A stretch of DNA of 64,000 bases, taken from assembly GCF_014651515.1 (NCBI RefSeq), contig NZ_BMXA01000001.1:1-64000 (forward strand), in the 5' to 3' direction. Source of the DNA: Arenicella chitinivorans (lineage in GTDB: Bacteria > Pseudomonadota > Gammaproteobacteria > Arenicellales > Arenicellaceae). Position numbers and translations under genes: made by a program. Shown one piece after another: positions 1 to 64,000 of this stretch. Under the pieces are notes generated by a model. The model was not told the DNA's origin. It saw only the letters and a list, made by a program, of their open reading frames with translations, and did not search any database. Numbering within the stretch: position 1 is the first letter of the stretch; every line of letters begins with the position of its first letter.

Positions 1-84
1 TTCTGAGTCGAATATCGACTTGTCAAAGAAGATGGGAGGTATTCATCACAGTAGAGCCGATTTAATTTTCTAGGAAGAAAAGAA

Positions 85-178
85 AGATTGCCACGCTGCG
101 CTCGCAATGACGGGTATTTGTTTGACTCACTCACTGTTATACCCGAAGTGCAGGCTACGCGCTTCTGATTGAAGCGAC
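85..178. repeat. Dispersed paired palindromic repeat, copy 1
   Basis: The left half begins AGATTGCCACG and ends CGCAATGACG. After about 35 bases the right half contains GCAGGCTACGCGCTTCTG and GAAGCGA. The halves are inverted relative to each other at their outer ends, as in REP/BIME-type intergenic elements. Similar pairs recur at several gene ends in this window. Confidence 0.7.
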
Positions 179-524
179 GGGCAGTACGGTAGTGCTCTGC
201 CGAATTCAAAAGAGGCCAAGTCTACGTTTAAAACCATTTAGTTCGATCGGCTCTCGTCGCCATACATCGCCCCGCAAGCATTGAGTTTTAAGATACGTAT
301 GCGCTTTTCCTAAAATTTTTCCTCGCATTGAACCAAATGCAATCCTGATGCAACCAATATCTGTGACTTGGCTCAATCGCTACGGTTGGGTAAATGCCTG
401 TACTTGGCGCTGGTTGCTAAATCGTCTGCTTATGTCGACCAAGCCTGAGTATTTTTCGTCGACCCTAGCACCGTACTTAATTCAATTTACTGAGAACCTA
501 ATATGAAGTATATAAAGAAAAGTA

Positions 525-545
525 TATAAAAGGACACCCATCATA
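525..545 (+). repeat. GGACACCCATCATA motif, copy 1
   Basis: A roughly 21-base word (TATAAAA followed by GGACACCCATCATA) is shared almost exactly with 681-701 and 2663-2683, and with one mismatch at 2487-2508. The bases after it (AGAAT) also match copy 2663. It is probably an end or subterminal motif of a small non-autonomous element. Confidence 0.6.
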
Positions 546-680
546 AGAATGGCTTAAGAAAATGTCGCCAGTCTCATCTTCGCGCACGAGATTGGTCGAG
601 TTTTTATGGTTTGAGTTGACGCTTAAATAGTAGAGTTGCGGTCTTAGACAACAATTTACAGTTTCAAAAAATATAAAAAA

Positions 681-831
681 TATAAAAGGACACCCATCAT
701 ACACTATCACTTATACCCGACTTACTCGTAAAAACTCGCTTTCTAACGATTCAAGGTCGGAGTTTCTCTCTATTCTAGTGTTATGGGTCGAATTCACTAC
801 ACTCGAGACTAGGGTAATTTGATGGGTGTTC
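681..831. repeat. Candidate small inverted-repeat-bounded element, 151 bp
   Basis: A forward GGACACCCATCATA motif starts at 681, and a partial reverse complement (GATGGGTGTTC) lies at 821-831. The spacing matches the pair at 2663-2811. The interiors of the two elements do not look alike by eye, so common ancestry rests on the ends and the length only. No coding capacity was seen. Confidence 0.4.
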
Positions 832-923
832 TACTATGACTCTAAATCCACAGTCTAGATTGCTTGACCACATAATGTATATTATTGCTTCAGCAAATTA
901 ATACCAAAGTACATGGAAGTAAT

Positions 924-1415
924 ATGAAGAATTTTCTCGTCGCCTCGTTGTTAGTGCTTTTTTCGATGGTCACCGAGTGTGATGCACAAGTAATGGAGGA
1001 AATTGCTGTTACCTCGCCACGGTTATCATACTCTGGAGATAGAAACGATTTCAGGCGTTATATCAATAGTATTGATACATCACCTCGGCCAGGTGACGGT
1101 ATATCCGGCGATATTGAAGAACAAGAGCGCCTGTGTGAAGCGCACTATAAAAAAGAGCGTGCAAAATGTGAGGAACAAGCTATTGCAGGAACGGTAGGCA
1201 GGGTAGAAACTGAATGCGTTCCATATTTGAGTCACCCTAACGTTGAAACGACATTTGAGATCAGTGTTCCGGGTGCCTCCGGCACAACCAGAATTACCGC
1301 TACCACGGGTATTCAACTATACGACGCTTGTGTCGGGAGAGCGAATATGCGGGAGCAGGCAGTATTAAAGGTGTGTGAAAACATTGAAAGAAACGCCGAC
1401 TGTGAATTCAATTAA
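924..1415 (+). CDS. Small secreted protein, unknown function
   Basis: This 163-residue protein starts with a clear Sec signal peptide (residues 1 to about 22: a Lys, a hydrophobic run, then CDAQ before the mature part). The ATG at 924 is preferred over an in-frame codon at 885 because GGAAG lies just upstream and the signal peptide starts there. The mature part has several cysteines (in LCEAHYKKERAKCEEQ, TECVPY, YDACVG, KVCEN and DCEFN), which suggests disulfides in the periplasm or outside the cell. No family was recognised. The next gene follows after 16 bases, so the two are probably co-transcribed. Confidence 0.75.
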   Translation: MKNFLVASLLVLFSMVTECDAQVMEEIAVTSPRLSYSGDRNDFRRYINSIDTSPRPGDGISGDIEEQERLCEAHYKKERAKCEEQAIAGTVGRVETECVPYLSHPNVETTFEISVPGASGTTRITATTGIQLYDACVGRANMREQAVLKVCENIERNADCEFN

Positions 1416-1431
1416 AGGTTAGATTACAGCT

Positions 1432-2385
1432 ATGTTCACAAAATCCAAGATAATCGGTGCTTTAACGGTTAGTCTGTTAGCAATTGGTTTGTACTATTGG
1501 CAGAGCTCCCAACAAGTCAAAGTTGCTGGCTCAGACGAAGAAGGTCATATAGAAATCACTTTGCCACAGCCTCAAATACTCGCTCGGGTCGATGACGATG
1601 AGCAACGATCAACCAACAGCAACCAGGAAAGGATTGAGACTGCAACCTCAGAGGAGAAGGTATTCAATTATGACGAAGATTGGTGTTTGTCTACAGATCT
1701 AAGCGACGAAGGCCGAGAACAATCCGAGAATGAATATACCGAATGGGCTGCTTCACGAAATCACCTTGATGGCGATAGGGTCGAGCAATTCAATCGTTAT
1801 ACGAGTTATGATATTGAAGCTTTGAAGGCCTTGGGCGATCAGGGTGATTTGCTGGCCCTATCGGCGATTGTAGCGAACCCTGATGTAACCGATGAGCTTA
1901 AAGACAAAGCAGCATGGACCGCAGCTGTGTATGGTGGTACTGGGAGTGCGATGTCGCACTTTTCGACCAAGCTGAAAGGGGAGGCCGTGGCACAGATGGT
2001 CGCGGGCAAAAAAGTACTAGCGAAAAAGACGTTTTTAGAGAGCGTTGCTTGGGACGAATTTTCAGCAATGCGTGGAGACACGCTGTTGATAGAAACAATA
2101 CCGTTTACACTCGCCCTAGACAGTATGAAGGAGATTCAGATTACTGAAGCGGACGAAAAGTGGATCACCCAAAGAGCAAGAGAACTCTATTCCAAATTAA
2201 GCGAAGAGCGTATTTTAATGGGGCTTGGAGAGTTCGATAATACTATTCCCAAAGTTGTCGCCGTCGAACGGTACGGTGTAGCTGCCTATAGCATTGCCAA
2301 TTATGAGCAGGGCGAATGGTACTTAAAATATTTTCCACCATCAGAGTGCCTTGATAAAAGGCTAGAGTTATCAGCCAGCAAATAG
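1432..2385 (+). CDS. Membrane-anchored or secreted protein, unknown function
   Basis: The protein has 317 residues with an N-terminal hydrophobic segment (about residues 7-24, after MFTKSK) that would act as an uncleaved anchor or signal. The rest is hydrophilic and acidic, with a helical region around residues 125-200 rich in Ala and Leu (IEALKALGDQGDLLALSAIV) that loosely resembles Sel1- or TPR-like helices. There is no confident domain assignment. It lies 16 bases downstream of another small secreted protein gene and probably shares its transcript. Confidence 0.75.
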   Translation: MFTKSKIIGALTVSLLAIGLYYWQSSQQVKVAGSDEEGHIEITLPQPQILARVDDDEQRSTNSNQERIETATSEEKVFNYDEDWCLSTDLSDEGREQSENEYTEWAASRNHLDGDRVEQFNRYTSYDIEALKALGDQGDLLALSAIVANPDVTDELKDKAAWTAAVYGGTGSAMSHFSTKLKGEAVAQMVAGKKVLAKKTFLESVAWDEFSAMRGDTLLIETIPFTLALDSMKEIQITEADEKWITQRARELYSKLSEERILMGLGEFDNTIPKVVAVERYGVAAYSIANYEQGEWYLKYFPPSECLDKRLELSASK

Positions 2386-2393
2386 GGTCAAAG

Positions 2394-2685
2394 CGTCAGA
2401 GTCGAATTAGTACTGTTTCGTAAAAAAATTGCCGCGCTGCGCTCGCGATGACGGGTGAGAGAAGCTCTCAGCAATGGGTGAGAAATGATAAAAGGACGCC
2501 CATCATAAGGGTCCGGAAAGGGGTCAGAGCCGAGTTAGTACTTTATCGTAAACAGATTGCCACGCTGCGCTCGCAATGACGAGTCTTCGTTTGACTCAAT
2601 CACCGTCATACACCATGTGCAGGCTATCCGCTATTTAGCAAGGTGAAGAAGCTGAACCCGAATATAAAAGGACACCCATCATAAG
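2394..2685. repeat. Tandem imperfect duplication of repeat block
   Basis: Two consecutive blocks (about 2394-2510 and 2520-2685) share the same order. Each has GTCAGAG..GA.TTAGTACT, then TCGTAAA, then the ATTGCC..GCTGCGCTCGC.ATGACG repeat, and ends with the AAAGGAC.CCCATCATAAG motif. The second block additionally contains the right half of the paired repeat (CAGGCTA). This looks like a local duplication of a repeat-bearing segment downstream of the 1432-2385 gene. Confidence 0.65.
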
Positions 2686-2811
2686 AATTGCTGTCCAACG
2701 ATACGAGAGTGCTTCTTGGTAAGGTCATAACCATCCTTGTTTATTCATCCTTGATTGACTTTCGTCTGTCAGTGAAGCGGGTTTATGGCAAGATGGTTAT
2801 GATGGGTGTCC
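2663..2811. repeat. Small inverted-repeat-bounded element at the truncated LysR junction
   Basis: The left end has GGACACCCATCATA (2670-2683) and the right end its reverse complement TATGATGGGTGTCC (2798-2811), a perfect 14-base terminal inverted repeat enclosing about 115 bases. Recognisable LysR homology begins immediately to the right. This looks like a MITE-like insertion or recombination scar that replaced the 5' part of the regulator gene. Confidence 0.55.
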
Positions 2812-3446
2812 CAGATATGACAGCGACGGGTCAGTCGCAATTCGTCTCGGGGACTGTGTGCATCTCAGTAAGCGAGATTTACGCTTCCGTGGTGATGCCC
2901 AAAATCGTCAAGGAAATAAGAGACAAGGAACCTGGAATCATGATCGAGGTCGTCGCATCGAACGAGATCAGTGACCTACAAAAACGTGAAGCGGACATTG
3001 CTGTTCGAGCTGTGCGTCCAACACAGACCGAGCTGATTACCAAAAAGATCAAGGACATGAGCGCAACCTTATACGCGACGCCGTGTTATCTGCAAAAGCT
3101 CGGCTCGGTTAATACAATTCAGGAGCTAACACATGCGCTCTTTGTTTCTGTCGGCAGTCGCGAGGCCTTTATAAAGGCGATGGCAGGAATGGGTTTAATG
3201 CTCGCCGACGACAATATTTCAGTCGTATGTGAGAGCCATCTAGTGCATTGGGAGATGACCAAGGCAGGTTTGGGCATTGGGCTAGTCCCGACCGACATCG
3301 GGGACGCCGATCCAAGTGTACAACGGGTGATAACAGGGCTAGAACTGATACAGTTTCCGATTTGGTTAACGACGCATCGAGAACTCCGTACCAGCAAAAG
3401 AATCCAGTTGGTATTTGAATTGCTTGCAGAGGCGCTCTCGTCTTAA
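2688..3446 (+). pseudogene. LysR-type regulator remnant lacking the HTH domain
   Basis: The open frame from a TTG inside the preceding inverted-repeat element encodes 252 residues. From about residue 46 it matches the substrate-binding domain of the intact LysR protein at 9396-10268, with roughly 80% identity by eye (shared SGTVCISVSEIYA-type start, KREADIAVRAVRPTQ, WLTTHRELRTSKRIQLVF). The roughly 85 N-terminal residues carrying the winged helix-turn-helix are absent and are replaced by sequence from the element. It cannot bind DNA as a normal LysR protein. It could still make a free effector-binding domain, but decay is more likely. The remaining frame is intact, so the loss may be recent. 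Confidence 0.75.
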
Positions 3447-3490
3447 GTTGCAGGCAATCTAAGCTGAAACGTACACGTAGCTAGGCGCGA

Positions 3491-3588
3491 AGATTGCCAC
3501 GCCGCACTCACAATCACGGTTTTCAAGTAGCTAGCGCCATCGACCTACCCCATGGGCAGGCTACGCGCTTCTGAGCGAAGCGAAGAAA
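3491..3588. repeat. Dispersed paired palindromic repeat, copy after the LysR remnant
   Basis: AGATTGCCACG at 3491 is followed by the right half GGGCAGGCTACGCGCTTCTG and GAGCGAAGCGAAGAA near 3555-3586. It lies between the convergent ends of the LysR remnant and the GlxA-like gene. Confidence 0.65.
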
Positions 3589-3632
3589 TAAATACAGTAA
3601 TGCGTCTCCCCTGAACCGAACCGCACGCCGAT

Positions 3633-4607
3633 TCAATTCGAGCGAGCGCAATGCATCCGCTTGTAAGTGGCTGGGCTAATACCATACAGCGCTTCAAATG
3701 CCATGCGAAATCCAAGTTCTGACTGATAACCGACTCTGCTGATGACTGTCTTCAGCGCTAGGCCGGATTCAATTAAGTGTTTGGCGTGATATAGGCGTCG
3801 AGTCGTTAAAAATTTCGCGGGTGTTGTACCCAAAGATTCAACGAACTTACGGTGAAAACTGCGTTCACTCATGGCGCATCGGTCTGCCATATCACTGACT
3901 TTGATCGGCAAGTGCATATGTTCGTCTAACCACAGCACAACCTCTGCCAGTGCGGTATCCAGTTTGGCTTGCGCATCCGTTAACTGACTGTATTGCGACT
4001 GATACCCTGGACGATGCACGTACAGCACCAGCCACTTGGCGACATCTCGCATAGTCGCATTGCCTAAATCCCTGCCCACCATGGCGAGTGCCATGTCGAT
4101 GCCCGTGGTGACACCAGCCGAAGTCCAGATGTTGCCATCTACGGTATACAACGCGTCCTGTTCAACGTGGATTTTCGGGTACTCACGCTTAAGGGCACTC
4201 AGGTCGGACCAATGGGTGGTGGCCTTTTTACCTTCTAGGAGTCCTGCGGCGGCGAGAATTAATGCGCCGGAACAAATCGAGCCGAGCCGATCTGCATGCT
4301 TAGAATTCGATTGCAGCCAGTGTTTGAGCGTTGGGTTTTTGCAAGCCGTGTTTATTGCGGCGGGGTCACCACCAACAATTAACAGTGTGTCAGTACTGGA
4401 TAGTTGAATGTCTTGCAGTGCGTTGGCGGACACGGCGATACCCGATCTAGAGTCGATCAGGCCACCAGAGCAGGACACAGTACGGATTGTGTAAACCGCT
4501 TTACCAGCCAGCTTATTGGCCATATGGAACACGGAAGAGGGACCAGATAAATCAAGCAATTCAAACTGCTCAAAAATGACAAAAATAATGTTACGCACTG
4601 TACTCAT
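3633..4607 (-). CDS. GlxA-family AraC-type transcriptional regulator (DJ-1/PfpI + HTH)
   Basis: The N-terminal half is a DJ-1/PfpI (class I glutamine-amidotransferase-like) domain, with the nucleophile-elbow cysteine in GSICSGALILAAAGLL and the following TTHWSDL motif. The C-terminal ~100 residues form a double helix-turn-helix AraC domain (MSERSFHRKF, then RVGYQSELGFRMAFEALYGISPATYK). I chose the start at 4607 (324 residues, MSTVRN) because the family fold begins there; longer starts at 4634 or 4667 are possible. It is divergent from the DJ-1/PfpI gene at 4696, which it probably regulates. The ligand is unknown. Confidence 0.88.
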   Translation of the reverse strand: MSTVRNIIFVIFEQFELLDLSGPSSVFHMANKLAGKAVYTIRTVSCSGGLIDSRSGIAVSANALQDIQLSSTDTLLIVGGDPAAINTACKNPTLKHWLQSNSKHADRLGSICSGALILAAAGLLEGKKATTHWSDLSALKREYPKIHVEQDALYTVDGNIWTSAGVTTGIDMALAMVGRDLGNATMRDVAKWLVLYVHRPGYQSQYSQLTDAQAKLDTALAEVVLWLDEHMHLPIKVSDMADRCAMSERSFHRKFVESLGTTPAKFLTTRRLYHAKHLIESGLALKTVISRVGYQSELGFRMAFEALYGISPATYKRMHCARSN

Positions 4608-4695
4608 TGGCAGAAAATTAACTATATTTGTCATTTCTGTCAAACAGGATTGTCGCACCATGCACATCTCGAATCACCGTAAATGACCTATTGAG

Positions 4696-5286
4696 ATGAA
4701 TATTGGTATCTATATCTACGATCAAGCCGAGGTGATGGACTTTTCAGGCCCTTTCGAAGTGTTCTCTACTGCGAGTAGAGTCTGTTCAGGAGGGCGTCCG
4801 TTTGAGGTGTTTTTAATTGCGGAAGAACCCGACGCAGTCACCGCTCGAGCTGGCTATTGCGTGAGGCCTGAGTTCAGCATTCAAAATCATCCTGCGCTGG
4901 ATGTGCTGGTGGTCGCAGGGGGCGATCACACCCAAGAAATGCACAAGCTACCGGTGTTGAGCTGGGTTCGTGATCAGGCGGCTAAGATAGAGCTCTTGGC
5001 ATCCGTTTGTACTGGCGCCTTTATTTTGGCGGCAGCGGGTTTACTCGATGGTAAAAAGGTGACCACGCACTGGGAAGACATCGATGATTTACGAACGCAA
5101 TTTCCACACCTCGACGTGGTCGAAAACGTACGATGGGTAGAACAAGGTAATTTATTCACTTCAGCAGGTATCTCTGCGGGTATCGATCTGTGTTTGCACA
5201 TCGTAAGTCAGCTAGAGAATAGCGAACTCGCGGAAAAAACGGCGCGACAAATGGACTACCGATGGATTAAAAATCCCGATATCTAG
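4696..5286 (+). CDS. DJ-1/PfpI family protein
   Basis: This 196-residue stand-alone DJ-1/PfpI domain has the cysteine elbow in LASVCTGAFILAAAGLLDG and the TTHWEDI motif, like isonitrile hydratase (InhA) and ThiJ relatives. It has no DNA-binding domain, so an enzymatic role is likely (hydratase, glyoxalase or chaperone type), but the substrate cannot be read from the sequence. It is divergently paired with a two-domain GlxA-like regulator carrying the same N-terminal fold, suggesting that the regulator and enzyme recognise related molecules. The 88-base intergenic gap must contain both promoters. Confidence 0.85.
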   Translation: MNIGIYIYDQAEVMDFSGPFEVFSTASRVCSGGRPFEVFLIAEEPDAVTARAGYCVRPEFSIQNHPALDVLVVAGGDHTQEMHKLPVLSWVRDQAAKIELLASVCTGAFILAAAGLLDGKKVTTHWEDIDDLRTQFPHLDVVENVRWVEQGNLFTSAGISAGIDLCLHIVSQLENSELAEKTARQMDYRWIKNPDI

Positions 5287-5398
5287 GCTGTACAAATCAC
5301 ATTGGCTAGTCGGGAGATGAACTTTTGAACAGAGTCAGTTTATAAACGCCGCTTGAATTCTGCGAATCGTCCGTTCAAGATGCTTGTAAAGCAACTCG

Positions 5399-6313
5399 AT
5401 GACGCCTACCAGCATGAAAAGCTATCTTGTTTCAGTAACGATCAGCAATTGTCTTTTGACGGCTGAAGCTAAGAAAAAATCACCATACATAATCGACAAA
5501 TTTGTAAATCAGTTCGCCTGTATTCTCGCATTGACGGTCAAGGCTGAGAGCACGCGTGACGCAAAGGAGAAGGCCCGCGCGTTTTTAGATACTGAGCCTA
5601 ATTTTAGATCGCTGATCACAAACACACAGGACAACCCCGTCTGTTACGAATTTGACTATGTAAGCAGCTTTGGTGTTGCCAACGAGCCTGCAACCATAAA
5701 AATATCACCCAATTCCCTCTTGTTTTATGACCCGAATGAGAAGGGTGATGAGCCTCATGATCAAGCAGGTATGGCGAGGTTGCCACAAGCCGTCAAATAC
5801 GAAAAAATTTCGAAAGACGAGTTACTAAATAACGGGGAACCAATTTGGAATCCGGTTTTGTGTACCCATATCCAAAATTCAATATCACTCGCTTATGACG
5901 AAAGTGATGCAGACCTAGTTGATGCGCTACCAGAACCGGTAAAGCATTTGTATTACCTTTGGGCCTTTCAGTGTGAGGTTGGCGGAAATGGCATTGACTC
6001 ATTTGTTTTACAAAGGTCAGCGCATGAGATCAAGGGCTGTTACCAAGCCTTACAAATCGTTGGAGACGAGAAGCTAGCAGCAGCCTTAGCGGTTGGTATC
6101 GCGCGGACGATCGAATCCGATGAAGAGGGTCTTGCGGAGTACCGCTACACAGCGAGTGACTTGTCGTGGTTCGATACGTTCAAAGGCAAGTCGAAAGGCC
6201 TAGCGCTGCATAAAATTGACGATGCGTTTGATGTTTTCGAACTTGCGAACGATGCGTTAGATTCCAACATCATTCGCTACATCAAGGCCAATCTCAGTCA
6301 TATTGCTATCTAA
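5399..6313 (+). CDS. DUF4375-like (DMP19-type) protein
   Basis: The protein has 304 residues. Its C-terminal half (about residues 175-300) resembles the DUF4375/DMP19 fold: a YLWAFQCEVGGNGIDSF segment matching the family's W..x.QV.NGGF core, followed by helices with an Ala-rich KLAAALAVGIART run. The N-terminal ~170 residues were not recognised. No signal peptide is evident, so it is probably cytoplasmic. The start is uncertain: neither 5399 nor the in-frame ATG at 5414 has a convincing ribosome binding site. Relatives include a DNA-mimic protein, but that function should not be assumed here. Confidence 0.6.
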   Translation: MTPTSMKSYLVSVTISNCLLTAEAKKKSPYIIDKFVNQFACILALTVKAESTRDAKEKARAFLDTEPNFRSLITNTQDNPVCYEFDYVSSFGVANEPATIKISPNSLLFYDPNEKGDEPHDQAGMARLPQAVKYEKISKDELLNNGEPIWNPVLCTHIQNSISLAYDESDADLVDALPEPVKHLYYLWAFQCEVGGNGIDSFVLQRSAHEIKGCYQALQIVGDEKLAAALAVGIARTIESDEEGLAEYRYTASDLSWFDTFKGKSKGLALHKIDDAFDVFELANDALDSNIIRYIKANLSHIAI

Positions 6314-6423
6314 AAAAATAAGACCACGGACTAATTATTGGTGATTGACGGGCCAATTTAGAGTGCCAGGCAGAGCCTGTATTGTTTCCGTTCGAAACGT
6401 TGTTGCTATATGGATTGATCAGT

Positions 6424-7680
6424 ATGAAGAAAAGATACAAAATTTTGTTGGGACTGCTTTGCTTACTCGTGGTGGTGTGTCTCGGTTTGCAAACTGACGA
6501 CGACCTGAGCCCGGAAGCGGTGGCGTTGATTGAACAGGTAGACTGGCATTCGCCGAGTGAGGCGTTTGTATACCATCTGGGTATGGAAGCCGAGTTGGGA
6601 GCTGATCCCATGCTGGTTGGTCAGGAGGTTCTTGCGGAAATCCGTCAATTAGAAGCAGCTTACGCCTCGCTCACCAGCTTTGATGAGTTGCCCAGCTTGA
6701 GTGAGCGCGACACATTACAGCTTGGCGACTATAAGGCGTTCTGTAGCTTGCGAGACGGTGAGGGTTGTCTCTCTCGATTATTCGAAGACTCCGACATTCC
6801 ACTTGACTCACCTGAAATGGTTGCAGCCCAAAAACGGTATCTCAAACTTCTTAGCTTTGGTGATTATCGAACACTCTCCGAGCCACACTATTTGGAGCAC
6901 TTTGGTGGATTTTCTGCCTGGACCAAAGGGAATCGTTTGGTCAGCCTTGAGGCCATCGCCTTGGCTAAGGCCGGTGAGCCTGAGCTTGCCAGTGCGAACC
7001 TGTATGAGGTTCTGGGTTTGCAAAGAAGGCTCATCGCACAAACTGACACGTTGATTGCGCGTATGGTGTCATACGTACAATTCAATGAGACCATTGATGT
7101 GTTGTCAGTGATTCACCGGGAGTTCAATCTGCACGGTCGCAAAATTAAACCATTGACGACCGATGAATTGAGTCTGCACGCCGTGCTTGCGCATGAGTTT
7201 ATGTTTGCTCGAAGTGGATTAGGTACGGTTCTGCTCGACAGTGAGTATAACGAGTACAGTGCATGGCCAGACTGGGTGGTACGCATGGGTTTGAAGCCGA
7301 ACATAACACTGAATGAATTAGTTCCACATTACTTGCAGGCAATCGACGTTTCAGAGATGACGCAGCCGAGATTTGACCACGATGATCACATGGAGGTGAA
7401 CGCCTCTCACCTCAGGAATTTTTTGGGAAGTAAGATATTTATCGACGCCAAACCTGACCTTAACCCTTATATCGCCAGAGGTTTTAATCTTAATGTGAAG
7501 ATCGCGCTGTTTAATGGCTTGATTAATAATGAGGTCAATGACGCCACACTGGGAAGCATCGAGAACCCGTATTACGACGACGAATTCGATGCCGTTCTAT
7601 CTGAGGATGCCAAGCGAGTTTGCATGGGTGGGCCGCTTGAGGATGCTCACGGGTATCGGTGCTTATCTGTTGCGATGTAG
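6424..7680 (+). CDS. Membrane-anchored protein, unknown function
   Basis: The protein has 418 residues from the ATG at 6424, chosen because MKKRYKILLGLLCLLVVVC is a typical signal-anchor that an upstream start at 6382 would bury. Following it is a soluble, mixed helical region of about 390 residues facing the periplasm. Its helix-rich middle (EAIALAKAGEPELASANLYEVLGLQRRL) is consistent with a repeat-helix fold, but no family was identified. It sits alone, downstream of the DUF4375-like gene after a gap of about 110 bases. Confidence 0.75.
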   Translation: MKKRYKILLGLLCLLVVVCLGLQTDDDLSPEAVALIEQVDWHSPSEAFVYHLGMEAELGADPMLVGQEVLAEIRQLEAAYASLTSFDELPSLSERDTLQLGDYKAFCSLRDGEGCLSRLFEDSDIPLDSPEMVAAQKRYLKLLSFGDYRTLSEPHYLEHFGGFSAWTKGNRLVSLEAIALAKAGEPELASANLYEVLGLQRRLIAQTDTLIARMVSYVQFNETIDVLSVIHREFNLHGRKIKPLTTDELSLHAVLAHEFMFARSGLGTVLLDSEYNEYSAWPDWVVRMGLKPNITLNELVPHYLQAIDVSEMTQPRFDHDDHMEVNASHLRNFLGSKIFIDAKPDLNPYIARGFNLNVKIALFNGLINNEVNDATLGSIENPYYDDEFDAVLSEDAKRVCMGGPLEDAHGYRCLSVAM

Positions 7681-7701
7681 ACATCCATTGATCTTCGGGT
7701 G

Positions 7702-7730
7702 AGATTGCCATGCTACGCGCGCATTCGCGA
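7702..7730. repeat. Degenerate half of the dispersed repeat
   Basis: AGATTGCCATGCTACGCGCGCATTCGCG resembles the left half of the paired repeat, with several mismatches. It lies in the gap between two convergent genes. Confidence 0.4.
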
Positions 7731-7937
7731 ATTTTCGATTGACTCGAACCGGGTCATTATGAGTGCAGCGGATATTCGAAATGACTGGAAAGCGCGCGCG
7801 ACCTCAGAACGAAACACCGTGGCCGCAGTTAAAGTTGCGTATCTATTTTCCCGGTTAAAAGGCTGTTGACGGTATCGCGCTCGGCAATCGATTAAGTCTT
7901 GATTCGCAGTTGAGGCGTGTACGTTCTGAGCGCACTG

Positions 7938-8516
7938 CTAGAAGCGGTAACTCAGACCGCCACCGACACTTAGAATGTCAAAATCGGAATTCAACTGAAT
8001 CTTATCTAGGCCGAACTTAAGCCCGATGTGATTGCCTAGCTGGTATCGCCAACCAAGCGCCAGCCCAAAGCCAGTCCCATTTTCTGAAATCGAAGGCGCA
8101 CCGTTTAACAGCAAATTGGCGTCGTATCTTAATGCTGAAATGTCGGCGAATAACGCGTGTCGTGCAGACAGCGCATGGCGATAGCCACCTGTAATAAACA
8201 CCGCATCATAGAGTAACTCGTCTCCACCAAACAAATCGTCAATCGGAGACAAGCTTCCGCTCTCTCCGTCTAAGTAGCCAATACCAGTGTAGAAACCACT
8301 GTTAAACTGATATTGATAAGCCAGACTGTAGTGTTTCGTGTCTTCGTCGCTAAATCCCTGTTGGTTAAGGTCAGAGTCTAGCTCGCCTGCATAAAGACTC
8401 ACTTCAACTGAATGCCGTGACTCAAATGCGTCGTTATATTCTGCCATTGCAGTCTGGCAATTTGCCGAGAAAAGCAAATGCACTAGTGAGAGAGGTACTA
8501 CATATTTCGATTTCAT
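7938..8516 (-). CDS. Outer-membrane beta-barrel protein
   Basis: The protein has 192 residues with an N-terminal signal peptide (cleavage likely after TAMA, about residue 25). The mature part alternates short amphipathic strands and turns (SLAYQYQF, GFYTGIGYL, AVFITGGYRHAL, GFGLALGWRYQL) and ends in a strand with C-terminal phenylalanine (GGGLSYRF), the usual BAM-targeting signature. The size fits an 8-stranded barrel of the OmpA/OmpW/outer-membrane-beta-barrel type. It could be a small adhesion or stability porin, but nothing indicates a specific ligand. It is transcribed leftwards, after the methyltransferase gene. Confidence 0.82.
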   Translation of the reverse strand: MKSKYVVPLSLVHLLFSANCQTAMAEYNDAFESRHSVEVSLYAGELDSDLNQQGFSDEDTKHYSLAYQYQFNSGFYTGIGYLDGESGSLSPIDDLFGGDELLYDAVFITGGYRHALSARHALFADISALRYDANLLLNGAPSISENGTGFGLALGWRYQLGNHIGLKFGLDKIQLNSDFDILSVGGGLSYRF

Positions 8517-8617
8517 GTTTCTGTCTCGGTTTGGTTTAACTCATTGACTCTTCGTAAGGCCACTGGAAACATTACGGATGCCGATACAACTTGGCTATAG
8601 ATACTGATCCGTTATCT

Positions 8618-9262
8618 TTACGGTTTTTTAGCAACGATAAAAACCCATAAAGCTTTACTTGGTCGCCATTGGTGGTCGATTTCAAAGCCGGCAGCAACTA
8701 AGCTCTTGACCAGGCTTCGGACTGAAATAAATTTGACGGTTGGAACCTTCCCAAATAGCTTTCCAAGCCAGAGTAGAGGCCACAGCAGCACGTAAAAACC
8801 TTCACTTAAGCAGGCGCTGCTGGTAATGAACACACCACCTGGTTTAATGAGCTGGAATGACTTTGCAATTGCGGTATCCATGTCATCCAGTAGATGAAGC
8901 ACATTTAACCCCAGTACGGCGTCATAAGACTCGGGCGGCGAGACAAAATTATCAATCGAATCCTTTTCAAACCGAACATTCGTGATTCCAGCATTCGCAG
9001 CCTTCGCTTTTGCGATGTCGATCATTTTTTCAGAGAAGTCGATAGCGTGGACATGTTCAACGTAAGGTGCATGAATCAGCGCAGTTGACCCAGTGCCGCA
9101 ACCAAATTCAAACACACTTGATTGAGCACTAAAGTAGCGCCTACTTATCTCGAGTTTTTTCTCATAACTGGGTATATCTGAAATGGCTTGTTGGGAATAC
9201 TTGCTTGCGGCTTTATCCCAGAACTTACTTGATTTCGAATTGGTATTTTTACGGCCGGACAT
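8618..9262 (-). CDS. Class I SAM-dependent methyltransferase
   Basis: This 214-residue protein has a methyltransferase-11/25-type Rossmann core. Motif I is VFEFGCGTGSTAL (about residues 50-62), then the acidic end of strand 2 (HAIDFSEKMI), motif IV DAVLGLNVLHLLDD and post-motif IKPGGVFITSSAC. A C-terminal hydrophobic patch (FYVLLWPLLWLGKLFG) could contact a membrane or a lipophilic substrate. The substrate is unknown. It lies about 100 bases upstream of the outer-membrane barrel gene on the same strand. Confidence 0.87.
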   Translation of the reverse strand: MSGRKNTNSKSSKFWDKAASKYSQQAISDIPSYEKKLEISRRYFSAQSSVFEFGCGTGSTALIHAPYVEHVHAIDFSEKMIDIAKAKAANAGITNVRFEKDSIDNFVSPPESYDAVLGLNVLHLLDDMDTAIAKSFQLIKPGGVFITSSACLSEGFYVLLWPLLWLGKLFGKVPTVKFISVRSLVKSLVAAGFEIDHQWRPSKALWVFIVAKKP

Positions 9263-9306
9263 ATTTTATATTTCTCCACGACGTGCTTTAGAGAGCGACG
9301 CTATTA

Positions 9307-9323
9307 GACACCCATCAATCATA
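9307..9323 (+). repeat. Partial GGACACCCATCATA motif upstream of the intact LysR gene
   Basis: GACACCCATCAATCATA matches the repeat core with a small insertion. It lies about 75 bases upstream of the intact LysR gene, while the HTH-less copy has the same motif at its broken 5' end. This may be relevant to how the two copies recombined. Confidence 0.35.
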
Positions 9324-9395
9324 TTGGTTTATATGTAGTCTTAATAGCGCTATAGTTGCATTTTATTTATGCATATTTGTATGAGTTGAGCGTCT

Positions 9396-10268
9396 ATGGA
9401 ATTTGACTGGAACCACGCGCGAGCCTTTCTTGTTACCGCTGAACAGGGTTCATTATCTGCCGCGGCTCGTGTTCTCGGGCTCACGCAACCGACCCTAGGT
9501 AGGCAAGTGAACGCCTTAGAGAGGGAGTTAGGCGTCACTCTTTTTCAACGGGTGGGGCGAGGTTTAACCCTGACACAAAGTGGTGCCTACCTGCTTGAGC
9601 ATGTGAAGTCGATGGGCATGGCGGCTGGACATGTGTCTTTGGCCGCAATGGGCCAGTCACAATCTATCACGGGTACTGTGTGCATCTCGGTAAGTGAAAT
9701 CTACGCGACATTGGTGATGCCTCAGATCGTCATGGAGATAAGAGATCGAGAGCCTGGAATCACGATCGAAGTTGTCGCAACGAATGAAATCAGCGACCTA
9801 CAAAAACGTGAAGCGGATATCGCAGTGCGCGCGGTGCGCCCGACCCAGTCTGAGTTGATCACTAAAAAGATCAAAGAGATGAGCGCAACCTTTTATGCCA
9901 CGCCCGGTTACCTGCAAAAGATCGGTCCGGCGAAGACGATTCAGGACTTGACGCATGCTCACTTTATTTCAGTAGGCAGTTGCGAAGCCTATAAAAAAGC
10001 CATGGCGGGGTCAGGTTTAATGCTTACCGATGAGAATATTTCGGTGGTGTGCGAGAGTCATTTGGTTCACTGGGAAATGACAAAAATGGGCTTAGGAATC
10101 GGCCTGGTACCAACGCACATAGGCGACGCTGAACCAAGTGTACAACGAGTAATTGCTGGCCTGGATCTGATTCAGTTTCCGATTTGGTTAACGACGCATC
10201 GAGAGCTTCGCACCAGTAAACGAATTCAATTGGTATTCGACTTGCTAGCTGAGGCTCTTGCGGCTTGA
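9396..10268 (+). CDS. LysR-family transcriptional regulator
   Basis: The full-length LysR protein has 290 residues. The winged HTH spans about residues 1-60 (SLSAAARVLGLTQPTLGRQV, then FQRVGRGLTLTQSG), and the periplasmic-binding-like effector domain spans residues 88-290. It is the intact paralogue of the truncated copy at 2688-3446. The nearest family members regulate adjacent divergent operons; here the divergent neighbour is the methyltransferase at 8618-9262, about 130 bases away, a reasonable target. The effector is unknown. Confidence 0.92.
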   Translation: MEFDWNHARAFLVTAEQGSLSAAARVLGLTQPTLGRQVNALERELGVTLFQRVGRGLTLTQSGAYLLEHVKSMGMAAGHVSLAAMGQSQSITGTVCISVSEIYATLVMPQIVMEIRDREPGITIEVVATNEISDLQKREADIAVRAVRPTQSELITKKIKEMSATFYATPGYLQKIGPAKTIQDLTHAHFISVGSCEAYKKAMAGSGLMLTDENISVVCESHLVHWEMTKMGLGIGLVPTHIGDAEPSVQRVIAGLDLIQFPIWLTTHRELRTSKRIQLVFDLLAEALAA

Positions 10269-10421
10269 GGTATTCTGAGCCAAAGCGGCGAATCTCAATG
10301 CCGCCATCATGAAAAATCGGCTAGTGCATCGACTCTTGCACCAACACTTCTTTATAATACGGTCCCTTGAGGTCGTTCGTGGCCGAGCCAGTAATTATTT
10401 GACTTACCGTTTGAGGGTGCT

Positions 10422-10838
10422 ATGAAATCGTTCGGCTTTGGAAGTGTGTTTGTTCGTTTTGTGTTTGCGTTGGTGCTCGTGTTTGCGACGTACAACCCTT
10501 CTACGTATTCCTACTATCATTGGGTCGAAGGCGTGTTCCCAAAATTCACACCTGCGTTGGCGATCTGTGGTTTGTTCATTCTCATTGCGTGGGGCATCTA
10601 TTTGCGCGCCACGTTTCGCTCACTTGGCGTTCTAGGGCTTGTGTTAGCCGCTGCATTCTTCGCGAGTTTCGTCTGGTTATTCTACGACCTAGGGTGGTTG
10701 CAAACGGATAACGTCAGCGTGATGACCTGGGTGGTATTGGTGATAGTCTCGCTATTGCTTGCCATCGGTATGTCATGGTCGCACATTCGACGTCGACTCA
10801 CTGGGCAAGTGGACATTGATGATGTGGATGAAGATTAG
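10422..10838 (+). CDS. Inner-membrane protein, DUF6524-like
   Basis: This 138-residue protein has four predicted transmembrane helices (about 8-25, 43-61, 68-88 and 99-119), a conserved-looking YNPSTYSYYHW segment after helix 1 and an acidic C-terminal tail (VDIDDVDED). The start is supported by GAGGGTG a few bases upstream. Size, topology and the YNP..YSYYHW motif recall the DUF6524 family, which has no known function; that family call is from memory. It is monocistronic, followed by a dispersed repeat. Confidence 0.75.
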   Translation: MKSFGFGSVFVRFVFALVLVFATYNPSTYSYYHWVEGVFPKFTPALAICGLFILIAWGIYLRATFRSLGVLGLVLAAAFFASFVWLFYDLGWLQTDNVSVMTWVVLVIVSLLLAIGMSWSHIRRRLTGQVDIDDVDED

Positions 10839-10850
10839 TTTGGCTGATTA

Positions 10851-10959
10851 AGATTGCCACGTCGCTGCGCTTGTCAGAATGACGGTTAGGAGGAAAGCAT
10901 GAAAACGCCGTCATACCTCAAGGGCAGGCTACGCGCTTCTGAGTGCAGCGAAGAATCTC
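10851..10959. repeat. Dispersed paired palindromic repeat, full copy
   Basis: This is the clearest complete copy. AGATTGCCACGTCGCTGCGC..AATGACGG (10851-10885) is followed by CGTCATACCTCAAGGGCAGGCTACGCGCTTCTGAG and GCGAAGAATCT (10908-10957). The outer ends (AGATT/AATCT) and the inner ends (AATGACG/CGTCAT) are complementary, so the transcript could fold into a long hairpin. It lies 13 bases after the stop of the upstream gene and may help define the mRNA 3' end. Confidence 0.75.
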
Positions 10960-11061
10960 CCCGACCACAGTTCCAACCCAGCCACAACATCCAAACCACG
11001 GTCGATGATAAGATGCGCTATATCATCAATTCGGTAGCTAGGCATTGACCCAAGGTTAGTA

Positions 11062-12207
11062 ATGACGCAGCTTCATCAGTACATCATCATACTTGGTGCG
11101 TTCCAGGGAGTACTGCTGTTCGCCTTGCTCGTGGCAGACCGTCGAGTGGCTACCGCCGGTAAGTTACTGGGCGTGCATTGTCTGTTGGTTGCCCTGATTC
11201 TATTATTCCCCTTTTTACTTTTTTCTAATCAACCTGAGGCATTTAGCTGGGCGGTTGGGTGGTTGTTTTACATACCGGTGTGTCTCGGGCCGCTGTTTTA
11301 TCTATATTGTCGTACGGCGATCGTGGATCGCCCTTTGAGGCTCTCTGATTCAGTACACGCCTTGCCAGTCATTGCTTGTTATCTGCTTAATATCGATTCA
11401 ATCGTGTTTTCGGGTGACGAAATTCGAGCTTGGGTCATCGGCGCACCGGCACCGAACTGGCGTTTATGGTTGAGTGAGTATCTTCTTTTCGGATTTGCGT
11501 TTTTCTACTTTGTGTTGACGCTTGTCACGATCCGACGATTGCAGATGCAAGCGGGTAGGACACTCTCCTCAGTTGATCCAGAGATTTTTAGATGGCTATG
11601 GATTTTCGTAGGGAGCGTGTTCATTGTTTGGGTGGCTAAGCTGATTTTGTCGTTTACCAGTTTGCTTCCGCCTATTACTGTGGTGGCGACGGACGCACTG
11701 ATCGTGCTGTTTATTTACATGGTGGCGATTGCCCAATGGCGCAGTCCGAAGTTGTTTGCGGTCGAAAAACTGGCGACTGTGCAAGCACAGTTGGAAGCGG
11801 ATGAAAGGAGCGCGAAATCGGGCTCCGGTGGTATGCTCGATACACAAATCCGAGCAAGCATGATCGATGAAATCAAGCGGCATGTGGAATCAGAGGGGTT
11901 GTTTCGTGACAGTGGATTGACGCTGACGGGTCTGGCTGAGGCAACCGGCCTAAGTACGCACCACGTATCGGAATCACTGAACCAACAGGAAGGGAAGAAT
12001 TTTAATCAGTTCATTAATGACTATCGGTTAGACGATGTGGTTCAACGCCTAAAAGCTGGCGCAACGGGCACAATTTTGGAGTTGGCAATGGACGCTGGCT
12101 TTGCGTCTAAAAGCACCTTCAATACCTTGTTTAAGAGGCGTTTTGGCGTTACGCCGTCGCAATACAAGAGGGGGGTCGTGGGGGGTGAGGTTGTGACGCT
12201 ACCCTGA
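11062..12207 (+). CDS. Membrane-bound AraC-family transcriptional regulator
   Basis: This 381-residue protein has an N-terminal domain of about seven hydrophobic helices (residues ~8-225), followed by a cytoplasmic linker and a C-terminal AraC HTH (LTGLAEATGLSTHHVSESLN, then ELAMDAGFASKSTFNTLFKRRFGVTPSQYKRG). AAGG precedes the ATG. This layout is known from AraC proteins that sense a membrane or extracellular signal while holding DNA near the membrane. The next gene downstream, a GT-C glycosyltransferase, could be its target, but that is only inferred from position. Confidence 0.88.
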   Translation: MTQLHQYIIILGAFQGVLLFALLVADRRVATAGKLLGVHCLLVALILLFPFLLFSNQPEAFSWAVGWLFYIPVCLGPLFYLYCRTAIVDRPLRLSDSVHALPVIACYLLNIDSIVFSGDEIRAWVIGAPAPNWRLWLSEYLLFGFAFFYFVLTLVTIRRLQMQAGRTLSSVDPEIFRWLWIFVGSVFIVWVAKLILSFTSLLPPITVVATDALIVLFIYMVAIAQWRSPKLFAVEKLATVQAQLEADERSAKSGSGGMLDTQIRASMIDEIKRHVESEGLFRDSGLTLTGLAEATGLSTHHVSESLNQQEGKNFNQFINDYRLDDVVQRLKAGATGTILELAMDAGFASKSTFNTLFKRRFGVTPSQYKRGVVGGEVVTLP

Positions 12208-12225
12208 CAATGACGGCTCCCCAGA

Positions 12226-12352
12226 TTGTCATACTGAGCGAAGCAAAGAGTCTTAACGAGGATTGTCGCACATTGATGAGTGGGTGCTGCGTTCGGTACT
12301 CCGTTATACCTCAAGGGCAGGCTACGCGCTTTTAAGCAAAGCGAAGAATCTC
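12226..12352. repeat. Dispersed repeat, right halves
   Basis: Two right-half-like pieces occur: GTCATACTGAGCGAAGCAAAGAGTCTT near 12226-12254, and GTTATACCTCAAGGGCAGGCTACGCGCTTTTAAG..GCGAAGAATCTC near 12303-12352. They lie between the AraC-type regulator and the glycosyltransferase. Confidence 0.6.
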
Positions 12353-12434
12353 AGCCCCCCCATCGCGAGGCATTGTTTAGAAAATGCTACTGTCTCTGTT
12401 TGCGTGACTGGTGGTTCTCCCCTAGCATAATGGT

Positions 12435-13760
12435 ATGACTTCTTCTATGTCTCGCTCACTGATCCTTCAGGAACCAACTATCTCACGTGGGCGGCTCTTT
12501 GGATTTGCAGCAATTGTCTTTTTCAGCTTCCTATTGTTTTATCTGGTTAACGCGGCGACGATTCCCAGTCGATTCAGCGTTGACGACCACCTGAACTACG
12601 CCGCAACTCTGGCGCTGGCTGAGCAACACCAATTGCCCATTATTCGAATTGATACACTGGAAGCACTTGCCCCTCGGATCCAATTTTCCAATGTGGGTGC
12701 AACTCGATCTTTGCGACCACCATTGACCTACATTATTTCGGCGGGTCTCTATGCAAGCACAGAATCATTAGTGAAACAGCGGGCATTTCGAGTGCGTTTA
12801 GGGTCTGTATTACTGGGCGCGTTGGTGATCGGGTTGGTGTTCGGAAGTGCGTACTTGTTGTGTCAACATGTTGGGCTGGCATTGGCGGCGGCGGTGGTGA
12901 TTGGGCTCTCACCCAGATTTGTAATTTTGGCAAGCACCAATAACGATGATATTGGTGCGATTTTCTCAGTCGCCGCTTTGTTATTTGCCTCCTTACTGGT
13001 GACGCGCAGCAATGCGTGTGTGAGTGCGTTGTTTGCTTTCGCAATTGCCTGTGGTCTGACGTTGCAGAGTAAATATACCGCTTGGCTATGTTTGCCATGG
13101 TTCTTGTTTTACATCGCTCCCATAGTCTGGCGGCAGCGGCACAAGTTGATTCGTTGGATACCAGCCTTAATTATGAGTGCCATAGTGGCAGGGGCGTGGT
13201 GGCCGATTTGGAATATGTATCACTATGGTTGGAGTGACCCGAGCGGCTTAGACAACGCGGCAGCAGTCCAGATGTATCTGACGGACGGGGTCGCTAATCA
13301 ACGTGGTTACTGGTCTCGAGGTGTTGGTCTCGTAGACCTATTGTCGGGTCACCAATCATTTTTTGGCACAAGCTTGGCATCCATGGTCGGCTATTTAGCG
13401 TGGATTGATGTGTCACCAGTCGCGGCAGTGTATTGGTTTTATGGCGGGGTGTTAATAACCGCAATCGTGTTTTGTTTGTATCGCATACTCTTTTCATGGG
13501 ATAGGTTGGCGAGCATCGCGCTGGGAATTTTGTTCACACTGGTCGGTTTTTTTGTACACCATAACCTATTGCGTGACGTACAGCCGGATGGCCGATATTT
13601 ACTGCCCGCGCTGCTCCCGATGGTGATTATTCTTATCTCCAGAATGCGTGGGACTTCTCGTTCTAAATCGTGGTTGGCATCCTTGTTCATCACATTGGGT
13701 GTTGGCCTGTTTTCCTTGAATTATGTCAGAGTATGGCTGCATCAAGGCGTTTTCTGGTAG
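12435..13760 (+). CDS. GT-C fold glycosyltransferase (ArnT/PMT-like) membrane protein
   Basis: This 441-residue polytopic inner-membrane protein has about 10-12 helices. After the first helix comes a periplasmic loop with FSVDDHLNYAATLALAEQ, the acidic DD/DE loop expected of dolichyl/undecaprenyl-phosphate-sugar-dependent (PMT, ArnT) transferases. Further on, NNDDIGAIFSVAALL and a later DVQPDGRYLLPALLP motif match the group. Its role would be transfer of a lipid-linked sugar to an acceptor in the periplasm; donor and acceptor are unknown. An alternative ATG lies 12 bases in (MSRSLI). No other sugar genes are adjacent. Confidence 0.8.
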   Translation: MTSSMSRSLILQEPTISRGRLFGFAAIVFFSFLLFYLVNAATIPSRFSVDDHLNYAATLALAEQHQLPIIRIDTLEALAPRIQFSNVGATRSLRPPLTYIISAGLYASTESLVKQRAFRVRLGSVLLGALVIGLVFGSAYLLCQHVGLALAAAVVIGLSPRFVILASTNNDDIGAIFSVAALLFASLLVTRSNACVSALFAFAIACGLTLQSKYTAWLCLPWFLFYIAPIVWRQRHKLIRWIPALIMSAIVAGAWWPIWNMYHYGWSDPSGLDNAAAVQMYLTDGVANQRGYWSRGVGLVDLLSGHQSFFGTSLASMVGYLAWIDVSPVAAVYWFYGGVLITAIVFCLYRILFSWDRLASIALGILFTLVGFFVHHNLLRDVQPDGRYLLPALLPMVIILISRMRGTSRSKSWLASLFITLGVGLFSLNYVRVWLHQGVFW

Positions 13761-13991
13761 TTGTAGACGCTCTGAGATTGTTGTTGCGCCTTAACTGTGT
13801 TAAGACTATGTCATGTTGGGTTGGTGCTAAGCGAATAGCGGCGGTGAGCAGTGGAATTCCGCCATGCACTTGCAGCTTAGCTTTAGTGGGGGCGTTCCAA
13901 TTATCATCGTCGCAACGACGTATTTGATTGGTTCGATATAAGGGTGCGCTTGAACGATTGTCCTAATAACAACTAACTGAGAGCCCGATCA

Positions 13992-15080
13992 ATGCTGATA
14001 TCGAAATTTTGCCGCCTCGCACTGGCGTGTTTCACCACATTTTTATTCACTGCAATTCTATCGACCGCCAGTCTCGTGTATGCCGATGAGGAAACGGGGC
14101 TGTGTCCGGAAAATTTTACCGAGGGTGTGGTCACGACGGGCTACGTGGATTGTTTTCGTACGACAGGTGCCACTTCTGATCGAGAGGAGGCGGAACGTCG
14201 ACGACTAGTACGAGAGGCAGAATGCATCGCGGAACCTCGAAGTGAATTAATATTCTCTGCCGTACTCTCTAACAGTTCTGGGGATTTTTTCCCCAGCTTG
14301 ATCTGTCGTATAAATCGAGTTGTACCGGCTGGAACGATTCTGTGTCCAGACGACTCACTGGAGGTATATCGTGCTTTTGATACGTTAGCTTGCGAATACT
14401 TTGGAAGTGCTGCCAACACCATGGCGACGGCACAGCAAGCGCTTGCGCAGGACGAGGCCGCATGTCTGGCGCAAAGCGGAGGCTCTGTGCTTGTTTCCGC
14501 AGTCCGTATCGCTGAGTCACAGGACGACGATGAGCTCTTTTATTTTACTGATCTCTCTTGCGGTTTTACGATACCACCAACCGATACTTTTGAATGTCCG
14601 GTTGGCTTTGAAGAATTAAGTCGAGATGAAGATTTGCTGTCGTGTCAACGGTTGGACTCTGGTTTACCGAGCGAAACAGAAGCAAATAGAGTTAATCAAC
14701 AAGTTCGAGAAATTTGTTCCGCAACGACGGGTCAACTGGGGTCCGTTGTTTTTTCTACTGTCGTCGTTGACACGTCATTCGATCAGCCTGCTTTCACAAG
14801 TGGGGTAGAGTGCGAAATTAATCTGCCACGATATGGTGATTACGTCGATGGTGATATTCTACGAGCCTGTGATGCGACGTGCACCTTGGATATTCAAGAG
14901 GTGCGTCCATGTTTGAATGGCGGTACGGCGGGTGGGCCTGGTTGCAGCGGTGTTGCCACGAGAACTGTCACCCGTCGATGTAATACTGGTAAGGACCGGG
15001 ATGGTCTGTGTCCATTAAAAGGTGTCCCGGAGTCGAACGTATTGCCGTTACTGCTCCTAGATGATGATGAGGAAAACTAA
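13992..15080 (+). CDS. Secreted Cys-rich repeat protein
   Basis: The protein has 362 residues with a signal peptide (about residues 1-31, ending VYA before DEETG). The mature part contains three tandem modules of about 80 residues, each starting CP(E/D/V) and carrying four similarly spaced cysteines (for example CPENF..DCFR..ECIA..LICR, CPDDS..ACEY..ACLA..LSCG, CPVGF..SCQR..EICS..VECE). A Cys-rich tail (ACDATCTLD..RPCLNGG..GCSG..RRCN) resembles thrombospondin-1- or EGF-like sequence, and the C-terminus is short and acidic (DDDEEN). It is probably extracellular or periplasmic and disulfide-bonded. No named family was recognised. Confidence 0.78.
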   Translation: MLISKFCRLALACFTTFLFTAILSTASLVYADEETGLCPENFTEGVVTTGYVDCFRTTGATSDREEAERRRLVREAECIAEPRSELIFSAVLSNSSGDFFPSLICRINRVVPAGTILCPDDSLEVYRAFDTLACEYFGSAANTMATAQQALAQDEAACLAQSGGSVLVSAVRIAESQDDDELFYFTDLSCGFTIPPTDTFECPVGFEELSRDEDLLSCQRLDSGLPSETEANRVNQQVREICSATTGQLGSVVFSTVVVDTSFDQPAFTSGVECEINLPRYGDYVDGDILRACDATCTLDIQEVRPCLNGGTAGGPGCSGVATRTVTRRCNTGKDRDGLCPLKGVPESNVLPLLLLDDDEEN

Positions 15081-15150
15081 TCTTATTTTGAGACGTATAC
15101 CGAAAGATTTTCACGAGGTGAATGCAGTGAGGCGTGGGGCCTTGTCGGAG

Positions 15151-15279
15151 GTTTCCACGCTTCGTATGCAATGACGATCTTCGCTTTTCGATGCGATTAT
15201 TCTGCTCGTGACTTTGCAAACCGTTAGTTCGTCCCTGAGGTAAGGTGGCTCGGGCATTCTGAGCACAGCGAATAATCGC
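15151..15279. repeat. Degenerate dispersed repeat pair
   Basis: TTTCCACGCTTCGTATGCAATGACGATC (15152-15180) and CATTCTGAGCACAGCGAATAATCG (15255-15278) look like diverged left and right halves. They sit in the gap between two convergent genes. Confidence 0.45.
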
Positions 15280-15313
15280 CCTCGATTAAAGTCGCTGTGC
15301 TCTTGCTTCGCGC

Positions 15314-16495
15314 TTAAGCGGAATTACGGTTGTAAACCACGCCGTTGTTTTCTTCAAACGAAGAACCGAAATCGTCATCGTCGTCATCGTCCTCTTCAGG
15401 CTCTTCTACCTGTAAGGTGAACTCGGTCTTGGCCTCAAAACCATTGGCATTTTTGATTTTCAATCGCAGATTATTTGGCGAGTCAGCGTTTTTAATGGTC
15501 TCGTCTTCGCTGATTTTACCAGCTTGATACAGGCCCAGCAGTGCATCGTCGAAGGTCTGCATACCGTACTGCGCCGAGCCTTCCATTGCTTCTTTTAGTT
15601 CTTCAATGTGACCTTCACGAATCAGGTCCTTGACGCGCGGAGAGCCCGTCAAAATCTCGATCGCAGCGGCACGCTTGCCATCGACAGTTGGGATCAGACG
15701 TTGCGATATAATCCCGCGCATATTCAGTGACATATCCAGCAGCAGTTGTTTATGCCGGTCTTCCGGAAAAAAGTTGATGATTCGATCCAATGCCTGGTTG
15801 GCATTGTTGGCGTGTAGTGTCGACAAGCAAAGGTGACCGGTTTCCGCGAATGCCAGTGCATGTTCCATAGTTTCACGACTGCGGATTTCGCCGATCAGGA
15901 TCACATCGGGAGCTTGGCGCAGCGTATTCTCCAGTGCGTCTTCATAGCAAATGGTATCCACACCGACTTCGCGCTGATTCACAATGCTTTTCTTATGCGG
16001 ATGCACGAATTCAATAGGGTCTTCGATGGTGATGATATGACCCGCGTGGTTCGTATTGCGATGATCGATCAACGATGCCAGCGAGGTCGATTTACCCGAA
16101 CCAGTGCCACCAACAAACAGAATCAGCCCTCGTTTTGACATGATTAACTCAGTTAGCGATTCTGGTAAACCTAGGTCTTTAAAGTTCGGAATGTCGGTTT
16201 TGATCACCCGAATTACGATGGCGTATTCCGCGCGTTGCTTAAAGATATTGACGCGAAATCGGCCAATCTCGGGTTTGTCGATTGCCAGATTCATTTCTGG
16301 TTTGTGTTCAAACTCGCTGGCCTGTTCGGCGTCCATGATTTCAAGCGCGATTCGCTTTACATCTGCCCCTGAAAGTGAGTTTTTGCCAACGCGCATGAGT
16401 CGACCTTGCACTTTCATGCTCGGTGGCGCGCCAGAAGATAGATAGAGATCTGATCCGTCTTTATCGACGATCAGTCGCAATAGTGCGTCTAGCAT
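15314..16495 (-). CDS. pilU: Type IV pilus twitching ATPase PilU
   Basis: This 393-residue PilT/PilU retraction ATPase has Walker A GGTGSGKSTS (about residues 129-138), an Asp box in TIEDPIEFVH, Walker B VILIGEIRSRETM and a His box AETGHLCLSTLHANN. PilU rather than PilT is favoured by the N-terminal KDGSDLYLSSGAPPSMKVQGRL and by the longer C-terminus. The protein powers pilus retraction together with PilT at the cytoplasmic base of the machine; no pilT is in this window. The C-terminal tail (about residues 355-393) is unusually acidic, with a run of seven Asp. GGGGGAAA precedes the ATG. Confidence 0.93.
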   Translation of the reverse strand: MLDALLRLIVDKDGSDLYLSSGAPPSMKVQGRLMRVGKNSLSGADVKRIALEIMDAEQASEFEHKPEMNLAIDKPEIGRFRVNIFKQRAEYAIVIRVIKTDIPNFKDLGLPESLTELIMSKRGLILFVGGTGSGKSTSLASLIDHRNTNHAGHIITIEDPIEFVHPHKKSIVNQREVGVDTICYEDALENTLRQAPDVILIGEIRSRETMEHALAFAETGHLCLSTLHANNANQALDRIINFFPEDRHKQLLLDMSLNMRGIISQRLIPTVDGKRAAAIEILTGSPRVKDLIREGHIEELKEAMEGSAQYGMQTFDDALLGLYQAGKISEDETIKNADSPNNLRLKIKNANGFEAKTEFTLQVEEPEEDDDDDDDFGSSFEENNGVVYNRNSA

Positions 16496-16913
16496 TTGAA
16501 TTTCCCCCTACAGTAAAATTCAATTGTTTTTAAAGGATTTTTGTCAAGCTTTAATGGTAACTCATTCGCCGTCCGTTGAGGGCCAAATCAGCGAATTTTG
16601 AAGATAAATTACAGTTATCTAGAAGGCGGGAGGATTAACGATGAGATTGCCACGTCACTTTGTTCCTCGCAATGACGAGTTTGGAAGGTGTGCGGAGGTG
16701 GTTTGTTCGCAATGACTGCTGAGTGCTATGCCCGGTTGTACGCTGAGACGTTTGGGTGCTGTGCTATTCGGTTGATCTCAATGTCTGGGTAGTACCTGCG
16801 CACGAGGTTTTTCACCGGTAATGAATTAGTTGGTATTGATATGCTCGGATACTGCGTCATTCTGAGCGAAGCAAAGAAATCTATGCACGCCACGGACGTA
16901 CACACATCAATAA
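16496..16913. other. Intergenic region with dispersed repeats
   Basis: No gene was seen. The region holds a left repeat half AGATTGCCACGTCACTTTG..CGCAATGACGAG at 16644-16679 and a right half CGTCATTCTGAGCGAAGCAAAGAAATCT at 16855-16882, about 180 bases apart and inverted. It also contains the pilU promoter region near its left edge. Confidence 0.65.
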
Positions 16914-17852
16914 TCAGCCGGCACCGAGCAGACGGCCAAATATGGATTGTAAACCCGCAGCAATAACGCCTTGAGGTTTGTCGACTTTATAGCGCCGCCA
17001 TGAGGCTGAATTGTCTTTCAGGTACAGGTGTCGACGGAATGCTTTGTCGATGGCGGCATAGAGTTCTTCTGAACAGATCGGGCTGGCAAGGTACTTAAAC
17101 ACTTGGCCTTGGTTGATCAGGTCAACCGCAGTATTCGCGTCGTATTCGTGTGTCAGGGTAATGGTGACCAGCTCAGGTCGCGCTTGTTTGAGCAAATTAA
17201 TGGTGTGTAGTGTCTCTTGTTGATCGGTCAGTTCAACGATGACGACACCGACGTTGTCGCGCGTGGTGGCAGCGGTGATCGCTTGCTCAACATTCTGGGT
17301 GCTATAGACCATGATCTCGCGTTGAGTGCAAAAACGTCGAATCTGGTTGCGCACGTCCTGGTTTTGCTCAATCAAGACAATGGCTTTGCCGCGTGTCGCC
17401 GAAATAAAGGCGTCGTCTTCCCCGCCTTCGACCACGGTACCATCGCCTAAAAAAACGGTGCCGGCCGGCAGTTCCGAGGCAGTGGCGGCTTCGGCAACAA
17501 CTTCTTTGATTTCAAAGTTGTCCCACGGCTTATTAATGAATCGGTATACCTCGCCTTCATTGATGGAGTCTACGATTGCCTGACGGTCCATAAACCCAGT
17601 GAGTAAAATGCGGATTGTTTGTGGGTAAGCGCGACTGACTTCGGTCAGTAATTCACTGCCGAGCATGCCGGGCATACGTTGGTCACTCACAAGCACATTG
17701 ACATGGTTATCGGCGAGTATTTCGAGCGCTTCTTGACCGCTGTTGGCGATGAGGACGTTGTATTCGCGTCGGAACAACGCTTTCAGCGCACTGGTAATAC
17801 GCGGCTCGTCATCGACACACAGTATGGTGAACTGTTTGCTGGCTTTACTCAT
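16914..17852 (-). CDS. Response regulator with two receiver domains, the second degenerate
   Basis: The protein has 312 residues. REC1 (about residues 8-125) has the acidic pair in CVDDEPR, phospho-acceptor Asp57 in VLVSDQRMPG, Thr in LLTGF and Lys108 in FINKPWD, a RpfG/HDOD-type receiver core. REC2 (about residues 153-275) has the fold, but the acceptor position reads VVIVELTDQ (Glu instead of Asp) and the acidic pair is replaced (VLIEQNQD), so it is probably not phosphorylated. There is no DNA-binding or enzymatic output domain. It follows the histidine kinase gene by 35 bases, so the pair is a two-component system acting through protein contacts. Confidence 0.88.
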   Translation of the reverse strand: MSKASKQFTILCVDDEPRITSALKALFRREYNVLIANSGQEALEILADNHVNVLVSDQRMPGMLGSELLTEVSRAYPQTIRILLTGFMDRQAIVDSINEGEVYRFINKPWDNFEIKEVVAEAATASELPAGTVFLGDGTVVEGGEDDAFISATRGKAIVLIEQNQDVRNQIRRFCTQREIMVYSTQNVEQAITAATTRDNVGVVIVELTDQQETLHTINLLKQARPELVTITLTHEYDANTAVDLINQGQVFKYLASPICSEELYAAIDKAFRRHLYLKDNSASWRRYKVDKPQGVIAAGLQSIFGRLLGAG

Positions 17853-17887
17853 TTAATTGACATCCCCATTTTTGCTTATCTCAGCGC

Positions 17888-19600
17888 CTATGCTGCGGGC
17901 AAAAAGATAGACACGGTGGTCCCCTGGTTCAGCTCGGAGCTGACCTCAATACGCCCATTATGTTCCTCGATGATCTTGTACGCAATGGACATTCCCATGC
18001 CGGTCCCCTCACCAATCTCTTTGGTAGTATAGAAGGGGTCAAACATTTTTTTCTGAGTTTCTTCATCCATCCCCGTACCTTGATCGACAAAGTCGATGCG
18101 TATGTCAGGCCCCGTAACGGCGGTTCGAACAGTCAAATCGCCATGGGTGTCTCGCATTGCCTGACATGCATTTGTAATAATGTTTAAGAACAACTGGTTC
18201 AGTTTCGATGGCGCGCACTCAATAGTCGGCAAGCTGCCAAACTCACGATTTACGGTCACATCATGTTCTTTGATCGCATTGCTGGCGATGGTCAAAGAGC
18301 TTTCTAGACAGTCATGAATATCGATGTTTTCCGTCGACTGACGGTCCAACCTAGAAAAGTTCTTTAAGCTTTGTACCAGCTTGGATATCTCACTCAAGCC
18401 GAACATGCCATCGTCCAGTAGTTGCTGGCTTTCTTCGATCAGTTCATTGGCCTCGAGCTCACGAGCCTCGTCAAGCAATTCGGTTAGTTGCTCTGATACA
18501 GCGCTCGGGTTTTGCTCTTGCGCGTCGAAATCGGTTGCGAGTGCGTGTAGCTTGCCAAGTAACGGATGTAATTCGGATAGGTTCAGCTTTAACGATCCAG
18601 CATTACTGGTAACGTACCCCAGTGGTGTGTTGATTTCGTGAGCAACGCCTGCCACCATCTGGCCCAGTGAGGCCATTTTCTCGCTCTGAATCAGTTGCTG
18701 TTGCGATTCGCGTAAATCCTCGTACGCTTGCTTGATCTCTTTGGTGCGATCTGAAACCTGCTGTTCCAGGGACACGTAATTGCGCCAGATTTTGTAGGCA
18801 AAAAACACCAGTACCGTCAGCGAGAGTAAGGCGTAGGCGAATAACGCATTGCGTAAAGTATTCGATCCTTCGATCGCGTTCTTGTGGTATGCCGCGTAGT
18901 CCGACTCGATTTGGTTTAGTAGCTCTCCGGTTTCAAACGAAAATAATTTTTGATACCACTCGTCTGCTGCAGGGTACAGGTTTGCGATGCCGACGACTGC
19001 CGCGCGGTATTCGTCAAATGTGCGCTGTGTGCCCAAAGCAAGTGGCTGCTCTGGATCGGATTGCTTTAGGCTCAGGTCACCAACTATGTTGCTGCCCAGA
19101 GTAAGGCTCAGCAGCTTAGCCTGAGCCTGTACGATGGATTCGTATAAACCGGCTTGCAGCTTGAGCTCGGAATTGGCCATCAGGTTTGGCGCGATGCTGT
19201 TCACGTTAAGTAAGTGCTGAATAATATCGGTATTAGCGGAGATATATTGCTCCAGCAGCTCATTGCGGTCTGTAAACGCTCGCTCAAACGCAGTCACGTT
19301 CTGACTCAATTGTGGACTGCCTTCGATCTCCTCGAAGAGCGCATCAAATCGTAGGTTATCGAACTCAGCGCTCAACTCATAATTGGTATCACGCAAACGA
19401 TGGTGATCAAACTGGCTGTTGAATCTTGATTGATTGAGAAGTAAGCGCAGGTTTTTATCCAAGGTTTGCAAATTGCGTATCGATTCCGTGGTGCGTAAAT
19501 ACACGGTTTGGTCTAGTTTTTGGTCCTGTGTTAAGAAGTACACTGTGAGCCCAATTCCAGTGACGCCAAGTACCAACAGTATGAGGATGTATTTACGCAT
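17888..19600 (-). CDS. Sensor histidine kinase
   Basis: This 570-residue membrane kinase has TM1 at about 5-23, a helical periplasmic sensor (24-247) and TM2 at about 250-268. A coiled-coil linker (SLEQQVSDRTKEIKQAYEDL) follows directly with no obvious HAMP or PAS domain. The dimerisation H-box has His321 in GVAHEINTPLGYV, and the ATPase domain has an N-box (NIITNACQAM), a G1 box (DFVDQGTGM), an F-box (FDPFYTTKEIGEGTGMGMSIAY) and G2. The ~75-residue insertion after the H-box, rich in Glu, is typical of this 4TM/GHKL-like group. It is co-transcribed with the lipoprotein upstream and the double-receiver protein downstream. Confidence 0.93.
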   Translation of the reverse strand: MRKYILILLVLGVTGIGLTVYFLTQDQKLDQTVYLRTTESIRNLQTLDKNLRLLLNQSRFNSQFDHHRLRDTNYELSAEFDNLRFDALFEEIEGSPQLSQNVTAFERAFTDRNELLEQYISANTDIIQHLLNVNSIAPNLMANSELKLQAGLYESIVQAQAKLLSLTLGSNIVGDLSLKQSDPEQPLALGTQRTFDEYRAAVVGIANLYPAADEWYQKLFSFETGELLNQIESDYAAYHKNAIEGSNTLRNALFAYALLSLTVLVFFAYKIWRNYVSLEQQVSDRTKEIKQAYEDLRESQQQLIQSEKMASLGQMVAGVAHEINTPLGYVTSNAGSLKLNLSELHPLLGKLHALATDFDAQEQNPSAVSEQLTELLDEARELEANELIEESQQLLDDGMFGLSEISKLVQSLKNFSRLDRQSTENIDIHDCLESSLTIASNAIKEHDVTVNREFGSLPTIECAPSKLNQLFLNIITNACQAMRDTHGDLTVRTAVTGPDIRIDFVDQGTGMDEETQKKMFDPFYTTKEIGEGTGMGMSIAYKIIEEHNGRIEVSSELNQGTTVSIFLPAA

Positions 19601-19632
19601 TCGTTGCTCTCAGCATTCGGTAAGGGTTACGT

Positions 19633-21366
19633 TTAATCCTTGGTTTTATCTTTCTTTTTAAACAGGCCGGAAAACCAGTTACCTAAGGTTTTCTTCTTTT
19701 CAGGTTCGCGTGCTTTGGCTTTATAAGGTTCTGCTGGGGCTGGAATTGCCGTGACTGGCGTTGCTTGCAATAACTCCAGAAACGCTTGTGAAGGCTTGGC
19801 GATGTTGCGCACACCGAGCTGCTTTTGGACGTATCCCATAGCCCAGAAAGTCTGTTCTCCAGCGATACCGTCAATGCGCGCGTTATAGATTTTCAGCCGT
19901 TTTAGTTCGAGTTGAATTGCCTTCACCAGTTCGATCTGTGTCAGCGGTGCATTGCTTCGTTCTGAGTCATCTAAGCTTGGCGCTTGCGCCGTAGGTGAGT
20001 CGTTGTCGTTCTGACTCGTCATGTCTTGCGTGCCCGCATCCACGATGGCCGAACTAGTCGCAGCGATAAGCGGTGATTCTGCCAGCGCGCGATCGGCGTC
20101 TGCGGCAGCGTAGTCGGTGCTGCCCGTGTATTGAAGTCGAAGTAGCGCATCGTCAGAGTCGGCCACAGAAACCACCTGAAAGGCGGGTCGATTGTGTGCT
20201 CGAAGATCGAATGGGCTCTCGAGGAACACCACTCGTAATTGATCGCTGTAACGCCCAACGTCATTGTCTTCGTGCTGAAAATAGGGATCAGAGAAAGTCA
20301 ATTCGCCAGAACTGAGGTCACCAATTTTAAACGCGACGCTGGCTTCAAATTCGTTGGTTTTGTTCAACAGCGACGCGACGTGAACTTCAACCGGGTATTG
20401 CTCGCCGAACTCGCAATACTCCTCAAAACGTGATTTAGGGTAAGTCAGTTCCCGAGCAAAGCCGGTTTGGCGTAAACAGGTAGCTACGCCCTCGGTAGTA
20501 TAACTCCCCAGTTCGAAAAAATTTGATGCGTGCGGGGTATTAAACTGCACGGGTTTGATGTTTGAAATACGGTAAACACCGCGCCATTCACGGAATTCCT
20601 GCAGTTGTGTCAGTTCCACGGCCGAGAGGTTTTCATTGCCAAGGTAGGGTAATTTTCGGTTCCATACAATCAGCCCGTGTTCAGCATCCCACAGCTGGTT
20701 GAGCACGGCGCTGCTGGCCTTCATCATCTCGCGATACCGAGCCTGTTCATCCAACACCGCTTTTACTGCGCGTTCCACCAGCTTGGTGTCATCAACGATC
20801 GGGTTGGTGAACTTAACCATTCGCGATCCCTGTAATTTGGGGTGATTTACCAGTCCGTCCAATACATAGCCATCACTGGATTGGGTGTAACGGAGGTCAG
20901 CTGAGAAGTTGATGGCGTAACCTGGTGCGTACTCTTGTTTCAGAAACGTGTAGTACTCGTTCTCCCGCCCAGGAACCCGTGCCGTCGCGCGAATAACGCG
21001 GTCATAAATTTCGTGATTGATTTCGCGTTCTGAAAAACGGTTACGACGCAGCATGGTGGCGACACGCTTGCGAAAATTTTTGCTGCCCAAGTCCTCGACG
21101 TACAGGGGTTCGCGTAGTTCAAGCTTACCTGACACACGGATCGTACCCGAGCCACCATCGCCCTCAGGACTCACGTCGTAGTCCATCGACGCCACCTTGA
21201 AATCATGCGCTACCTGATAGCCCTCAACATAACTTTGGATTTGTGCGGGACTGGGTTGCGAGCGCTGGCAGCTGCTCAAGAAAAGCGCAGCAAACAGAAA
21301 CAATGCCAAAGCGAAGATGGGTGAGTTTAAATTAGAGTTAGTCACAATCAGAAGTACACTGCGCAT
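19633..21366 (-). CDS. Lipoprotein with C-terminal peptidoglycan-binding domain
   Basis: The protein has 577 residues. The N-terminal signal ends in a lipobox (LFLSSC, lipidated Cys at about 33), with QRSQ after it. The large middle region is unrecognised and looks beta-rich. After a Ser/Asp-rich linker comes a PG_binding_1-like helical module (about residues 485-540: ELVKAIQLELKRLKIY..IDGIAGEQTFWAM), and the tail is Lys-rich (GLFKKKDKTKD). It is probably an outer-membrane lipoprotein that touches the cell wall. It is the first gene of an operon with a histidine kinase and response regulator, so a link to envelope sensing is plausible. Confidence 0.85.
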   Translation of the reverse strand: MRSVLLIVTNSNLNSPIFALALFLFAALFLSSCQRSQPSPAQIQSYVEGYQVAHDFKVASMDYDVSPEGDGGSGTIRVSGKLELREPLYVEDLGSKNFRKRVATMLRRNRFSEREINHEIYDRVIRATARVPGRENEYYTFLKQEYAPGYAINFSADLRYTQSSDGYVLDGLVNHPKLQGSRMVKFTNPIVDDTKLVERAVKAVLDEQARYREMMKASSAVLNQLWDAEHGLIVWNRKLPYLGNENLSAVELTQLQEFREWRGVYRISNIKPVQFNTPHASNFFELGSYTTEGVATCLRQTGFARELTYPKSRFEEYCEFGEQYPVEVHVASLLNKTNEFEASVAFKIGDLSSGELTFSDPYFQHEDNDVGRYSDQLRVVFLESPFDLRAHNRPAFQVVSVADSDDALLRLQYTGSTDYAAADADRALAESPLIAATSSAIVDAGTQDMTSQNDNDSPTAQAPSLDDSERSNAPLTQIELVKAIQLELKRLKIYNARIDGIAGEQTFWAMGYVQKQLGVRNIAKPSQAFLELLQATPVTAIPAPAEPYKAKAREPEKKKTLGNWFSGLFKKKDKTKD

Positions 21367-21764
21367 GGTTTTGTTCTATTTTGTTCGTTACCGTGATGCG
21401 CGTTTGTAACGATTTTCAACGCCATTCTCTCGAATTCGTTCCAGTTCGGCAACTGTGGTCGTGGGTTTCTCAATCAAACGGTGTTAATTCCTTTAAAAAC
21501 AGGTGTTTGACGTAGCTGTCAAAGAGTGTAACCCGTGCGGCTAAAAATGTCAGTTGGAATAGATGCGCCAACGCGCGCCTGGCAGTGGCAGGCAAGGTTA
21601 AACAACTAAGAAGTACTGTCGCGTTGACCGAAATGAAGAATTGAAACCGGCCAACAAGTTTGTAAGTGGTTGTTCTCAAGCATCAGTCAAATCACCGCTT
21701 GCTAATTGATCGAGTATTGTTATACTTATTACTATGTATTGCAAAGTATATTGTTTAAGATAGT
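21367..21764. other. Divergent intergenic region
   Basis: This 398-base stretch lies between the lipoprotein operon and the PadR operon, with no supported gene. It must contain the promoters of both operons. The only structure seen is the dyad near the PadR start, listed separately. Confidence 0.5.
21721..21750. promoter_or_regulatory. Candidate PadR autoregulatory operator
   Basis: TATACTT (21721-21727) and its exact reverse complement AAGTATA (21744-21750) are separated by 16 bases that include ATGTAT, the half-site type bound by PadR proteins. The site ends 14 bases before the padR-like ATG and would overlap the core promoter or start region, consistent with autorepression. Confidence 0.45.
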
Positions 21765-22112
21765 ATGGCTGACAAGAAGCTGGATGGTAAGTGGGATGCG
21801 CAGTTCAGAAAGGGGGCGCTTGATTTAGCGGTGCTCGCTTGCTTGAAACAGCAAAGGATGTATGGGCTCCAATTGCTCAATCATCTGCACAAGTACGAAT
21901 CCTTATTGATACCGGAAGGCACATTGTATCCATTGTTAGATCGCCTAACACGAGAAGGATTGGTAACGGCCAGTTGGGTTCAGGATGGGGACAAACGACC
22001 ACGAAAATATTTTGAACTCACGGCGATAGGCAATGAAAAACTGGTTTTGCTTGCCGCACGATGGCGCGAGACCGTTGCTGACATTGAGTCGTTACTCCAA
22101 CAGTCGATGTAA
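21765..22112 (+). CDS. PadR-family transcriptional regulator
   Basis: This 115-residue winged-helix protein of the PadR type has LDLAVLACLKQQRMYGLQLL (helices 1-2), a recognition region with LIPEGTLYPLLDRLTREGLV, and a beta-wing with KRPRKYFELTAIG. A C-terminal dimerisation helix is present (ARWRETVADIESLLQ). It is 16 bases upstream of a HAAS-like membrane protein gene. PadR plus HAAS/DUF1700 pairs are a recurring arrangement in which the regulator controls the membrane protein operon. Confidence 0.9.
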   Translation: MADKKLDGKWDAQFRKGALDLAVLACLKQQRMYGLQLLNHLHKYESLLIPEGTLYPLLDRLTREGLVTASWVQDGDKRPRKYFELTAIGNEKLVLLAARWRETVADIESLLQQSM

Positions 22113-22128
22113 CGGAAGATTTTGGTAA

Positions 22129-22692
22129 ATGAGAATGAATGCGCAAATGAAACAAATTGATCGATATTTAGCGGACCTTACAAAGTACCTAACTCGATTA
22201 GAGCATGATCGTGTTGGAGACGTGGTGGCGGAAGTCAGAAGCCACATCCTCGATGCGTGTGAGGCAGAAGACGCTGAAATGGGGTCAGTCGATATTGATG
22301 GATTGCTTTCAAGGTTCGGGGAGCCGAGATTGTTGGCAGCTCGCTACACAGAACACGTACTAACCGGCGCACCCTTGCCACGCGGAATGCATGCGATTCA
22401 AGTCGTAAAACGCAATGCCAAAAAGGGATTAACCGTCGGCATGTTCGTGTACGGGTATGGTGTGGCGCTTGGGATCGTGGCGTTGGCAATTGTTAAGCTG
22501 CTATTCCCCAGTCAGCTTGGTGCTTGGTCCGCAGCGGGCGGTGAGAGTTTGACGATCTCATTATTTGGTGCACCGGCGGATCAAGGCGCAGAGCTTTTGG
22601 GCTATTGGCTGGTGCCGATCATGTTAGGCATAGCGGCGGTGTTGGCGTACTTTACGACGCGTGTCATATCTGAGCTTAAACGGGCAGAGTAG
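22129..22692 (+). CDS. HAAS/DUF1700-like membrane protein
   Basis: The protein has 187 residues. The N-terminal soluble helical domain (about residues 8-75) has the HAAS-type pattern: IDRYLADLTKYL..LEHDRVGDVVAEVRSHILD followed by LLSRFGEPRLLAARY. Two transmembrane helices follow (about 105-125 and 160-180). The ATG at 22129 is followed by in-frame ATGs at 22135 and 22147; the first is used. Family members are usually encoded directly after a PadR regulator, as here. Its stop codon overlaps the GTG start of the next gene by one base, implying translational coupling to the phosphatase. Confidence 0.82.
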   Translation: MRMNAQMKQIDRYLADLTKYLTRLEHDRVGDVVAEVRSHILDACEAEDAEMGSVDIDGLLSRFGEPRLLAARYTEHVLTGAPLPRGMHAIQVVKRNAKKGLTVGMFVYGYGVALGIVALAIVKLLFPSQLGAWSAAGGESLTISLFGAPADQGAELLGYWLVPIMLGIAAVLAYFTTRVISELKRAE

Positions 22693-23897
22693 TGCGAAAT
22701 CAATTGAGTCACGCTCGGATGATCCGAAGGTTGGCCAGTGCATTACGAAACTTCCTGTTGTCATGTCTGGCGTTGGTGGCGATGATGTTGGTCATCGCCT
22801 ACGTCGTTGGTGCTGATATCCACTACGGCGATAACCCGCTGGCAAGCAAAGTAGGTGATGAGGGGCCGCATGTGTTCTACCAAGGCGACAACGTTGTGGT
22901 TTCATACATTCGAGGGGGCAAAGAGTCCGGATTTAGCATTGAGTCCACGACTTATCCCGCCGACTCATCAATCTCTGCAGAGGTTCAATTTCCACTAGAT
23001 GGCTCACGCTTTTCGGTTGAGATACACCCGGATGTCGGAATGCCACCACCGTCGGAGTATCAAACGACTGCCCCAATCCTTGTCATTTCAGACGTAGAAA
23101 GCAATTTTAAAGCGATGCGCGATTTTCTAATCGCACAAGACGTTATCACGACTGAGTTAAGCTGGGCGTTTGGCTCAGGGCACCTCGTGTTAACCGGCGA
23201 CTTCGTCGACCGAGGTTTTTCGACGACGCAAGTATTATGGTTGATCTACAAATTAGAGCAAGAAGCCGCATCCGTTGGCGGCAAAGTGCATTATATTTTA
23301 GGTAACCATGAAGTAAAAAATCTGCAAGGGAACTATCTAAAAGCAGCCTATAAATACACCTATATTGCGGGTATTTTAGGTTTACACCAGCATGAATTAT
23401 TTGCAGATTCAGCACTGTTGGGGCGATGGCTCGCGTCTAAGAATGCTGTTGAGAAAATCAACGATACGCTGTTTCTACATGGTGGGATAGCACCGCAGAT
23501 CGCGGCTCAGAATTTAAGCCTGAGCCAGATCAATAACATCGTACGAGCAGCCTATCGGACACAGTATTTTAATCAACCCGAAGAAGAGACCAAGCCTGAA
23601 GATGTGCTGAACTCTACGACGCTTGGCGTGGTGTGGTATCGTGGATTACTTGCCGGCAAGCTCGTGCAGACTGACGTAGATCAGGTTCTGGCGGCCTTTG
23701 ACGTGCGAGCGATGGTGGTGGGGCACACACCACAGCACCGTGTTAGTTCACTCTACGAGGGGTCGGTTTTCGCGGTCAACGTGAAGCACCCGACGGATTA
23801 TCGCGGCACATTTCCGTCTCGTCGGTCAGAGGGGCTCTATATTCATAATCGGCGTTTTTATCGGGCGCTGGATGATGGTCGGCGTCTACTGTTGTGA
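22692..23897 (+). CDS. PPP-type metallophosphatase, membrane-anchored
   Basis: The protein has 401 residues starting at GTG. An N-terminal transmembrane helix (about residues 19-38) should place the catalytic domain in the periplasm. Metal-site motifs of the calcineurin-like superfamily follow: ISDVESN (motif I), LTGDFVDRG (II), ILGNHEVKN (III), TLFLHGGI (IV) and VVGHTPQH (V). The set and spacing fit the bacterial Shewanella-like PPP phosphatases. Motif I has Glu where the usual D-x-H has His, so one metal ligand differs. It is translationally coupled to the upstream HAAS-like gene. Confidence 0.87.
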   Translation: MRNQLSHARMIRRLASALRNFLLSCLALVAMMLVIAYVVGADIHYGDNPLASKVGDEGPHVFYQGDNVVVSYIRGGKESGFSIESTTYPADSSISAEVQFPLDGSRFSVEIHPDVGMPPPSEYQTTAPILVISDVESNFKAMRDFLIAQDVITTELSWAFGSGHLVLTGDFVDRGFSTTQVLWLIYKLEQEAASVGGKVHYILGNHEVKNLQGNYLKAAYKYTYIAGILGLHQHELFADSALLGRWLASKNAVEKINDTLFLHGGIAPQIAAQNLSLSQINNIVRAAYRTQYFNQPEEETKPEDVLNSTTLGVVWYRGLLAGKLVQTDVDQVLAAFDVRAMVVGHTPQHRVSSLYEGSVFAVNVKHPTDYRGTFPSRRSEGLYIHNRRFYRALDDGRRLLL

Positions 23898-23961
23898 TGG
23901 GCTACTATTTAGCGGTTTGCTTTCGGAGTGAGTCGATCCAGCGTGGATGGTAGTCCGGTTC

Positions 23962-24046
23962 GAGATGGCCACGTCGCGACTCGCAATGAAAGCTAAGGTG
24001 GAATCACGGGCAAGTGTCATTACGGTGAGCGAAACAAAGCATCTCG
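23962..24046. repeat. Dispersed paired repeat, diverged copy
   Basis: AGATGGCCACGTCGCGACTCGCAATGA (23962-23988) and GTCATTACGGTGAGCGAAACAAAGCATCTCG (24016-24046) are diverged left and right halves with complementary ends. They are placed between convergent genes. Confidence 0.55.
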
Positions 24047-24054
24047 TTCACGGT

Positions 24055-26385
24055 CTAAGTGCCCTGTTTATCGAACTTGATTAACAATGGTGGTAACACT
24101 AGGTAATCAAAAACCAGAGCGACAACGACCGTCAGTGCGGTTAGGCCACCGAGGTAGGCGTTGAGGTTAAAATCCGAGAAGCACAATAAGCCGAATCCAA
24201 TGGTGAGTACGAGGGTGGTTACAAAAAGTGCGCCACCGACATTGCGCATGGTGTAGTCGATGGCATCCTCTGGTGTGTAGTTTTTGTGCAGTCTGGCGTA
24301 GCGGTATTTGCTAATGAAATGCACGGAGTCATCAACAATGATGCCCAGAGTGATGCTGAATACCGCCGCGACCGCCATGTTTACGTGTGCGATTGTCATG
24401 CCCCAAATGCCGATGGCGATCAGTGCTGGAAAACTATTGGCGACCAGGCTGATCAAGCCGTATCGCAGAGACCGCAGTGAGGCCAATATTGTTAGAGTCA
24501 CACCCAACAGGGCGAACAATGCGCCCCAGATCATACCGCGGATGTTTTCTTCACCCAAAGACGAAAACATCATGCGAATACTGCTTCCGCGGGGGGCTGA
24601 AAGTTGCAGGTCTTGGGTCAGCCAATCGGCAGCGGCGGACTCCAGCTCCAAAAAGTTACCGGTACTGGTCTGGCGAACGAAAGCGGCGACTTTGATGGCG
24701 GATTTGTCCATGTTGGTGAGTGTATTCAGGTCCAGGCCATAGGGCAGCGACAGTTCGTACAATAGGTTGTATTGCGCTATCTGTGCCGAGTCTTCGGGTA
24801 GCTTGAACTGATCTGACTGGTCGTCGTGAAAGTTAGCGTTGATTTTCTTGATGACTTCCACGTAGGAAATCACAGTTTCCACGTTGTCCTGAGTGCGCAG
24901 CCACGACGCAAATTTGTCTGCGCCGTGTAGAAATTCGGGTTGGTAGATGCAGTCGGGTGTGCCGCAATCCAGCGTAAAATTGATATCGTTGATGCCCGGC
25001 AGGCTGGTTTGCGAAAAATCCACTGCCATGCGATACGGGTTGTGTGTTTTAAAATAACGGGCTGGGTCGTCATCAATTTCGTTTTGCGGGATAAACGCCA
25101 GGCACACCACGGTGGTGACTGTCGCGATGCCGAGCGCCAGTGTTTGGTGTTGAATAATCCAGTTCGATGCTCGTGTTAGTGTGCGGTCTTTACGGGTGAC
25201 AGGTTTCGCTGAACGAATAAACTTCACGGCGATGGCTGGCAGTAGCGTAATCGTCATCAGCATCGCGTACATCACACCAAAGGCACACAGGCTGCCAAGG
25301 TCTCGAAATGGTGGCGAAGGCGAGAAATTTAAGGTCAGGAAACCGACTGCCGTGGTCAGGCTGGTGATGAATACTGGCTGCAGGTTAATACGCAAGCTGT
25401 GGTGCATCGCTTGTTCGGGTTCGTCGCCTTGACTCAGTTGGTCGAGATAATTCGCCAGTACGTGGACACTGTCGCACACGGCGATGGTCAGAATAATGAT
25501 CGGCGCGACCATATTGACCATGTTCATTGCAGCGCCAAGCCAGCCATTTAATCCAATACTGGCCACAATCGCGAACAGGATGACGCCCAGCGCCGCCACG
25601 ATACTCACCGCAGATCGCAGCAGGATTCCCAGAATGATCACGATTACCAAGAACATCACCGGTATCAAGCTTGCGGCATCGCGGTCAGACGCATCCGCCA
25701 GGCGTTGATTGATCACGGTTTCGCCGAGCAGGTGGACGCTTAGCTCTGGGTAATCTGCACTCAAGGCCTGTTGTAGTGCTTCGCCGTAGGCCACCACATC
25801 ACGAATCGCCGTATCACGTGCCAACAGCATGTTTACACGTTCACTGTGGGATGCTGAAGCGTGCGGGTAAGCGGGTAGCTCAACTGAGACATTAATTAAT
25901 GTGCTCTTACCATCGGCTGCAATGATTCGATTGCGCAGCCGTGGTTCATTGGTTGCGATGTTTTGCAAACGCTCAAGGTCGGACTGGCTTAATGGCTCCG
26001 GTTCAAGCAAGAGGTCTGCCACTACCAAATCATCGTTTTCTGCGTAGCTGTGCTGAAAATTGGTGAGTGAGTCGACGCGAATGGCAAACGGTGTGGACCA
26101 AGCACGCTCGGTGATATCAAACACAGCATGTAACCCAGCCTCGGTGAATATCGTTGGCGCATCTTTCGGCGTGAGCAATAATACCAGGTTGTCGGTTTTG
26201 GTGAACTCAGACTGCTGCTGCTCATGGGCGACCATTTGCGCATCGTCAGCATCAAAAAACACATTGTAGTTGGTGTTCAGATAAAGATTCTTAGCACCGA
26301 GGGCGAGCGCCAAAGTAAGTAAAACACTGGCCAAGGCCAGATAATTACGGTGTTTGACCAACCATAATGCGAGTGTGTTTTCCAT
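24055..26385 (-). CDS. RND-superfamily exporter (MMPL/HpnN-like)
   Basis: This 776-residue protein has 12 predicted transmembrane helices in the duplicated RND layout: TM1 at the N-terminus, a large periplasmic loop (about 40-215), TM2-6, TM7 near residue 410, a second periplasmic loop and TM8-12. MVNMVAPIIILTIAVCDSVHVLANYL and FSITLGIIVDDSVHFISKYR are the paired TM4/TM10 signatures carrying charged residues for proton flow. No membrane-fusion partner is adjacent, which is usual for the MMPL/HpnN branch that moves lipids or hydrophobic products. It is the last gene of the biosynthetic operon, 26 bases after the adenylation gene, so export of the pathway product is the likely role. Confidence 0.9.
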   Translation of the reverse strand: MENTLALWLVKHRNYLALASVLLTLALALGAKNLYLNTNYNVFFDADDAQMVAHEQQQSEFTKTDNLVLLLTPKDAPTIFTEAGLHAVFDITERAWSTPFAIRVDSLTNFQHSYAENDDLVVADLLLEPEPLSQSDLERLQNIATNEPRLRNRIIAADGKSTLINVSVELPAYPHASASHSERVNMLLARDTAIRDVVAYGEALQQALSADYPELSVHLLGETVINQRLADASDRDAASLIPVMFLVIVIILGILLRSAVSIVAALGVILFAIVASIGLNGWLGAAMNMVNMVAPIIILTIAVCDSVHVLANYLDQLSQGDEPEQAMHHSLRINLQPVFITSLTTAVGFLTLNFSPSPPFRDLGSLCAFGVMYAMLMTITLLPAIAVKFIRSAKPVTRKDRTLTRASNWIIQHQTLALGIATVTTVVCLAFIPQNEIDDDPARYFKTHNPYRMAVDFSQTSLPGINDINFTLDCGTPDCIYQPEFLHGADKFASWLRTQDNVETVISYVEVIKKINANFHDDQSDQFKLPEDSAQIAQYNLLYELSLPYGLDLNTLTNMDKSAIKVAAFVRQTSTGNFLELESAAADWLTQDLQLSAPRGSSIRMMFSSLGEENIRGMIWGALFALLGVTLTILASLRSLRYGLISLVANSFPALIAIGIWGMTIAHVNMAVAAVFSITLGIIVDDSVHFISKYRYARLHKNYTPEDAIDYTMRNVGGALFVTTLVLTIGFGLLCFSDFNLNAYLGGLTALTVVVALVFDYLVLPPLLIKFDKQGT

Positions 26386-26411
26386 TTGATGTACTGTCTG
26401 TGTGGTGATCG

Positions 26412-27944
26412 TTAGGCCGTGCGTTGTTCTGCGACTTTGTAAAGCTGTTTGTAATCGAGTTTGCCATTGGCGTTGTAGGGCAACTCATCGAGTGCGACGA
26501 TGTCACTTGGAATCATATAGGTTGGCAAGTCTTGTTGGCACGCTGCTCGAATCGCCTGTGTATCTAACGCCTCACCTCGTACGAATGCGATTAAGCCCCG
26601 GGCTTCGCCAATATCGGAGACTGGGTACGCAATCACACCGAGCTCACCGCGATCGGTAAGGTTGCGCAACACGTGTTCGACTTCCTGCAGTTCGACACGA
26701 AACCCGCCAACCTGTACCTGCCGGTCGGCGCGGCCGTGGTAAACCAATACCGCATCATCGCGCAAGGACGCCACATCGCCGCTGCGATACCAAGGTGTTT
26801 GGTTGGCGCGCTGATGGAACGCTTTTTCGGTCAGGTCATCGCGCATCCAATAACCCGCAAACACTTGATCGCCACCCAGACAGAGCTCGGCTTGGGGCTG
26901 CGCGTTGCCAGCTGCGTCCAGCAAGCTAATCTGATTGGTACCGAAAGGTTTGCCGATTGGCACCACGCTGTAATCGGTATCCGCGTCGCTGTATTCGTGT
27001 GCCGTGAAGGCGATCGTCGCCTCGGTCGGGCCGTATAGGTTGATCAACGGTCCAGAGGCAATTTTTTGCCATTGCTGTGCCAGTGTCTGCGGTAGCGCCT
27101 CGCCGCAGAAAAGACTGCAACGCAGAGACGGCAGGACAAATTCGCTGAATTTATCGCCGAGCAAATCTTTGGCGGTTAGCGCCAGCGACGGGACTGAAAA
27201 CCACACGCTGAGTTGTGCTGATTTAGCAAAGTGAAGCGGCATCAACATCCCGGCTTTGGTGGGCGGACACAAACAGGCACCATTTTGCCAACACACCATT
27301 AGATCGTGCACCGACAGGTCAAAGGTAAAATCGAAGAACTGCGAAAAACGATCATCTTCTCTGAACTCAAATACCGTACAAATATTATCCAGATACGCCA
27401 GCAAGTTACCGTTCGAGACCGGCACACCCTTGGGTTCGCCTGTGCTGCCAGAGGTAAATAGCAGGTAGGCCAGGTCGTCGAATCTTGGGTCCATCGAGAC
27501 CCGCTGGTCACGCTCAGCAGGATGCAGAACGGAGGTCAGTGTGTGATGTTCGTCATGGTCGATGACCAGAATGTCTAATACGCCACCCAGTTGTGTATTC
27601 AAACGGGCTGCGACCGCTTCAAACGCGGCATCCACTACCAGCAAGCTGGTGCCGGAACGCTCGAGAATCGCGAGGTTTCGTGCATCTGGATACTTTACGT
27701 TTAACGGAATATAGGTCTGACCACTCAACAGAGCACCGGCGACCGCGCGGTACCCGTTGAGTGACTTATCGGCCAGCACGCCGAGCGAGCCGGTATGGCC
27801 ACACGCAGACAGCGCATCCGTGATGGTGTCCTCCAGATTGACCAGCAACTCAGCGTAGGAATAGGTCGAATTTCCCAGGCTGAGTGCAGCGTTCTGAGGG
27901 TAGTTCGCCAGTGCCTTGATTAGAACATCACGAGCGACCGACAT
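26412..27944 (-). CDS. Stand-alone amino-acid adenylation enzyme (DltA-like)
   Basis: This ANL-superfamily adenylate-forming enzyme has 510 residues from the ATG at 27944, preferred over 27959 for its GAGG-containing leader. Motifs: A3 FTSGSTGEPKG, A4 FDLSVHDLM with the Asp expected to bind the substrate amino group, LFCGEALP, A5 NLYGPTEATIAFT, A7 YRSGDVA, and A10 NANGKLDYKQL with the catalytic Lys. The LFCGE and FDLSV.D forms match DltA-type enzymes that load a free amino acid onto a separate carrier protein. The binding-pocket code, estimated only by hand alignment, resembles codes for small amino acids, but I do not assign a substrate. It overlaps the upstream reductase gene by 17 bases. 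Confidence 0.88.
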   Translation of the reverse strand: MSVARDVLIKALANYPQNAALSLGNSTYSYAELLVNLEDTITDALSACGHTGSLGVLADKSLNGYRAVAGALLSGQTYIPLNVKYPDARNLAILERSGTSLLVVDAAFEAVAARLNTQLGGVLDILVIDHDEHHTLTSVLHPAERDQRVSMDPRFDDLAYLLFTSGSTGEPKGVPVSNGNLLAYLDNICTVFEFREDDRFSQFFDFTFDLSVHDLMVCWQNGACLCPPTKAGMLMPLHFAKSAQLSVWFSVPSLALTAKDLLGDKFSEFVLPSLRCSLFCGEALPQTLAQQWQKIASGPLINLYGPTEATIAFTAHEYSDADTDYSVVPIGKPFGTNQISLLDAAGNAQPQAELCLGGDQVFAGYWMRDDLTEKAFHQRANQTPWYRSGDVASLRDDAVLVYHGRADRQVQVGGFRVELQEVEHVLRNLTDRGELGVIAYPVSDIGEARGLIAFVRGEALDTQAIRAACQQDLPTYMIPSDIVALDELPYNANGKLDYKQLYKVAEQRTA

Positions 27945-30015
27945 GAACCTTGTCCTCACTGGCCATCGATTGGATTGGCAGGTGTTTGCTCACAAACGCG
28001 ACCACCATATCGCCAACTTCCTGGTCTGTGTACTGCGCAAAATGGGTCGCATTCTTGGCTATCTGCAATTCTGCGTTCACTAGCCGTGCTGCCAGCCCGC
28101 GTGCGACATCGATATGCGTTACCTCGTCTTCTTCGCTACCGTATACGAGAACCTGGTGGTTGATGTCTGCGGTGTAGGCATCTTGTGGCTCCTCGAAGTT
28201 GCGGTACAGCATATTGGCATAGCGATACAGTGACTCCGGGTCTTTGAACGGTGCACTGGTCATGTTCATCAATTCGGGATCCAGGCTGTTCAACATGGTG
28301 CCAATACTGCCTTGGTCCTTGAGGCCAACCTTGGTGGTGTCACCATAGATTAAGTCGCAATAGAGTTTGGCGGCAGCGCGCGTTTTGGCCATTTTAGGGA
28401 ACAGCGAACGCAAGCTTTGCTGGTAATCGGTTTCCTGAATGTCGTCGCCTGTCAGCGACACGCCGCTGTTCAGCAACACACCGCATGAGAAACGCTCGGG
28501 ATATTCACGCAATGCCCGCAAGCACACTTGCGCGCCACTACTCCAGCCGACCAGCGCACATTGCTCGATACCAAATTGGTCCAGTATCGCCAGCATATCT
28601 TTAACATGCGTGAGTGAGTCGCACTTGTCTTCTTCAAACGCTTGTGTGGTATCCGGTACCCAACGTGAATCCCAGGTAAGAAAACGATATTGTTTGGAAA
28701 TGGTACGAGAGATGGGCACGGTAAACTGTAGCGGCATCCCATACGCGTTGATGAACATGACTGCGGGTAGGTCTTGATCTCCACGCGCATACGCGTTTAG
28801 GCGTTGGCCATCCCAGGAGGTAACTTCCTCGGTCTCGAATTCGAGTTGCTCTTTGAGTTTCTCCTCGATTGATAGCTCAACCCGGAAATTCGCCATGCAT
28901 TCGTCCAGCAGCGGAATATCAAATTCGGTCTCGTGTTTTGGCAGACTGCGTGAAAAAATCTTAGTGGAATAGTAGTAGCCTTTGTGAAATTCGGTGCCTT
29001 TGTCGAATACCAACTCCAACGAAGTTGGCGCGCTATCACGTTTATCTACTAGATCAAGGCTTTCAACACCGATCGCGCGTTCAAACGAACGCATGGTTTC
29101 GCGCGAGGTTAATGTCGACGCACTGGCAAGGTGGTAGACGTGCTGGTTGCCAAAGTTAATCGACTGCAAATACATCATATCCAGCACCACCTGATCGACT
29201 GCGATCAGATTGAATGTCGTGTGGGCAGGAATCTCAAGGCGAATTTTTTGGTTCAGCTTGGACAGAATTTCGCGGATATCAAAGAGACCTTCTACAAAAC
29301 TATAGGCTCCAAAACGTGTACCACCGCTTTTTCGACTCTCCAGCGGGCCCATGATGATCGACGGCCTCAATATGTTCCAGTCCAGTTGGTTTTGTTCACA
29401 GAAGCGTTCCACGGTTTTTTCGGTGAGGAACTTGCTCTCTTCATAACAGTTCGCGAAATTCTGGGTGCCATCATGCACCGCTTCGGCGACCTCATACTGC
29501 TTGTCGCCTGCGGTATAGGCCGTGGAGATGTAGACGAAACGTTGAACACCGACCAGTTTAGCGACACTCATTAACATCTCTGTGCCCTGCACATTGGTGC
29601 GTATCAAGCGGTCCCGATGTTTGGGTAAAAAGCCCATGTCTGCCGCGCAATGCCAAACATGATCGATTTCAGCGGTTTGCAGCGCCTGCATGTCGGCGGA
29701 CTCGATGCCACAGTTAGGCTCCAGCATGTCGCCCAGCACACACACGATGCGGTCACGGAGTTCGTCTTCGCTCGGCAACGGCATGGCATAGGATTCCGCG
29801 GCTAATGTGAGCGAGTCCAGAATACGTTGCCAGCCGGCGGCTTTATCTTCAGCGCGAACCAACAAAAATAATTTACCCGGTGTTTGTAATCTCCAAAATA
29901 CGAAATGGCCACCGAGAAATCCGGTAACGCCGGTAATCAATGCATTGGCAGGTTGGAAAGTTTGGTTTTCAACTAATTGGTAAAGGGTAGGGTATTGGTA
30001 GGTCATGGTATTCAT
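27928..30015 (-). CDS. Thioester reductase fused to alpha/beta hydrolase
   Basis: The protein has 695 residues. The N-terminal extended SDR of the NAD_binding_4 type (about 20-390) has NAD(P)-binding TGVTGFLG at 28-35 and the catalytic YEESK (Tyr191, Lys195), as in the reductase domains that release carrier-bound acyl groups as aldehydes or alcohols. The C-terminal alpha/beta hydrolase (about 400-680) has nucleophile Ser492 in GWSSG, a likely acid around 620-625 in YGSEEDEV, and His658 in NATHFAQY. The fusion joins a reductive and a hydrolytic release or processing activity. It lies between the carrier-protein and adenylation genes in the operon. Confidence 0.87.
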   Translation of the reverse strand: MNTMTYQYPTLYQLVENQTFQPANALITGVTGFLGGHFVFWRLQTPGKLFLLVRAEDKAAGWQRILDSLTLAAESYAMPLPSEDELRDRIVCVLGDMLEPNCGIESADMQALQTAEIDHVWHCAADMGFLPKHRDRLIRTNVQGTEMLMSVAKLVGVQRFVYISTAYTAGDKQYEVAEAVHDGTQNFANCYEESKFLTEKTVERFCEQNQLDWNILRPSIIMGPLESRKSGGTRFGAYSFVEGLFDIREILSKLNQKIRLEIPAHTTFNLIAVDQVVLDMMYLQSINFGNQHVYHLASASTLTSRETMRSFERAIGVESLDLVDKRDSAPTSLELVFDKGTEFHKGYYYSTKIFSRSLPKHETEFDIPLLDECMANFRVELSIEEKLKEQLEFETEEVTSWDGQRLNAYARGDQDLPAVMFINAYGMPLQFTVPISRTISKQYRFLTWDSRWVPDTTQAFEEDKCDSLTHVKDMLAILDQFGIEQCALVGWSSGAQVCLRALREYPERFSCGVLLNSGVSLTGDDIQETDYQQSLRSLFPKMAKTRAAAKLYCDLIYGDTTKVGLKDQGSIGTMLNSLDPELMNMTSAPFKDPESLYRYANMLYRNFEEPQDAYTADINHQVLVYGSEEDEVTHIDVARGLAARLVNAELQIAKNATHFAQYTDQEVGDMVVAFVSKHLPIQSMASEDKVHVGRS

Positions 30016-30103
30016 CCTGTAAGGTCAATCAGTGTGCTGAGTGGTCATGCTCGGTTGGAATCTGAGTGCCTGCTCCGTCACTGTGGGTCTGTGTTTGTGT
30101 GAT

Positions 30104-30334
30104 CTATTGAAAGAAGTTGGTTTTAACTTTGGTTAGTGAACGTGTGGACTCCAGCAATTCCTCACCGACCTCGATTTCTTTGCCGCTCAGCTCTTGAATC
30201 ATGAGCACGTATTCGACGAAAAATAGGGAGTCGAGGATTCCCGAATCGACCAGGTCCTGATCTAAACTAAAATCGACGGGAAGCTTTTTTTTGGTGATCA
30301 CCCAGTCAACAAGTTCTTGATATTGCTCAGTCAT
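30104..30334 (-). CDS. Acyl/peptidyl carrier protein
   Basis: This 76-residue acidic protein has the phosphopantetheine attachment motif DSGILDSL, with Ser36 as the modified residue, in the usual four-helix size. It would carry the activated amino acid between the adenylation enzyme, the diiron oxygenase and the reductase. Its ATG overlaps the end of the diiron oxygenase gene by 8 bases, so the two are translationally coupled. No phosphopantetheinyl transferase is in the window. Confidence 0.9.
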   Translation of the reverse strand: MTEQYQELVDWVITKKKLPVDFSLDQDLVDSGILDSLFFVEYVLMIQELSGKEIEVGEELLESTRSLTKVKTNFFQ

Positions 30335-31202
30335 TTTCGTCTCCCGGAAAATTTAGGGTAATGCCGATTTTGACGAAGGCCGCGTTGGCGCTCTTGAGAA
30401 TGACGTTTTTGTACAAGCTTTGTCGTGCTGGATGGTCAATCAAGTAACTGCGAATCTTCATTGGGCTCTCAAGTCCGGCGTCGCGATACATTGATGGGTT
30501 GTACAGTGCGTTGTAGTTCACGAGTAAGGTTTTTGACAACTCGTGTGTCGCGATTGCCACGTCCTCATCGTTGGTCAATGCATCCGCAGCGAGTTCACGT
30601 AGTACGCGTCGGCCAAATGTGATGTGGCGTGCCTCGTCGTTGTAATGCGCTTCGTTGATGCTGCGCACGAATGGGTGGACGCGTTCGTCCTTATGGTTCT
30701 GGATATTGAAATAGTGACCGATCTCTTCAAATAACACGATGCGAGCAAACACCAGAAAATGATGCAGTGGTTTACTTAAGGTTTTCTCCTCCACCGGAAT
30801 CGCAATTGATGGGTAGATCTTTCCAGCGTACGCGCGACAGAACTTTTGGAAATACCACATGTGCTGGTTTTCTTCGTTAATAAAATGGTAGAGGTACTCC
30901 TGCGCATCGCCTAACTTGAGCTGCTCCATCACATTGGTCATGTTCTCAATCAGCTCTCGTTCTCCAAGCGTATTGAGGCTGAACGAGTTGACACACTCCC
31001 ATTTAGCAAGTCGGATCAGCTCGGCTTCGGTTAATTCGTCGCGCTTATCGGTGTGCGCGACGGACAGTGCATCGGGCGAAAACCAGTACTGGTCCTCCTC
31101 CAATGTTTGGGGCCAATCAAAATATGCAAACGCATTGATACCTTGACTGACAGAATTGGCGATCAGCTTGCTGGTGACCGCCTGAAATGCTTGACTACTC
31201 AT
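30327..31202 (-). CDS. AurF-like diiron N-oxygenase
   Basis: This 291-residue all-helical protein has the ligand pattern of the AurF family (p-aminobenzoate N-oxygenase, CmlI): a Glu in the GERELIEN helix, E111-x2-H114 (ENQH), the FEEIGH segment (E159/E160, H163), then H186-x3-E190-x2-H193 (HYNDEARH). The last motif, with its extra histidine, is diagnostic. AurF-type enzymes oxidise amines to hydroxylamino or nitro groups; in pvf/mgo/ham systems a homologue N-oxidises a carrier-bound amino acid. First gene of the operon. It reads from a long upstream non-coding region. Confidence 0.87.
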   Translation of the reverse strand: MSSQAFQAVTSKLIANSVSQGINAFAYFDWPQTLEEDQYWFSPDALSVAHTDKRDELTEAELIRLAKWECVNSFSLNTLGERELIENMTNVMEQLKLGDAQEYLYHFINEENQHMWYFQKFCRAYAGKIYPSIAIPVEEKTLSKPLHHFLVFARIVLFEEIGHYFNIQNHKDERVHPFVRSINEAHYNDEARHITFGRRVLRELAADALTNDEDVAIATHELSKTLLVNYNALYNPSMYRDAGLESPMKIRSYLIDHPARQSLYKNVILKSANAAFVKIGITLNFPGDEND

Positions 31203-31804
31203 AAGATTCCTTAACTACTGAGTTTGTGTTGGACGCAGCAGGTGATTGCGCGCGTCAAAAGCGTCTGTCCTGGATTCAGTCTGAATCGACAGCCAATTGA
31301 TGTGATTAGGTTTTGATCATCGTATTTTCCCCCTGTGGTACGTTTGATGCCCTCTCATTGCATCGTGGGTATGTGTTTGCTACACCTAAGTTAGTTCAAT
31401 GAATGACGAGACACGCTTGCACGGACTTGATGGGCCAGCTGAACAGCCGGGTCAAATGGTTGGTGGTGTGCGTGATCTGACGGATGACTAAATCCGCACG
31501 CACATCCGGTGCGAGGTTTGCTGTTTTGTGCGCAGCGTGTGGGCGTGCATTGTGCACCGCTGGTCTCGCACAGGGTCTCGTGACGATACCCATAATCGAG
31601 TGTGATCGAATCATTGCCTTGGTGGTGGTTAGGTTTTGACGCGAGGTCAATGAGCCGTATAAATAGGGTTGCTCAGCGCCTCGGGATAATTATTATTATT
31701 TTGAAGCAGGGATGAAACTTGCAGCCATCCCTAGTTCGTTATTCATAATAGGACGAAGTTACTGGACAAATCAAACAATAAAAGGCGATTTGTTGGACAC
31801 TGTG

Positions 31805-31820
31805 CGTGATAAATGTCACG
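31805..31820. promoter_or_regulatory. Candidate CRP/FNR-family binding site
   Basis: CGTGA (31805-31809), six bases, then TCACG (31816-31820) form a perfect dyad containing the GTGA-N6-TCAC core of CRP-family sites. It lies about 600 bases upstream of the diiron oxygenase start and 150 bases from the end of the amidohydrolase gene. Distance makes a direct promoter role uncertain. Confidence 0.35.
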
Positions 31821-31847
31821 TAACTCTGAGCTTTGAAATCCGCCAGA

Positions 31848-31887
31848 CCCCTGATGTCGATTGGTGTTGCGGGTCGACAATCAGGGG
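31848..31887. terminator. Stem-loop downstream of the amidohydrolase-operon junction
   Basis: CCCCTGAT (31848-31855) pairs with ATCAGGGG (31880-31887), extended by TCGA/TCGA pairing inside with a small bulge. It sits about 80 bases after the amidohydrolase stop codon in the direction of its transcription. No T-run follows, so a Rho-independent terminator is only one possibility; a regulatory hairpin is another. Confidence 0.35.
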
Positions 31888-31969
31888 CTAGCAGGGGGAC
31901 GGTATAAGCTCACGAAATGTTCGAGATTTGATGGGGTTTTGTTATTCCAGTAATTGGCCGGGTGGGGGC

Positions 31970-33247
31970 TTAGCGCTGAGCGCGCTCGCTGAGTAGCGCA
32001 GCGAAAGTGCGCACGCCAATTTCGATAGCGGACTCGTCAACTTGAAAATTAGGTGTATGTGGTGCGGCAATGACGCCTTGTTGGAAGTTTGATCCACCCA
32101 AGAAGAAGTATACGCCGGGAATCTTCTGCTGGAAGTACGCAAAGTCATCGGTCATGAAAGGCAGCACGCCGTAGTGAGTACCAATTTCGGTGTTGTCACC
32201 CAGATTCAGTAAGTAAGCACGTGATGCCCGGGTGAGCTCTTCGTTGTTGGTGACCGCAGGTACACGTTGACTAGCGTTGATATTTATTAAGCGGTCAGCG
32301 TAAGGAGACTTGGCCAATTTCGCCTTGAGGTCTATGATCACGGTTTCCAAGTCATCGGTGTTGGTAGTGAGGAAAGCAGTTCGAATCGAGAGTTGCTGGT
32401 TGGTATCTCGGGTTTTGGCCGATTGTGACAACAATAAGTAGTCTTTGTACACGGTATTCGGATTGGCAACACCGTATTCTGGGTGTAGGTAGTTCTCAGG
32501 TTTCCACAGTTGAATATCGGTGTTTGTTCGCAGTTGTCCAGCGATGATTTGGTCAATTAATGCCGTAATCTCCGCTGTATTTTCATTGCCGTTAAAGCGG
32601 ATTTCTAGGTGATGCCAGTCAGCAAAAACCATGTTCGGTTTGGCGGAAATAACCCCAACTTGCAATGGCGACACGTGTGCACCATAGATTTCATCTGCGT
32701 GCATGAGATCCAATGCGCCGTCATTGATCATAGCTTGGGCTCCGTGCAATGTTTCCTCAGCAGGTTGAAACAAAAAATAGATATTACCGGCGAGTTCTGC
32801 TTTGCGTTCGGACAATACTTTGGCGATTCCAAGCCCAATCGTGGTGTGAACATCGTGCCCGCAGATGTGTCTTTTGCCTTCTATACCGGACTTAAAGCTG
32901 ACTGGATCTGGTTCGTCTGAATGCATGGCGTCCATATCAGCTCGCCAGACCACGGTCTTGCCAGGTTTGCTCCCTTTTAGTAATCCAATAACACCATGGC
33001 CACCAATGTCTGTGGTGACCTCCAGGCCGAGGCCGTCTAAATAGTCGGCTACTTTCTGCGCGGTACGAACTTCCTCACCAGCGACTTCGGGATGGCGATG
33101 GAAATCGCGTCGCAACTCGATAAGTTCTGATTGTATGTCGGCCGCTCGCTGAGCGAATGGGTTTGACTTGGCGTCGTCCTTAGCCTGACTCAGAGCGGGC
33201 GTGACTGACATGGTTAAGGCGAGAGAGAGTGTTTTTAGTAATTTCAT
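31970..33247 (-). CDS. Secreted M20-family amidohydrolase
   Basis: The protein has 425 residues with a signal peptide (cleavage near ALSQA, about residue 22). It is an M20D-type metallohydrolase (hippurate/N-acyl-amino-acid hydrolase group): RRDFHRHPE, metal-binding CGHDVHTTIG, Glu pair in QPAEETLHGA, and the dimerisation lid in the middle. A late H (VIAAPHTPNF) completes the site. Such enzymes remove acyl groups from amino acids or peptides. The periplasmic location is unusual compared with the cytosolic versions but is known in marine bacteria. It stands alone on its strand. Confidence 0.9.
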   Translation of the reverse strand: MKLLKTLSLALTMSVTPALSQAKDDAKSNPFAQRAADIQSELIELRRDFHRHPEVAGEEVRTAQKVADYLDGLGLEVTTDIGGHGVIGLLKGSKPGKTVVWRADMDAMHSDEPDPVSFKSGIEGKRHICGHDVHTTIGLGIAKVLSERKAELAGNIYFLFQPAEETLHGAQAMINDGALDLMHADEIYGAHVSPLQVGVISAKPNMVFADWHHLEIRFNGNENTAEITALIDQIIAGQLRTNTDIQLWKPENYLHPEYGVANPNTVYKDYLLLSQSAKTRDTNQQLSIRTAFLTTNTDDLETVIIDLKAKLAKSPYADRLININASQRVPAVTNNEELTRASRAYLLNLGDNTEIGTHYGVLPFMTDDFAYFQQKIPGVYFFLGGSNFQQGVIAAPHTPNFQVDESAIEIGVRTFAALLSERAQR

Positions 33248-33704
33248 GTTGAGCCTGTTCGGTTCTGTGTTTTCGATGAGCCAAGTTCAACAGGATTGGG
33301 CGTGCAAAGCGTTCAAACTTATAAGATTGAACCTTTTAACGCTGTAAATAGGCACTTTCTAGTCGCTCCGTGGGGCTCTCCAACCGCCAATAAATGCAAA
33401 GCCCAATCATAAAATCATGAGCGCTCTTCAATCTCACCATCGCCATCGAGACTTTCCCGCATCGCTTGAAGTGCGATGGGCGCGTTTCGATTAGGCGGGC
33501 TTAAAAAATTCCCTAGCAAGAGCGTATGTTTCTTGCAGTAAAGCAGAACTATGAAGTGGCAAATAGTTAGGTATGGCTAGAATGCCTGGTCGTGATCGCC
33601 CTGGTTCATAGTTGACATCACTCAAAAGATCGACGGCGAGGTACATTTTCGAGGACAATGTGCGGCTTGCAATTTGTTCCGAACATCATTCCGGTTTTAA
33701 GTGT
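33248..33704. other. Divergent intergenic region
   Basis: The 457 bases between the amidohydrolase and the MFS exporter hold no gene. A short hairpin (GCATCGC..GCGATG near 33459-33476) is the only local structure noticed. Promoters for both flanking genes are expected here. Confidence 0.45.
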
Positions 33705-34901
33705 ATGTCGATACGAGAATTTACGGCCTTTGTTGCCATACTGATGTCCCTAGTGGCGATATCCATTGATGCCTTGCTGCCCGCCTTTGGGGTGATGGCT
33801 TCTGCGCTCGATGTGTCGGACCCAAATCGAGTGCAACTCGTTATCAGTGCACTTTTCTTGGGACTGGCGATGGGGCAGCTCGTGTGTGGCCCATTGTCCG
33901 ACGCTTTCGGCCGCAAGCCTGTTCTTTTTGTAGCATTGAGTGTGTACTTCGTTGGCACGGTGGTGTGCTATCTCGCCTCGAGTCTTGAAATGCTGTTGCT
34001 CGGACGCTGGATTCAGGGTTTGGGCGTAGCAGGTCCGAACATTGCCGCCGTTTCGTTGGTGCGTGATCGGTACAAAGGCCGCGAGATGGCGAGGATTATG
34101 TCGTTGGTAATGATGATTTTTATCATGGTGCCAACGCTGGCGCCAGCACTGGGCCAGGCGATACTCCTGATTGCAGACTGGCGGGCCATTTTTGTGTTGT
34201 ATTTCATTTATGCCATGCTGATTCTCGGCTGGATTTATTGTCGCCTCTCTGAGTCTTTGCCGGCCGATAAGCGTATTCCATTCCGAGCAGCGAGGCTGGC
34301 AGCAGGCTTTAGGGAAGTGTTATCAAACCGAAGTACCACCAGCTTAATGGTGTGCATGGGTATGGTGTTCGGCTGTTTGATTGGCTACATCAATTCGTGT
34401 CAGCAGATCATTCAAGTGCAGTTTGGGGCGGGTAAGATGTTCAGCGTGTACTTCGGTATGCTCGCTTTGTTACTGGGTGTGTCGTCGATGTGCAATTCAC
34501 GACTGGTTGAGAGACTGGGTATGCATTTCATTGCGTCACGTGCGTTCAGCATGATTGTTGTTTCGTCTTTCACTTTCTTGGTGCTGCAACAATTTATAGA
34601 TATTACCTTGTGGATGTTCTTGCTCTACGCCGCGACGCTGTTTGGAAGTTTCGGTTTTATCTTCGGCAATTTGAATGCCATGGCGATGGAACCGATGGGG
34701 CATCTGGCGGGGATTGCTTCGGCCGTTATCGGGTCGACATCGTCCTTAATGTCAATCTCACTTGGCACACTGATCGGTCAGCTGTATGACGGCAGCGTGA
34801 TGCCAATTACGACGGGTGCCTTGATTCTCGGTTCGCTGGCCTGGTTGTTGTTGCAGTATGCGAATGGCCACAAACAGCTATCCGAATCAGTGCCGTCCTA
34901 G
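33705..34901 (+). CDS. MFS multidrug exporter, Bcr/CflA type
   Basis: This 398-residue protein has 12 transmembrane helices. Typical Bcr/CflA features are present: ISIDALLPAFGVMASAL at TM1, a QLVISALFLGLAMGQLVCGPLSDAFGRKPVLF motif A region, RWIQGLGVAGPN and motif C-like LVMMIFIMVPTLAPALGQ. I use the ATG at 33705 because an upstream extension to 33612 adds about 31 hydrophilic residues unlike the family. It probably exports drugs or small metabolites by proton antiport. It is monocistronic. Confidence 0.88.
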   Translation: MSIREFTAFVAILMSLVAISIDALLPAFGVMASALDVSDPNRVQLVISALFLGLAMGQLVCGPLSDAFGRKPVLFVALSVYFVGTVVCYLASSLEMLLLGRWIQGLGVAGPNIAAVSLVRDRYKGREMARIMSLVMMIFIMVPTLAPALGQAILLIADWRAIFVLYFIYAMLILGWIYCRLSESLPADKRIPFRAARLAAGFREVLSNRSTTSLMVCMGMVFGCLIGYINSCQQIIQVQFGAGKMFSVYFGMLALLLGVSSMCNSRLVERLGMHFIASRAFSMIVVSSFTFLVLQQFIDITLWMFLLYAATLFGSFGFIFGNLNAMAMEPMGHLAGIASAVIGSTSSLMSISLGTLIGQLYDGSVMPITTGALILGSLAWLLLQYANGHKQLSESVPS

Positions 34902-35009
34902 CAGGTTAGTGTCCATACCAGTCTTTTAGCCTTACCGAGGCTGGAACCGGGTGTGCAGAGCGCCTAAAATGCAAGCTCGTTGCAGAACAATCAACCACAG
35001 AGGAAAGGT

Positions 35010-35039
35010 ATGGACGTTCGTTGCATGGGGGGTTGGTGA
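35010..35039 (+). other. Short upstream open reading frame (9 codons)
   Basis: AGAGGAAAGG, a strong ribosome-binding sequence, is followed by ATG at 35010 and a 9-codon frame MDVRCMGGW ending at TGA (35037-35039). It is out of frame with the TonB-like gene that starts at 35036 or 35051, so ribosomes could terminate and reinitiate. This could be a leader peptide or a misplaced Shine-Dalgarno. Confidence 0.3.
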
Positions 35040-35050
35040 AGACACAAGTA

Positions 35051-36100
35051 ATGATGGTGTGGCAATGGTTGTCACTGGTTTCGCTACTGGCACTGAGCTT
35101 AGCACTTCAGACTGCTATTGCTGACGGTCTATCAGAGGGCGTCTACACGGCGGCTGAGCATGACCACCGACCACCACCTAAATATCCGTCGCAACTCGAA
35201 CGTTCGGGCAAGCCAGGTGCGGTGGCGGTGAGTTACATGATTGACGAAGCAGGTAAAACCTACGATGTAAAAGTTTTACGCTCTACCCATGTGGGGTTTG
35301 AGAAATCTGCGGTCGAGGTGGTTGAACAGTACACTTTTTCGCCAGCATTGTTGGCCGGGCAACCGGTCAGAAGTCGCAAGAATTCGGTAGTTTATTATGA
35401 GATGGCAGGCGTCGATCGGACTAAGTTGAGTGCCGAATTCCAGCGGCATTACCGATATCTAATCGGGGCGATGGAGAAGGGAGAGACTTCTGACAAAAAG
35501 TTTAAAAAGCGATTTGAACGAGGCTACAACGCGGTTCGGTCCCCTTGCGATTACATTTATTACTATCTCGCCCAAAGTCATTATTATCAAACCAAGCAAT
35601 ACGATGACCGGCAAATAACTGCGTTACGTCATCTAAAATTATACGAAGCAGATGTGGATAAGGATGGATGGTGTTTGACGCCTAAAATGCACACCTCAAC
35701 TACCTTGGACTTAGTCGCACTGCTATACATTCATAGCGACGTCGGCGGCGCGACGGCTGAATTTGAACGCTTAGTTAATCGTCGATTGATCGAAGTTGAT
35801 CAATTCCTACTGCCGGAACTTAAGCAGGTGGTCGACAATCCGGCAAGATTGTTACCAACGCAACGGAAGATCACCGTCGGTGGTCGAGGTTTTCACGTGA
35901 TCGAATTGTTTGCTAACCGCTTTTCAGTAAGCAGATTTACGAATGACGTTGATCAACTCAAGCTGGAATGTGACACAGGTGAGCAGGTGCTTGACCCTGA
36001 AGTCGAGTCACACCGAATCGAAGCCCCGTTGAGCGGCTGTCAGTTAGTCGTGCGTGCGAAACCCGGAACTCAGTTTCAGTTTGCTGAGATGTCAGATTAG
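35051..36100 (+). CDS. Periplasmic protein with TonB C-terminal-like domain
   Basis: The protein has 349 residues from ATG 35051; in-frame GTG at 35036 and TTG at 35021 are alternatives. A signal peptide or anchor (MMVWQWLSLVSLLALSLAL) is followed by a TonB C-terminal fold at about residues 35-110: PPPKYPSQLERSGKPGAV, SYMIDEAGKTYDVKVL, FEKSAVEVVEQYTFSPAL. The remaining ~230 residues are helical and unrecognised. Unlike true TonB there is no Pro-rich spacer and the domain is N-terminal, so it is more likely a structural or energy-transducer-like relative than a TonB that drives receptors. No ExbBD is nearby. Confidence 0.75.
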   Translation: MMVWQWLSLVSLLALSLALQTAIADGLSEGVYTAAEHDHRPPPKYPSQLERSGKPGAVAVSYMIDEAGKTYDVKVLRSTHVGFEKSAVEVVEQYTFSPALLAGQPVRSRKNSVVYYEMAGVDRTKLSAEFQRHYRYLIGAMEKGETSDKKFKKRFERGYNAVRSPCDYIYYYLAQSHYYQTKQYDDRQITALRHLKLYEADVDKDGWCLTPKMHTSTTLDLVALLYIHSDVGGATAEFERLVNRRLIEVDQFLLPELKQVVDNPARLLPTQRKITVGGRGFHVIELFANRFSVSRFTNDVDQLKLECDTGEQVLDPEVESHRIEAPLSGCQLVVRAKPGTQFQFAEMSD

Positions 36101-36146
36101 GCTGGAACTTTAACTTGATTCGCTAACTGTAAGCATACCAGGCTAC

Positions 36147-36170
36147 AATAATGCCATCGGTGGCATTATT
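36147..36170. other. Perfect 10-bp stem-loop between genes
   Basis: AATAATGCCA (36147-36156), loop TCGG, then TGGCATTATT (36161-36170). It lies 47 bases after the TonB-like stop and 46 bases before the next start. No T-run follows, so it is not a standard terminator; a palindromic operator or an RNA hairpin affecting the downstream gene are possible. Confidence 0.55.
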
Positions 36171-36215
36171 GGTCTGGGTATATGCCACCAAGCAATTTCA
36201 ACTTGGTGCAAACGA

Positions 36216-37520
36216 ATGATAAAACGCCTGTTCTTAATCCTGGTCTCTCTATTTTCGATGCTGGCGGTAGCCGAGAATAATCCGTATCGTGATGATGTGC
36301 TTTGGGTGGTGACGCCGAATCAAGCTGACTGGTTATACGCCGTGAATGAACCAGCTGGCCTCGAAGTTCGCGTATTTCGCTATGGCATGCCAGTGCAAAA
36401 TTTGACGCTTGAGTACGAGGTTGGTCCAGACATGCGTGACGCAGAGGTTCAGGGTCGAGCCGTACTGCAAGATGGCGTTACCACAATCAATGTCGGCACG
36501 CGCTCTGCCCCAGGATTTAACACCATACGGTTAACGGCAGAGATTGATGGCCTGACCTATGAGCATCATATTAAACTTGGCTTTGAGCCGGAGAAGTTAA
36601 AGCCTGTAACTCAGCGGCCAGCTGATTTCGATGCATTCTGGCAGGCCGAGGTGAGCAAAGCGCGTCGCGTGCCGATGGTGGTTGAGAAGACGTTTGTTCC
36701 AGAATTCTCCAGCGCATTGGTGAATTGCTATTTGATTCGACTTCAGGCGTACGAGGAGGGTAATTACATTTACGGATACCTGACCGTCCCAAACCGGCCC
36801 GGAAAATTCCCTGCGGTGTTCTCACCTCCCGGTGCCGGTATCAAACCGATGACACCAGAAAAAGATATCTTTTATGCGGAATCCGGGATGATTCGCTTTG
36901 ATATGGAAATCCATGGAATTAGGCCGGATCTAGAGCGGTCTCGTTACGAGGAAGTCAGCCGCGCATTCGGTAAAGGGAATACCGGTTATCTGGTCAACGG
37001 CCTGGATAATCGCGATAACTACTACATGAAGAAGGCGTACTTATCGTCTTTGCGGGTACTGGATTTTTTGACCACTCTGCCTGAATGGGACGGCAAGAAT
37101 TTGATTGCGCAAGGTACCAGCCAAGGGGGGGCGCTGGCGTTGGTCACCGCGGCTTTGGACCAACGGATCACAGCGTTGGCTGCGAACCATCCGGCATTGG
37201 TTGATATGGCGGGTTATATGAAACCGGGCCGGGCAGGCGGGTATCCCCATCTGTTTACCCGTTTTAGTGGCATGGATACAGAACAGAAACTCACGACCCT
37301 GGCGTACTATGATGTGGTGAACTTCCTACCTAGTATCACGGTTCCAGTATTTATGTCCTGGGGTTACAACGATGAAACCTGCCCACCAACCACCAGTTAC
37401 GTGGCATTTAATACGATCCAAAGTGAGAAACAGGCTTTAATTACCCCAGCCACTGAGCATTGGATCTCAGCCACTACTCGCAGGGCAATCTTTGATTGGG
37501 TTCAGGCCGGACTCAAGTAG
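36216..37520 (+). CDS. Secreted acetylxylan-esterase-like alpha/beta hydrolase
   Basis: The protein has 434 residues with a signal peptide (ending SMLAVA, about residue 19) and an N-terminal beta-rich domain (about 25-125), followed by an AXE1/cephalosporin-C-deacetylase domain. Catalytic residues visible: Ser302 in GTSQGG, an Asp in WGYNDETCPP and His in ATEHWIS. The substrate is probably acetylated polysaccharide or a related ester outside the cytoplasm. Together with the sugar-isomerase-like gene that converges on it, this may be a small carbohydrate-use locus. Confidence 0.87.
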   Translation: MIKRLFLILVSLFSMLAVAENNPYRDDVLWVVTPNQADWLYAVNEPAGLEVRVFRYGMPVQNLTLEYEVGPDMRDAEVQGRAVLQDGVTTINVGTRSAPGFNTIRLTAEIDGLTYEHHIKLGFEPEKLKPVTQRPADFDAFWQAEVSKARRVPMVVEKTFVPEFSSALVNCYLIRLQAYEEGNYIYGYLTVPNRPGKFPAVFSPPGAGIKPMTPEKDIFYAESGMIRFDMEIHGIRPDLERSRYEEVSRAFGKGNTGYLVNGLDNRDNYYMKKAYLSSLRVLDFLTTLPEWDGKNLIAQGTSQGGALALVTAALDQRITALAANHPALVDMAGYMKPGRAGGYPHLFTRFSGMDTEQKLTTLAYYDVVNFLPSITVPVFMSWGYNDETCPPTTSYVAFNTIQSEKQALITPATEHWISATTRRAIFDWVQAGLK

Positions 37521-37670
37521 GCTGCGGTTTAGTGGGTATACTTTGCCTGACGTGCACGAATCCATGACATGTCCGCCAATACCCTTTTGGCCGTGCTGGC
37601 AATACAGCGTTGAGTGGTCATTCGACGATGGTTCTCACACACCTCGGAACTGGGTAGGAATAGGTGATTT

Positions 37671-38516
37671 TTACCGCTCTGCTGTTTGTAGAAATCCATC
37701 CAGAGCGCGTTTTGACAATCTAATTGCATCGAGTGGTGCTAAGCCGTCGGGGTAGACTTCCTGCTCAAGTACGACCCATTGCGTGCCGCCGACTTCACTA
37801 TTTGCCACGATCAACGCAGCCCAATTGATGGTGTCCTCGCCGATGATGGGTCTGGTTTGGCCGGCTGATTCCGGACTGCTCGCTTTGTAGTGAATCGCAA
37901 AGGTTCGGCCAGGGTGTTGTCGAACAACTGACTCAGGGTTAATCCCGGCGGTTTTGGCCCAGCCAGCGTCAAGCTGCATTACGAGTGATTCCGGTGTTGA
38001 GTTAGCGATGTGATCCCAAAGCGTTGTTTTGCCACGGTACGGCGCGAACTCCTCAGCGTGATTGTGGTAACCAAATAGAAAACCGGCCTGGGTAACTGGT
38101 TCGTAGAGGCGATTTAAGTCGGCGATGGTTTGCCAAACTGTTGTTGGGTCGAATGCGCGATCATCCCAGGCGATGACCACCAGAGGCACTTCAGCGGCGG
38201 CATAAAATGCCAGCGTTGCGTCTATCTTGTCTGGCTCTAGCGTTGGAAATACGGTATGGGCACCGCTGATCTCAAGACCTTGACTACGAATAAATTCCAC
38301 CAACCCCACCGGGTCATTGGCGAATTCGCCAAATTCATTCGCGAACTCAACGCCTTGGAATCCCATATCCGCAAGCGCCTTAATTGTGCCTTTGAAATCG
38401 ACTTTGAGTTCCTCTTTCACCGACCAAAGCTGGATCGACACCTTGAGTTCTGAGCCATGCGCTGACGGTATCAACATCAAAAGTGAAATCAAAATGAGGT
38501 CTATGAATTTTGGCAT
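37671..38516 (-). CDS. Periplasmic sugar-phosphate isomerase/epimerase-like TIM-barrel protein
   Basis: The protein has 281 residues with a signal peptide (ending SAHG, about residue 22). The AP-endonuclease-2/xylose-isomerase-like barrel shows LWSVKEELKVDFKGTIKALADMGFQGVEFANEF, then VIAWDDR, GYHNHAEEF, VMQLDAGWAKTAGI and FAIHYKAS, which hold the usual metal-binding Glu, Asp and His. Such exported members act on sugars or inositols of unknown identity. It lies downstream of the lasso cyclase gene on the same strand but 110 bases away, and looks functionally unrelated. Confidence 0.87.
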   Translation of the reverse strand: MPKFIDLILISLLMLIPSAHGSELKVSIQLWSVKEELKVDFKGTIKALADMGFQGVEFANEFGEFANDPVGLVEFIRSQGLEISGAHTVFPTLEPDKIDATLAFYAAAEVPLVVIAWDDRAFDPTTVWQTIADLNRLYEPVTQAGFLFGYHNHAEEFAPYRGKTTLWDHIANSTPESLVMQLDAGWAKTAGINPESVVRQHPGRTFAIHYKASSPESAGQTRPIIGEDTINWAALIVANSEVGGTQWVVLEQEVYPDGLAPLDAIRLSKRALDGFLQTAER

Positions 38517-38626
38517 GTTAGATCTGTCCTTACTGGGATTTCCTGAGGATGCCCATTATGCCAACCCATAACAAAAACGGAAGCTGTATTGGTGGAGAGC
38601 GCTTAACTGGGATCAGGCAAGCGGCG

Positions 38627-40306
38627 TTAATCCCATCGGAAATTGACGCGGTCAGCACGCAAAGCGTTTAGCCAGAGCTCAAGCGACAGACAGTTTAACA
38701 AAAGCATCGAATAATCTGATTGCGAAGCGCTTAGGGCGTTTTCGACTGTGTGTCGAGCAACAAACCGTGGCCAGCTGGCAGCGGGGTCTGACAGCACTTC
38801 ACGGATGGTGTCGAGGTTGTGATTCCAGCCATCGTCGTAGTAACGACGCAAAACCCCAACGCGACCACGCCGTCGCATTGCTGCTGGAGCCAGGTCAGCC
38901 AACGCGGTTCTCAGAATTGCCTTGTCGTAGATCGGTGAGTGCGCTTGATATGCTGGTGTCAGCAGGCCCTGCTCAATCAAGGATGGGTGAATGCAGGGGT
39001 GCACGCGCTGTAGGCCGCGAGGGGCGGTGTGCGGTCGTTCGTTTTCCTGCGCGTTTAGATGACTACTCTGAAACAGAAAGGCACGATGATATTGGCTCTC
39101 AATTGGAATTGCTGGGCTGGAGGTGTAGGGCGACGTTAAGTTGCCAGTTTTGTTTCCGAGTATGTAATCGGGATAGCGCATGGCGCGCGGCTGGCGGTGC
39201 AGAATCGCGTTAAGCCAAGTTTTATGCACGTGTGGAATTTGTCGTGCACGGCGTGAACACAGCGTGCTGACAAACGCGCCCATTTGCCGATGCTGCCAGA
39301 GGTCTCGCAATAAGTTACGCTTGGGTGCAAAAAGTTCGTCGCCACCGGTCCCGAACCATATTTGTTTTAACTCCTGTTCGGCGGCTAACTCATACCCTTG
39401 ATTGATCATCGCTTGATACGGGTTAATTCCTGGCGCTAGTAAGTTGACCGGCATATTCAATAAACCATCAAAGCAGTGCGATCGTACATCCACACGGTGG
39501 ATGGGCAGTCCCAGTTCTTTGCTTAAATGTTCTGCATACGCCCACTCATCTTCATCTGGAAAATCTGGCAGCGAAAGGTTAATGGTTTCCAAAGGAATCT
39601 GTTGCTGGTGAGCGGCGACGGCAAGCGCTCCTGAATCCAGGCCACCACTGAGAAACAATCCGACGGTATTGGTCAATGCGCTCGCGTCCCGTGTGGCGTC
39701 CAGATAGGCTTGTTGCCATTGGCGCGCGACGGACTTCGTCTCGCGCGGAACTGGCACGCTATTTGCCATGGGATCGAACTGTGGTAAGCAGTGAATTTGC
39801 TTATTCGATAGCTTCAACGCTTGACCGGCGGGCACGGCATACAAGCTATGAAAGAAGCCGGCGTCCATAGCTGGTATGGAATAGGCTAGGTAATGCCGCA
39901 CCGCTTCGGAATTGATTGACACGGCTGAGGTGGCCGTGCGCAGTAGTTGGGTGGCATCGGTACTGATAGTCAGACCGTCTCGATCATTTCGGTAATAAAG
40001 CCCCGGAGAGTCGTATACGCCTCGAAACAGAAAAATGGCGTCTGCATCGACAATGATTGCTATATAGGCGCCTTCGACATGGTGATGGGTTTCGGCTCCC
40101 CACTTCTGGAAGGCGTGAAGCAGCAGTGTTTGGTCGTCGAGGTCGTTGTTAGCACAGTCAAGTGACGTGCTAAGTGCCACGCGTCGAAGTAAGCGGCCGG
40201 AGAACAAAACAATGTGTGGTGTTGGCCGGCTGCGTTGTGGACCGATAACAGAAACTTGGTTGGGACCAATTAATCGAATGTTCCAATTAGGCGTTCTCGG
40301 CTGCAA
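38627..40306 (-). CDS. Asparagine-synthetase-like lasso peptide cyclase
   Basis: The protein has 559 residues. The N-terminal Ntn-hydrolase-like domain (about 1-170) lacks the catalytic Cys2 of true asparagine synthetase, so glutaminase activity is not expected. The C-terminal synthetase domain has the ATP pyrophosphatase loop SGGLDS at 220-225, GTGGDELFA and a late YDKAIL..RRRGRVG region. This is the make-up of lasso C proteins, which adenylate an Asp/Glu side chain in the precursor core to form the macrolactam. The apparent start is TTG at 40306, 12 nt after the precursor stop, so translation is probably coupled. Without the precursor it would be called asparagine synthase-related. Confidence 0.82.
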   Translation of the reverse strand: MQPRTPNWNIRLIGPNQVSVIGPQRSRPTPHIVLFSGRLLRRVALSTSLDCANNDLDDQTLLLHAFQKWGAETHHHVEGAYIAIIVDADAIFLFRGVYDSPGLYYRNDRDGLTISTDATQLLRTATSAVSINSEAVRHYLAYSIPAMDAGFFHSLYAVPAGQALKLSNKQIHCLPQFDPMANSVPVPRETKSVARQWQQAYLDATRDASALTNTVGLFLSGGLDSGALAVAAHQQQIPLETINLSLPDFPDEDEWAYAEHLSKELGLPIHRVDVRSHCFDGLLNMPVNLLAPGINPYQAMINQGYELAAEQELKQIWFGTGGDELFAPKRNLLRDLWQHRQMGAFVSTLCSRRARQIPHVHKTWLNAILHRQPRAMRYPDYILGNKTGNLTSPYTSSPAIPIESQYHRAFLFQSSHLNAQENERPHTAPRGLQRVHPCIHPSLIEQGLLTPAYQAHSPIYDKAILRTALADLAPAAMRRRGRVGVLRRYYDDGWNHNLDTIREVLSDPAASWPRFVARHTVENALSASQSDYSMLLLNCLSLELWLNALRADRVNFRWD

Positions 40307-40318
40307 AATGCGGCTCGA

Positions 40319-40438
40319 TTAGGTATTCCGACGATTTGAACCAGGGACACCCGGGTCGCCTGGGTTGAGGCTTCCACCTAAAGTGGTGTCGCGTACATCA
40401 CCGTAATGAATTAAACGTGGTTTGGTGTATTTCGCCAT
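40319..40438 (-). CDS. Lasso-peptide-like RiPP precursor
   Basis: This 39-residue peptide starts at ATG 40438 (a longer frame from 40528 adds 30 hydrophilic residues). The leader MAKYTKPRLIHYGDVRDTTL carries the YxxPxL leader motif recognised by lasso RRE proteins, a following YGDVRD segment and Thr at -2. The predicted core is GGSLNPGDPGVPGSNRRNT: Gly1 and Asp8 are correctly placed for an 8-residue macrolactam ring, leaving an 11-residue tail with Arg16 and Arg17 as possible plugs. If cleavage is one residue earlier, Leu1-Asp9 would give a 9-ring. It is directly followed by the cyclase gene. Confidence 0.75.
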   Translation of the reverse strand: MAKYTKPRLIHYGDVRDTTLGGSLNPGDPGVPGSNRRNT

Positions 40439-40589
40439 TGGCGTTTCATCGCGGGTGCGATCAACATTAGCGTGTTTGTTGAAAGTGGGGCTAAACCGGA
40501 TGGACGTGTTGGCGCTGGATTTTCTCATCTGTTGGCGGCTAGGTGAGGTTGGGTTTGGGTGAACGATTTTTAGAGCATTGGGGCAGGTT

Positions 40590-40619
40590 TATAAAAGGAC
40601 CGTTGGTCGCGTTGTCCAA
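40590..40619 (-). promoter_or_regulatory. Candidate sigma-70 promoter for the lasso locus
   Basis: On the minus strand, TTGGAC (40619-40614) and TTTATA (40595-40590) are separated by 18 bases. The site lies about 150 bases upstream of the precursor ATG at 40438 and downstream of the hairpin at 40655-40680, so the locus could have its own transcript. Confidence 0.35.
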
Positions 40620-40654
40620 GTCGAGCAGTACTACCTAGGGTTTGAATTAGCACA

Positions 40655-40680
40655 AACGGGCCCTCAATACGGGGCCCGTT
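40655..40680 (-). terminator. Strong hairpin after the 962-residue secreted protein gene
   Basis: AACGGGCCC (40655-40663) and GGGCCCGTT (40672-40680) form a perfect 9-bp GC-rich stem with an 8-base loop, 27 bases after the stop codon at 40707. On the minus strand only three T's follow (CCCGTTTG), so termination strength is uncertain, but position and stability fit a terminator. Confidence 0.6.
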
Positions 40681-40706
40681 CGAATTCAGTTTTTTAAACT
40701 GGTTGT

Positions 40707-43595
40707 TTATGGAGTGAACTGCAAAGCGCTGTTCTCTAAATCAAACAGATTAGTCGGTGTGGAAAACAGCTCGTAAGGGGAGTCTGTTGCGCTCAGCGGT
40801 GCTGCGGCAGATAAGTCCACTGGCGTCGCGGTCGCACTGTTACCTTCGGCAACGCCAGTCAACCCAGAGGGCGATGTGATCGCGTCGTAGGCGAAGGCGA
40901 TGCTGTTATCGGCACTCAGTGTCACCGCGAACGTATTGGGTCCGGCACCGCCGAAGAGTGAAAATCGCGGTACGGCCAGAAACGAAACGGTCTTCGAACT
41001 GCCATTGTTCAGACTCGACACCACCAATCCGGCCTCACTCGGATTCAAATCAGCCCACAATGGCGCGATGCGTGGTGCACCCAATTCGAGCGTCGTGGCG
41101 CTCGGCGAAAAGTCATTGGGTGCGCCGCTGCCGAAAGTTAAGAAGCCGTTGGAATTGACGAATACCGTGTCATAGCTTTGGCCTTGGAAAGTAAAATCAA
41201 AGCCAAGGTCAATCTCGGTCGCGTCTTCATCACCCAGTGTCAGGATTGATCCTTCAATCACGAATGCATCCAGCACATAGCGGCCACCGTCAAGCGCTGC
41301 GCCTTGGCCTGGATCTTCGCCGTCAAAGTCCGTGTCGCCAAAATAACTGATGGCGATCGCATAATAGCCGTCTTCTGGAATCTCGACCTGGATTTTGGAC
41401 AGTAAACCATTGCTGTCATCGTTGGATGCGATCAGTTCCGCTTGTTCCGCATCGCAGCGTGGTTTGTGTCGATGATAGCGACTGTGATGTTTTCCGTAAC
41501 GCTTGTTTTCCACCTTAATGTTTTTGCAGTGGTACAGTCCCATCACACTGTCGATCTGCCCCGTCACAATTTCGGATACCAGTGTTGAACCGGCCGCCAA
41601 AGGTGAGTCGATCAGATAAAAATCGACATCTTCGCCGGTTGGTGCCAGCGCGGTAAAGTCTCTGAAAGTATCGATACTGTCAAACGGCAGCGCAATTTTA
41701 CTGGCTGTCTCGAGACTGTTGTTGCGTTGATGGCTGCGGTGGTTACGCTCATAACGGTCGGTATATCCGAGGCCAACACCAATAAACTTGGTTTTTCCGT
41801 TGGCCAAGTCAAACACATCAGGGTCGCTGAACAATTCGTATTGTGCGGCTTCCGTCAGCAACTGTACCTTGCCGAACAGACCGTAACCATTGACTGCGCT
41901 GAGGTCTGATTCGGTCTCGAACTGGCTGGTCGCTGCAATGCCGGAGCTTACGCCAACTAGGCCATCCGTCGCCGTCATATCACCATGGGTGATCTTGACC
42001 TCCGACCGCAGAATGCTAGCCCAGTACCCGTGGTACGGGAAGCTATCGGTACAAAGGAAGCTGTTGTCGCGAATTTCGATACTGAAGGTGTTGCTGCTGG
42101 TGCCATCGGTGATGCCATACTCCGGCACACCATCCCAGGTAACGGAGAACGTGTGCGCGCTGGCATCGTAGCTTACCGTGCCCGCAATATTGGGTGAAAG
42201 GTCATCCCAGAAGGCTGCGATCCGCGGCGGACCAGAGAGGAAAGACGCTTCGGTTTCAATGAAGTTACCGAAGGCGTCATCAGCACTGCCAAAGGTGACA
42301 AACCCGTTCCCATTGATGTAAGCGACGCTGTAGGGTTCGCCGGCAACACAGAACTCAAACGGCAGTGGAATGGCCACATTGCCATCATCACCAGTGTTCA
42401 GCGGTTGCCCTGGGACCGGTAAGTTAAACAGTATGTCAACGCCGGTGATTGGTGACCCTGCGACCGCAGTGATCGGCGTAAAGTCGCCGGGCAGGTCGGT
42501 GAGGCCATTACCGGACTCGTTGGCACCGTTATAGTACTCTTCTGGTCCGGGCAAGGTGGCACCGGGTGTGCTGAATCGGTCGTTACCAGATAATAAACCG
42601 TTTACGTAGACCGCATAGTCCTCACCGGGTGTGAGGCCAGTCAGCGTATAGGTACCAGTGATGGCATCGCCCTGACTGTAGTCACGAGTAAAGTCGCTAC
42701 TGATCGCGGAAACCGCATCGGCAAATGGGTCACTCAGGTTGCGGGCAATCACGTTAATCCCGGTCAGCTTACTGTCGCCCAATAGGATGGTGCCAGAGAT
42801 TGTGCCGGTATTGGCAAAGGACGCCTCTGGGTACATGCGTGATAGGGCGGCAATGTCATCCGCGTGTGGAGTTCGCGATACCTGGTCAATGTCGGAAAAC
42901 AGAAAGGGGTACATAGTCTCGATTACGTCAAAACCGGGGTCCAGTGGCGATGGTGGTGGGCCGAAAGTCGTGTCATCCGTGCCGGCACCCGTGGTGTCGG
43001 AGTCACCGTAGACCTGACCGTTGACCTCAGTGTGTGCAAGATTTGAATAATGTCCGAATTCGTGCACCATCAGGTTTAACAGCCCATCAATACTGCTGAT
43101 GGCTGGGCCATTAAGAAACGAGAACCCTTCCAAGATCGTGCAGCTTGGTTCATCCAGAAATTCCGGACTGGCAAAGCCGAGAATTCCAGATCCTGCTCCA
43201 AAAAGTAGGTCAAATATCTCGCCTGTGTCATCAAACACAATGGCAGACACACCGTCGGGACCGGCGGCCTGTAAGTAAGGTGTGAAGTTGGTTACATCCA
43301 CATCCACCGGCAATTGCCCTTGATTGCTGTAACTAATACTTGCGGTTGTTACGTCCTCCCAGGCTTGAAATGAATCCGTAACTGCCTGCACGGCAGCCGT
43401 GCTGTCGAGGATCCCGAGTGCGCCTTGGTCCGGGTTGAATGGCACATTTTGTCCGCCATTTGGCCACAGGTAAGGAACGCCTGATTGGCATACTTCCAGC
43501 GGTCCGCCAGCGTGTGCTGTGTGATTCGTAAGCAGTGCCAAGCTCGTGGTTAACGCGAACGAAATGAGTCGTAAATTTTGCTTAAATAAAGTCAT
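40707..43595 (-). CDS. Large secreted metzincin-like protein
   Basis: The protein has 962 residues with a signal peptide (cleavage near HTAHAG, about residue 29). The N-terminal domain contains HEFGHYSNLAH (His178, His182, His188), the HExxHxxxxxH zinc site of metzincins, and a possible Met-turn in ETMYP. Two copies of a beta module with (V/I)NxNGFxTFG..PRIAxxWxDL (about residues 425-475 and 820-870) flank a region with a His/Arg/Lys-rich insert bounded by cysteines. GGGAGG precedes the ATG. It is the second gene after a small secreted protein (11 bases). Probably an extracellular protease or wall-associated protein. Confidence 0.83.
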   Translation of the reverse strand: MTLFKQNLRLISFALTTSLALLTNHTAHAGGPLEVCQSGVPYLWPNGGQNVPFNPDQGALGILDSTAAVQAVTDSFQAWEDVTTASISYSNQGQLPVDVDVTNFTPYLQAAGPDGVSAIVFDDTGEIFDLLFGAGSGILGFASPEFLDEPSCTILEGFSFLNGPAISSIDGLLNLMVHEFGHYSNLAHTEVNGQVYGDSDTTGAGTDDTTFGPPPSPLDPGFDVIETMYPFLFSDIDQVSRTPHADDIAALSRMYPEASFANTGTISGTILLGDSKLTGINVIARNLSDPFADAVSAISSDFTRDYSQGDAITGTYTLTGLTPGEDYAVYVNGLLSGNDRFSTPGATLPGPEEYYNGANESGNGLTDLPGDFTPITAVAGSPITGVDILFNLPVPGQPLNTGDDGNVAIPLPFEFCVAGEPYSVAYINGNGFVTFGSADDAFGNFIETEASFLSGPPRIAAFWDDLSPNIAGTVSYDASAHTFSVTWDGVPEYGITDGTSSNTFSIEIRDNSFLCTDSFPYHGYWASILRSEVKITHGDMTATDGLVGVSSGIAATSQFETESDLSAVNGYGLFGKVQLLTEAAQYELFSDPDVFDLANGKTKFIGVGLGYTDRYERNHRSHQRNNSLETASKIALPFDSIDTFRDFTALAPTGEDVDFYLIDSPLAAGSTLVSEIVTGQIDSVMGLYHCKNIKVENKRYGKHHSRYHRHKPRCDAEQAELIASNDDSNGLLSKIQVEIPEDGYYAIAISYFGDTDFDGEDPGQGAALDGGRYVLDAFVIEGSILTLGDEDATEIDLGFDFTFQGQSYDTVFVNSNGFLTFGSGAPNDFSPSATTLELGAPRIAPLWADLNPSEAGLVVSSLNNGSSKTVSFLAVPRFSLFGGAGPNTFAVTLSADNSIAFAYDAITSPSGLTGVAEGNSATATPVDLSAAAPLSATDSPYELFSTPTNLFDLENSALQFTP

Positions 43596-43606
43596 GATGT
43601 CCTCCC

Positions 43607-44200
43607 TTAGCGTTGCAGTAACGATTCGATTTCTTTGACAAAATCGTCGTAGTCAAGCGCTCCACTGAACGGTTCAACGAATGAAGTCGACATGCCGCGA
43701 AACAGACCTTGGTTGTCGTGTTGGTTTCGCACGAAGGTGCCATCTTTAAAACTGAACAAGCCCTGTCCGACACCGACGGTCATCGACAAGCCAATGGCAC
43801 TCGGACGCGTGGTGAACAGTAAGTACTCGGTCCCCACGGTGAGGTTCGGTGTGTTAAATCCGCCGACATAGCGTATACCGTCTTTAGCGGCGGGTCGTTT
43901 CAACGATCCGACCATTTGCACCTGAACCAAGTTGGATCTTTTACCTTTTTCGCTTGCTAGTTCGCCTTTGATAAGGTCACTGACGCGAATGGTGTAGGTC
44001 GTGGTGTTTAGTTTTCCGCCGCCAACATTGACAGCATCGGATTTAACCGCGATGACTTCGCCGCGGAAAATCTTATCGGCGTTATTGGTGAGTTGACCCA
44101 GGTTCATTTGCATCACGGTAGTCGCGTTGGCATTGACCCAGGGCAGTAGCAGTAAGACAAACAATAGTTTTGGATAGAAAAATGTAGGATTTTTTCTCAT
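43607..44200 (-). CDS. Small secreted protein, unknown function
   Basis: The protein has 197 residues from ATG 44200, decided by GAAGGAG at the right distance; the in-frame start at 44215 has none. The signal peptide ends near VNANA (about residue 27). The mature part is beta-rich, with ADKIFRGEVIAVKSD, YTIRVSDLIKGE and TVGTEYLLFTTR, resembling the OB-like domain found in several secreted proteins that carry metzincin partners. No name is assigned. It is co-transcribed with the metzincin-like gene, so a role as its partner, such as an assembly or inhibitor protein, is plausible. Confidence 0.75.
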   Translation of the reverse strand: MRKNPTFFYPKLLFVLLLLPWVNANATTVMQMNLGQLTNNADKIFRGEVIAVKSDAVNVGGGKLNTTTYTIRVSDLIKGELASEKGKRSNLVQVQMVGSLKRPAAKDGIRYVGGFNTPNLTVGTEYLLFTTRPSAIGLSMTVGVGQGLFSFKDGTFVRNQHDNQGLFRGMSTSFVEPFSGALDYDDFVKEIESLLQR

Positions 44201-44589
44201 GTGGTACTCCTTCAAACAGAGTGTGGTGAGTTAGGGCGCAGCATCTATGCTGCGCAGAGTTTGCGCTGGGCTGGCGAGACAGAGTAGGGTTGGAAGAGAG
44301 GCTTTCGTTACGCAAGCCCCCCCGCCAGCGTGTCAGCATACGATTCAGTATACTAAACAACTGTCATGGAATGCGCGCTTAAATAGACGAATGACTGTTT
44401 TTTTTGATTTTCACAGGTCGAAGACGTGACCAAGTTATGATTTTTTGGCATTCTATGTGCAGGGGTATAGGAAGCTAATAAATGACAGGGTCAATGGGTT
44501 GGTAGGCACTCGCGATGAGTGTCGCGGGTTTGTTTGGTTCGCTCAATTTAGCTTCTTACAAAAGAAGACTTAAAATCGTAAGTGAGCCA
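44201..44589. other. Divergent intergenic region
   Basis: 389 bases between the secreted metzincin operon and the C25 peptidase gene. No gene is supported. It holds the perfect palindrome at 44236-44255 and an AT-rich stretch at 44340-44420 likely to contain promoters. Confidence 0.5.
44236..44255. promoter_or_regulatory. Perfect palindrome in a divergent promoter region
   Basis: GCGCAGCAT and ATGCTGCGC are exact complements separated by CT. It lies 36 bases upstream of the 44200 start codon. It could be an operator shared by the two divergent secreted-protein transcription units, or a hairpin in the 5' leader of the minus-strand operon. Confidence 0.45.
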
Positions 44590-47500
44590 ATGAAGTTGTT
44601 CTATTGTTTGCGCGCACTGGTGAGCATTGTTTGCTTATTGGGGGCGAGTTTAGCGGTGCAGGGTGCGCCCGCTGTTATTGAAGTCGGAAGCGGTGTGTTG
44701 CCAGCAACGACAGCACCAGGTCCTGGAATCGCAACGCCGTTCACCACCATCACTTTTGATGCCGAGTTCGCATCACCACCAAATGTGTTCGTGATGACTG
44801 AGGAGAATGCCGCCAACGCAGACCCGTGTACGATTCGCATTCGTAACATCACAACCACGGGGTTTGATGCGGCTTGCCATGAGCCGATTAATGCAGACCG
44901 AGCATCAGGCGGTATGATCTTTGAGTATGTGGCGGTCCAAGACGGCACCACCTCGGTGCCATTGAGTACTTCCGGCACGGTTGACTTTGTCTCGTCTTGT
45001 CAGGAAATCAGTGCGCAGCAATATGGCCCGAACTGTGCTGCGTGTTCAGGTGCGCAAAGCTACGTTGGGGTTACCTTTCCGGGTGGTGGTTTTACGGCCG
45101 CGCCAGCGCTATTGACCCAAGTCCAAACGACCAACAATTTGGTTTCCGGCGAGCCCGTGTTCCTTGATACCGCGGTGCGTCAAGGCAGCTTGTCCGCGAC
45201 CGGGTTTGACCTATCGCTTGATCAAATGGAAGCGGGTACAGGTCCGTTAGCATCGACCGAAGAAGTTTGTTATCTGGCGGTGGAACGTAACGGTTGCCAG
45301 ACGCTGGACCTAAGTTCATTAGGTGGCCCAGCATCGCTCGCATTCCAGGCGCAGACAGGGGGAAATAATGTAGATGGTCATGACAATGCTTGCAGCACTG
45401 GTGAAGGTGTCGGTTTTGCCGCAGGGTGCTTCACGACCACGCCCATTGCGGTTGCCAAGCAGGTTACTCGCAATGGCAACAACGGCGGCTTGTTACGTCG
45501 ATGCAGTGTTAATTCAAGCGAGATCGTTCTCACATTTGACGAGGACCAGGTCTCTGACGCTGAACGGAACCATATCGACGAAACCGCATCGGTACTGGCA
45601 TTTGGTAGCGCGTTTACAACGCCTGTCACCATGGCCGAGGCTCGCGCGGTACTGCGCGGTCGCTGGGTTTTATTCGAGTGGTCGACCAATGCCGAAGTGT
45701 TTCACCTAGGGTTTAATCTTTGGGCTGAAGTTGAGGGTGAATGGGTTCAGATTAATCGACGCTTTATTGCTGGAGATGGACAAGATACCGAAACCCTCAA
45801 GTCGTATAAAAAACGTGTTCGGTTAACTCGACATCAAGCAAACAAGGCGTCGCGATTCGCAATTTCGAGCATTGATTCTCAGGGGCTTGAAGAGTTCTAC
45901 GGGCCGTTCGAGTCTGGCGAGCGGTACGGCTCTCGCACGGCCCCGGACCCAGTCGATTGGGCCCTGGTTCGGGCTGAGTTTGAGAGCATGACCGGCGCCA
46001 GTGTGGTCGATAAGAAACACCATCGTCGACGCATCGGAACAACGGCAACATGGCGCGAACCGCTTCCCAGCGGCAAGAGCCGACATGGATTGGTTGAATT
46101 CGATGTCGAAGGAGAGGGTATTCGCCGACTGTCGGGTAGTGACATTTTGGCGGCTGCGCCAGGATACCTCGGGGTCAACCTGGATCGCGTGGCGCTGACA
46201 CTCAATGGCGCGCCGGTGGCCAGGCACATCGTGAGCAAAGATCATCGTTTGTCAGAGGATGACAGTGTGTATTTCGTAGCTCAACCGCCAACGGGTGAAT
46301 ACGCGATATATCTAAATCGCTACACCTATCGATTGAGCTTGGACCGACGTCTAGCGCTGGATGCAAACACATTTGATGCCGGCCCGAGTGATACTCAATC
46401 GGTTTCAAATAAAGCGCTCACCAGTGTCAAGCTGACGAGAGACAAGCTGTATTCGGCGTCTAGCTCGGGCGAAACACCTTGGTATGACAGCCGTATTTTG
46501 GCAGCAGGCTCGCCGAACACTCAGGGCTATCAATTTGATTTTGACGTTGAGACGGCATTACCAGGCGCTATCGAATTTGCCTTGCTAGGTGGTGTCGATT
46601 TTCCGGGTGCGACAGACGATCATCATTTCCGGATCATGGTAAATGGTACGCCAGTGCACGAAGCTTGGTTTGATGGCTTCAATGCGGCAACTGGACGCGT
46701 TACTGTACCGCCCGGCCTGTTACAGAATGGTGTAAACCAAGTAGAAGTTGTGGTTGAGGGTGATACAGGGTTTTGGGCCGACTTGATCCTCGTCGATGAC
46801 CTGACGGTGTCTGCATTTACTGATTTAGAGAGCGTTCTGGAGAAGGATATTGTGATTCCACCGGATAGTGAGGTCATTGAGGTGACCAATGCGGCTCACC
46901 CGGACACCTTGGTATTCATCTATACACTGAACGGCGGTCTGTCGGTCGCAAACAGTGAGGTTATCAAGGACGATGCACGCCTTGTGGCGTTGCCCCCGCG
47001 GATTACCCGTGCGCCGATGCGCCTTGCCTGGGGGAGAGATGATGTCTGGCAGGGAGTAGCAGCGCTTAGGTATGTTTCACCGGAACGCTTGCCCGCAGCG
47101 CCAGCAAGCTACGTCATCGTCGCGCACCCAAATTTTGTTGGCGATAAGCTGGAGCAATTTAGGCGGTTCAAAGAAAATCAAGGGTTTACTGTCGAACTTG
47201 TTGACTGGCATTCGGTTGTTGCTCAGTTTGGTTTTGGTAACGACACGCCTCACGCATTAGCTCGTTATTTGAAGTCCTTGCCCGAGATTGATGAAACTCG
47301 GCATGTGTTAATCGTTGGTGGACATAGTTACGATTATCGAGGACTTAGCGGCCAACATGTGGTCAATTACATACCAACTTTTTACCGCGCCGTCAGTGTT
47401 TTGAATTTTGCGCCAACGGATAATCCGTTAGCGGATTTGAATGGTGACCGAGTCCCAGAGCTTGCGATCGGTCGTTGGCCGGTTCGCACTTCGGGAGACC

Positions 47501-48162
47501 TGAGTAACATTGTCGATAAAACACTCCAGTGGCACACGTTGCGTGAACAGCAGCCATATCAGGATGCGTTGTTGTTAGCACAAGCTGTGGATAACCGAAA
47601 TTTGGATTTTGCTGAACAATTACAAGGGCGCGTTGCAATACCACTCATGGCGATGCCCGAGTTTGATGGTGTCTCCTTGATTGATCTCGACGGCGTAAGA
47701 CAGGGTGCCATGACGATACAAGAGGCTCGCGATCAGGTCAGAGAAAGTATCGATGGTGGCGTGGGGCTGCTCAGCTTCGCTGGACACGCCAGCACCGCTG
47801 GATGGGGCTATCAAGGGGTTGTCGATACGCAGTTTATCCAATCATTGGATAATACGGATACGCCGTTGATCGTCATGCCATTGGCGTGTTACACCACTAA
47901 CTACGAGTCGACGTCAATCAACACCCTTGCCCATCAATGGTTGTTTGCGGGCTTGCAAGGGGCTGTGGCAATCCATGGTGCCAGCGTTCTCGGAGAGTAT
48001 CGAGAAAACGCCTTGTTCGCAGAGCGATTTTTACGCGCAGGTGCTGCCGGTGCAACCACCATCGGCGAGGCTATCTTGAATGCCAAACGCGAGATGGTGG
48101 GGACTAACCCAATGTTAAACAATTGGGTGTTACTAGGTGATCCTGCGCTACCGCTTAGGTAA
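44590..48162 (+). CDS. Secreted gingipain-type C25 cysteine peptidase
   Basis: The protein has 1190 residues from ATG 44590; the longer frame from 44515 would place 25 hydrophilic residues before the signal peptide. Signal peptide about residues 1-25 (ending AVQGA). A long N-terminal region (about 25-815) with beta-sandwich and Cys-containing segments precedes the C-terminal Peptidase_C25 domain: VIVAHPNFVGDKLEQFRRF, HVLIVGGHSYDYRG, then the His in LLSFAGHAS (about 1066) and the Cys in MPLACYTTN (about 1100). Gingipain-like peptidases of this size usually act outside the cell. The Por-type C-terminal sorting domain of Bacteroidetes is absent. Confidence 0.88.
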   Translation: MKLFYCLRALVSIVCLLGASLAVQGAPAVIEVGSGVLPATTAPGPGIATPFTTITFDAEFASPPNVFVMTEENAANADPCTIRIRNITTTGFDAACHEPINADRASGGMIFEYVAVQDGTTSVPLSTSGTVDFVSSCQEISAQQYGPNCAACSGAQSYVGVTFPGGGFTAAPALLTQVQTTNNLVSGEPVFLDTAVRQGSLSATGFDLSLDQMEAGTGPLASTEEVCYLAVERNGCQTLDLSSLGGPASLAFQAQTGGNNVDGHDNACSTGEGVGFAAGCFTTTPIAVAKQVTRNGNNGGLLRRCSVNSSEIVLTFDEDQVSDAERNHIDETASVLAFGSAFTTPVTMAEARAVLRGRWVLFEWSTNAEVFHLGFNLWAEVEGEWVQINRRFIAGDGQDTETLKSYKKRVRLTRHQANKASRFAISSIDSQGLEEFYGPFESGERYGSRTAPDPVDWALVRAEFESMTGASVVDKKHHRRRIGTTATWREPLPSGKSRHGLVEFDVEGEGIRRLSGSDILAAAPGYLGVNLDRVALTLNGAPVARHIVSKDHRLSEDDSVYFVAQPPTGEYAIYLNRYTYRLSLDRRLALDANTFDAGPSDTQSVSNKALTSVKLTRDKLYSASSSGETPWYDSRILAAGSPNTQGYQFDFDVETALPGAIEFALLGGVDFPGATDDHHFRIMVNGTPVHEAWFDGFNAATGRVTVPPGLLQNGVNQVEVVVEGDTGFWADLILVDDLTVSAFTDLESVLEKDIVIPPDSEVIEVTNAAHPDTLVFIYTLNGGLSVANSEVIKDDARLVALPPRITRAPMRLAWGRDDVWQGVAALRYVSPERLPAAPASYVIVAHPNFVGDKLEQFRRFKENQGFTVELVDWHSVVAQFGFGNDTPHALARYLKSLPEIDETRHVLIVGGHSYDYRGLSGQHVVNYIPTFYRAVSVLNFAPTDNPLADLNGDRVPELAIGRWPVRTSGDLSNIVDKTLQWHTLREQQPYQDALLLAQAVDNRNLDFAEQLQGRVAIPLMAMPEFDGVSLIDLDGVRQGAMTIQEARDQVRESIDGGVGLLSFAGHASTAGWGYQGVVDTQFIQSLDNTDTPLIVMPLACYTTNYESTSINTLAHQWLFAGLQGAVAIHGASVLGEYRENALFAERFLRAGAAGATTIGEAILNAKREMVGTNPMLNNWVLLGDPALPLR

Positions 48163-48178
48163 TAATTTATTTAAATTG

Positions 48179-48439
48179 CTACCGGTTCGTGAGTTTCACG
48201 CACACCAATTCACGACCTGGGTATTTTGGCTGATGCTCTGTAATCGCTTTGAGGCAGGACTTGCGTTTACGGAAAATCTGTAGGCTAACATAACCCTTGG
48301 CGGCTTCCTTTGACTCTACGCGTAACTGGTATTCAGCCGCGTAGGCAGGTTTGGTAAAACCAATCGACAGTGTTAAGACAAATAGCTGCAAAATAAGCCG
48401 ACAGGATGTGGGTGTGCTCGGACGATGTGTTGTACTCAT
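48179..48439 (-). CDS. Small secreted protein, unknown function
   Basis: The protein has 86 residues with a signal peptide (about residues 1-34, ending AYAAEY). The mature part of about 50 residues is basic and has two Cys (KSCLKA, ELVCVKL), possibly one disulfide. Start 48439 is preferred over a GTG at 48481 that would add 14 residues ahead of the signal. It converges on the C25 peptidase gene with a 16-base gap. No family was recognised. Confidence 0.6.
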   Translation of the reverse strand: MSTTHRPSTPTSCRLILQLFVLTLSIGFTKPAYAAEYQLRVESKEAAKGYVSLQIFRKRKSCLKAITEHQPKYPGRELVCVKLTNR

Positions 48440-48926
48440 TGCTCGTGTTTCAAGGTGAAGTGGATAATGAAATCGCTCCACTTTGAGCGGATGGGTGGAC
48501 CGACTGCGCTACGTGAGCGGTCGGGGTCCCAAGATACATCGTTGTAATAAAACGCGAGTCGGATCTAACGTTTGGGAGTGATCATCATACACCTTCGCTT
48601 TCAGCTTGGGCAAATCGTAAATCAGGTGACCAACGTCGAATAATGTTGGTTTTAATGCCGATGGATTCGCCATACCGCCCAGTTACCCTGATTTACGACC
48701 TGGTTAAACTGCGGCCTATGAGTCCGCTTGCCAAACAACATTTAACGAAGCTAGGCTTGGAATTTAGTGTGTTGCTAGCCCGGTGAATTCCTGAGGTTCG
48801 CAGAGTTACTCAACCTGAGCACTATAAAAAGGTGCAGCCTTACATTGATTTTTATTTTGCCTCTGGTGTATCCGGTTGGCGATCGCTAAACTAGCGTGAG
48901 TTTAAATTCAATGTTGCGCACACATC
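48440..48926. other. Intergenic region, no gene seen
   Basis: 487 bases between divergent genes. There are no supported reading frames, structured RNA or repeat of the types found elsewhere. It presumably contains the promoter for the dioxygenase at 48927. Confidence 0.4.
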
Positions 48927-49754
48927 ATGGATCTAGCAAAGCTACAACGTGAGTTTCGAAACAATGGCTATGTGGTTATCGATTCCGGAACCGACGAGTC
49001 CGTTCTGAACGGTATTGTCGCTGATCTTGACGGTTTTTTTGGGCGTGAGGCCGAGCGCCCGATTCATGTGCCTTTCGCTGATTACAATCGTATCCAAGAT
49101 GCTTGGCACATTAGCCAACATGTTTTGCAGCTAGCTCGTTCGGAGGTAATCTCAGACACGATCTCTGCCCTATATGGTAAGCCTGCCGCGCCGTTCCAGA
49201 CGCTCAATTTTTATCGTGGTACCGGACAGCGAGTGCATTCGGACTCAATTCACTTTAATTCTGAGCCGTTTGGTGCCATGTGTGGTGCATGGACAGCACT
49301 CGAAGACATCGGTCCAGATCAAGGTCCTTTAGTTTATTATCCGGGGAGTCAAGAATTGCCGGAAATGAATTACGACTATTTTGATCTGCGCCCGAGCTAT
49401 GACTCCTACCCCCAGTATTTGGATCAGCTTGATCGAATCATCAATGAGCGCGGATATAAACCGGAACTGGGGTTGCTAAAGAAAGGACAGACACTTATTT
49501 GGTGTGCCAATATTTTGCATGGCGGTTCACCGCAGAAAGACAAATCCCTGACTCGTAAGTCACAGGTGACGCATTATTTTGTGGGCGCGCCCAAGACATG
49601 GCGTCCGAGTGAGAGTGAACACAAGCGTTTTTATTTTGAGCCCGAAGTCGTTCGCGATATGAGCGCAGAGCCCTACAAATATCCAATTCAGCCTCGTTTG
49701 CCGAGTTTTGCACAACGATTGCGCGCCGCCATTCGCAATCGATTGCGTCGTTGA
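48927..49754 (+). CDS. Phytanoyl-CoA dioxygenase (PhyH) family protein
   Basis: This 275-residue Fe(II)/2-oxoglutarate-dependent oxygenase of the PhyH family shows the HxD pair in RVHSDSIHF, the distal His in ANILHGGSP, and an Arg region (LTRKSQVTHYF) for 2-oxoglutarate binding. The N-terminus (EFRNNGYVVID) is typical of the family. The C-terminal tail is Arg-rich (RNRLRR). PhyH proteins hydroxylate many small molecules, so the substrate is open. Monocistronic. Confidence 0.88.
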   Translation: MDLAKLQREFRNNGYVVIDSGTDESVLNGIVADLDGFFGREAERPIHVPFADYNRIQDAWHISQHVLQLARSEVISDTISALYGKPAAPFQTLNFYRGTGQRVHSDSIHFNSEPFGAMCGAWTALEDIGPDQGPLVYYPGSQELPEMNYDYFDLRPSYDSYPQYLDQLDRIINERGYKPELGLLKKGQTLIWCANILHGGSPQKDKSLTRKSQVTHYFVGAPKTWRPSESEHKRFYFEPEVVRDMSAEPYKYPIQPRLPSFAQRLRAAIRNRLRR

Positions 49755-50002
49755 TCATCTACTCCATCCGAGCTGCTGCCCCGTATAGCACTCATTGGTT
49801 TCTGTGAGCGAGCACAATTCATTCAAATGGATGAGGCCGAATGGCCCGTTGGGCATATCACCTACTTTTGATACGTTTATGTTGCGCTAAGCATCACATT
49901 TACGAGCCGTAGTAGCGCAAGGAACCTTGGTGCGCAACCACCGTACGAATGCTCTGTGTACGCGCAGCTAGGATAGATATTTCCATTTCAGAGGATTCAA
50001 TT

Positions 50003-50590
50003 ATGTGTGTCAATAAATCCGCCAGAATGACTCTGGCGACCTGTCTAACGATGTTAACCATGCTGCTGGTGTGCAGCGCGCACGCCAACGACAACCAAGC
50101 AACCTTCGATTTTGGGCGCTTGAAATTAAATGAGGGAACCAAGCTCGAAACGTTTCTGGCGAAAGTCACCGAACATGAGGAGAAAAACAGTCTTTTGCCT
50201 TCTGCGCGTGAAGACCTAGTCGCGCTCTTCAAGCAATATGACTTTGACCAAAATGGCGAGCTTAATGCCACGGAAATGCTTGTTGGTTGTATGAAGCCAC
50301 TCACCGCAGAACAGGTTGAGGCGTATAAGGCCGGAAAGAAGAAAAAAGGTGGCGGCGGGGGTAAAGTCCCAGGTCCAATCGAGACTGGTTGCACGGGCAC
50401 TTGCAATTGTGACTATATCGGCGGCATCGGCGGCACAGATAGTCCAGGCGAGATTGGAACACCTGGTGATGGTCAAAATACTCAAGGGTTTGGCAATTCC
50501 CAAGGTAGCAATCAATTATGCGTTGCCGCAGGCGATGCTAACTGTCACTGCCACTGCAATACGGGTGTTTGTGCCGCTGGCGGCACTTGA
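50003..50590 (+). CDS. Secreted EF-hand, Cys-rich protein
   Basis: The protein has 195 residues from ATG 50003, decided by AGAGGATT upstream; a frame from 49949 would extend it without a signal. Signal peptide ends near AHAND (about residue 29). An EF-hand loop DFDQNGELNATE (about residue 92) suggests Ca2+ binding. Downstream are a Lys/Gly-rich stretch (KKKKGGGGGK), Gly-rich sequence with GTGCTG-type codons and a Cys-rich end (CTGTCNC, CHCHCNTGVC) that could bind metal or form disulfides. Function unknown. A small secreted protein family with this make-up was not recognised. Confidence 0.72.
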   Translation: MCVNKSARMTLATCLTMLTMLLVCSAHANDNQATFDFGRLKLNEGTKLETFLAKVTEHEEKNSLLPSAREDLVALFKQYDFDQNGELNATEMLVGCMKPLTAEQVEAYKAGKKKKGGGGGKVPGPIETGCTGTCNCDYIGGIGGTDSPGEIGTPGDGQNTQGFGNSQGSNQLCVAAGDANCHCHCNTGVCAAGGT

Positions 50591-50670
50591 TCGCTGGGGT
50601 TAGTTTATGAGGTGTCGCGGCGGTGGGGCGCGACGCCTTCGTAGGCGGTTTGGATGATGGGTGCAGAACA

Positions 50671-52146
50671 ATGACAACCGAACGCATGTTTCGAGTAGAT
50701 CCGTTGATTCAAATCCGTATCAAACCCTGGGGCTGGTGGCGATTGCTCGTTGGGTTGATGGCCTACGGGGTATTGGTGCTGAGTTTAGTGAGCGGCGTTG
50801 ACGTCGCGGTCTATTTCTTTCTCGTGCCAATCCTGACGATCAGTGGCGCATGTCGTCAGCACTGGCAACGGCTCACGTTGGTGGTTGGTGTATCAATTAT
50901 CTCCAGTCTGATTGTGTTTCCGTGGGTCTGGGCGTACGACTCGGCATACATGTGGTTGGTTGGTGCAGCGTTGTTGGTGCTGTTTTCAGTGGTGATTGTT
51001 GTGCCCGAGATTCTGCAACATCGCATCGGGTGGATCATGCCTGAACTGTCAACGCCGGTGTTGTGGCTCAGCATGATGGCGTTGTTCTCACGCTTGCCAG
51101 CGGGTGATTTTTGGTTGGACATTGCCTTATTTCAACCTTTGTGTGTGCCCTTGATCACCTATATCGGGAGCGTTGGGATTACATTTTTGATGGTGTTGAA
51201 CAACGCTGCGTGGGCGCAACTTTTGTTGATGCCCTGTGTTGGGCGCGCGCTCGTGGCGATTTCGGTGTCATTACTACTGTTGGGGTGTTGGGCCTACTCC
51301 TCAAGCTTGCCGACGGTCGCGACAACGCACCGTATTGCCTTAGTGCAAGGTAATTTTTCGCTTGATTGGACGTGGCGGCAGTTGAGCGCTAACGGGCTTA
51401 TCGCAAATACCTATGAACAGTTGAGTCGTCGGACTATCGGGCAGAGTGTGGATCTTGTGGTGTGGCCGGAATATGCACTGCCGGTCGACGTGATACAGCA
51501 CAACCCATCACTGTTGCAACGTCTTAAAAAGCTCTCCACCGAGCTACAGATGCCAGTGATGCTGGGCGCCATTGTATTGGATGGGAAGTCGGATCATCAT
51601 TTTGACAGCGCCCTACTGTTTGATGGCGGTGAGCTGACTGGGCGTTACGACTCCAAGTATCCCGCCTTTTTTAACCAATTCACTAATCCGGGGCAGGCCA
51701 CTTTATCGCTACTACATACCACGGAGCCGCCACTCAAGATCGGTACGATCATCTGTTTTGAGGAGACCCATACCGGTTTGTTTCGTGAATACACCTCGCT
51801 GGGTGCGTCACTCTTCGTGTCATTGGCGAATAATCAAGATCTCGGCTTAGGGCGGCAATTGGCAGCGCGCTACGGCCAGCTCAGAGCCGCTGAGATGGGT
51901 CGGTTTTTGGTTCGAGCGAGCAACGACGGTGTCACGCAGGTAGTGGACCCGTGGGGCCGAGTAACACAGAGCCTGCCAGTTGATGAGTCGGGCGTGCTCT
52001 TGGCCGACATCGCGCTTCTCGAGTATAGGACTTGGTATTCGCGTTTTCAGTACGTCGGTGTGTCGTTGATGGTATTGGCGATGGTACTGGTCTCATTCGG
52101 TTGGCAGCAATGGCACCAACGTAAGCACTGCAACAAACCAAACTGA
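50671..52146 (+). CDS. Apolipoprotein N-acyltransferase-like membrane protein
   Basis: The protein has 491 residues (start at ATG 50671; an upstream frame from 50623 is not favoured). About six or seven N-terminal transmembrane helices precede a carbon-nitrogen hydrolase domain (about 220-460), then a last helix. Catalytic triad candidates: Glu in VVWPEYALP, Lys in DSKYPAF and Cys in TIICFEETH. This is the Lnt layout, acylating lipoproteins at the periplasmic face. The sequence diverges around the Lys (no PFGE), so it may be a paralogue of the housekeeping Lnt rather than the essential enzyme. Confidence 0.82.
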   Translation: MTTERMFRVDPLIQIRIKPWGWWRLLVGLMAYGVLVLSLVSGVDVAVYFFLVPILTISGACRQHWQRLTLVVGVSIISSLIVFPWVWAYDSAYMWLVGAALLVLFSVVIVVPEILQHRIGWIMPELSTPVLWLSMMALFSRLPAGDFWLDIALFQPLCVPLITYIGSVGITFLMVLNNAAWAQLLLMPCVGRALVAISVSLLLLGCWAYSSSLPTVATTHRIALVQGNFSLDWTWRQLSANGLIANTYEQLSRRTIGQSVDLVVWPEYALPVDVIQHNPSLLQRLKKLSTELQMPVMLGAIVLDGKSDHHFDSALLFDGGELTGRYDSKYPAFFNQFTNPGQATLSLLHTTEPPLKIGTIICFEETHTGLFREYTSLGASLFVSLANNQDLGLGRQLAARYGQLRAAEMGRFLVRASNDGVTQVVDPWGRVTQSLPVDESGVLLADIALLEYRTWYSRFQYVGVSLMVLAMVLVSFGWQQWHQRKHCNKPN

Positions 52147-52204
52147 GAATTGTGCTAGGCTAAGCAGTCGGTAAACCTATCTGAAACAACCGCTGTAGAC
52201 CACA

Positions 52205-53035
52205 ATGCGCTTCATTTTATTACTTTCTCTCTTCTTCAGTGCTGGTGTTGCGGCCCAAAGTTCGTTGCAAACCACTTTTTCTGGCACGCTGCGATTGGAT
52301 CATGGTGTCGCAGAGCGTGATTTACCGATCACCGTCGAAGTCCGTAAACACACGATTGAGTTTAGAGAGACCTGCATTTTTTTGATCACTGGCACGCGCA
52401 TATGTTTTCCTGTGACGTTGTACCCGGTTGAACAGGTTAGACGTAAAGCAATCACCTTGGCTACAGGGCGTAACAGTGCTGGTTTTGGCGTGAGCGGTGT
52501 CGGTCGCTTCGGCATCAAATATTCCTTGAAAATGACCTGCCGCGGGTGCTCGGAACTGGTGCCAGAACAGTATTATACGTTGAACGGGAATACATTATCT
52601 GCTGGCGATGCGGCGCTACTCGACGAGGATGCGTTGCCATCACGGTTTAATATCAAGCTGATCACTCAGACCACTGTGTCGGGCAAAATAATGTTGCCAG
52701 AAGAAAAACGCGCGACCAGCGAACGACAGTTTTCAGTAACCGCATACGCCTTACCCGCTGGGAACGTGCGATTGGGGCGTCGTTCGGGTATCAAACTCCC
52801 TGCTGGTGAGAACAGCGTTGACTATCGTCTGGCTGGTCTGCCGTCGGGCAGTATCGACAAAACTATGCAGATTGTTTTGCAATGTACCTCCTGTGCTGGC
52901 TCATCAGAACAAGCCCACACGCCCGCTTTACGGCGAGGTGTGAGCCATTCCAATATTGATTTTATTTTCAACTTTAGCGATTCCGGGTACATGGTTCCGG
53001 TACTTGACCTGTTGCTCGAAACCCCATCTGAATAG
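52205..53035 (+). CDS. Secreted two-repeat protein, unknown function
   Basis: The protein has 276 residues with a signal peptide (ending VAAQ, about residue 18). The mature part consists of two similar halves of about 110 residues, each beginning with a beta strand (FSGTLRLD, VSGKIMLP) and ending with a CxxC in a similar context (MTCRGCSELV, LQCTSCAGSSEQ). A beta-sandwich fold is likely, with possible metal- or disulfide-forming Cys pairs. It lies 58 bases after the Lnt-like gene on the same strand. No family was recognised. Confidence 0.7.
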   Translation: MRFILLLSLFFSAGVAAQSSLQTTFSGTLRLDHGVAERDLPITVEVRKHTIEFRETCIFLITGTRICFPVTLYPVEQVRRKAITLATGRNSAGFGVSGVGRFGIKYSLKMTCRGCSELVPEQYYTLNGNTLSAGDAALLDEDALPSRFNIKLITQTTVSGKIMLPEEKRATSERQFSVTAYALPAGNVRLGRRSGIKLPAGENSVDYRLAGLPSGSIDKTMQIVLQCTSCAGSSEQAHTPALRRGVSHSNIDFIFNFSDSGYMVPVLDLLLETPSE

Positions 53036-53079
53036 AGGCGCATAGGGCGCGGTCTCAACGTGAGTTGAATGCAAGGAAG

Positions 53080-54255
53080 TTAGTCCTGCCGCTTCGTTTG
53101 TTGCTTAGACTCGCTGCCTGCCAAAACCGCGGGTAAGAATGCCAGAATTGTTTGGTCTTTCGGGGTCAGTTTTAAGAGCTTGGCATTGCTTCCATCTTCG
53201 AGCACCCAAACTGCGCCGTCCGGTCCTTGTTCGATCTCTCTAATTCGCGCACCCATATTAAATCGTTCGACTTCCTGTGCCGTTTCACCATTCGTGGTTA
53301 CTCGAATAATCGCTTGTGATTTTAGACCGGCAATCAAAAACGAGCCTTGCCATTCCGGAAACACGGAACCGGAGTAATAGATGACTTCGGCGGGTGCAAT
53401 GCTCGGTACCCAGTATGCTGCAGGGGCCTCAAATTCAGGCCGCGTGTCGTGATCTGGAATTGGGTCTCCATTGTAATGATCACCATTGGAAACGATCGGA
53501 TAACCATAGTTTTCGCTTTCCTTAACAAGATTGAATTCATCGCCATGTAAGGGGCCCATTTCGCTATTCCACAACCGTCCTTTGGCATCAAATGCCAAGC
53601 CTAACGGATTGCGATGACCGAGTGACCAAACTTGAGATGCAATACCGCCGTCCGCATAAAATGGGTTGTCTTGCGGTACGCTGCCATCCGCGTGTAAACG
53701 GATGATTTTTCCCAAGTTGGCGTTCATATCCTGTGACGGGTCAAATTTTTGTCGCTCGCCAGACGAGATGAACAGAAAACCGTGTTGGTCAAATGCAAGA
53801 CGATGACCGTAGTGGCCACGGCCAGTGACCTTTGGGTGCTGAGTCCAAATACGTTCAATCTGTGTCAGCGATGCAGTGCCCGCGTTTTTATCTAGAATAA
53901 GTTTGGCGCGTATAACAACCGCGCCACGGGTATTATTCTCCCCAGCTTCCGCATAGCTCAAATACACCAGCTTGTTCACCGCGTAATCAGGGTGCAGAAT
54001 AATATCTCCCAGCCCACCTTGGCCGCCGTAATCCACCGATGGCACATTTGCGACCTCGGTCTGCTCGTTGTCATCTAAACTAACGAGTATTAATCGCCCA
54101 GGCTTCTCGGTCACGAGTAGACGTCCATCAGGTAGAAACGTCATAGCCCAAGGTTGCTCAAACTGCATAATTTCACGGCGTTCAAATGGTTGGGCCTGCG
54201 CAGCCTGTACGCCAGCAATGGCGAGTAAAAACAGCAAATACTTAAGTTTTTTCAT
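53080..54255 (-). CDS. Periplasmic PQQ-dependent sugar dehydrogenase (YliI-like)
   Basis: The protein has 391 residues with a signal peptide (ending VQAAQA, about residue 21). This six-bladed propeller of the glucose/sorbosone dehydrogenase family shows [58 protein letters not shown] and [12 protein letters not shown]. It resembles aldose sugar dehydrogenases of the YliI type, which need PQQ and Ca2+; no pqq genes are in the window. It oxidises aldoses in the periplasm. Monocistronic. Confidence 0.9.
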
Positions 54256-54468
54256 GTTGGTCTGGCTCCGAAAGATGTGGTTAGTTCACATTATACAAAG
54301 GCCTTGTGAGGCCATGCTGTGCATTAACTTTTGGTGTTGATCGACGAAATGCGCGTCACATTGTGTGTGTTCAGACCTTAGTGTTGGTAAATTTGGGCCT
54401 TTAGTCTATTGAGCGCGAAGTACCGAGGTGGTTCTATTGAGGATGTAATACTTTGGGGGTATTTACAA

Positions 54469-54777
54469 ATGGGGACAGCGTTACATCGTGCTGACTTTAA
54501 ACCAACCTGCCTGTCATGCAAGACATCAGCGCTGGTTTCGGAGTTTGCACTTATTTTATTTCGCCGCACAGGCAGGCTGATCAATGTGTACTCGGACGAT
54601 GCGATCTATGATGTGCTTGAAATTGGCGCACGCTGCGCGGATCGACGATTGCAATGCATCTCGTTGCATCTCTACACTGAGCTTTGCAATAAAATCTTAG
54701 AAGTCAGCCCGGACCGCAGCGCGTTCACGGTCGACAAGGACGTGCGAGCGCTATTGTCTGAAAAAGCAACGTCCTGA
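54469..54777 (+). CDS. Possible small protein, unknown function
   Basis: This uncertain gene of 102 residues starts at ATG 54469 behind GGGGGT; a TTG-started extension to 54409 is possible. The composition is balanced, with DFKPTCLSCK and CADRRLQC cysteine pairs that could bind a metal. No signal peptide or domain was recognised. It is included because it is the only sensible frame in the gap between two minus-strand genes. Confidence 0.4.
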   Translation: MGTALHRADFKPTCLSCKTSALVSEFALILFRRTGRLINVYSDDAIYDVLEIGARCADRRLQCISLHLYTELCNKILEVSPDRSAFTVDKDVRALLSEKATS

Positions 54778-54911
54778 ATGGCTATTTGGTCTTGGTTTTA
54801 GTTAGCCCGATAAGCAGCACGCCTGAAGGCGAATTCAGTGCCTTGTGCGGCCATGCACTAGATAATAGGGGTCAAAGTTACGCCTCTACCAAAGTTACGC
54901 CAGCGTAGTAC

Positions 54912-56150
54912 CTAGTTTGGTAAGCTCCGCACAGGTTTGCCATGCGCGGCATCGGCATAGCGTCTTAGAGCTGCCGCAGAAACAGCCGGTCCCGGTTCAG
55001 CGAGTTGGCGTACCAGCTGGCGGAAACTCGAATCACCCATTTCCTCATGCAGTGCTGCGAAAACGGTGACCGCTCTTGCGGTGGCCTCAGCTTGAGAACT
55101 TTGCTTCGCTAGGCTCTCAGCTTGTTTACCCCACTCGTGCTGTTGGCTGAGCGCTTTTGCCAGTCGTTGGTCGGTAATGCCACCTGCGCGATGCAGCAGT
55201 ACCAGCGACAGGTATTCCGCCAGGCCTTCATCGATCCAATCGGCGTCGTTGGTGGCTTGTCGTTGCATCGCAACATGGACCAGTTCGTGCAACACCGTGC
55301 TCGTACCATTTTCACTGACTAAGGGACGTTCGGCGTGCAAAAAAAGAGAACGAGGACCGGATAAAGCACCACGCCACAGAGGGTCTTCTGCGCTGACAAT
55401 CAACAGTCGGTCGGGGAATGCTGGAAACCAGTCGCGCACGGTCGGTAGGGTGAAGGTCAAAAACGTGATCAGTTCAAGGCGGGCGAGCTCTTGACCGATC
55501 GGAGCTGACACGGCAATCCGGGTATTGGCGATCTTGTCACGTCGGACACCTAACTTCCCAAGTTGAACCCAACCGGTCGGACGATCAAATCGGCGCGCAG
55601 GGTTCGTGATCGTATACATATGTTCGGCGGTTTCAGGGTACTGGGTGATTGAACTCCAGCCTTCTGGTAAGGTAAATCGTAACGTCGTTTCGGAATAACT
55701 GCCTTTGAGTGCCACACTCGCTGTGGCTGGAAAAAGGTCGTCCGCTCTGAATGTCGCCCAATCTGGTGTGATGAGCGCGTCGTAACGAGTGCCACGTTTG
55801 TGATTTAATTGCACACAATACCGAAGCGTTCCCTCAGAACGCTCAATGTGCCAGACCCATTCGTCATTGTTATGTGATAATCCTGATTCAGCTTCAAACC
55901 CTTGATAACTTTTTGGAGCACGCCAGCGCAGCTCACGCAGTAACCGCCGATTCTGTTTAACTTCGACAGTGACAGGTGTGCAAGCAGCATGACCTTCATT
56001 TTCTGCAACGTGCCTAAAATCTGCGTGGATATGGATTTGGTACTCGCGATCTTTGGCTAAACCTGCATCGGACGCCCAGCTAGACCCAGAGGAGAGTAGC
56101 AATGCAATAGCGATCAGAGTGAGTCGTTTTAACGAACGTGGATGAATCAT
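54912..56150 (-). CDS. Secreted gluzincin-type metallopeptidase
   Basis: The protein has 412 residues with a signal peptide (ending SSWAS, about residue 27). Zinc site HELVH (His288, His292) and Glu308 in WIDEGLAEY give the HExxH..E pattern of M1/M61-like gluzincins, with a shorter 15-residue spacer than the 18 of classical M1. The N-terminal ~230 residues are beta-rich and may be a propeptide or substrate-binding domain. It is probably a periplasmic or extracellular aminopeptidase-like enzyme. Monocistronic. Confidence 0.8.
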   Translation of the reverse strand: MIHPRSLKRLTLIAIALLLSSGSSWASDAGLAKDREYQIHIHADFRHVAENEGHAACTPVTVEVKQNRRLLRELRWRAPKSYQGFEAESGLSHNNDEWVWHIERSEGTLRYCVQLNHKRGTRYDALITPDWATFRADDLFPATASVALKGSYSETTLRFTLPEGWSSITQYPETAEHMYTITNPARRFDRPTGWVQLGKLGVRRDKIANTRIAVSAPIGQELARLELITFLTFTLPTVRDWFPAFPDRLLIVSAEDPLWRGALSGPRSLFLHAERPLVSENGTSTVLHELVHVAMQRQATNDADWIDEGLAEYLSLVLLHRAGGITDQRLAKALSQQHEWGKQAESLAKQSSQAEATARAVTVFAALHEEMGDSSFRQLVRQLAEPGPAVSAAALRRYADAAHGKPVRSLPN

Positions 56151-56318
56151 AAGTTATAGGGTTCACATTACGTGTGTGCAGCCTAATAGTAGCTGGATGT
56201 AGTAGCTGGATGCATAGGCTGCGGACTTCGAGCGAGTGTAACGGCTGAAGCTGGGTCAAACCCATCAATGAGGAGATTGTAATGCGTGCACAGGCCAGTG
56301 TGGTCGGTGTTTGAACGC

Positions 56319-57275
56319 CTATTTTGGCACCGCTTTCTGATTTTTGGGTGCAATGCCCATGGCGAAGGCACCAGGGCCGTAGAAGGCACTGGCAGCAAGG
56401 CTCATGACACCTTTTAAGATTTTTACATTGTGTTTGCGCGCTGCCACTACGAGGTTGTCGTATTCATCAAATTGCTCTAGCTCGCTCGGGTCGCCAGCGT
56501 AACTTAGATTGATCAGCGGCACATACAGGCCTTCTTCGATACGCTCGATCGCGTATTTCATTAAGTGTGATACTGCCGTATCGAGTCCGCGCTTGGTCAG
56601 CAAAGGCTCAACCTGGTGGTCGTAGCTGATTTTCACGATGGGGTTGAGACCAACGGTTTTGCCGATAAACGCCGCGGGTAAGCTGACGGTTTTGATGCCA
56701 CGCTCCATACTCCGTTCGCGCGTATACATTAAATCCGCAACTACCGGGTAACACTGAATTAAGCGGATCAACTTGTTCATGGTTTTTGTGTACTGGCCCG
56801 CATCAGTTCCCTTGCTCAGCAGCATGTCTGCGTAAATCGCGGCAAGGCCTTGGCCGGCAATGGTTGTGCCTGAGTTCAGGCTTGACATTCGGAACGGGTG
56901 ATCGATACCGAGACGACTACGCAATGCGCGAACTTTAGCGGCGATTCCCTCAGAGGAGCGTTGAAAGTTGTCATAGGTCGCGCTGACCTGCTTGGAGACG
57001 GTCTGACAAAACGCGTAGTCATAAAAAGGCGCGACTTCGCGCGTGATAAGATTGGATATAGCCTCTTCGCTCGGTGGCGATGACTTGATCTCAGAATGCG
57101 CGGTAAGCGTCTTGCCTTGATAAATGTTGATCAAGGTTTTTTCATCAAATGTATCCGGCATGACCTTGCCGTTAACCTCAACCGTCACGGGCATTACCTT
57201 GAACGGTCGACTCTCCAAAATGCTATTGGGTATACCCGCAATGGAGTCGATAATGATCGCGTACTTCATTTCCAA
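56319..57275 (-). CDS. DegV-family protein
   Basis: The protein has 318 residues. The DegV lipid-binding fold is suggested by the N-terminal IIIDSIAGIPNSIL, the SSPPSEEAI segment, the Ser/Thr-rich SSLNSGTTIAGQGL loop and VGLNPIVKISYDHQ. DegV proteins bind fatty acids and, in Firmicutes, present them to fatty acid kinase. Here the Thr-Ser loop after strand 3 is present but the protein is longer than typical. It is divergent from the JmjC-like gene. Confidence 0.75.
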   Translation of the reverse strand: MEMKYAIIIDSIAGIPNSILESRPFKVMPVTVEVNGKVMPDTFDEKTLINIYQGKTLTAHSEIKSSPPSEEAISNLITREVAPFYDYAFCQTVSKQVSATYDNFQRSSEGIAAKVRALRSRLGIDHPFRMSSLNSGTTIAGQGLAAIYADMLLSKGTDAGQYTKTMNKLIRLIQCYPVVADLMYTRERSMERGIKTVSLPAAFIGKTVGLNPIVKISYDHQVEPLLTKRGLDTAVSHLMKYAIERIEEGLYVPLINLSYAGDPSELEQFDEYDNLVVAARKHNVKILKGVMSLAASAFYGPGAFAMGIAPKNQKAVPK

Positions 57276-57600
57276 AATCCCCTGTGATGCTTATTATGGG
57301 TCTATCTTACACCGTCTGCGTAAAAAAGATCCCTGTGAATAAGCAGTTACTATCTGTTCTTCAGTGTTTTTATCAAACCCTAACAAGTATCTAAAAAAAG
57401 CGCGCAATAATAAAGTGGTTTGTCGGTTTGATTGACACGAGTCAGCTCGATTTCGATACTGACGAGAGAAGATAAATCAATTGTTTACTAAAAAATAATG
57501 GTTCAATTTGGGAAGGGCGTCTACAATCTGCAATCTTTAAAATGGTACTCACCTTAACTCGAAAGCTAGTTGCGCAAACTTGAAACTAAAGTGACATTAC
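57276..57600. other. Divergent intergenic region
   Basis: 325 AT-rich bases between the DegV and JmjC-like genes, with no gene. An AAAAAAGCGCGC tract and TTGATTGACACG near 57428 may belong to promoter elements. Confidence 0.4.
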
Positions 57601-58485
57601 GTGTTTGATTCAATTCGACATATCCCAGTAGATCGAAAAAATTCCTTACCGGTTTCAGATCTGCGTAAGCGGTATCAGGCGACCGGCATACCGGTGGTTT
57701 TTGGTGACCTGACTAAAAATTGGCCGGCGGTGCGTAACTGGAATCTGGATTACGTGCAGGAGCGCGCGGGCGAGCTGTCTGCCGGTTATTTTGACGGTTC
57801 AGAGCCGGCCTCTGCGATCGTCAAGCCCACCGCTGTGATGCGTCTGAAAGACGCAGTAGAGCGCCTGTCTGCCGCGCCGCGAGCGAGGGTTGCGCAGGTT
57901 GCGGTGGGCGAGCGGTCAGTGATAGCTGCGGATTTCACCTATCCAAGACTCGGATTTCGATTTTTGACTCGCCTGACTTCATTGTACGTAGGTGGCGAGC
58001 ACGCGGTGGAGCCGATGCAGCAAGCGTCGTCAGTGATGCACACGGTGCGCTGTCACTTTGGCGCACGTGCACACATTCTGTTGATACCGCCGAAGCAAAC
58101 GCCTTTGATGTATCGAGTTGGTAAAAGCCAGCATACGATTCGTGATATCAATTTTCTAGCGCCGCAGTTTGATCAGTATCCGGCACTCAAGTTCGTGTCG
58201 GGTTATGTGGCTGAATTAGATCACGGTGATGCTGTGTATATTCCCGCAGGCTATTGGTACTGTGTGGCGTATGAGGGCATTGGCATTCAGCTTAGTTTGC
58301 ATGCGTTATCCGGTTCGTTGTGGCAATACATTAGTGCCGTGTGGAAGCGCTGGCTAACGCGGGTTACTGGGTTGCGTCTCCAAGGCGCCGCAGCCGGGCG
58401 ACGCTTGTCGCGTCGTGAGCGTCGTGTGCAAACCAAGACCAATCGACGCATCGAAGAGTTCGTGGCGAAGCGTAACTCGAAATAA
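57601..58485 (+). CDS. JmjC-like cupin (Cupin_8) protein
   Basis: The protein has 294 residues starting at GTG. The Cupin_8/JmjC-type fold is suggested by the N-terminal GIPVVFGDLTKNWPAVRNW, the central SVMHTVRCHFGARAHILLIPP with a possible metal-binding His, and the late DAVYIPAGYWYCVAYEG, where the second metal His of the canonical PxGWWHxV motif is replaced by Tyr/Cys. Fe(II)/2-oxoglutarate hydroxylase activity is therefore uncertain. The C-terminus is strongly basic (RRLSRRERRVQTKTNRR). Close by but convergent with a Sel1 gene. Confidence 0.78.
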   Translation: MFDSIRHIPVDRKNSLPVSDLRKRYQATGIPVVFGDLTKNWPAVRNWNLDYVQERAGELSAGYFDGSEPASAIVKPTAVMRLKDAVERLSAAPRARVAQVAVGERSVIAADFTYPRLGFRFLTRLTSLYVGGEHAVEPMQQASSVMHTVRCHFGARAHILLIPPKQTPLMYRVGKSQHTIRDINFLAPQFDQYPALKFVSGYVAELDHGDAVYIPAGYWYCVAYEGIGIQLSLHALSGSLWQYISAVWKRWLTRVTGLRLQGAAAGRRLSRRERRVQTKTNRRIEEFVAKRNSK

Positions 58486-58491
58486 CCGGTC

Positions 58492-59331
58492 TCAGAACAC
58501 CGGCGTTTGTATTTCTGCGCGTTTGGCTTCAATCTCCCTATTTAAGGTCGCGTGTTTTTCGGGTGAAATTTTGGACAAACAGAGATCTCGGATCGCGGCG
58601 GCCTCTTCATGTTGGGTGAAATTTGCCAGAGTGCTCCAGAAGTAGCAGCGATCAAAGCTTTGATCGAGTCCTTCACCCGTGTGATACATTTTTCCCAGCA
58701 TATATTGCGCATCGCCATCACCTTGTTCCGCAGCACGAAGAAACCACATCGCGGCCATGGTTGGGTCTTGGTCGACCTCGTGACCAATATAGTATTTGTA
58801 ACCAAGGTTGTATTGTGATGTCCGATCACCGCCATCGGCAACTTGTGCAAGTAGGGAGCCCGACTGCACCAGGTTTAATGTCAGTCCATAATTGCGGCGA
58901 TAAATTTCTTCCAAGGGGTTAACGGCTGCTTCATAGCCATGCGAGATAGAGCGTGAGTACCAGTAAATAGCTTGTTGGTAACTCGGGCGAACACCATGCC
59001 CATGTTGGTACATCTGCGCAATATGATGGTCTGCGACCCCTAGGCCATGGCCTGCAGCAAGCTTGTACCAATGCAGTGCCTTGGTGTAATCGCGATTCAC
59101 ACCTTCACCGCGTTGGTACATCAGGCCATATTGGTATTGGGCGCGAGGGTAACCAGCACGCGCTGCCTGGCCAAATAATTTAAACGCGCGACCATGATCA
59201 GGTGCACTAGCCGCGTAGTGATTCAGACCTTGCTGGTACCAAACTGAACCGTCGTCGGCCATTACTGGCAGGCTGCAAGTGGCGAGTAAAACGACCAAGA
59301 TTTGTTGTTTAACCAGTCTTGAAATCCGCAT
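58492..59331 (-). CDS. Secreted Sel1-repeat protein
   Basis: The protein has 279 residues from ATG 59331, decided by GGGAG upstream; a frame from 59538 adds 69 unrelated residues. Signal peptide ends near LPVMA (about residue 25). Five or more Sel1-like helical repeats: AFKLFGQAARAGYPRAQYQYGLMYQRGEG, ALHWYKLAAGHG, AIYWYSRSISHG, AMWFLRAAEQGDGDAQYMLGKMYHTGEG. It is probably a periplasmic protein-interaction scaffold. Its stop is 6 bases from the convergent JmjC-like gene. Confidence 0.9.
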   Translation of the reverse strand: MRISRLVKQQILVVLLATCSLPVMADDGSVWYQQGLNHYAASAPDHGRAFKLFGQAARAGYPRAQYQYGLMYQRGEGVNRDYTKALHWYKLAAGHGLGVADHHIAQMYQHGHGVRPSYQQAIYWYSRSISHGYEAAVNPLEEIYRRNYGLTLNLVQSGSLLAQVADGGDRTSQYNLGYKYYIGHEVDQDPTMAAMWFLRAAEQGDGDAQYMLGKMYHTGEGLDQSFDRCYFWSTLANFTQHEEAAAIRDLCLSKISPEKHATLNREIEAKRAEIQTPVF

Positions 59332-59411
59332 GATCACTCCCGAAGTGTTTTTCCTATCGTTCAGTTTATGGCAGCCGTCACGGAATGCAAATCTAAATTG
59401 GCAGTGATTGG

Positions 59412-59909
59412 TCAAGATTGGGGATGTCTGCTCGATGACGGTGAGTCGTCTGCTCCTTCCTCTTGCAGTTTTTGTCGTATATTCATTAATACTTCGCCGA
59501 AATGATTCAGCCCGCGCTGATCCCGGCCGCAGCCCCAAAAATAATCGAACTGACTGTTCTCCACCAACGGGATATTGCCGCTATCAAGTAGTCGGTTGCG
59601 CAATTCAGAATGGGTTCGGCATTGCGTGTACACAGCGCGCGTCATTAGAGTGGTTCTCACTTGCTTATAATCCGGACGCTTGCGTCGCCACCATGATCGA
59701 CCGAGTTCTCGGGCTTGTTCTGCGGTGACTGCTTGTCGGACTCGCTGCCTATACTGCGCATCCACAAATTTATTTGCTTGATAATAATGTTCGACGGTTT
59801 GCCACACTTCGTCGTCCAACATAAATGGGTAGTTGGCATTGCGTGCGATCAAGTCGGACGCGTCGCACATTGAGAAATACCGTGCTGCAGTTGAGGGTGG
59901 AAATAGCAT
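59412..59909 (-). CDS. NADAR-family N-glycosidase-like protein
   Basis: This 165-residue YbiA/NADAR fold shows WQTVEHYYQANKF, then QARELG, RSWW.., LLDSGNIPLVENSQFDYFWGCGRDQRGLNHFGEVLM. Family members hydrolyse N-glycosidic bonds in riboflavin intermediates or in ADP-ribose adducts, which includes removal of ADP-ribose from DNA in the toxin-antidote context. No toxin gene is visible beside it. It reads 31 bases after the 59941 gene on the same strand, so they may form an operon. Confidence 0.88.
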   Translation of the reverse strand: MLFPPSTAARYFSMCDASDLIARNANYPFMLDDEVWQTVEHYYQANKFVDAQYRQRVRQAVTAEQARELGRSWWRRKRPDYKQVRTTLMTRAVYTQCRTHSELRNRLLDSGNIPLVENSQFDYFWGCGRDQRGLNHFGEVLMNIRQKLQEEGADDSPSSSRHPQS

Positions 59910-59940
59910 TAGGTTCGAACTGGCTCCTTAGACGAACAGG

Positions 59941-61065
59941 TTATCCGCTAAGTATACCACTCTGTGCGCTGAGCTTGGTTTTGGGCGCCTCAGCTTTTTC
60001 CTGCTCGTAATCATACGGCAGATGACCTTGTTGCACGCCGCTTAACGCTAATTTGGCGCGCTGTTGCGCCCCGAGTTCGTTGGCGTTAATGCTTGGTACT
60101 TTGTCGCCGTCGACTTGCTGGCTCATGCGTTTAAAATGTTGATGAAACACAGCGCTGACCTCGGCAGGACGTCGAGTCTGGTAGGAGAAACGGGCTAAAC
60201 TGACGGCGTTTATCTGACTGCCGAATCGAGGGAATCCGGAAAATCTAGTGTTCTCACAAGTGTAACGCTGGCTTTGTGTCAACATCGCTTCAACAACCCG
60301 GTGCAGAAATTGATTGGCTTGCAGTGGGTCGCACACCACGAGCAGTGTTTGATGAGCGAATTCGGGGTATCGTCTGGAGAACTCAGGGCGCCCATGTGCC
60401 GGAATGTCGAAGTCCAGCTCAAATGCCGTTTGCGTTGGTGAAACTGGCGTTGTGCGGGTGACTGAAAAGCGGTGACCATCAAAACGCAGCCTAGAAACTT
60501 GGTCCGAAATCGTTTCCGATAGCCGGGACTGCAATTCGCGCTTTACGTGCCGCATCAAGGGTGCGTCCTGGTGGCTGTTAAACGGTGTGCCTTGCTGCTC
60601 TTGGGTGTTAAAAATAATAGAAAGTTTTTCTCGCAGCTCGTGTTCGCGCGCTTTCTGTACAGCCAACAATGCAGTCTGTAACACTTCTGAACTCGGCGTA
60701 GATTCTTCGATCAGCCAGCGGCGACCGTACACGATTTTGACTTGATGATTGTCGTCACTCTGCCCACTAGCATATGCAGAAACCACACTGGTCGGATAAT
60801 TCTCTTCTCCGATAATGCCAACCTGCAGATAATATCCAACGCTTAATTTACCAACGAACAACATGAACTCAAAAGGAACAGTGATCTGAGTGACTAGATT
60901 TTCAAGTTGGGTAAGATTGCGCTGAACGCGAAAGAACTGCTGTGGTATGGCGTCAATGCGCTCAAACACGGTCACATGAGGTGCCTGAGGCAAACTGAAT
61001 TCGCCAAACGCGTGCAGCTCAGTCGCCGGTATTTTGAAGGGTGCAAGTTTTGTACTGTGTGTCAT
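59941..61065 (-). CDS. Conserved-looking cytoplasmic protein, unknown function
   Basis: This soluble protein of 374 residues has no signal peptide or membrane segment. Mixed alpha/beta sequence with VKIVYGRRWLIEES, a helix-rich centre (AVQKAREHELREKLSIIF) and a C-terminal ELGAQQRAKLALSGVQQG. I do not recognise a family. It sits between the MAPEG and NADAR genes with gaps of 6 and 31 bases, so co-transcription is likely. Confidence 0.7.
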   Translation of the reverse strand: MTHSTKLAPFKIPATELHAFGEFSLPQAPHVTVFERIDAIPQQFFRVQRNLTQLENLVTQITVPFEFMLFVGKLSVGYYLQVGIIGEENYPTSVVSAYASGQSDDNHQVKIVYGRRWLIEESTPSSEVLQTALLAVQKAREHELREKLSIIFNTQEQQGTPFNSHQDAPLMRHVKRELQSRLSETISDQVSRLRFDGHRFSVTRTTPVSPTQTAFELDFDIPAHGRPEFSRRYPEFAHQTLLVVCDPLQANQFLHRVVEAMLTQSQRYTCENTRFSGFPRFGSQINAVSLARFSYQTRRPAEVSAVFHQHFKRMSQQVDGDKVPSINANELGAQQRAKLALSGVQQGHLPYDYEQEKAEAPKTKLSAQSGILSG

Positions 61066-61071
61066 GGCAAT

Positions 61072-61473
61072 TCAAAGGGCGCCGTAGGCAATTCGAAAGA
61101 TCCAAACCAGGGCAATCATAGCGATAAAAAATACGGTCGACCGAATAACAGACCAGCCCGCAACATAAACGATTGCATGCGCAACGCGAGAAGCGGTGAA
61201 CAGCATCACAGGCAGTGTCAGTAAATCGATCTCGACCTTGGCTATTTGCGCACCGATTAATACGGTGCAAAATAGAATCAAGGCTTCCCAGGCGTTATTT
61301 TGGGCTGCAACGATGCGATGGCCTCGACCAGTTAATCTGGCCGCCTGAACTCTGGGACTTTGCAGATCGGCTTTTCCATCCAGCTGTATCCGGTAGTAGA
61401 CCGACCAAAGCGCGAGTATAAATGGCAAGGTGAAAAGGATCGTCACACAAATAAGAAGGGTCATCAATTGCAC
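61072..61473 (-). CDS. MAPEG-family membrane protein
   Basis: This 133-residue protein with four transmembrane helices has the MAPEG-type cytosolic motif LTGRGHRIVAAQNNAWEALILF after the first helix. Eukaryotic relatives act on glutathione or leukotrienes; bacterial members are mostly uncharacterised. It is the first gene of a short minus-strand operon (61473 to 59412) and is divergent from the LysR gene at 61586. Confidence 0.87.
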   Translation of the reverse strand: MQLMTLLICVTILFTLPFILALWSVYYRIQLDGKADLQSPRVQAARLTGRGHRIVAAQNNAWEALILFCTVLIGAQIAKVEIDLLTLPVMLFTASRVAHAIVYVAGWSVIRSTVFFIAMIALVWIFRIAYGAL

Positions 61474-61585
61474 TCCTGTTACGTTAAAGTTAAAGCTTGT
61501 GTTTACTGTGGGGGATCACTATATTGGTTTTTATACAGACAGTTGAATGGGTATTGATAGAAAAATGGTTCATTGGTAGACCGCT

Positions 61586-62446
61586 ATGGAATGGGATAAT
61601 TATCGTGTTTTTTTGGCGGTGGCACGGGCACCGTCAATTCGAGCGGCCGCGCTGCGCCTCGGCACCAGTCACTCAACGGTTTTGCGCAAAATAGATCAGC
61701 TGGAACACACCTTGGGCGCACGTTTGTTCGAACGTAATGGCCACCGTTTGGCTCTCACCAGCGCGGGCGAGGAGGTGCGGCATGGCGCTGAGGAGTTAGA
61801 GGACAGCGTACAGGGTATTGAGCGCTCAGTAACTGGGCGTGATTCGCAGTTGGAAGGGGTGGTTAAGTTGTCCACACCCGACTGGTTTACGCATTCGACC
61901 TTACTGTTCGATTTGCATCTGTTTCGGCAGCACTTTCCAAATATTCAGCTGGAGGTAGAACTCAGTTATCGCTCTGCGGATCTGCGGCGACGCGAAGCGG
62001 ATATTGCTATACGGATTATGCGGCAGCCACCGGATGAACTGGTCGGACGGGATTTGGGTGAATTCACCATGGCGGCTTACGCAACACAGGCGCACATAGA
62101 TAGATACAATCCAGCCTCTCCGGGTACGCAATCCGGGATGCTGGCATGGGGATCGCCTGAGCGTTGGCGGCCACGCCATGGTTTTGACCACCTCCGCGCG
62201 GTTGGCTTCTTCGATAATGTGCCGTTGCAATGCGACCTAGCTAGGCAGGGCGTTGGTGTCGCCAGTTTACCGTGCCTGCTCGGCGACAGCATTCCGGAGC
62301 TGGTACGGATATCAGAGCCAATGCGTATGGGGGAGATTTGGGTGGTCTACCATGCCGATCTACGTCAAACCTCGCGGGTGCGGGTAGTGCGTGATTTTCT
62401 GTGTGAAAACCTCTCTCAACACATAAGGCGAGTTGCCGTCCCGTGA
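61586..62446 (+). CDS. LysR-family transcriptional regulator
   Basis: The protein has 286 residues. The winged HTH (about 1-60) shows PSIRAAALRLGTSHSTVLRKIDQLE and FERNGHRLALTSAG, followed by an effector-binding domain with LRRREADIAIRIMRQPPDELVGRDLGE. It is divergent from the MAPEG operon with a gap of 112 bases, a typical LysR target layout, so control of the MAPEG gene is plausible. Effector unknown. Confidence 0.9.
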   Translation: MEWDNYRVFLAVARAPSIRAAALRLGTSHSTVLRKIDQLEHTLGARLFERNGHRLALTSAGEEVRHGAEELEDSVQGIERSVTGRDSQLEGVVKLSTPDWFTHSTLLFDLHLFRQHFPNIQLEVELSYRSADLRRREADIAIRIMRQPPDELVGRDLGEFTMAAYATQAHIDRYNPASPGTQSGMLAWGSPERWRPRHGFDHLRAVGFFDNVPLQCDLARQGVGVASLPCLLGDSIPELVRISEPMRMGEIWVVYHADLRQTSRVRVVRDFLCENLSQHIRRVAVP

Positions 62447-62485
62447 ATCTGAATTGGAGGCCGTAATCACGGTCACATTTGAGCA

Positions 62486-62827
62486 CTATTCGACGAGTGC
62501 GCCGCGATAAAAACGCTTTTTCGCTTTGGGCTTGTCCGAGTCTGGACGCGCGATCGACTTCGACTGTGTGTGAGCACGATTCTCTGCGATCTCAACGCCC
62601 CGGTAGTAGCGCTTCTTGGGTTGCAGTTGCACATACCACTCGTCTCCGGCACGTCTAAAAAACGCTTCCACTAGCGTGCGAACCATGTTGTCGTCGCTGG
62701 ACCAATAGACATTGATCATCGCGCTACTTAAGTCGGCGCTGGAAATTTTTAAATCGTCACCCAGCTCCGGCGGTAAATTGCGTTTAATCTCAAAGAACAA
62801 ATTCACCATGTATCGATCTACTTTCAT
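62486..62827 (-). CDS. Small protein with duplicated KKR(Y/F)YRG motif
   Basis: The protein has 113 residues, without a signal peptide or transmembrane segment. N-terminal half has YMVNLFFEIKRNLPPEL and ISSADLSSAMINVYWSS; the C-terminal third carries two copies of a KKRxYRG motif (KKRYYRGVEI and KKRFYRGALVE) separated by a Ser/Lys-rich linker. The motif pair could bind nucleic acid or a polyanion. I do not recognise a family. It lies at the divergent side of katG. Confidence 0.6.
   Translation of the reverse strand: MKVDRYMVNLFFEIKRNLPPELGDDLKISSADLSSAMINVYWSSDDNMVRTLVEAFFRRAGDEWYVQLQPKKRYYRGVEIAENRAHTQSKSIARPDSDKPKAKKRFYRGALVE

Positions 62828-64000
<1,173 letters not shown>

Follow-up and report, generated by a model that had tools for sequence, protein, structure and literature searches.

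The window analysed here, a 64,000-nt stretch of the Arenicella chitinivorans genome (G000; 4.03 Mb, 17 contigs, 99.6% complete), contains a lasso peptide precursor gene (A1) followed directly by a cyclase gene (C1), which raises the question of how a peptide could mature from a two-gene locus. An earlier note on this DNA had found the pair standing alone and had offered two answers, namely that the leader-binding protein (B1) and the leader peptidase (B2) act in trans from elsewhere or that another peptidase replaces them. The observation itself was confirmed: genome-wide searches with PqqD (PF05402) and Transglut_core3 (PF13471) placed nothing in positions 1–64,000. In the accessible parts of PMC8498205, PMC9266682, PMC7533575 and PMC13381572, lasso genes are described as clustered, with kinase and nucleotidyltransferase genes inside the clusters. 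Judging from the comparisons below, we consider it likely that A1-C1 belongs as one cassette to a lasso pathway with its remaining genes dispersed through the genome. The comparison set comprised 119 relatives of G000 across the order, and the genus set comprised G000 and 17 other members (18 genomes); the 18 genus precursors include A1 and the precursor A2 of a second pair in G000 (A2-C2), and are partly dependent in that the cores of G007 and G010 are identical. The lasso-leader model NF033521 detected leaders in 31 of the 119 relatives, 15 of them in the genus, and B2 was found in 38, including 16 of the 17 other genus members. Locations elsewhere in G000 are given as contig coordinates (C1:, C2: or C7: followed by a number); otherwise C1 and C2 denote the cyclases of the two pairs, and B1_1 and B1_2 the two PqqD genes.

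The minus-strand ORF ending at 40319 (MAKYTKPRLIHYGDVRDTTLGGSLNPGDPGVPGSNRRNT; 40319..40528, 69 aa plus stop, probably the full gene) matched the curated NCBIfam lasso-leader model NF033521 with 19.8 bits against a cut-off of 19, a narrow pass by 0.8 bits, and a search of the whole genome up to E 5 returned two matches to this model, each adjoining a cyclase without Cys2. The precursor had been described as 39 residues long, counted from the ATG at 40438. That length was probably too short: in G006, a genus relative (82% complete; contig JAUHZM010000090.1 of a Gammaproteobacteria metagenome assembly), ATG, GTG and TTG are all absent at the 39-aa position, while the two genomes share an ATG 34 codons 5′ of the leader Tyr, and the start is therefore probably the ATG at 40528. 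By eye, no obvious Shine-Dalgarno sequence preceded either ATG. The end of the leader (residues −17 to −1; 40379..40429, minus strand) carries Tyr-17, Pro-14 and Leu-12 of the B1 binding motif YxxPxL, the same recognition positions as those given in the accessible part of PMC10368454, as well as Thr-2. The 19-aa core GGSLNPGDPGVPGSNRRNT (40322..40378, minus strand) starts with Gly1 and has its acidic residue, Asp8, within core positions 7–9, predicting a Gly1-Asp8 ring; Ser3 is a candidate phosphorylation site.

The cyclase gene (38627..40306, minus strand; 559 aa from a TTG start) begins 12 nt after the precursor stop and, as had been read from the sequence, lacks Cys2 and keeps the SGGLDS ATP-binding motif (residues 220–225; 39632..39649, minus strand), of which S220, G221, G222, D224 and S225 were invariant in an alignment of 17 lasso-type cyclases. 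Its Asn_synthase domain (PF00733) scored 82.8 bits, and the shortened amidotransferase-like N-terminal part reached a sub-threshold 20.4 bits with GATase_7 (cut-off 25). Foldseek (best E 5.3e-18) matched an AlphaFold2 model of C1, built from a 17-row alignment (pLDDT 82, pTM 0.83), to the fold of the hydroxyamidotransferase TsnB9, of beta-lactam synthetase and of asparagine synthetase B. The lasso-cyclase model NF033535 gave C1 74.8 bits, far under its cut-off of 525, a threshold that is uninformative in this order because none of the 119 relatives reached it, the cyclases of complete clusters included. C1 sits on a long branch and is 20% identical to the other lasso cyclases. Where C2 and many others have the Lys of a K[TA] stretch, C1 and its G006 homologue read RRRGRVG, with Arg in place of the conserved Lys, which is also absent from the cyclases at L055, L058 and L059. 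This Lys lies near the active site and has a catalytic role in beta-lactam synthetase. C1 is of the lasso type, has a shortened N-terminal domain and lacks a Lys retained in its relatives.

Phylogeny placed C1 among cyclases that adjoin precursors. Of the 65 rows in one tree, the 27 asparagine-synthetase-like ones with Cys2 formed a clade of their own (100/100), and C1 and its G006 homologue fell with 21 others into a clade (100/99) in which 20 of the 23 rows are precursor-linked. The nearest cyclase was that of G074 (95/91), whose precursor also has Asp8, a placement for which the program warned of long branches around C1 and G074. Without this neighbour, a 33-row tree again put C1 in a precursor-linked clade (99/96, 16 rows), with no settled position inside it, and the 8 Cys2 rows again stood apart (100/100). 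Without Cys2 and outside the Cys2 clade in both trees, C1 was rejected as a true asparagine synthetase. Adjacency to a precursor, the ATP motif and the loss of Cys2 in an asparagine-synthetase-like protein that groups with precursor-linked cyclases instead indicated a lasso-type enzyme; the precursor-cyclase pair that had been proposed is real. It is unlikely that C1 closes an unthreaded macrolactam or performs some other amidation, giving a product that is not a lasso: C1 is the most divergent cyclase of the set and threading is invisible from sequence, but the Gly1-Asp8 geometry and the position inside the precursor-linked clade, kept after removal of the long-branch neighbour, speak for a lasso cyclase.

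The A1-C1 cassette was found in G000 and G006 only, at the same chromosomal place and with the same neighbours on both sides; the two genomes are about 77% identical in nucleotides along one flank and 76% over the side with the cyclase. The A1 cores share 18 of 19 residues and differ by 12.5 synonymous and 3.5 non-synonymous substitutions, and C1 is 66% identical to its homologue (dN 0.23, dS 1.81; dN/dS about 0.13). By these rates, A1-C1 is kept in place under purifying selection in G006. Beyond the G006 contig (66%) and a 23% Actinoplanes match, a scan of genome contigs returned no other close relatives of C1. That the pair is a decaying cassette whose peptide is no longer made is very unlikely. 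The TTG start, the shortened N-terminal domain, the missing conserved Lys, the long branch and the restriction to two genomes could all be taken as signs of decay; against it, the frames are open, the TTG start is kept in both genomes, the ratio for C1 is low, and the core is nearly frozen while synonymous change is saturated.

Searching the whole genome for unlinked B genes, as the earlier note had suggested, located both kinds. A stand-alone B2 of 141 aa lies at C2:177432 between gspC and mgtE (NF033537, 60 bits, cut-off 33; PF13471, 67.1 bits, cut-off 26); it belongs to the transglutaminase-like family and has the catalytic Cys and His, whose columns were invariant in all 38 aligned B2s. 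A second Transglut_core3 match, at C1:92950, was set aside as a B2 candidate, being below the cut-off (20.8 bits) in a 270-aa ORF beside two proteins that do not look lasso-related. Two PqqD genes exceeded the Pfam cut-off (23.4 bits), each accompanied by an NTP_transf_5 nucleotidyltransferase and an HPr-kinase-like gene, and both stayed under the lasso PqqD cut-offs of NCBIfam (best 43.8 of 70). B1_2, at C1:989267 (PF05402, 37.6–37.8 bits), is PqqD-like and related to known lasso B1 proteins of the RRE type, matching TbiB1 (5v1u) with E 3.1e-10 and TfuB1 (6jx3) with E 6.6e-6. Both testable outcomes that the earlier note had said would count against it turned out the other way, since an RRE protein and a B2 exist in the genome and C1 falls outside the Cys2 clade; its interpretation was supported.

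The other PqqD gene, B1_1, lies at C7:118484 (L014:3792-6066). It could be imagined to bind the leader in place of B1_2, as it too encodes a PqqD-fold protein beside a kinase and a nucleotidyltransferase, and its PF05402 score (46.1 bits) is above that of B1_2. We regard this as improbable: the neighbouring kinase is HprK_rel_A-like with a motif ending in DE rather than DD, the best NCBIfam PqqD match of B1_1 is the PQQ model TIGR03859 (below cut-off), compared with a lasso PqqD model for B1_2, and B1_1 occurs in at least 7 of the 18 genus genomes among the loci fetched. A B1_2-like gene was present in all 18, accompanied by the nucleotidyltransferase in 17 genomes and by the kinase in 16. B1_2 is therefore the B1 meant in what follows.

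The second cassette, A2-C2 (C2:733–735 kb; L018:5941-6147 and 4076-5944), consists of a precursor with a lasso leader and the core GPTLGGGESGCEGVFRVGPGGCPIP and a cyclase without Cys2 that overlaps the A2 start. It lies downstream of a TonB receptor gene, and the genome-wide searches found no PqqD or B2 near it. The parts of the pathway thus occupy five places, namely A1-C1, A2-C2, B2, B1_2 with its kinase and nucleotidyltransferase, and B1_1 with its own pair, and B1 and B2 are hundreds of kb from A1 or on other contigs, so that together they do not form a lasso gene cluster. Contig breaks were rejected as the cause of the scattering in G000: the contig with A1 measures 1.2 Mb and A1 lies 40 kb inside it, and A2 and B2 are 558 kb apart on one contig. 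Breaks were also excluded for the gspC-flanked B2s, while several A-C loci of relatives are near contig ends. With a B2 and two PqqD-type B1 genes present in the genome, action in trans is the better and simpler of the two answers; the substitute peptidase that had been offered alongside it would not be needed, as B2 was found elsewhere in the genome.

The lack of nearby B genes proved to extend across the genus and is not peculiar to this locus. B2 was within 15 kb of the precursor in 0 of 18 cases in the genus, versus 12 of 22 for the remainder of the order; of the ten remaining order-level precursors, one had B2 at 18.8 kb and nine had it on other contigs, many of them near a contig end, which leaves scattering in those nine ambiguous. 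Seventeen of the 18 genus precursors are in genomes with B2; the exception is G016 (81% complete, with its B1_2 contig cut), where neither B2 nor gspC was detected. The gspC-side B2 was intact in 13 of the 18 genomes, with mgtE on its other side in 12 and only gspC and lnt beside it in G013. It is lost from G003 and G012, where the gap between mgtE and gspC measured only 316 and 255 nt, and in G002, where mgtE is outside the stretch examined, no gspC-side B2 was seen. In G007, a tblastn match between gspC and mgtE (L234:2319-2822) was ruled out as an intact B2 by four in-frame stops; it is a decayed remnant without an open frame over 97 codons. Each of these four genomes (G002, G003, G007 and G012) keeps another B2 elsewhere, so a B2 seems to be needed.

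The leaders point to a shared set of enzymes. Tyr-17, Pro-14, Leu-12, Thr-2 and Gly1 stand at identical spacing in all 18 genus precursors, and leader residues −9 to −1 nearly always read YGDVRDxTL before G1; both the leader motif and the Gly1 and Asp8 that fit an 8-residue ring had been noticed correctly in A1. Residue 8 is acidic throughout (Glu in 16; Asp in A1 and its G006 homologue), and Ser or Thr occupies position 3 in every one of the 18. The common spacing and YGDVRDxTLG fit one B1/B2 set reading all genus leaders. Alternatively, A1-C1 could work without the scattered B genes, with an unrelated peptidase removing the leader and B1 and B2 serving A2 or something else. Both B genes are indeed distant, no precursor was detected in G001 and G013 although these genomes carry B1 and B2, for which reason the two might have another use, and pseudomycoidin reportedly forms without leader and leader peptidase. 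Still, A1 retains Y-17, P-14, L-12 and T-2 at the spacing of A2 and of the remaining precursors, which such a route would make superfluous, and we judge it quite unlikely.

Complete clusters within the same order (G053, G060, G068 and G044) contain the same parts, A, C, B1, B2, kinase-like and nucleotidyltransferase genes, within about 15 kb, whereas in the genus of the window they occupy four or five separate places; some complete order clusters also have GxSxGxxESG-type precursors. Among 17 order-level loci, B1 and B2 were adjacent in 9, of which 7 also hold A and C and thus unite B2, B1, a kinase-like gene, A and C in a single locus, with kinase-like and nucleotidyltransferase genes in most. 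A gspC-like gene was present in 5 of the 17, and in G026 it adjoins B1-B2 in divergent orientation, the same position that gspC has next to the lone genus B2. From this arrangement we infer that the gspC-side site of B2 is the old one, where B2 stayed, and that B1 and the A-C cassettes have relocated.

With the scattered genes acting in trans, the stand-alone RRE protein B1 (C1:989267) would bind the YxxPxL leader of A1, and the stand-alone B2 cysteine peptidase (C2:177432) would cut after Leu-1, guided by Thr-2. C1 would then use ATP to activate the side chain of Asp8 and link it to Gly1, giving an 8-residue ring around the tail. The kinase beside B1_2 would probably phosphorylate Ser3 first, with possible decoration by the adjacent nucleotidyltransferase. 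A2-C2 would be served by the same B1 and B2. The sequence itself establishes the genes and how they are scattered, the common leader, the conservation of the core and the intactness of the Cys/His and kinase motifs, whereas action of the scattered proteins on A1, ring closure, threading and phosphorylation are inferred. The kinase motif H..GxGKS..DD occurred in 15 of the 17 loci scanned and is intact in the kinase beside B1_2. Together with the universal Ser/Thr3, this motif, reported in Bradymonas, leads us to predict phosphorylation of A1 at Ser3.

The closest likeness is the bsf cluster of Bradymonas sediminis, in which, according to the accessible text of PMC10368454, BsfK phosphorylates core Ser3 with the help of BsfB1. 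It shares with the present system separate B1 and B2 proteins, YxxPxL at −17/−14/−12, a Gly1-Asp8 ring, a kinase (K) and an N gene, and its kinase motif H..G..GxGKS..DD is also found in the kinase beside B1_2; the bsf genes are, however, clustered and residue −2 is Ile, compared with scattered genes and Thr here. The paeninodin and pseudomycoidin clusters, as far as described in the available portions of PMC9266682 and PMC8498205, likewise combine HPr-kinase-like and nucleotidyltransferase genes with lasso B1/B2, but they are clustered and their kinase modifies a C-terminal Ser, whereas none of the present cores has Ser at its end. A remote lasso enzyme has a parallel in the citrulassin peptidylarginine deiminase, encoded outside the local cluster; in the part of PMC8498205 at hand only this optional tailoring enzyme is remote, while in the present system it is B1 and B2, which are essential. 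Scattering of RiPP genes in general is already known: unclustered lanthipeptide proteases, described in the accessible section of PMC8960859, are leader proteases encoded away from their precursors, though of another RiPP class and another protease type. Our literature search, with thin coverage of subscription journals, found no report of unclustered or scattered lasso B genes.

A two-gene locus whose further enzymes appear to be encoded far off is common to this genus of environmental bacteria and unusual for a pathway that is normally clustered. We also propose, with about even confidence, that the genus core genome is organized as a hub and spokes, the fixed gspC-side B2 and the B1-kinase-nucleotidyltransferase trio serving the one or two cassettes of each strain to make a Ser/Thr3-phosphorylated ring. 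Under this scheme a two-gene cassette would suffice for a new peptide, a single B1/B2 set may handle several precursors, and cluster-based mining would overlook such loci or record them as incomplete. Both the discovery and the ranking of lasso pathways rely on gene clustering; if the genus-wide scattering holds, two-gene loci elsewhere that look incomplete may be functional, and the natural sets would allow direct tests of B1/B2 promiscuity and of phosphorylation at core residue 3.

Several minor observations accompanied this analysis. The B1_1 locus is kept in several genus members. Cys2-less cyclase-like genes beside PqqD genes occur at L212 (G002:C33), L217 (G005:C3), L230 (G007:C27) and L229 (G018:C53); the four form one clade, B2 is nearby in some, and no NF033521 leader was detected near them, making another RiPP or lasso-like system possible. 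A lasso-cyclase-like match in G036 (C80:66054-67262) contains one in-frame TAG. Within the window, the ORF list includes a secreted-looking protein at 49949-50590 with a Gly- and Cys-rich C-terminal tail.
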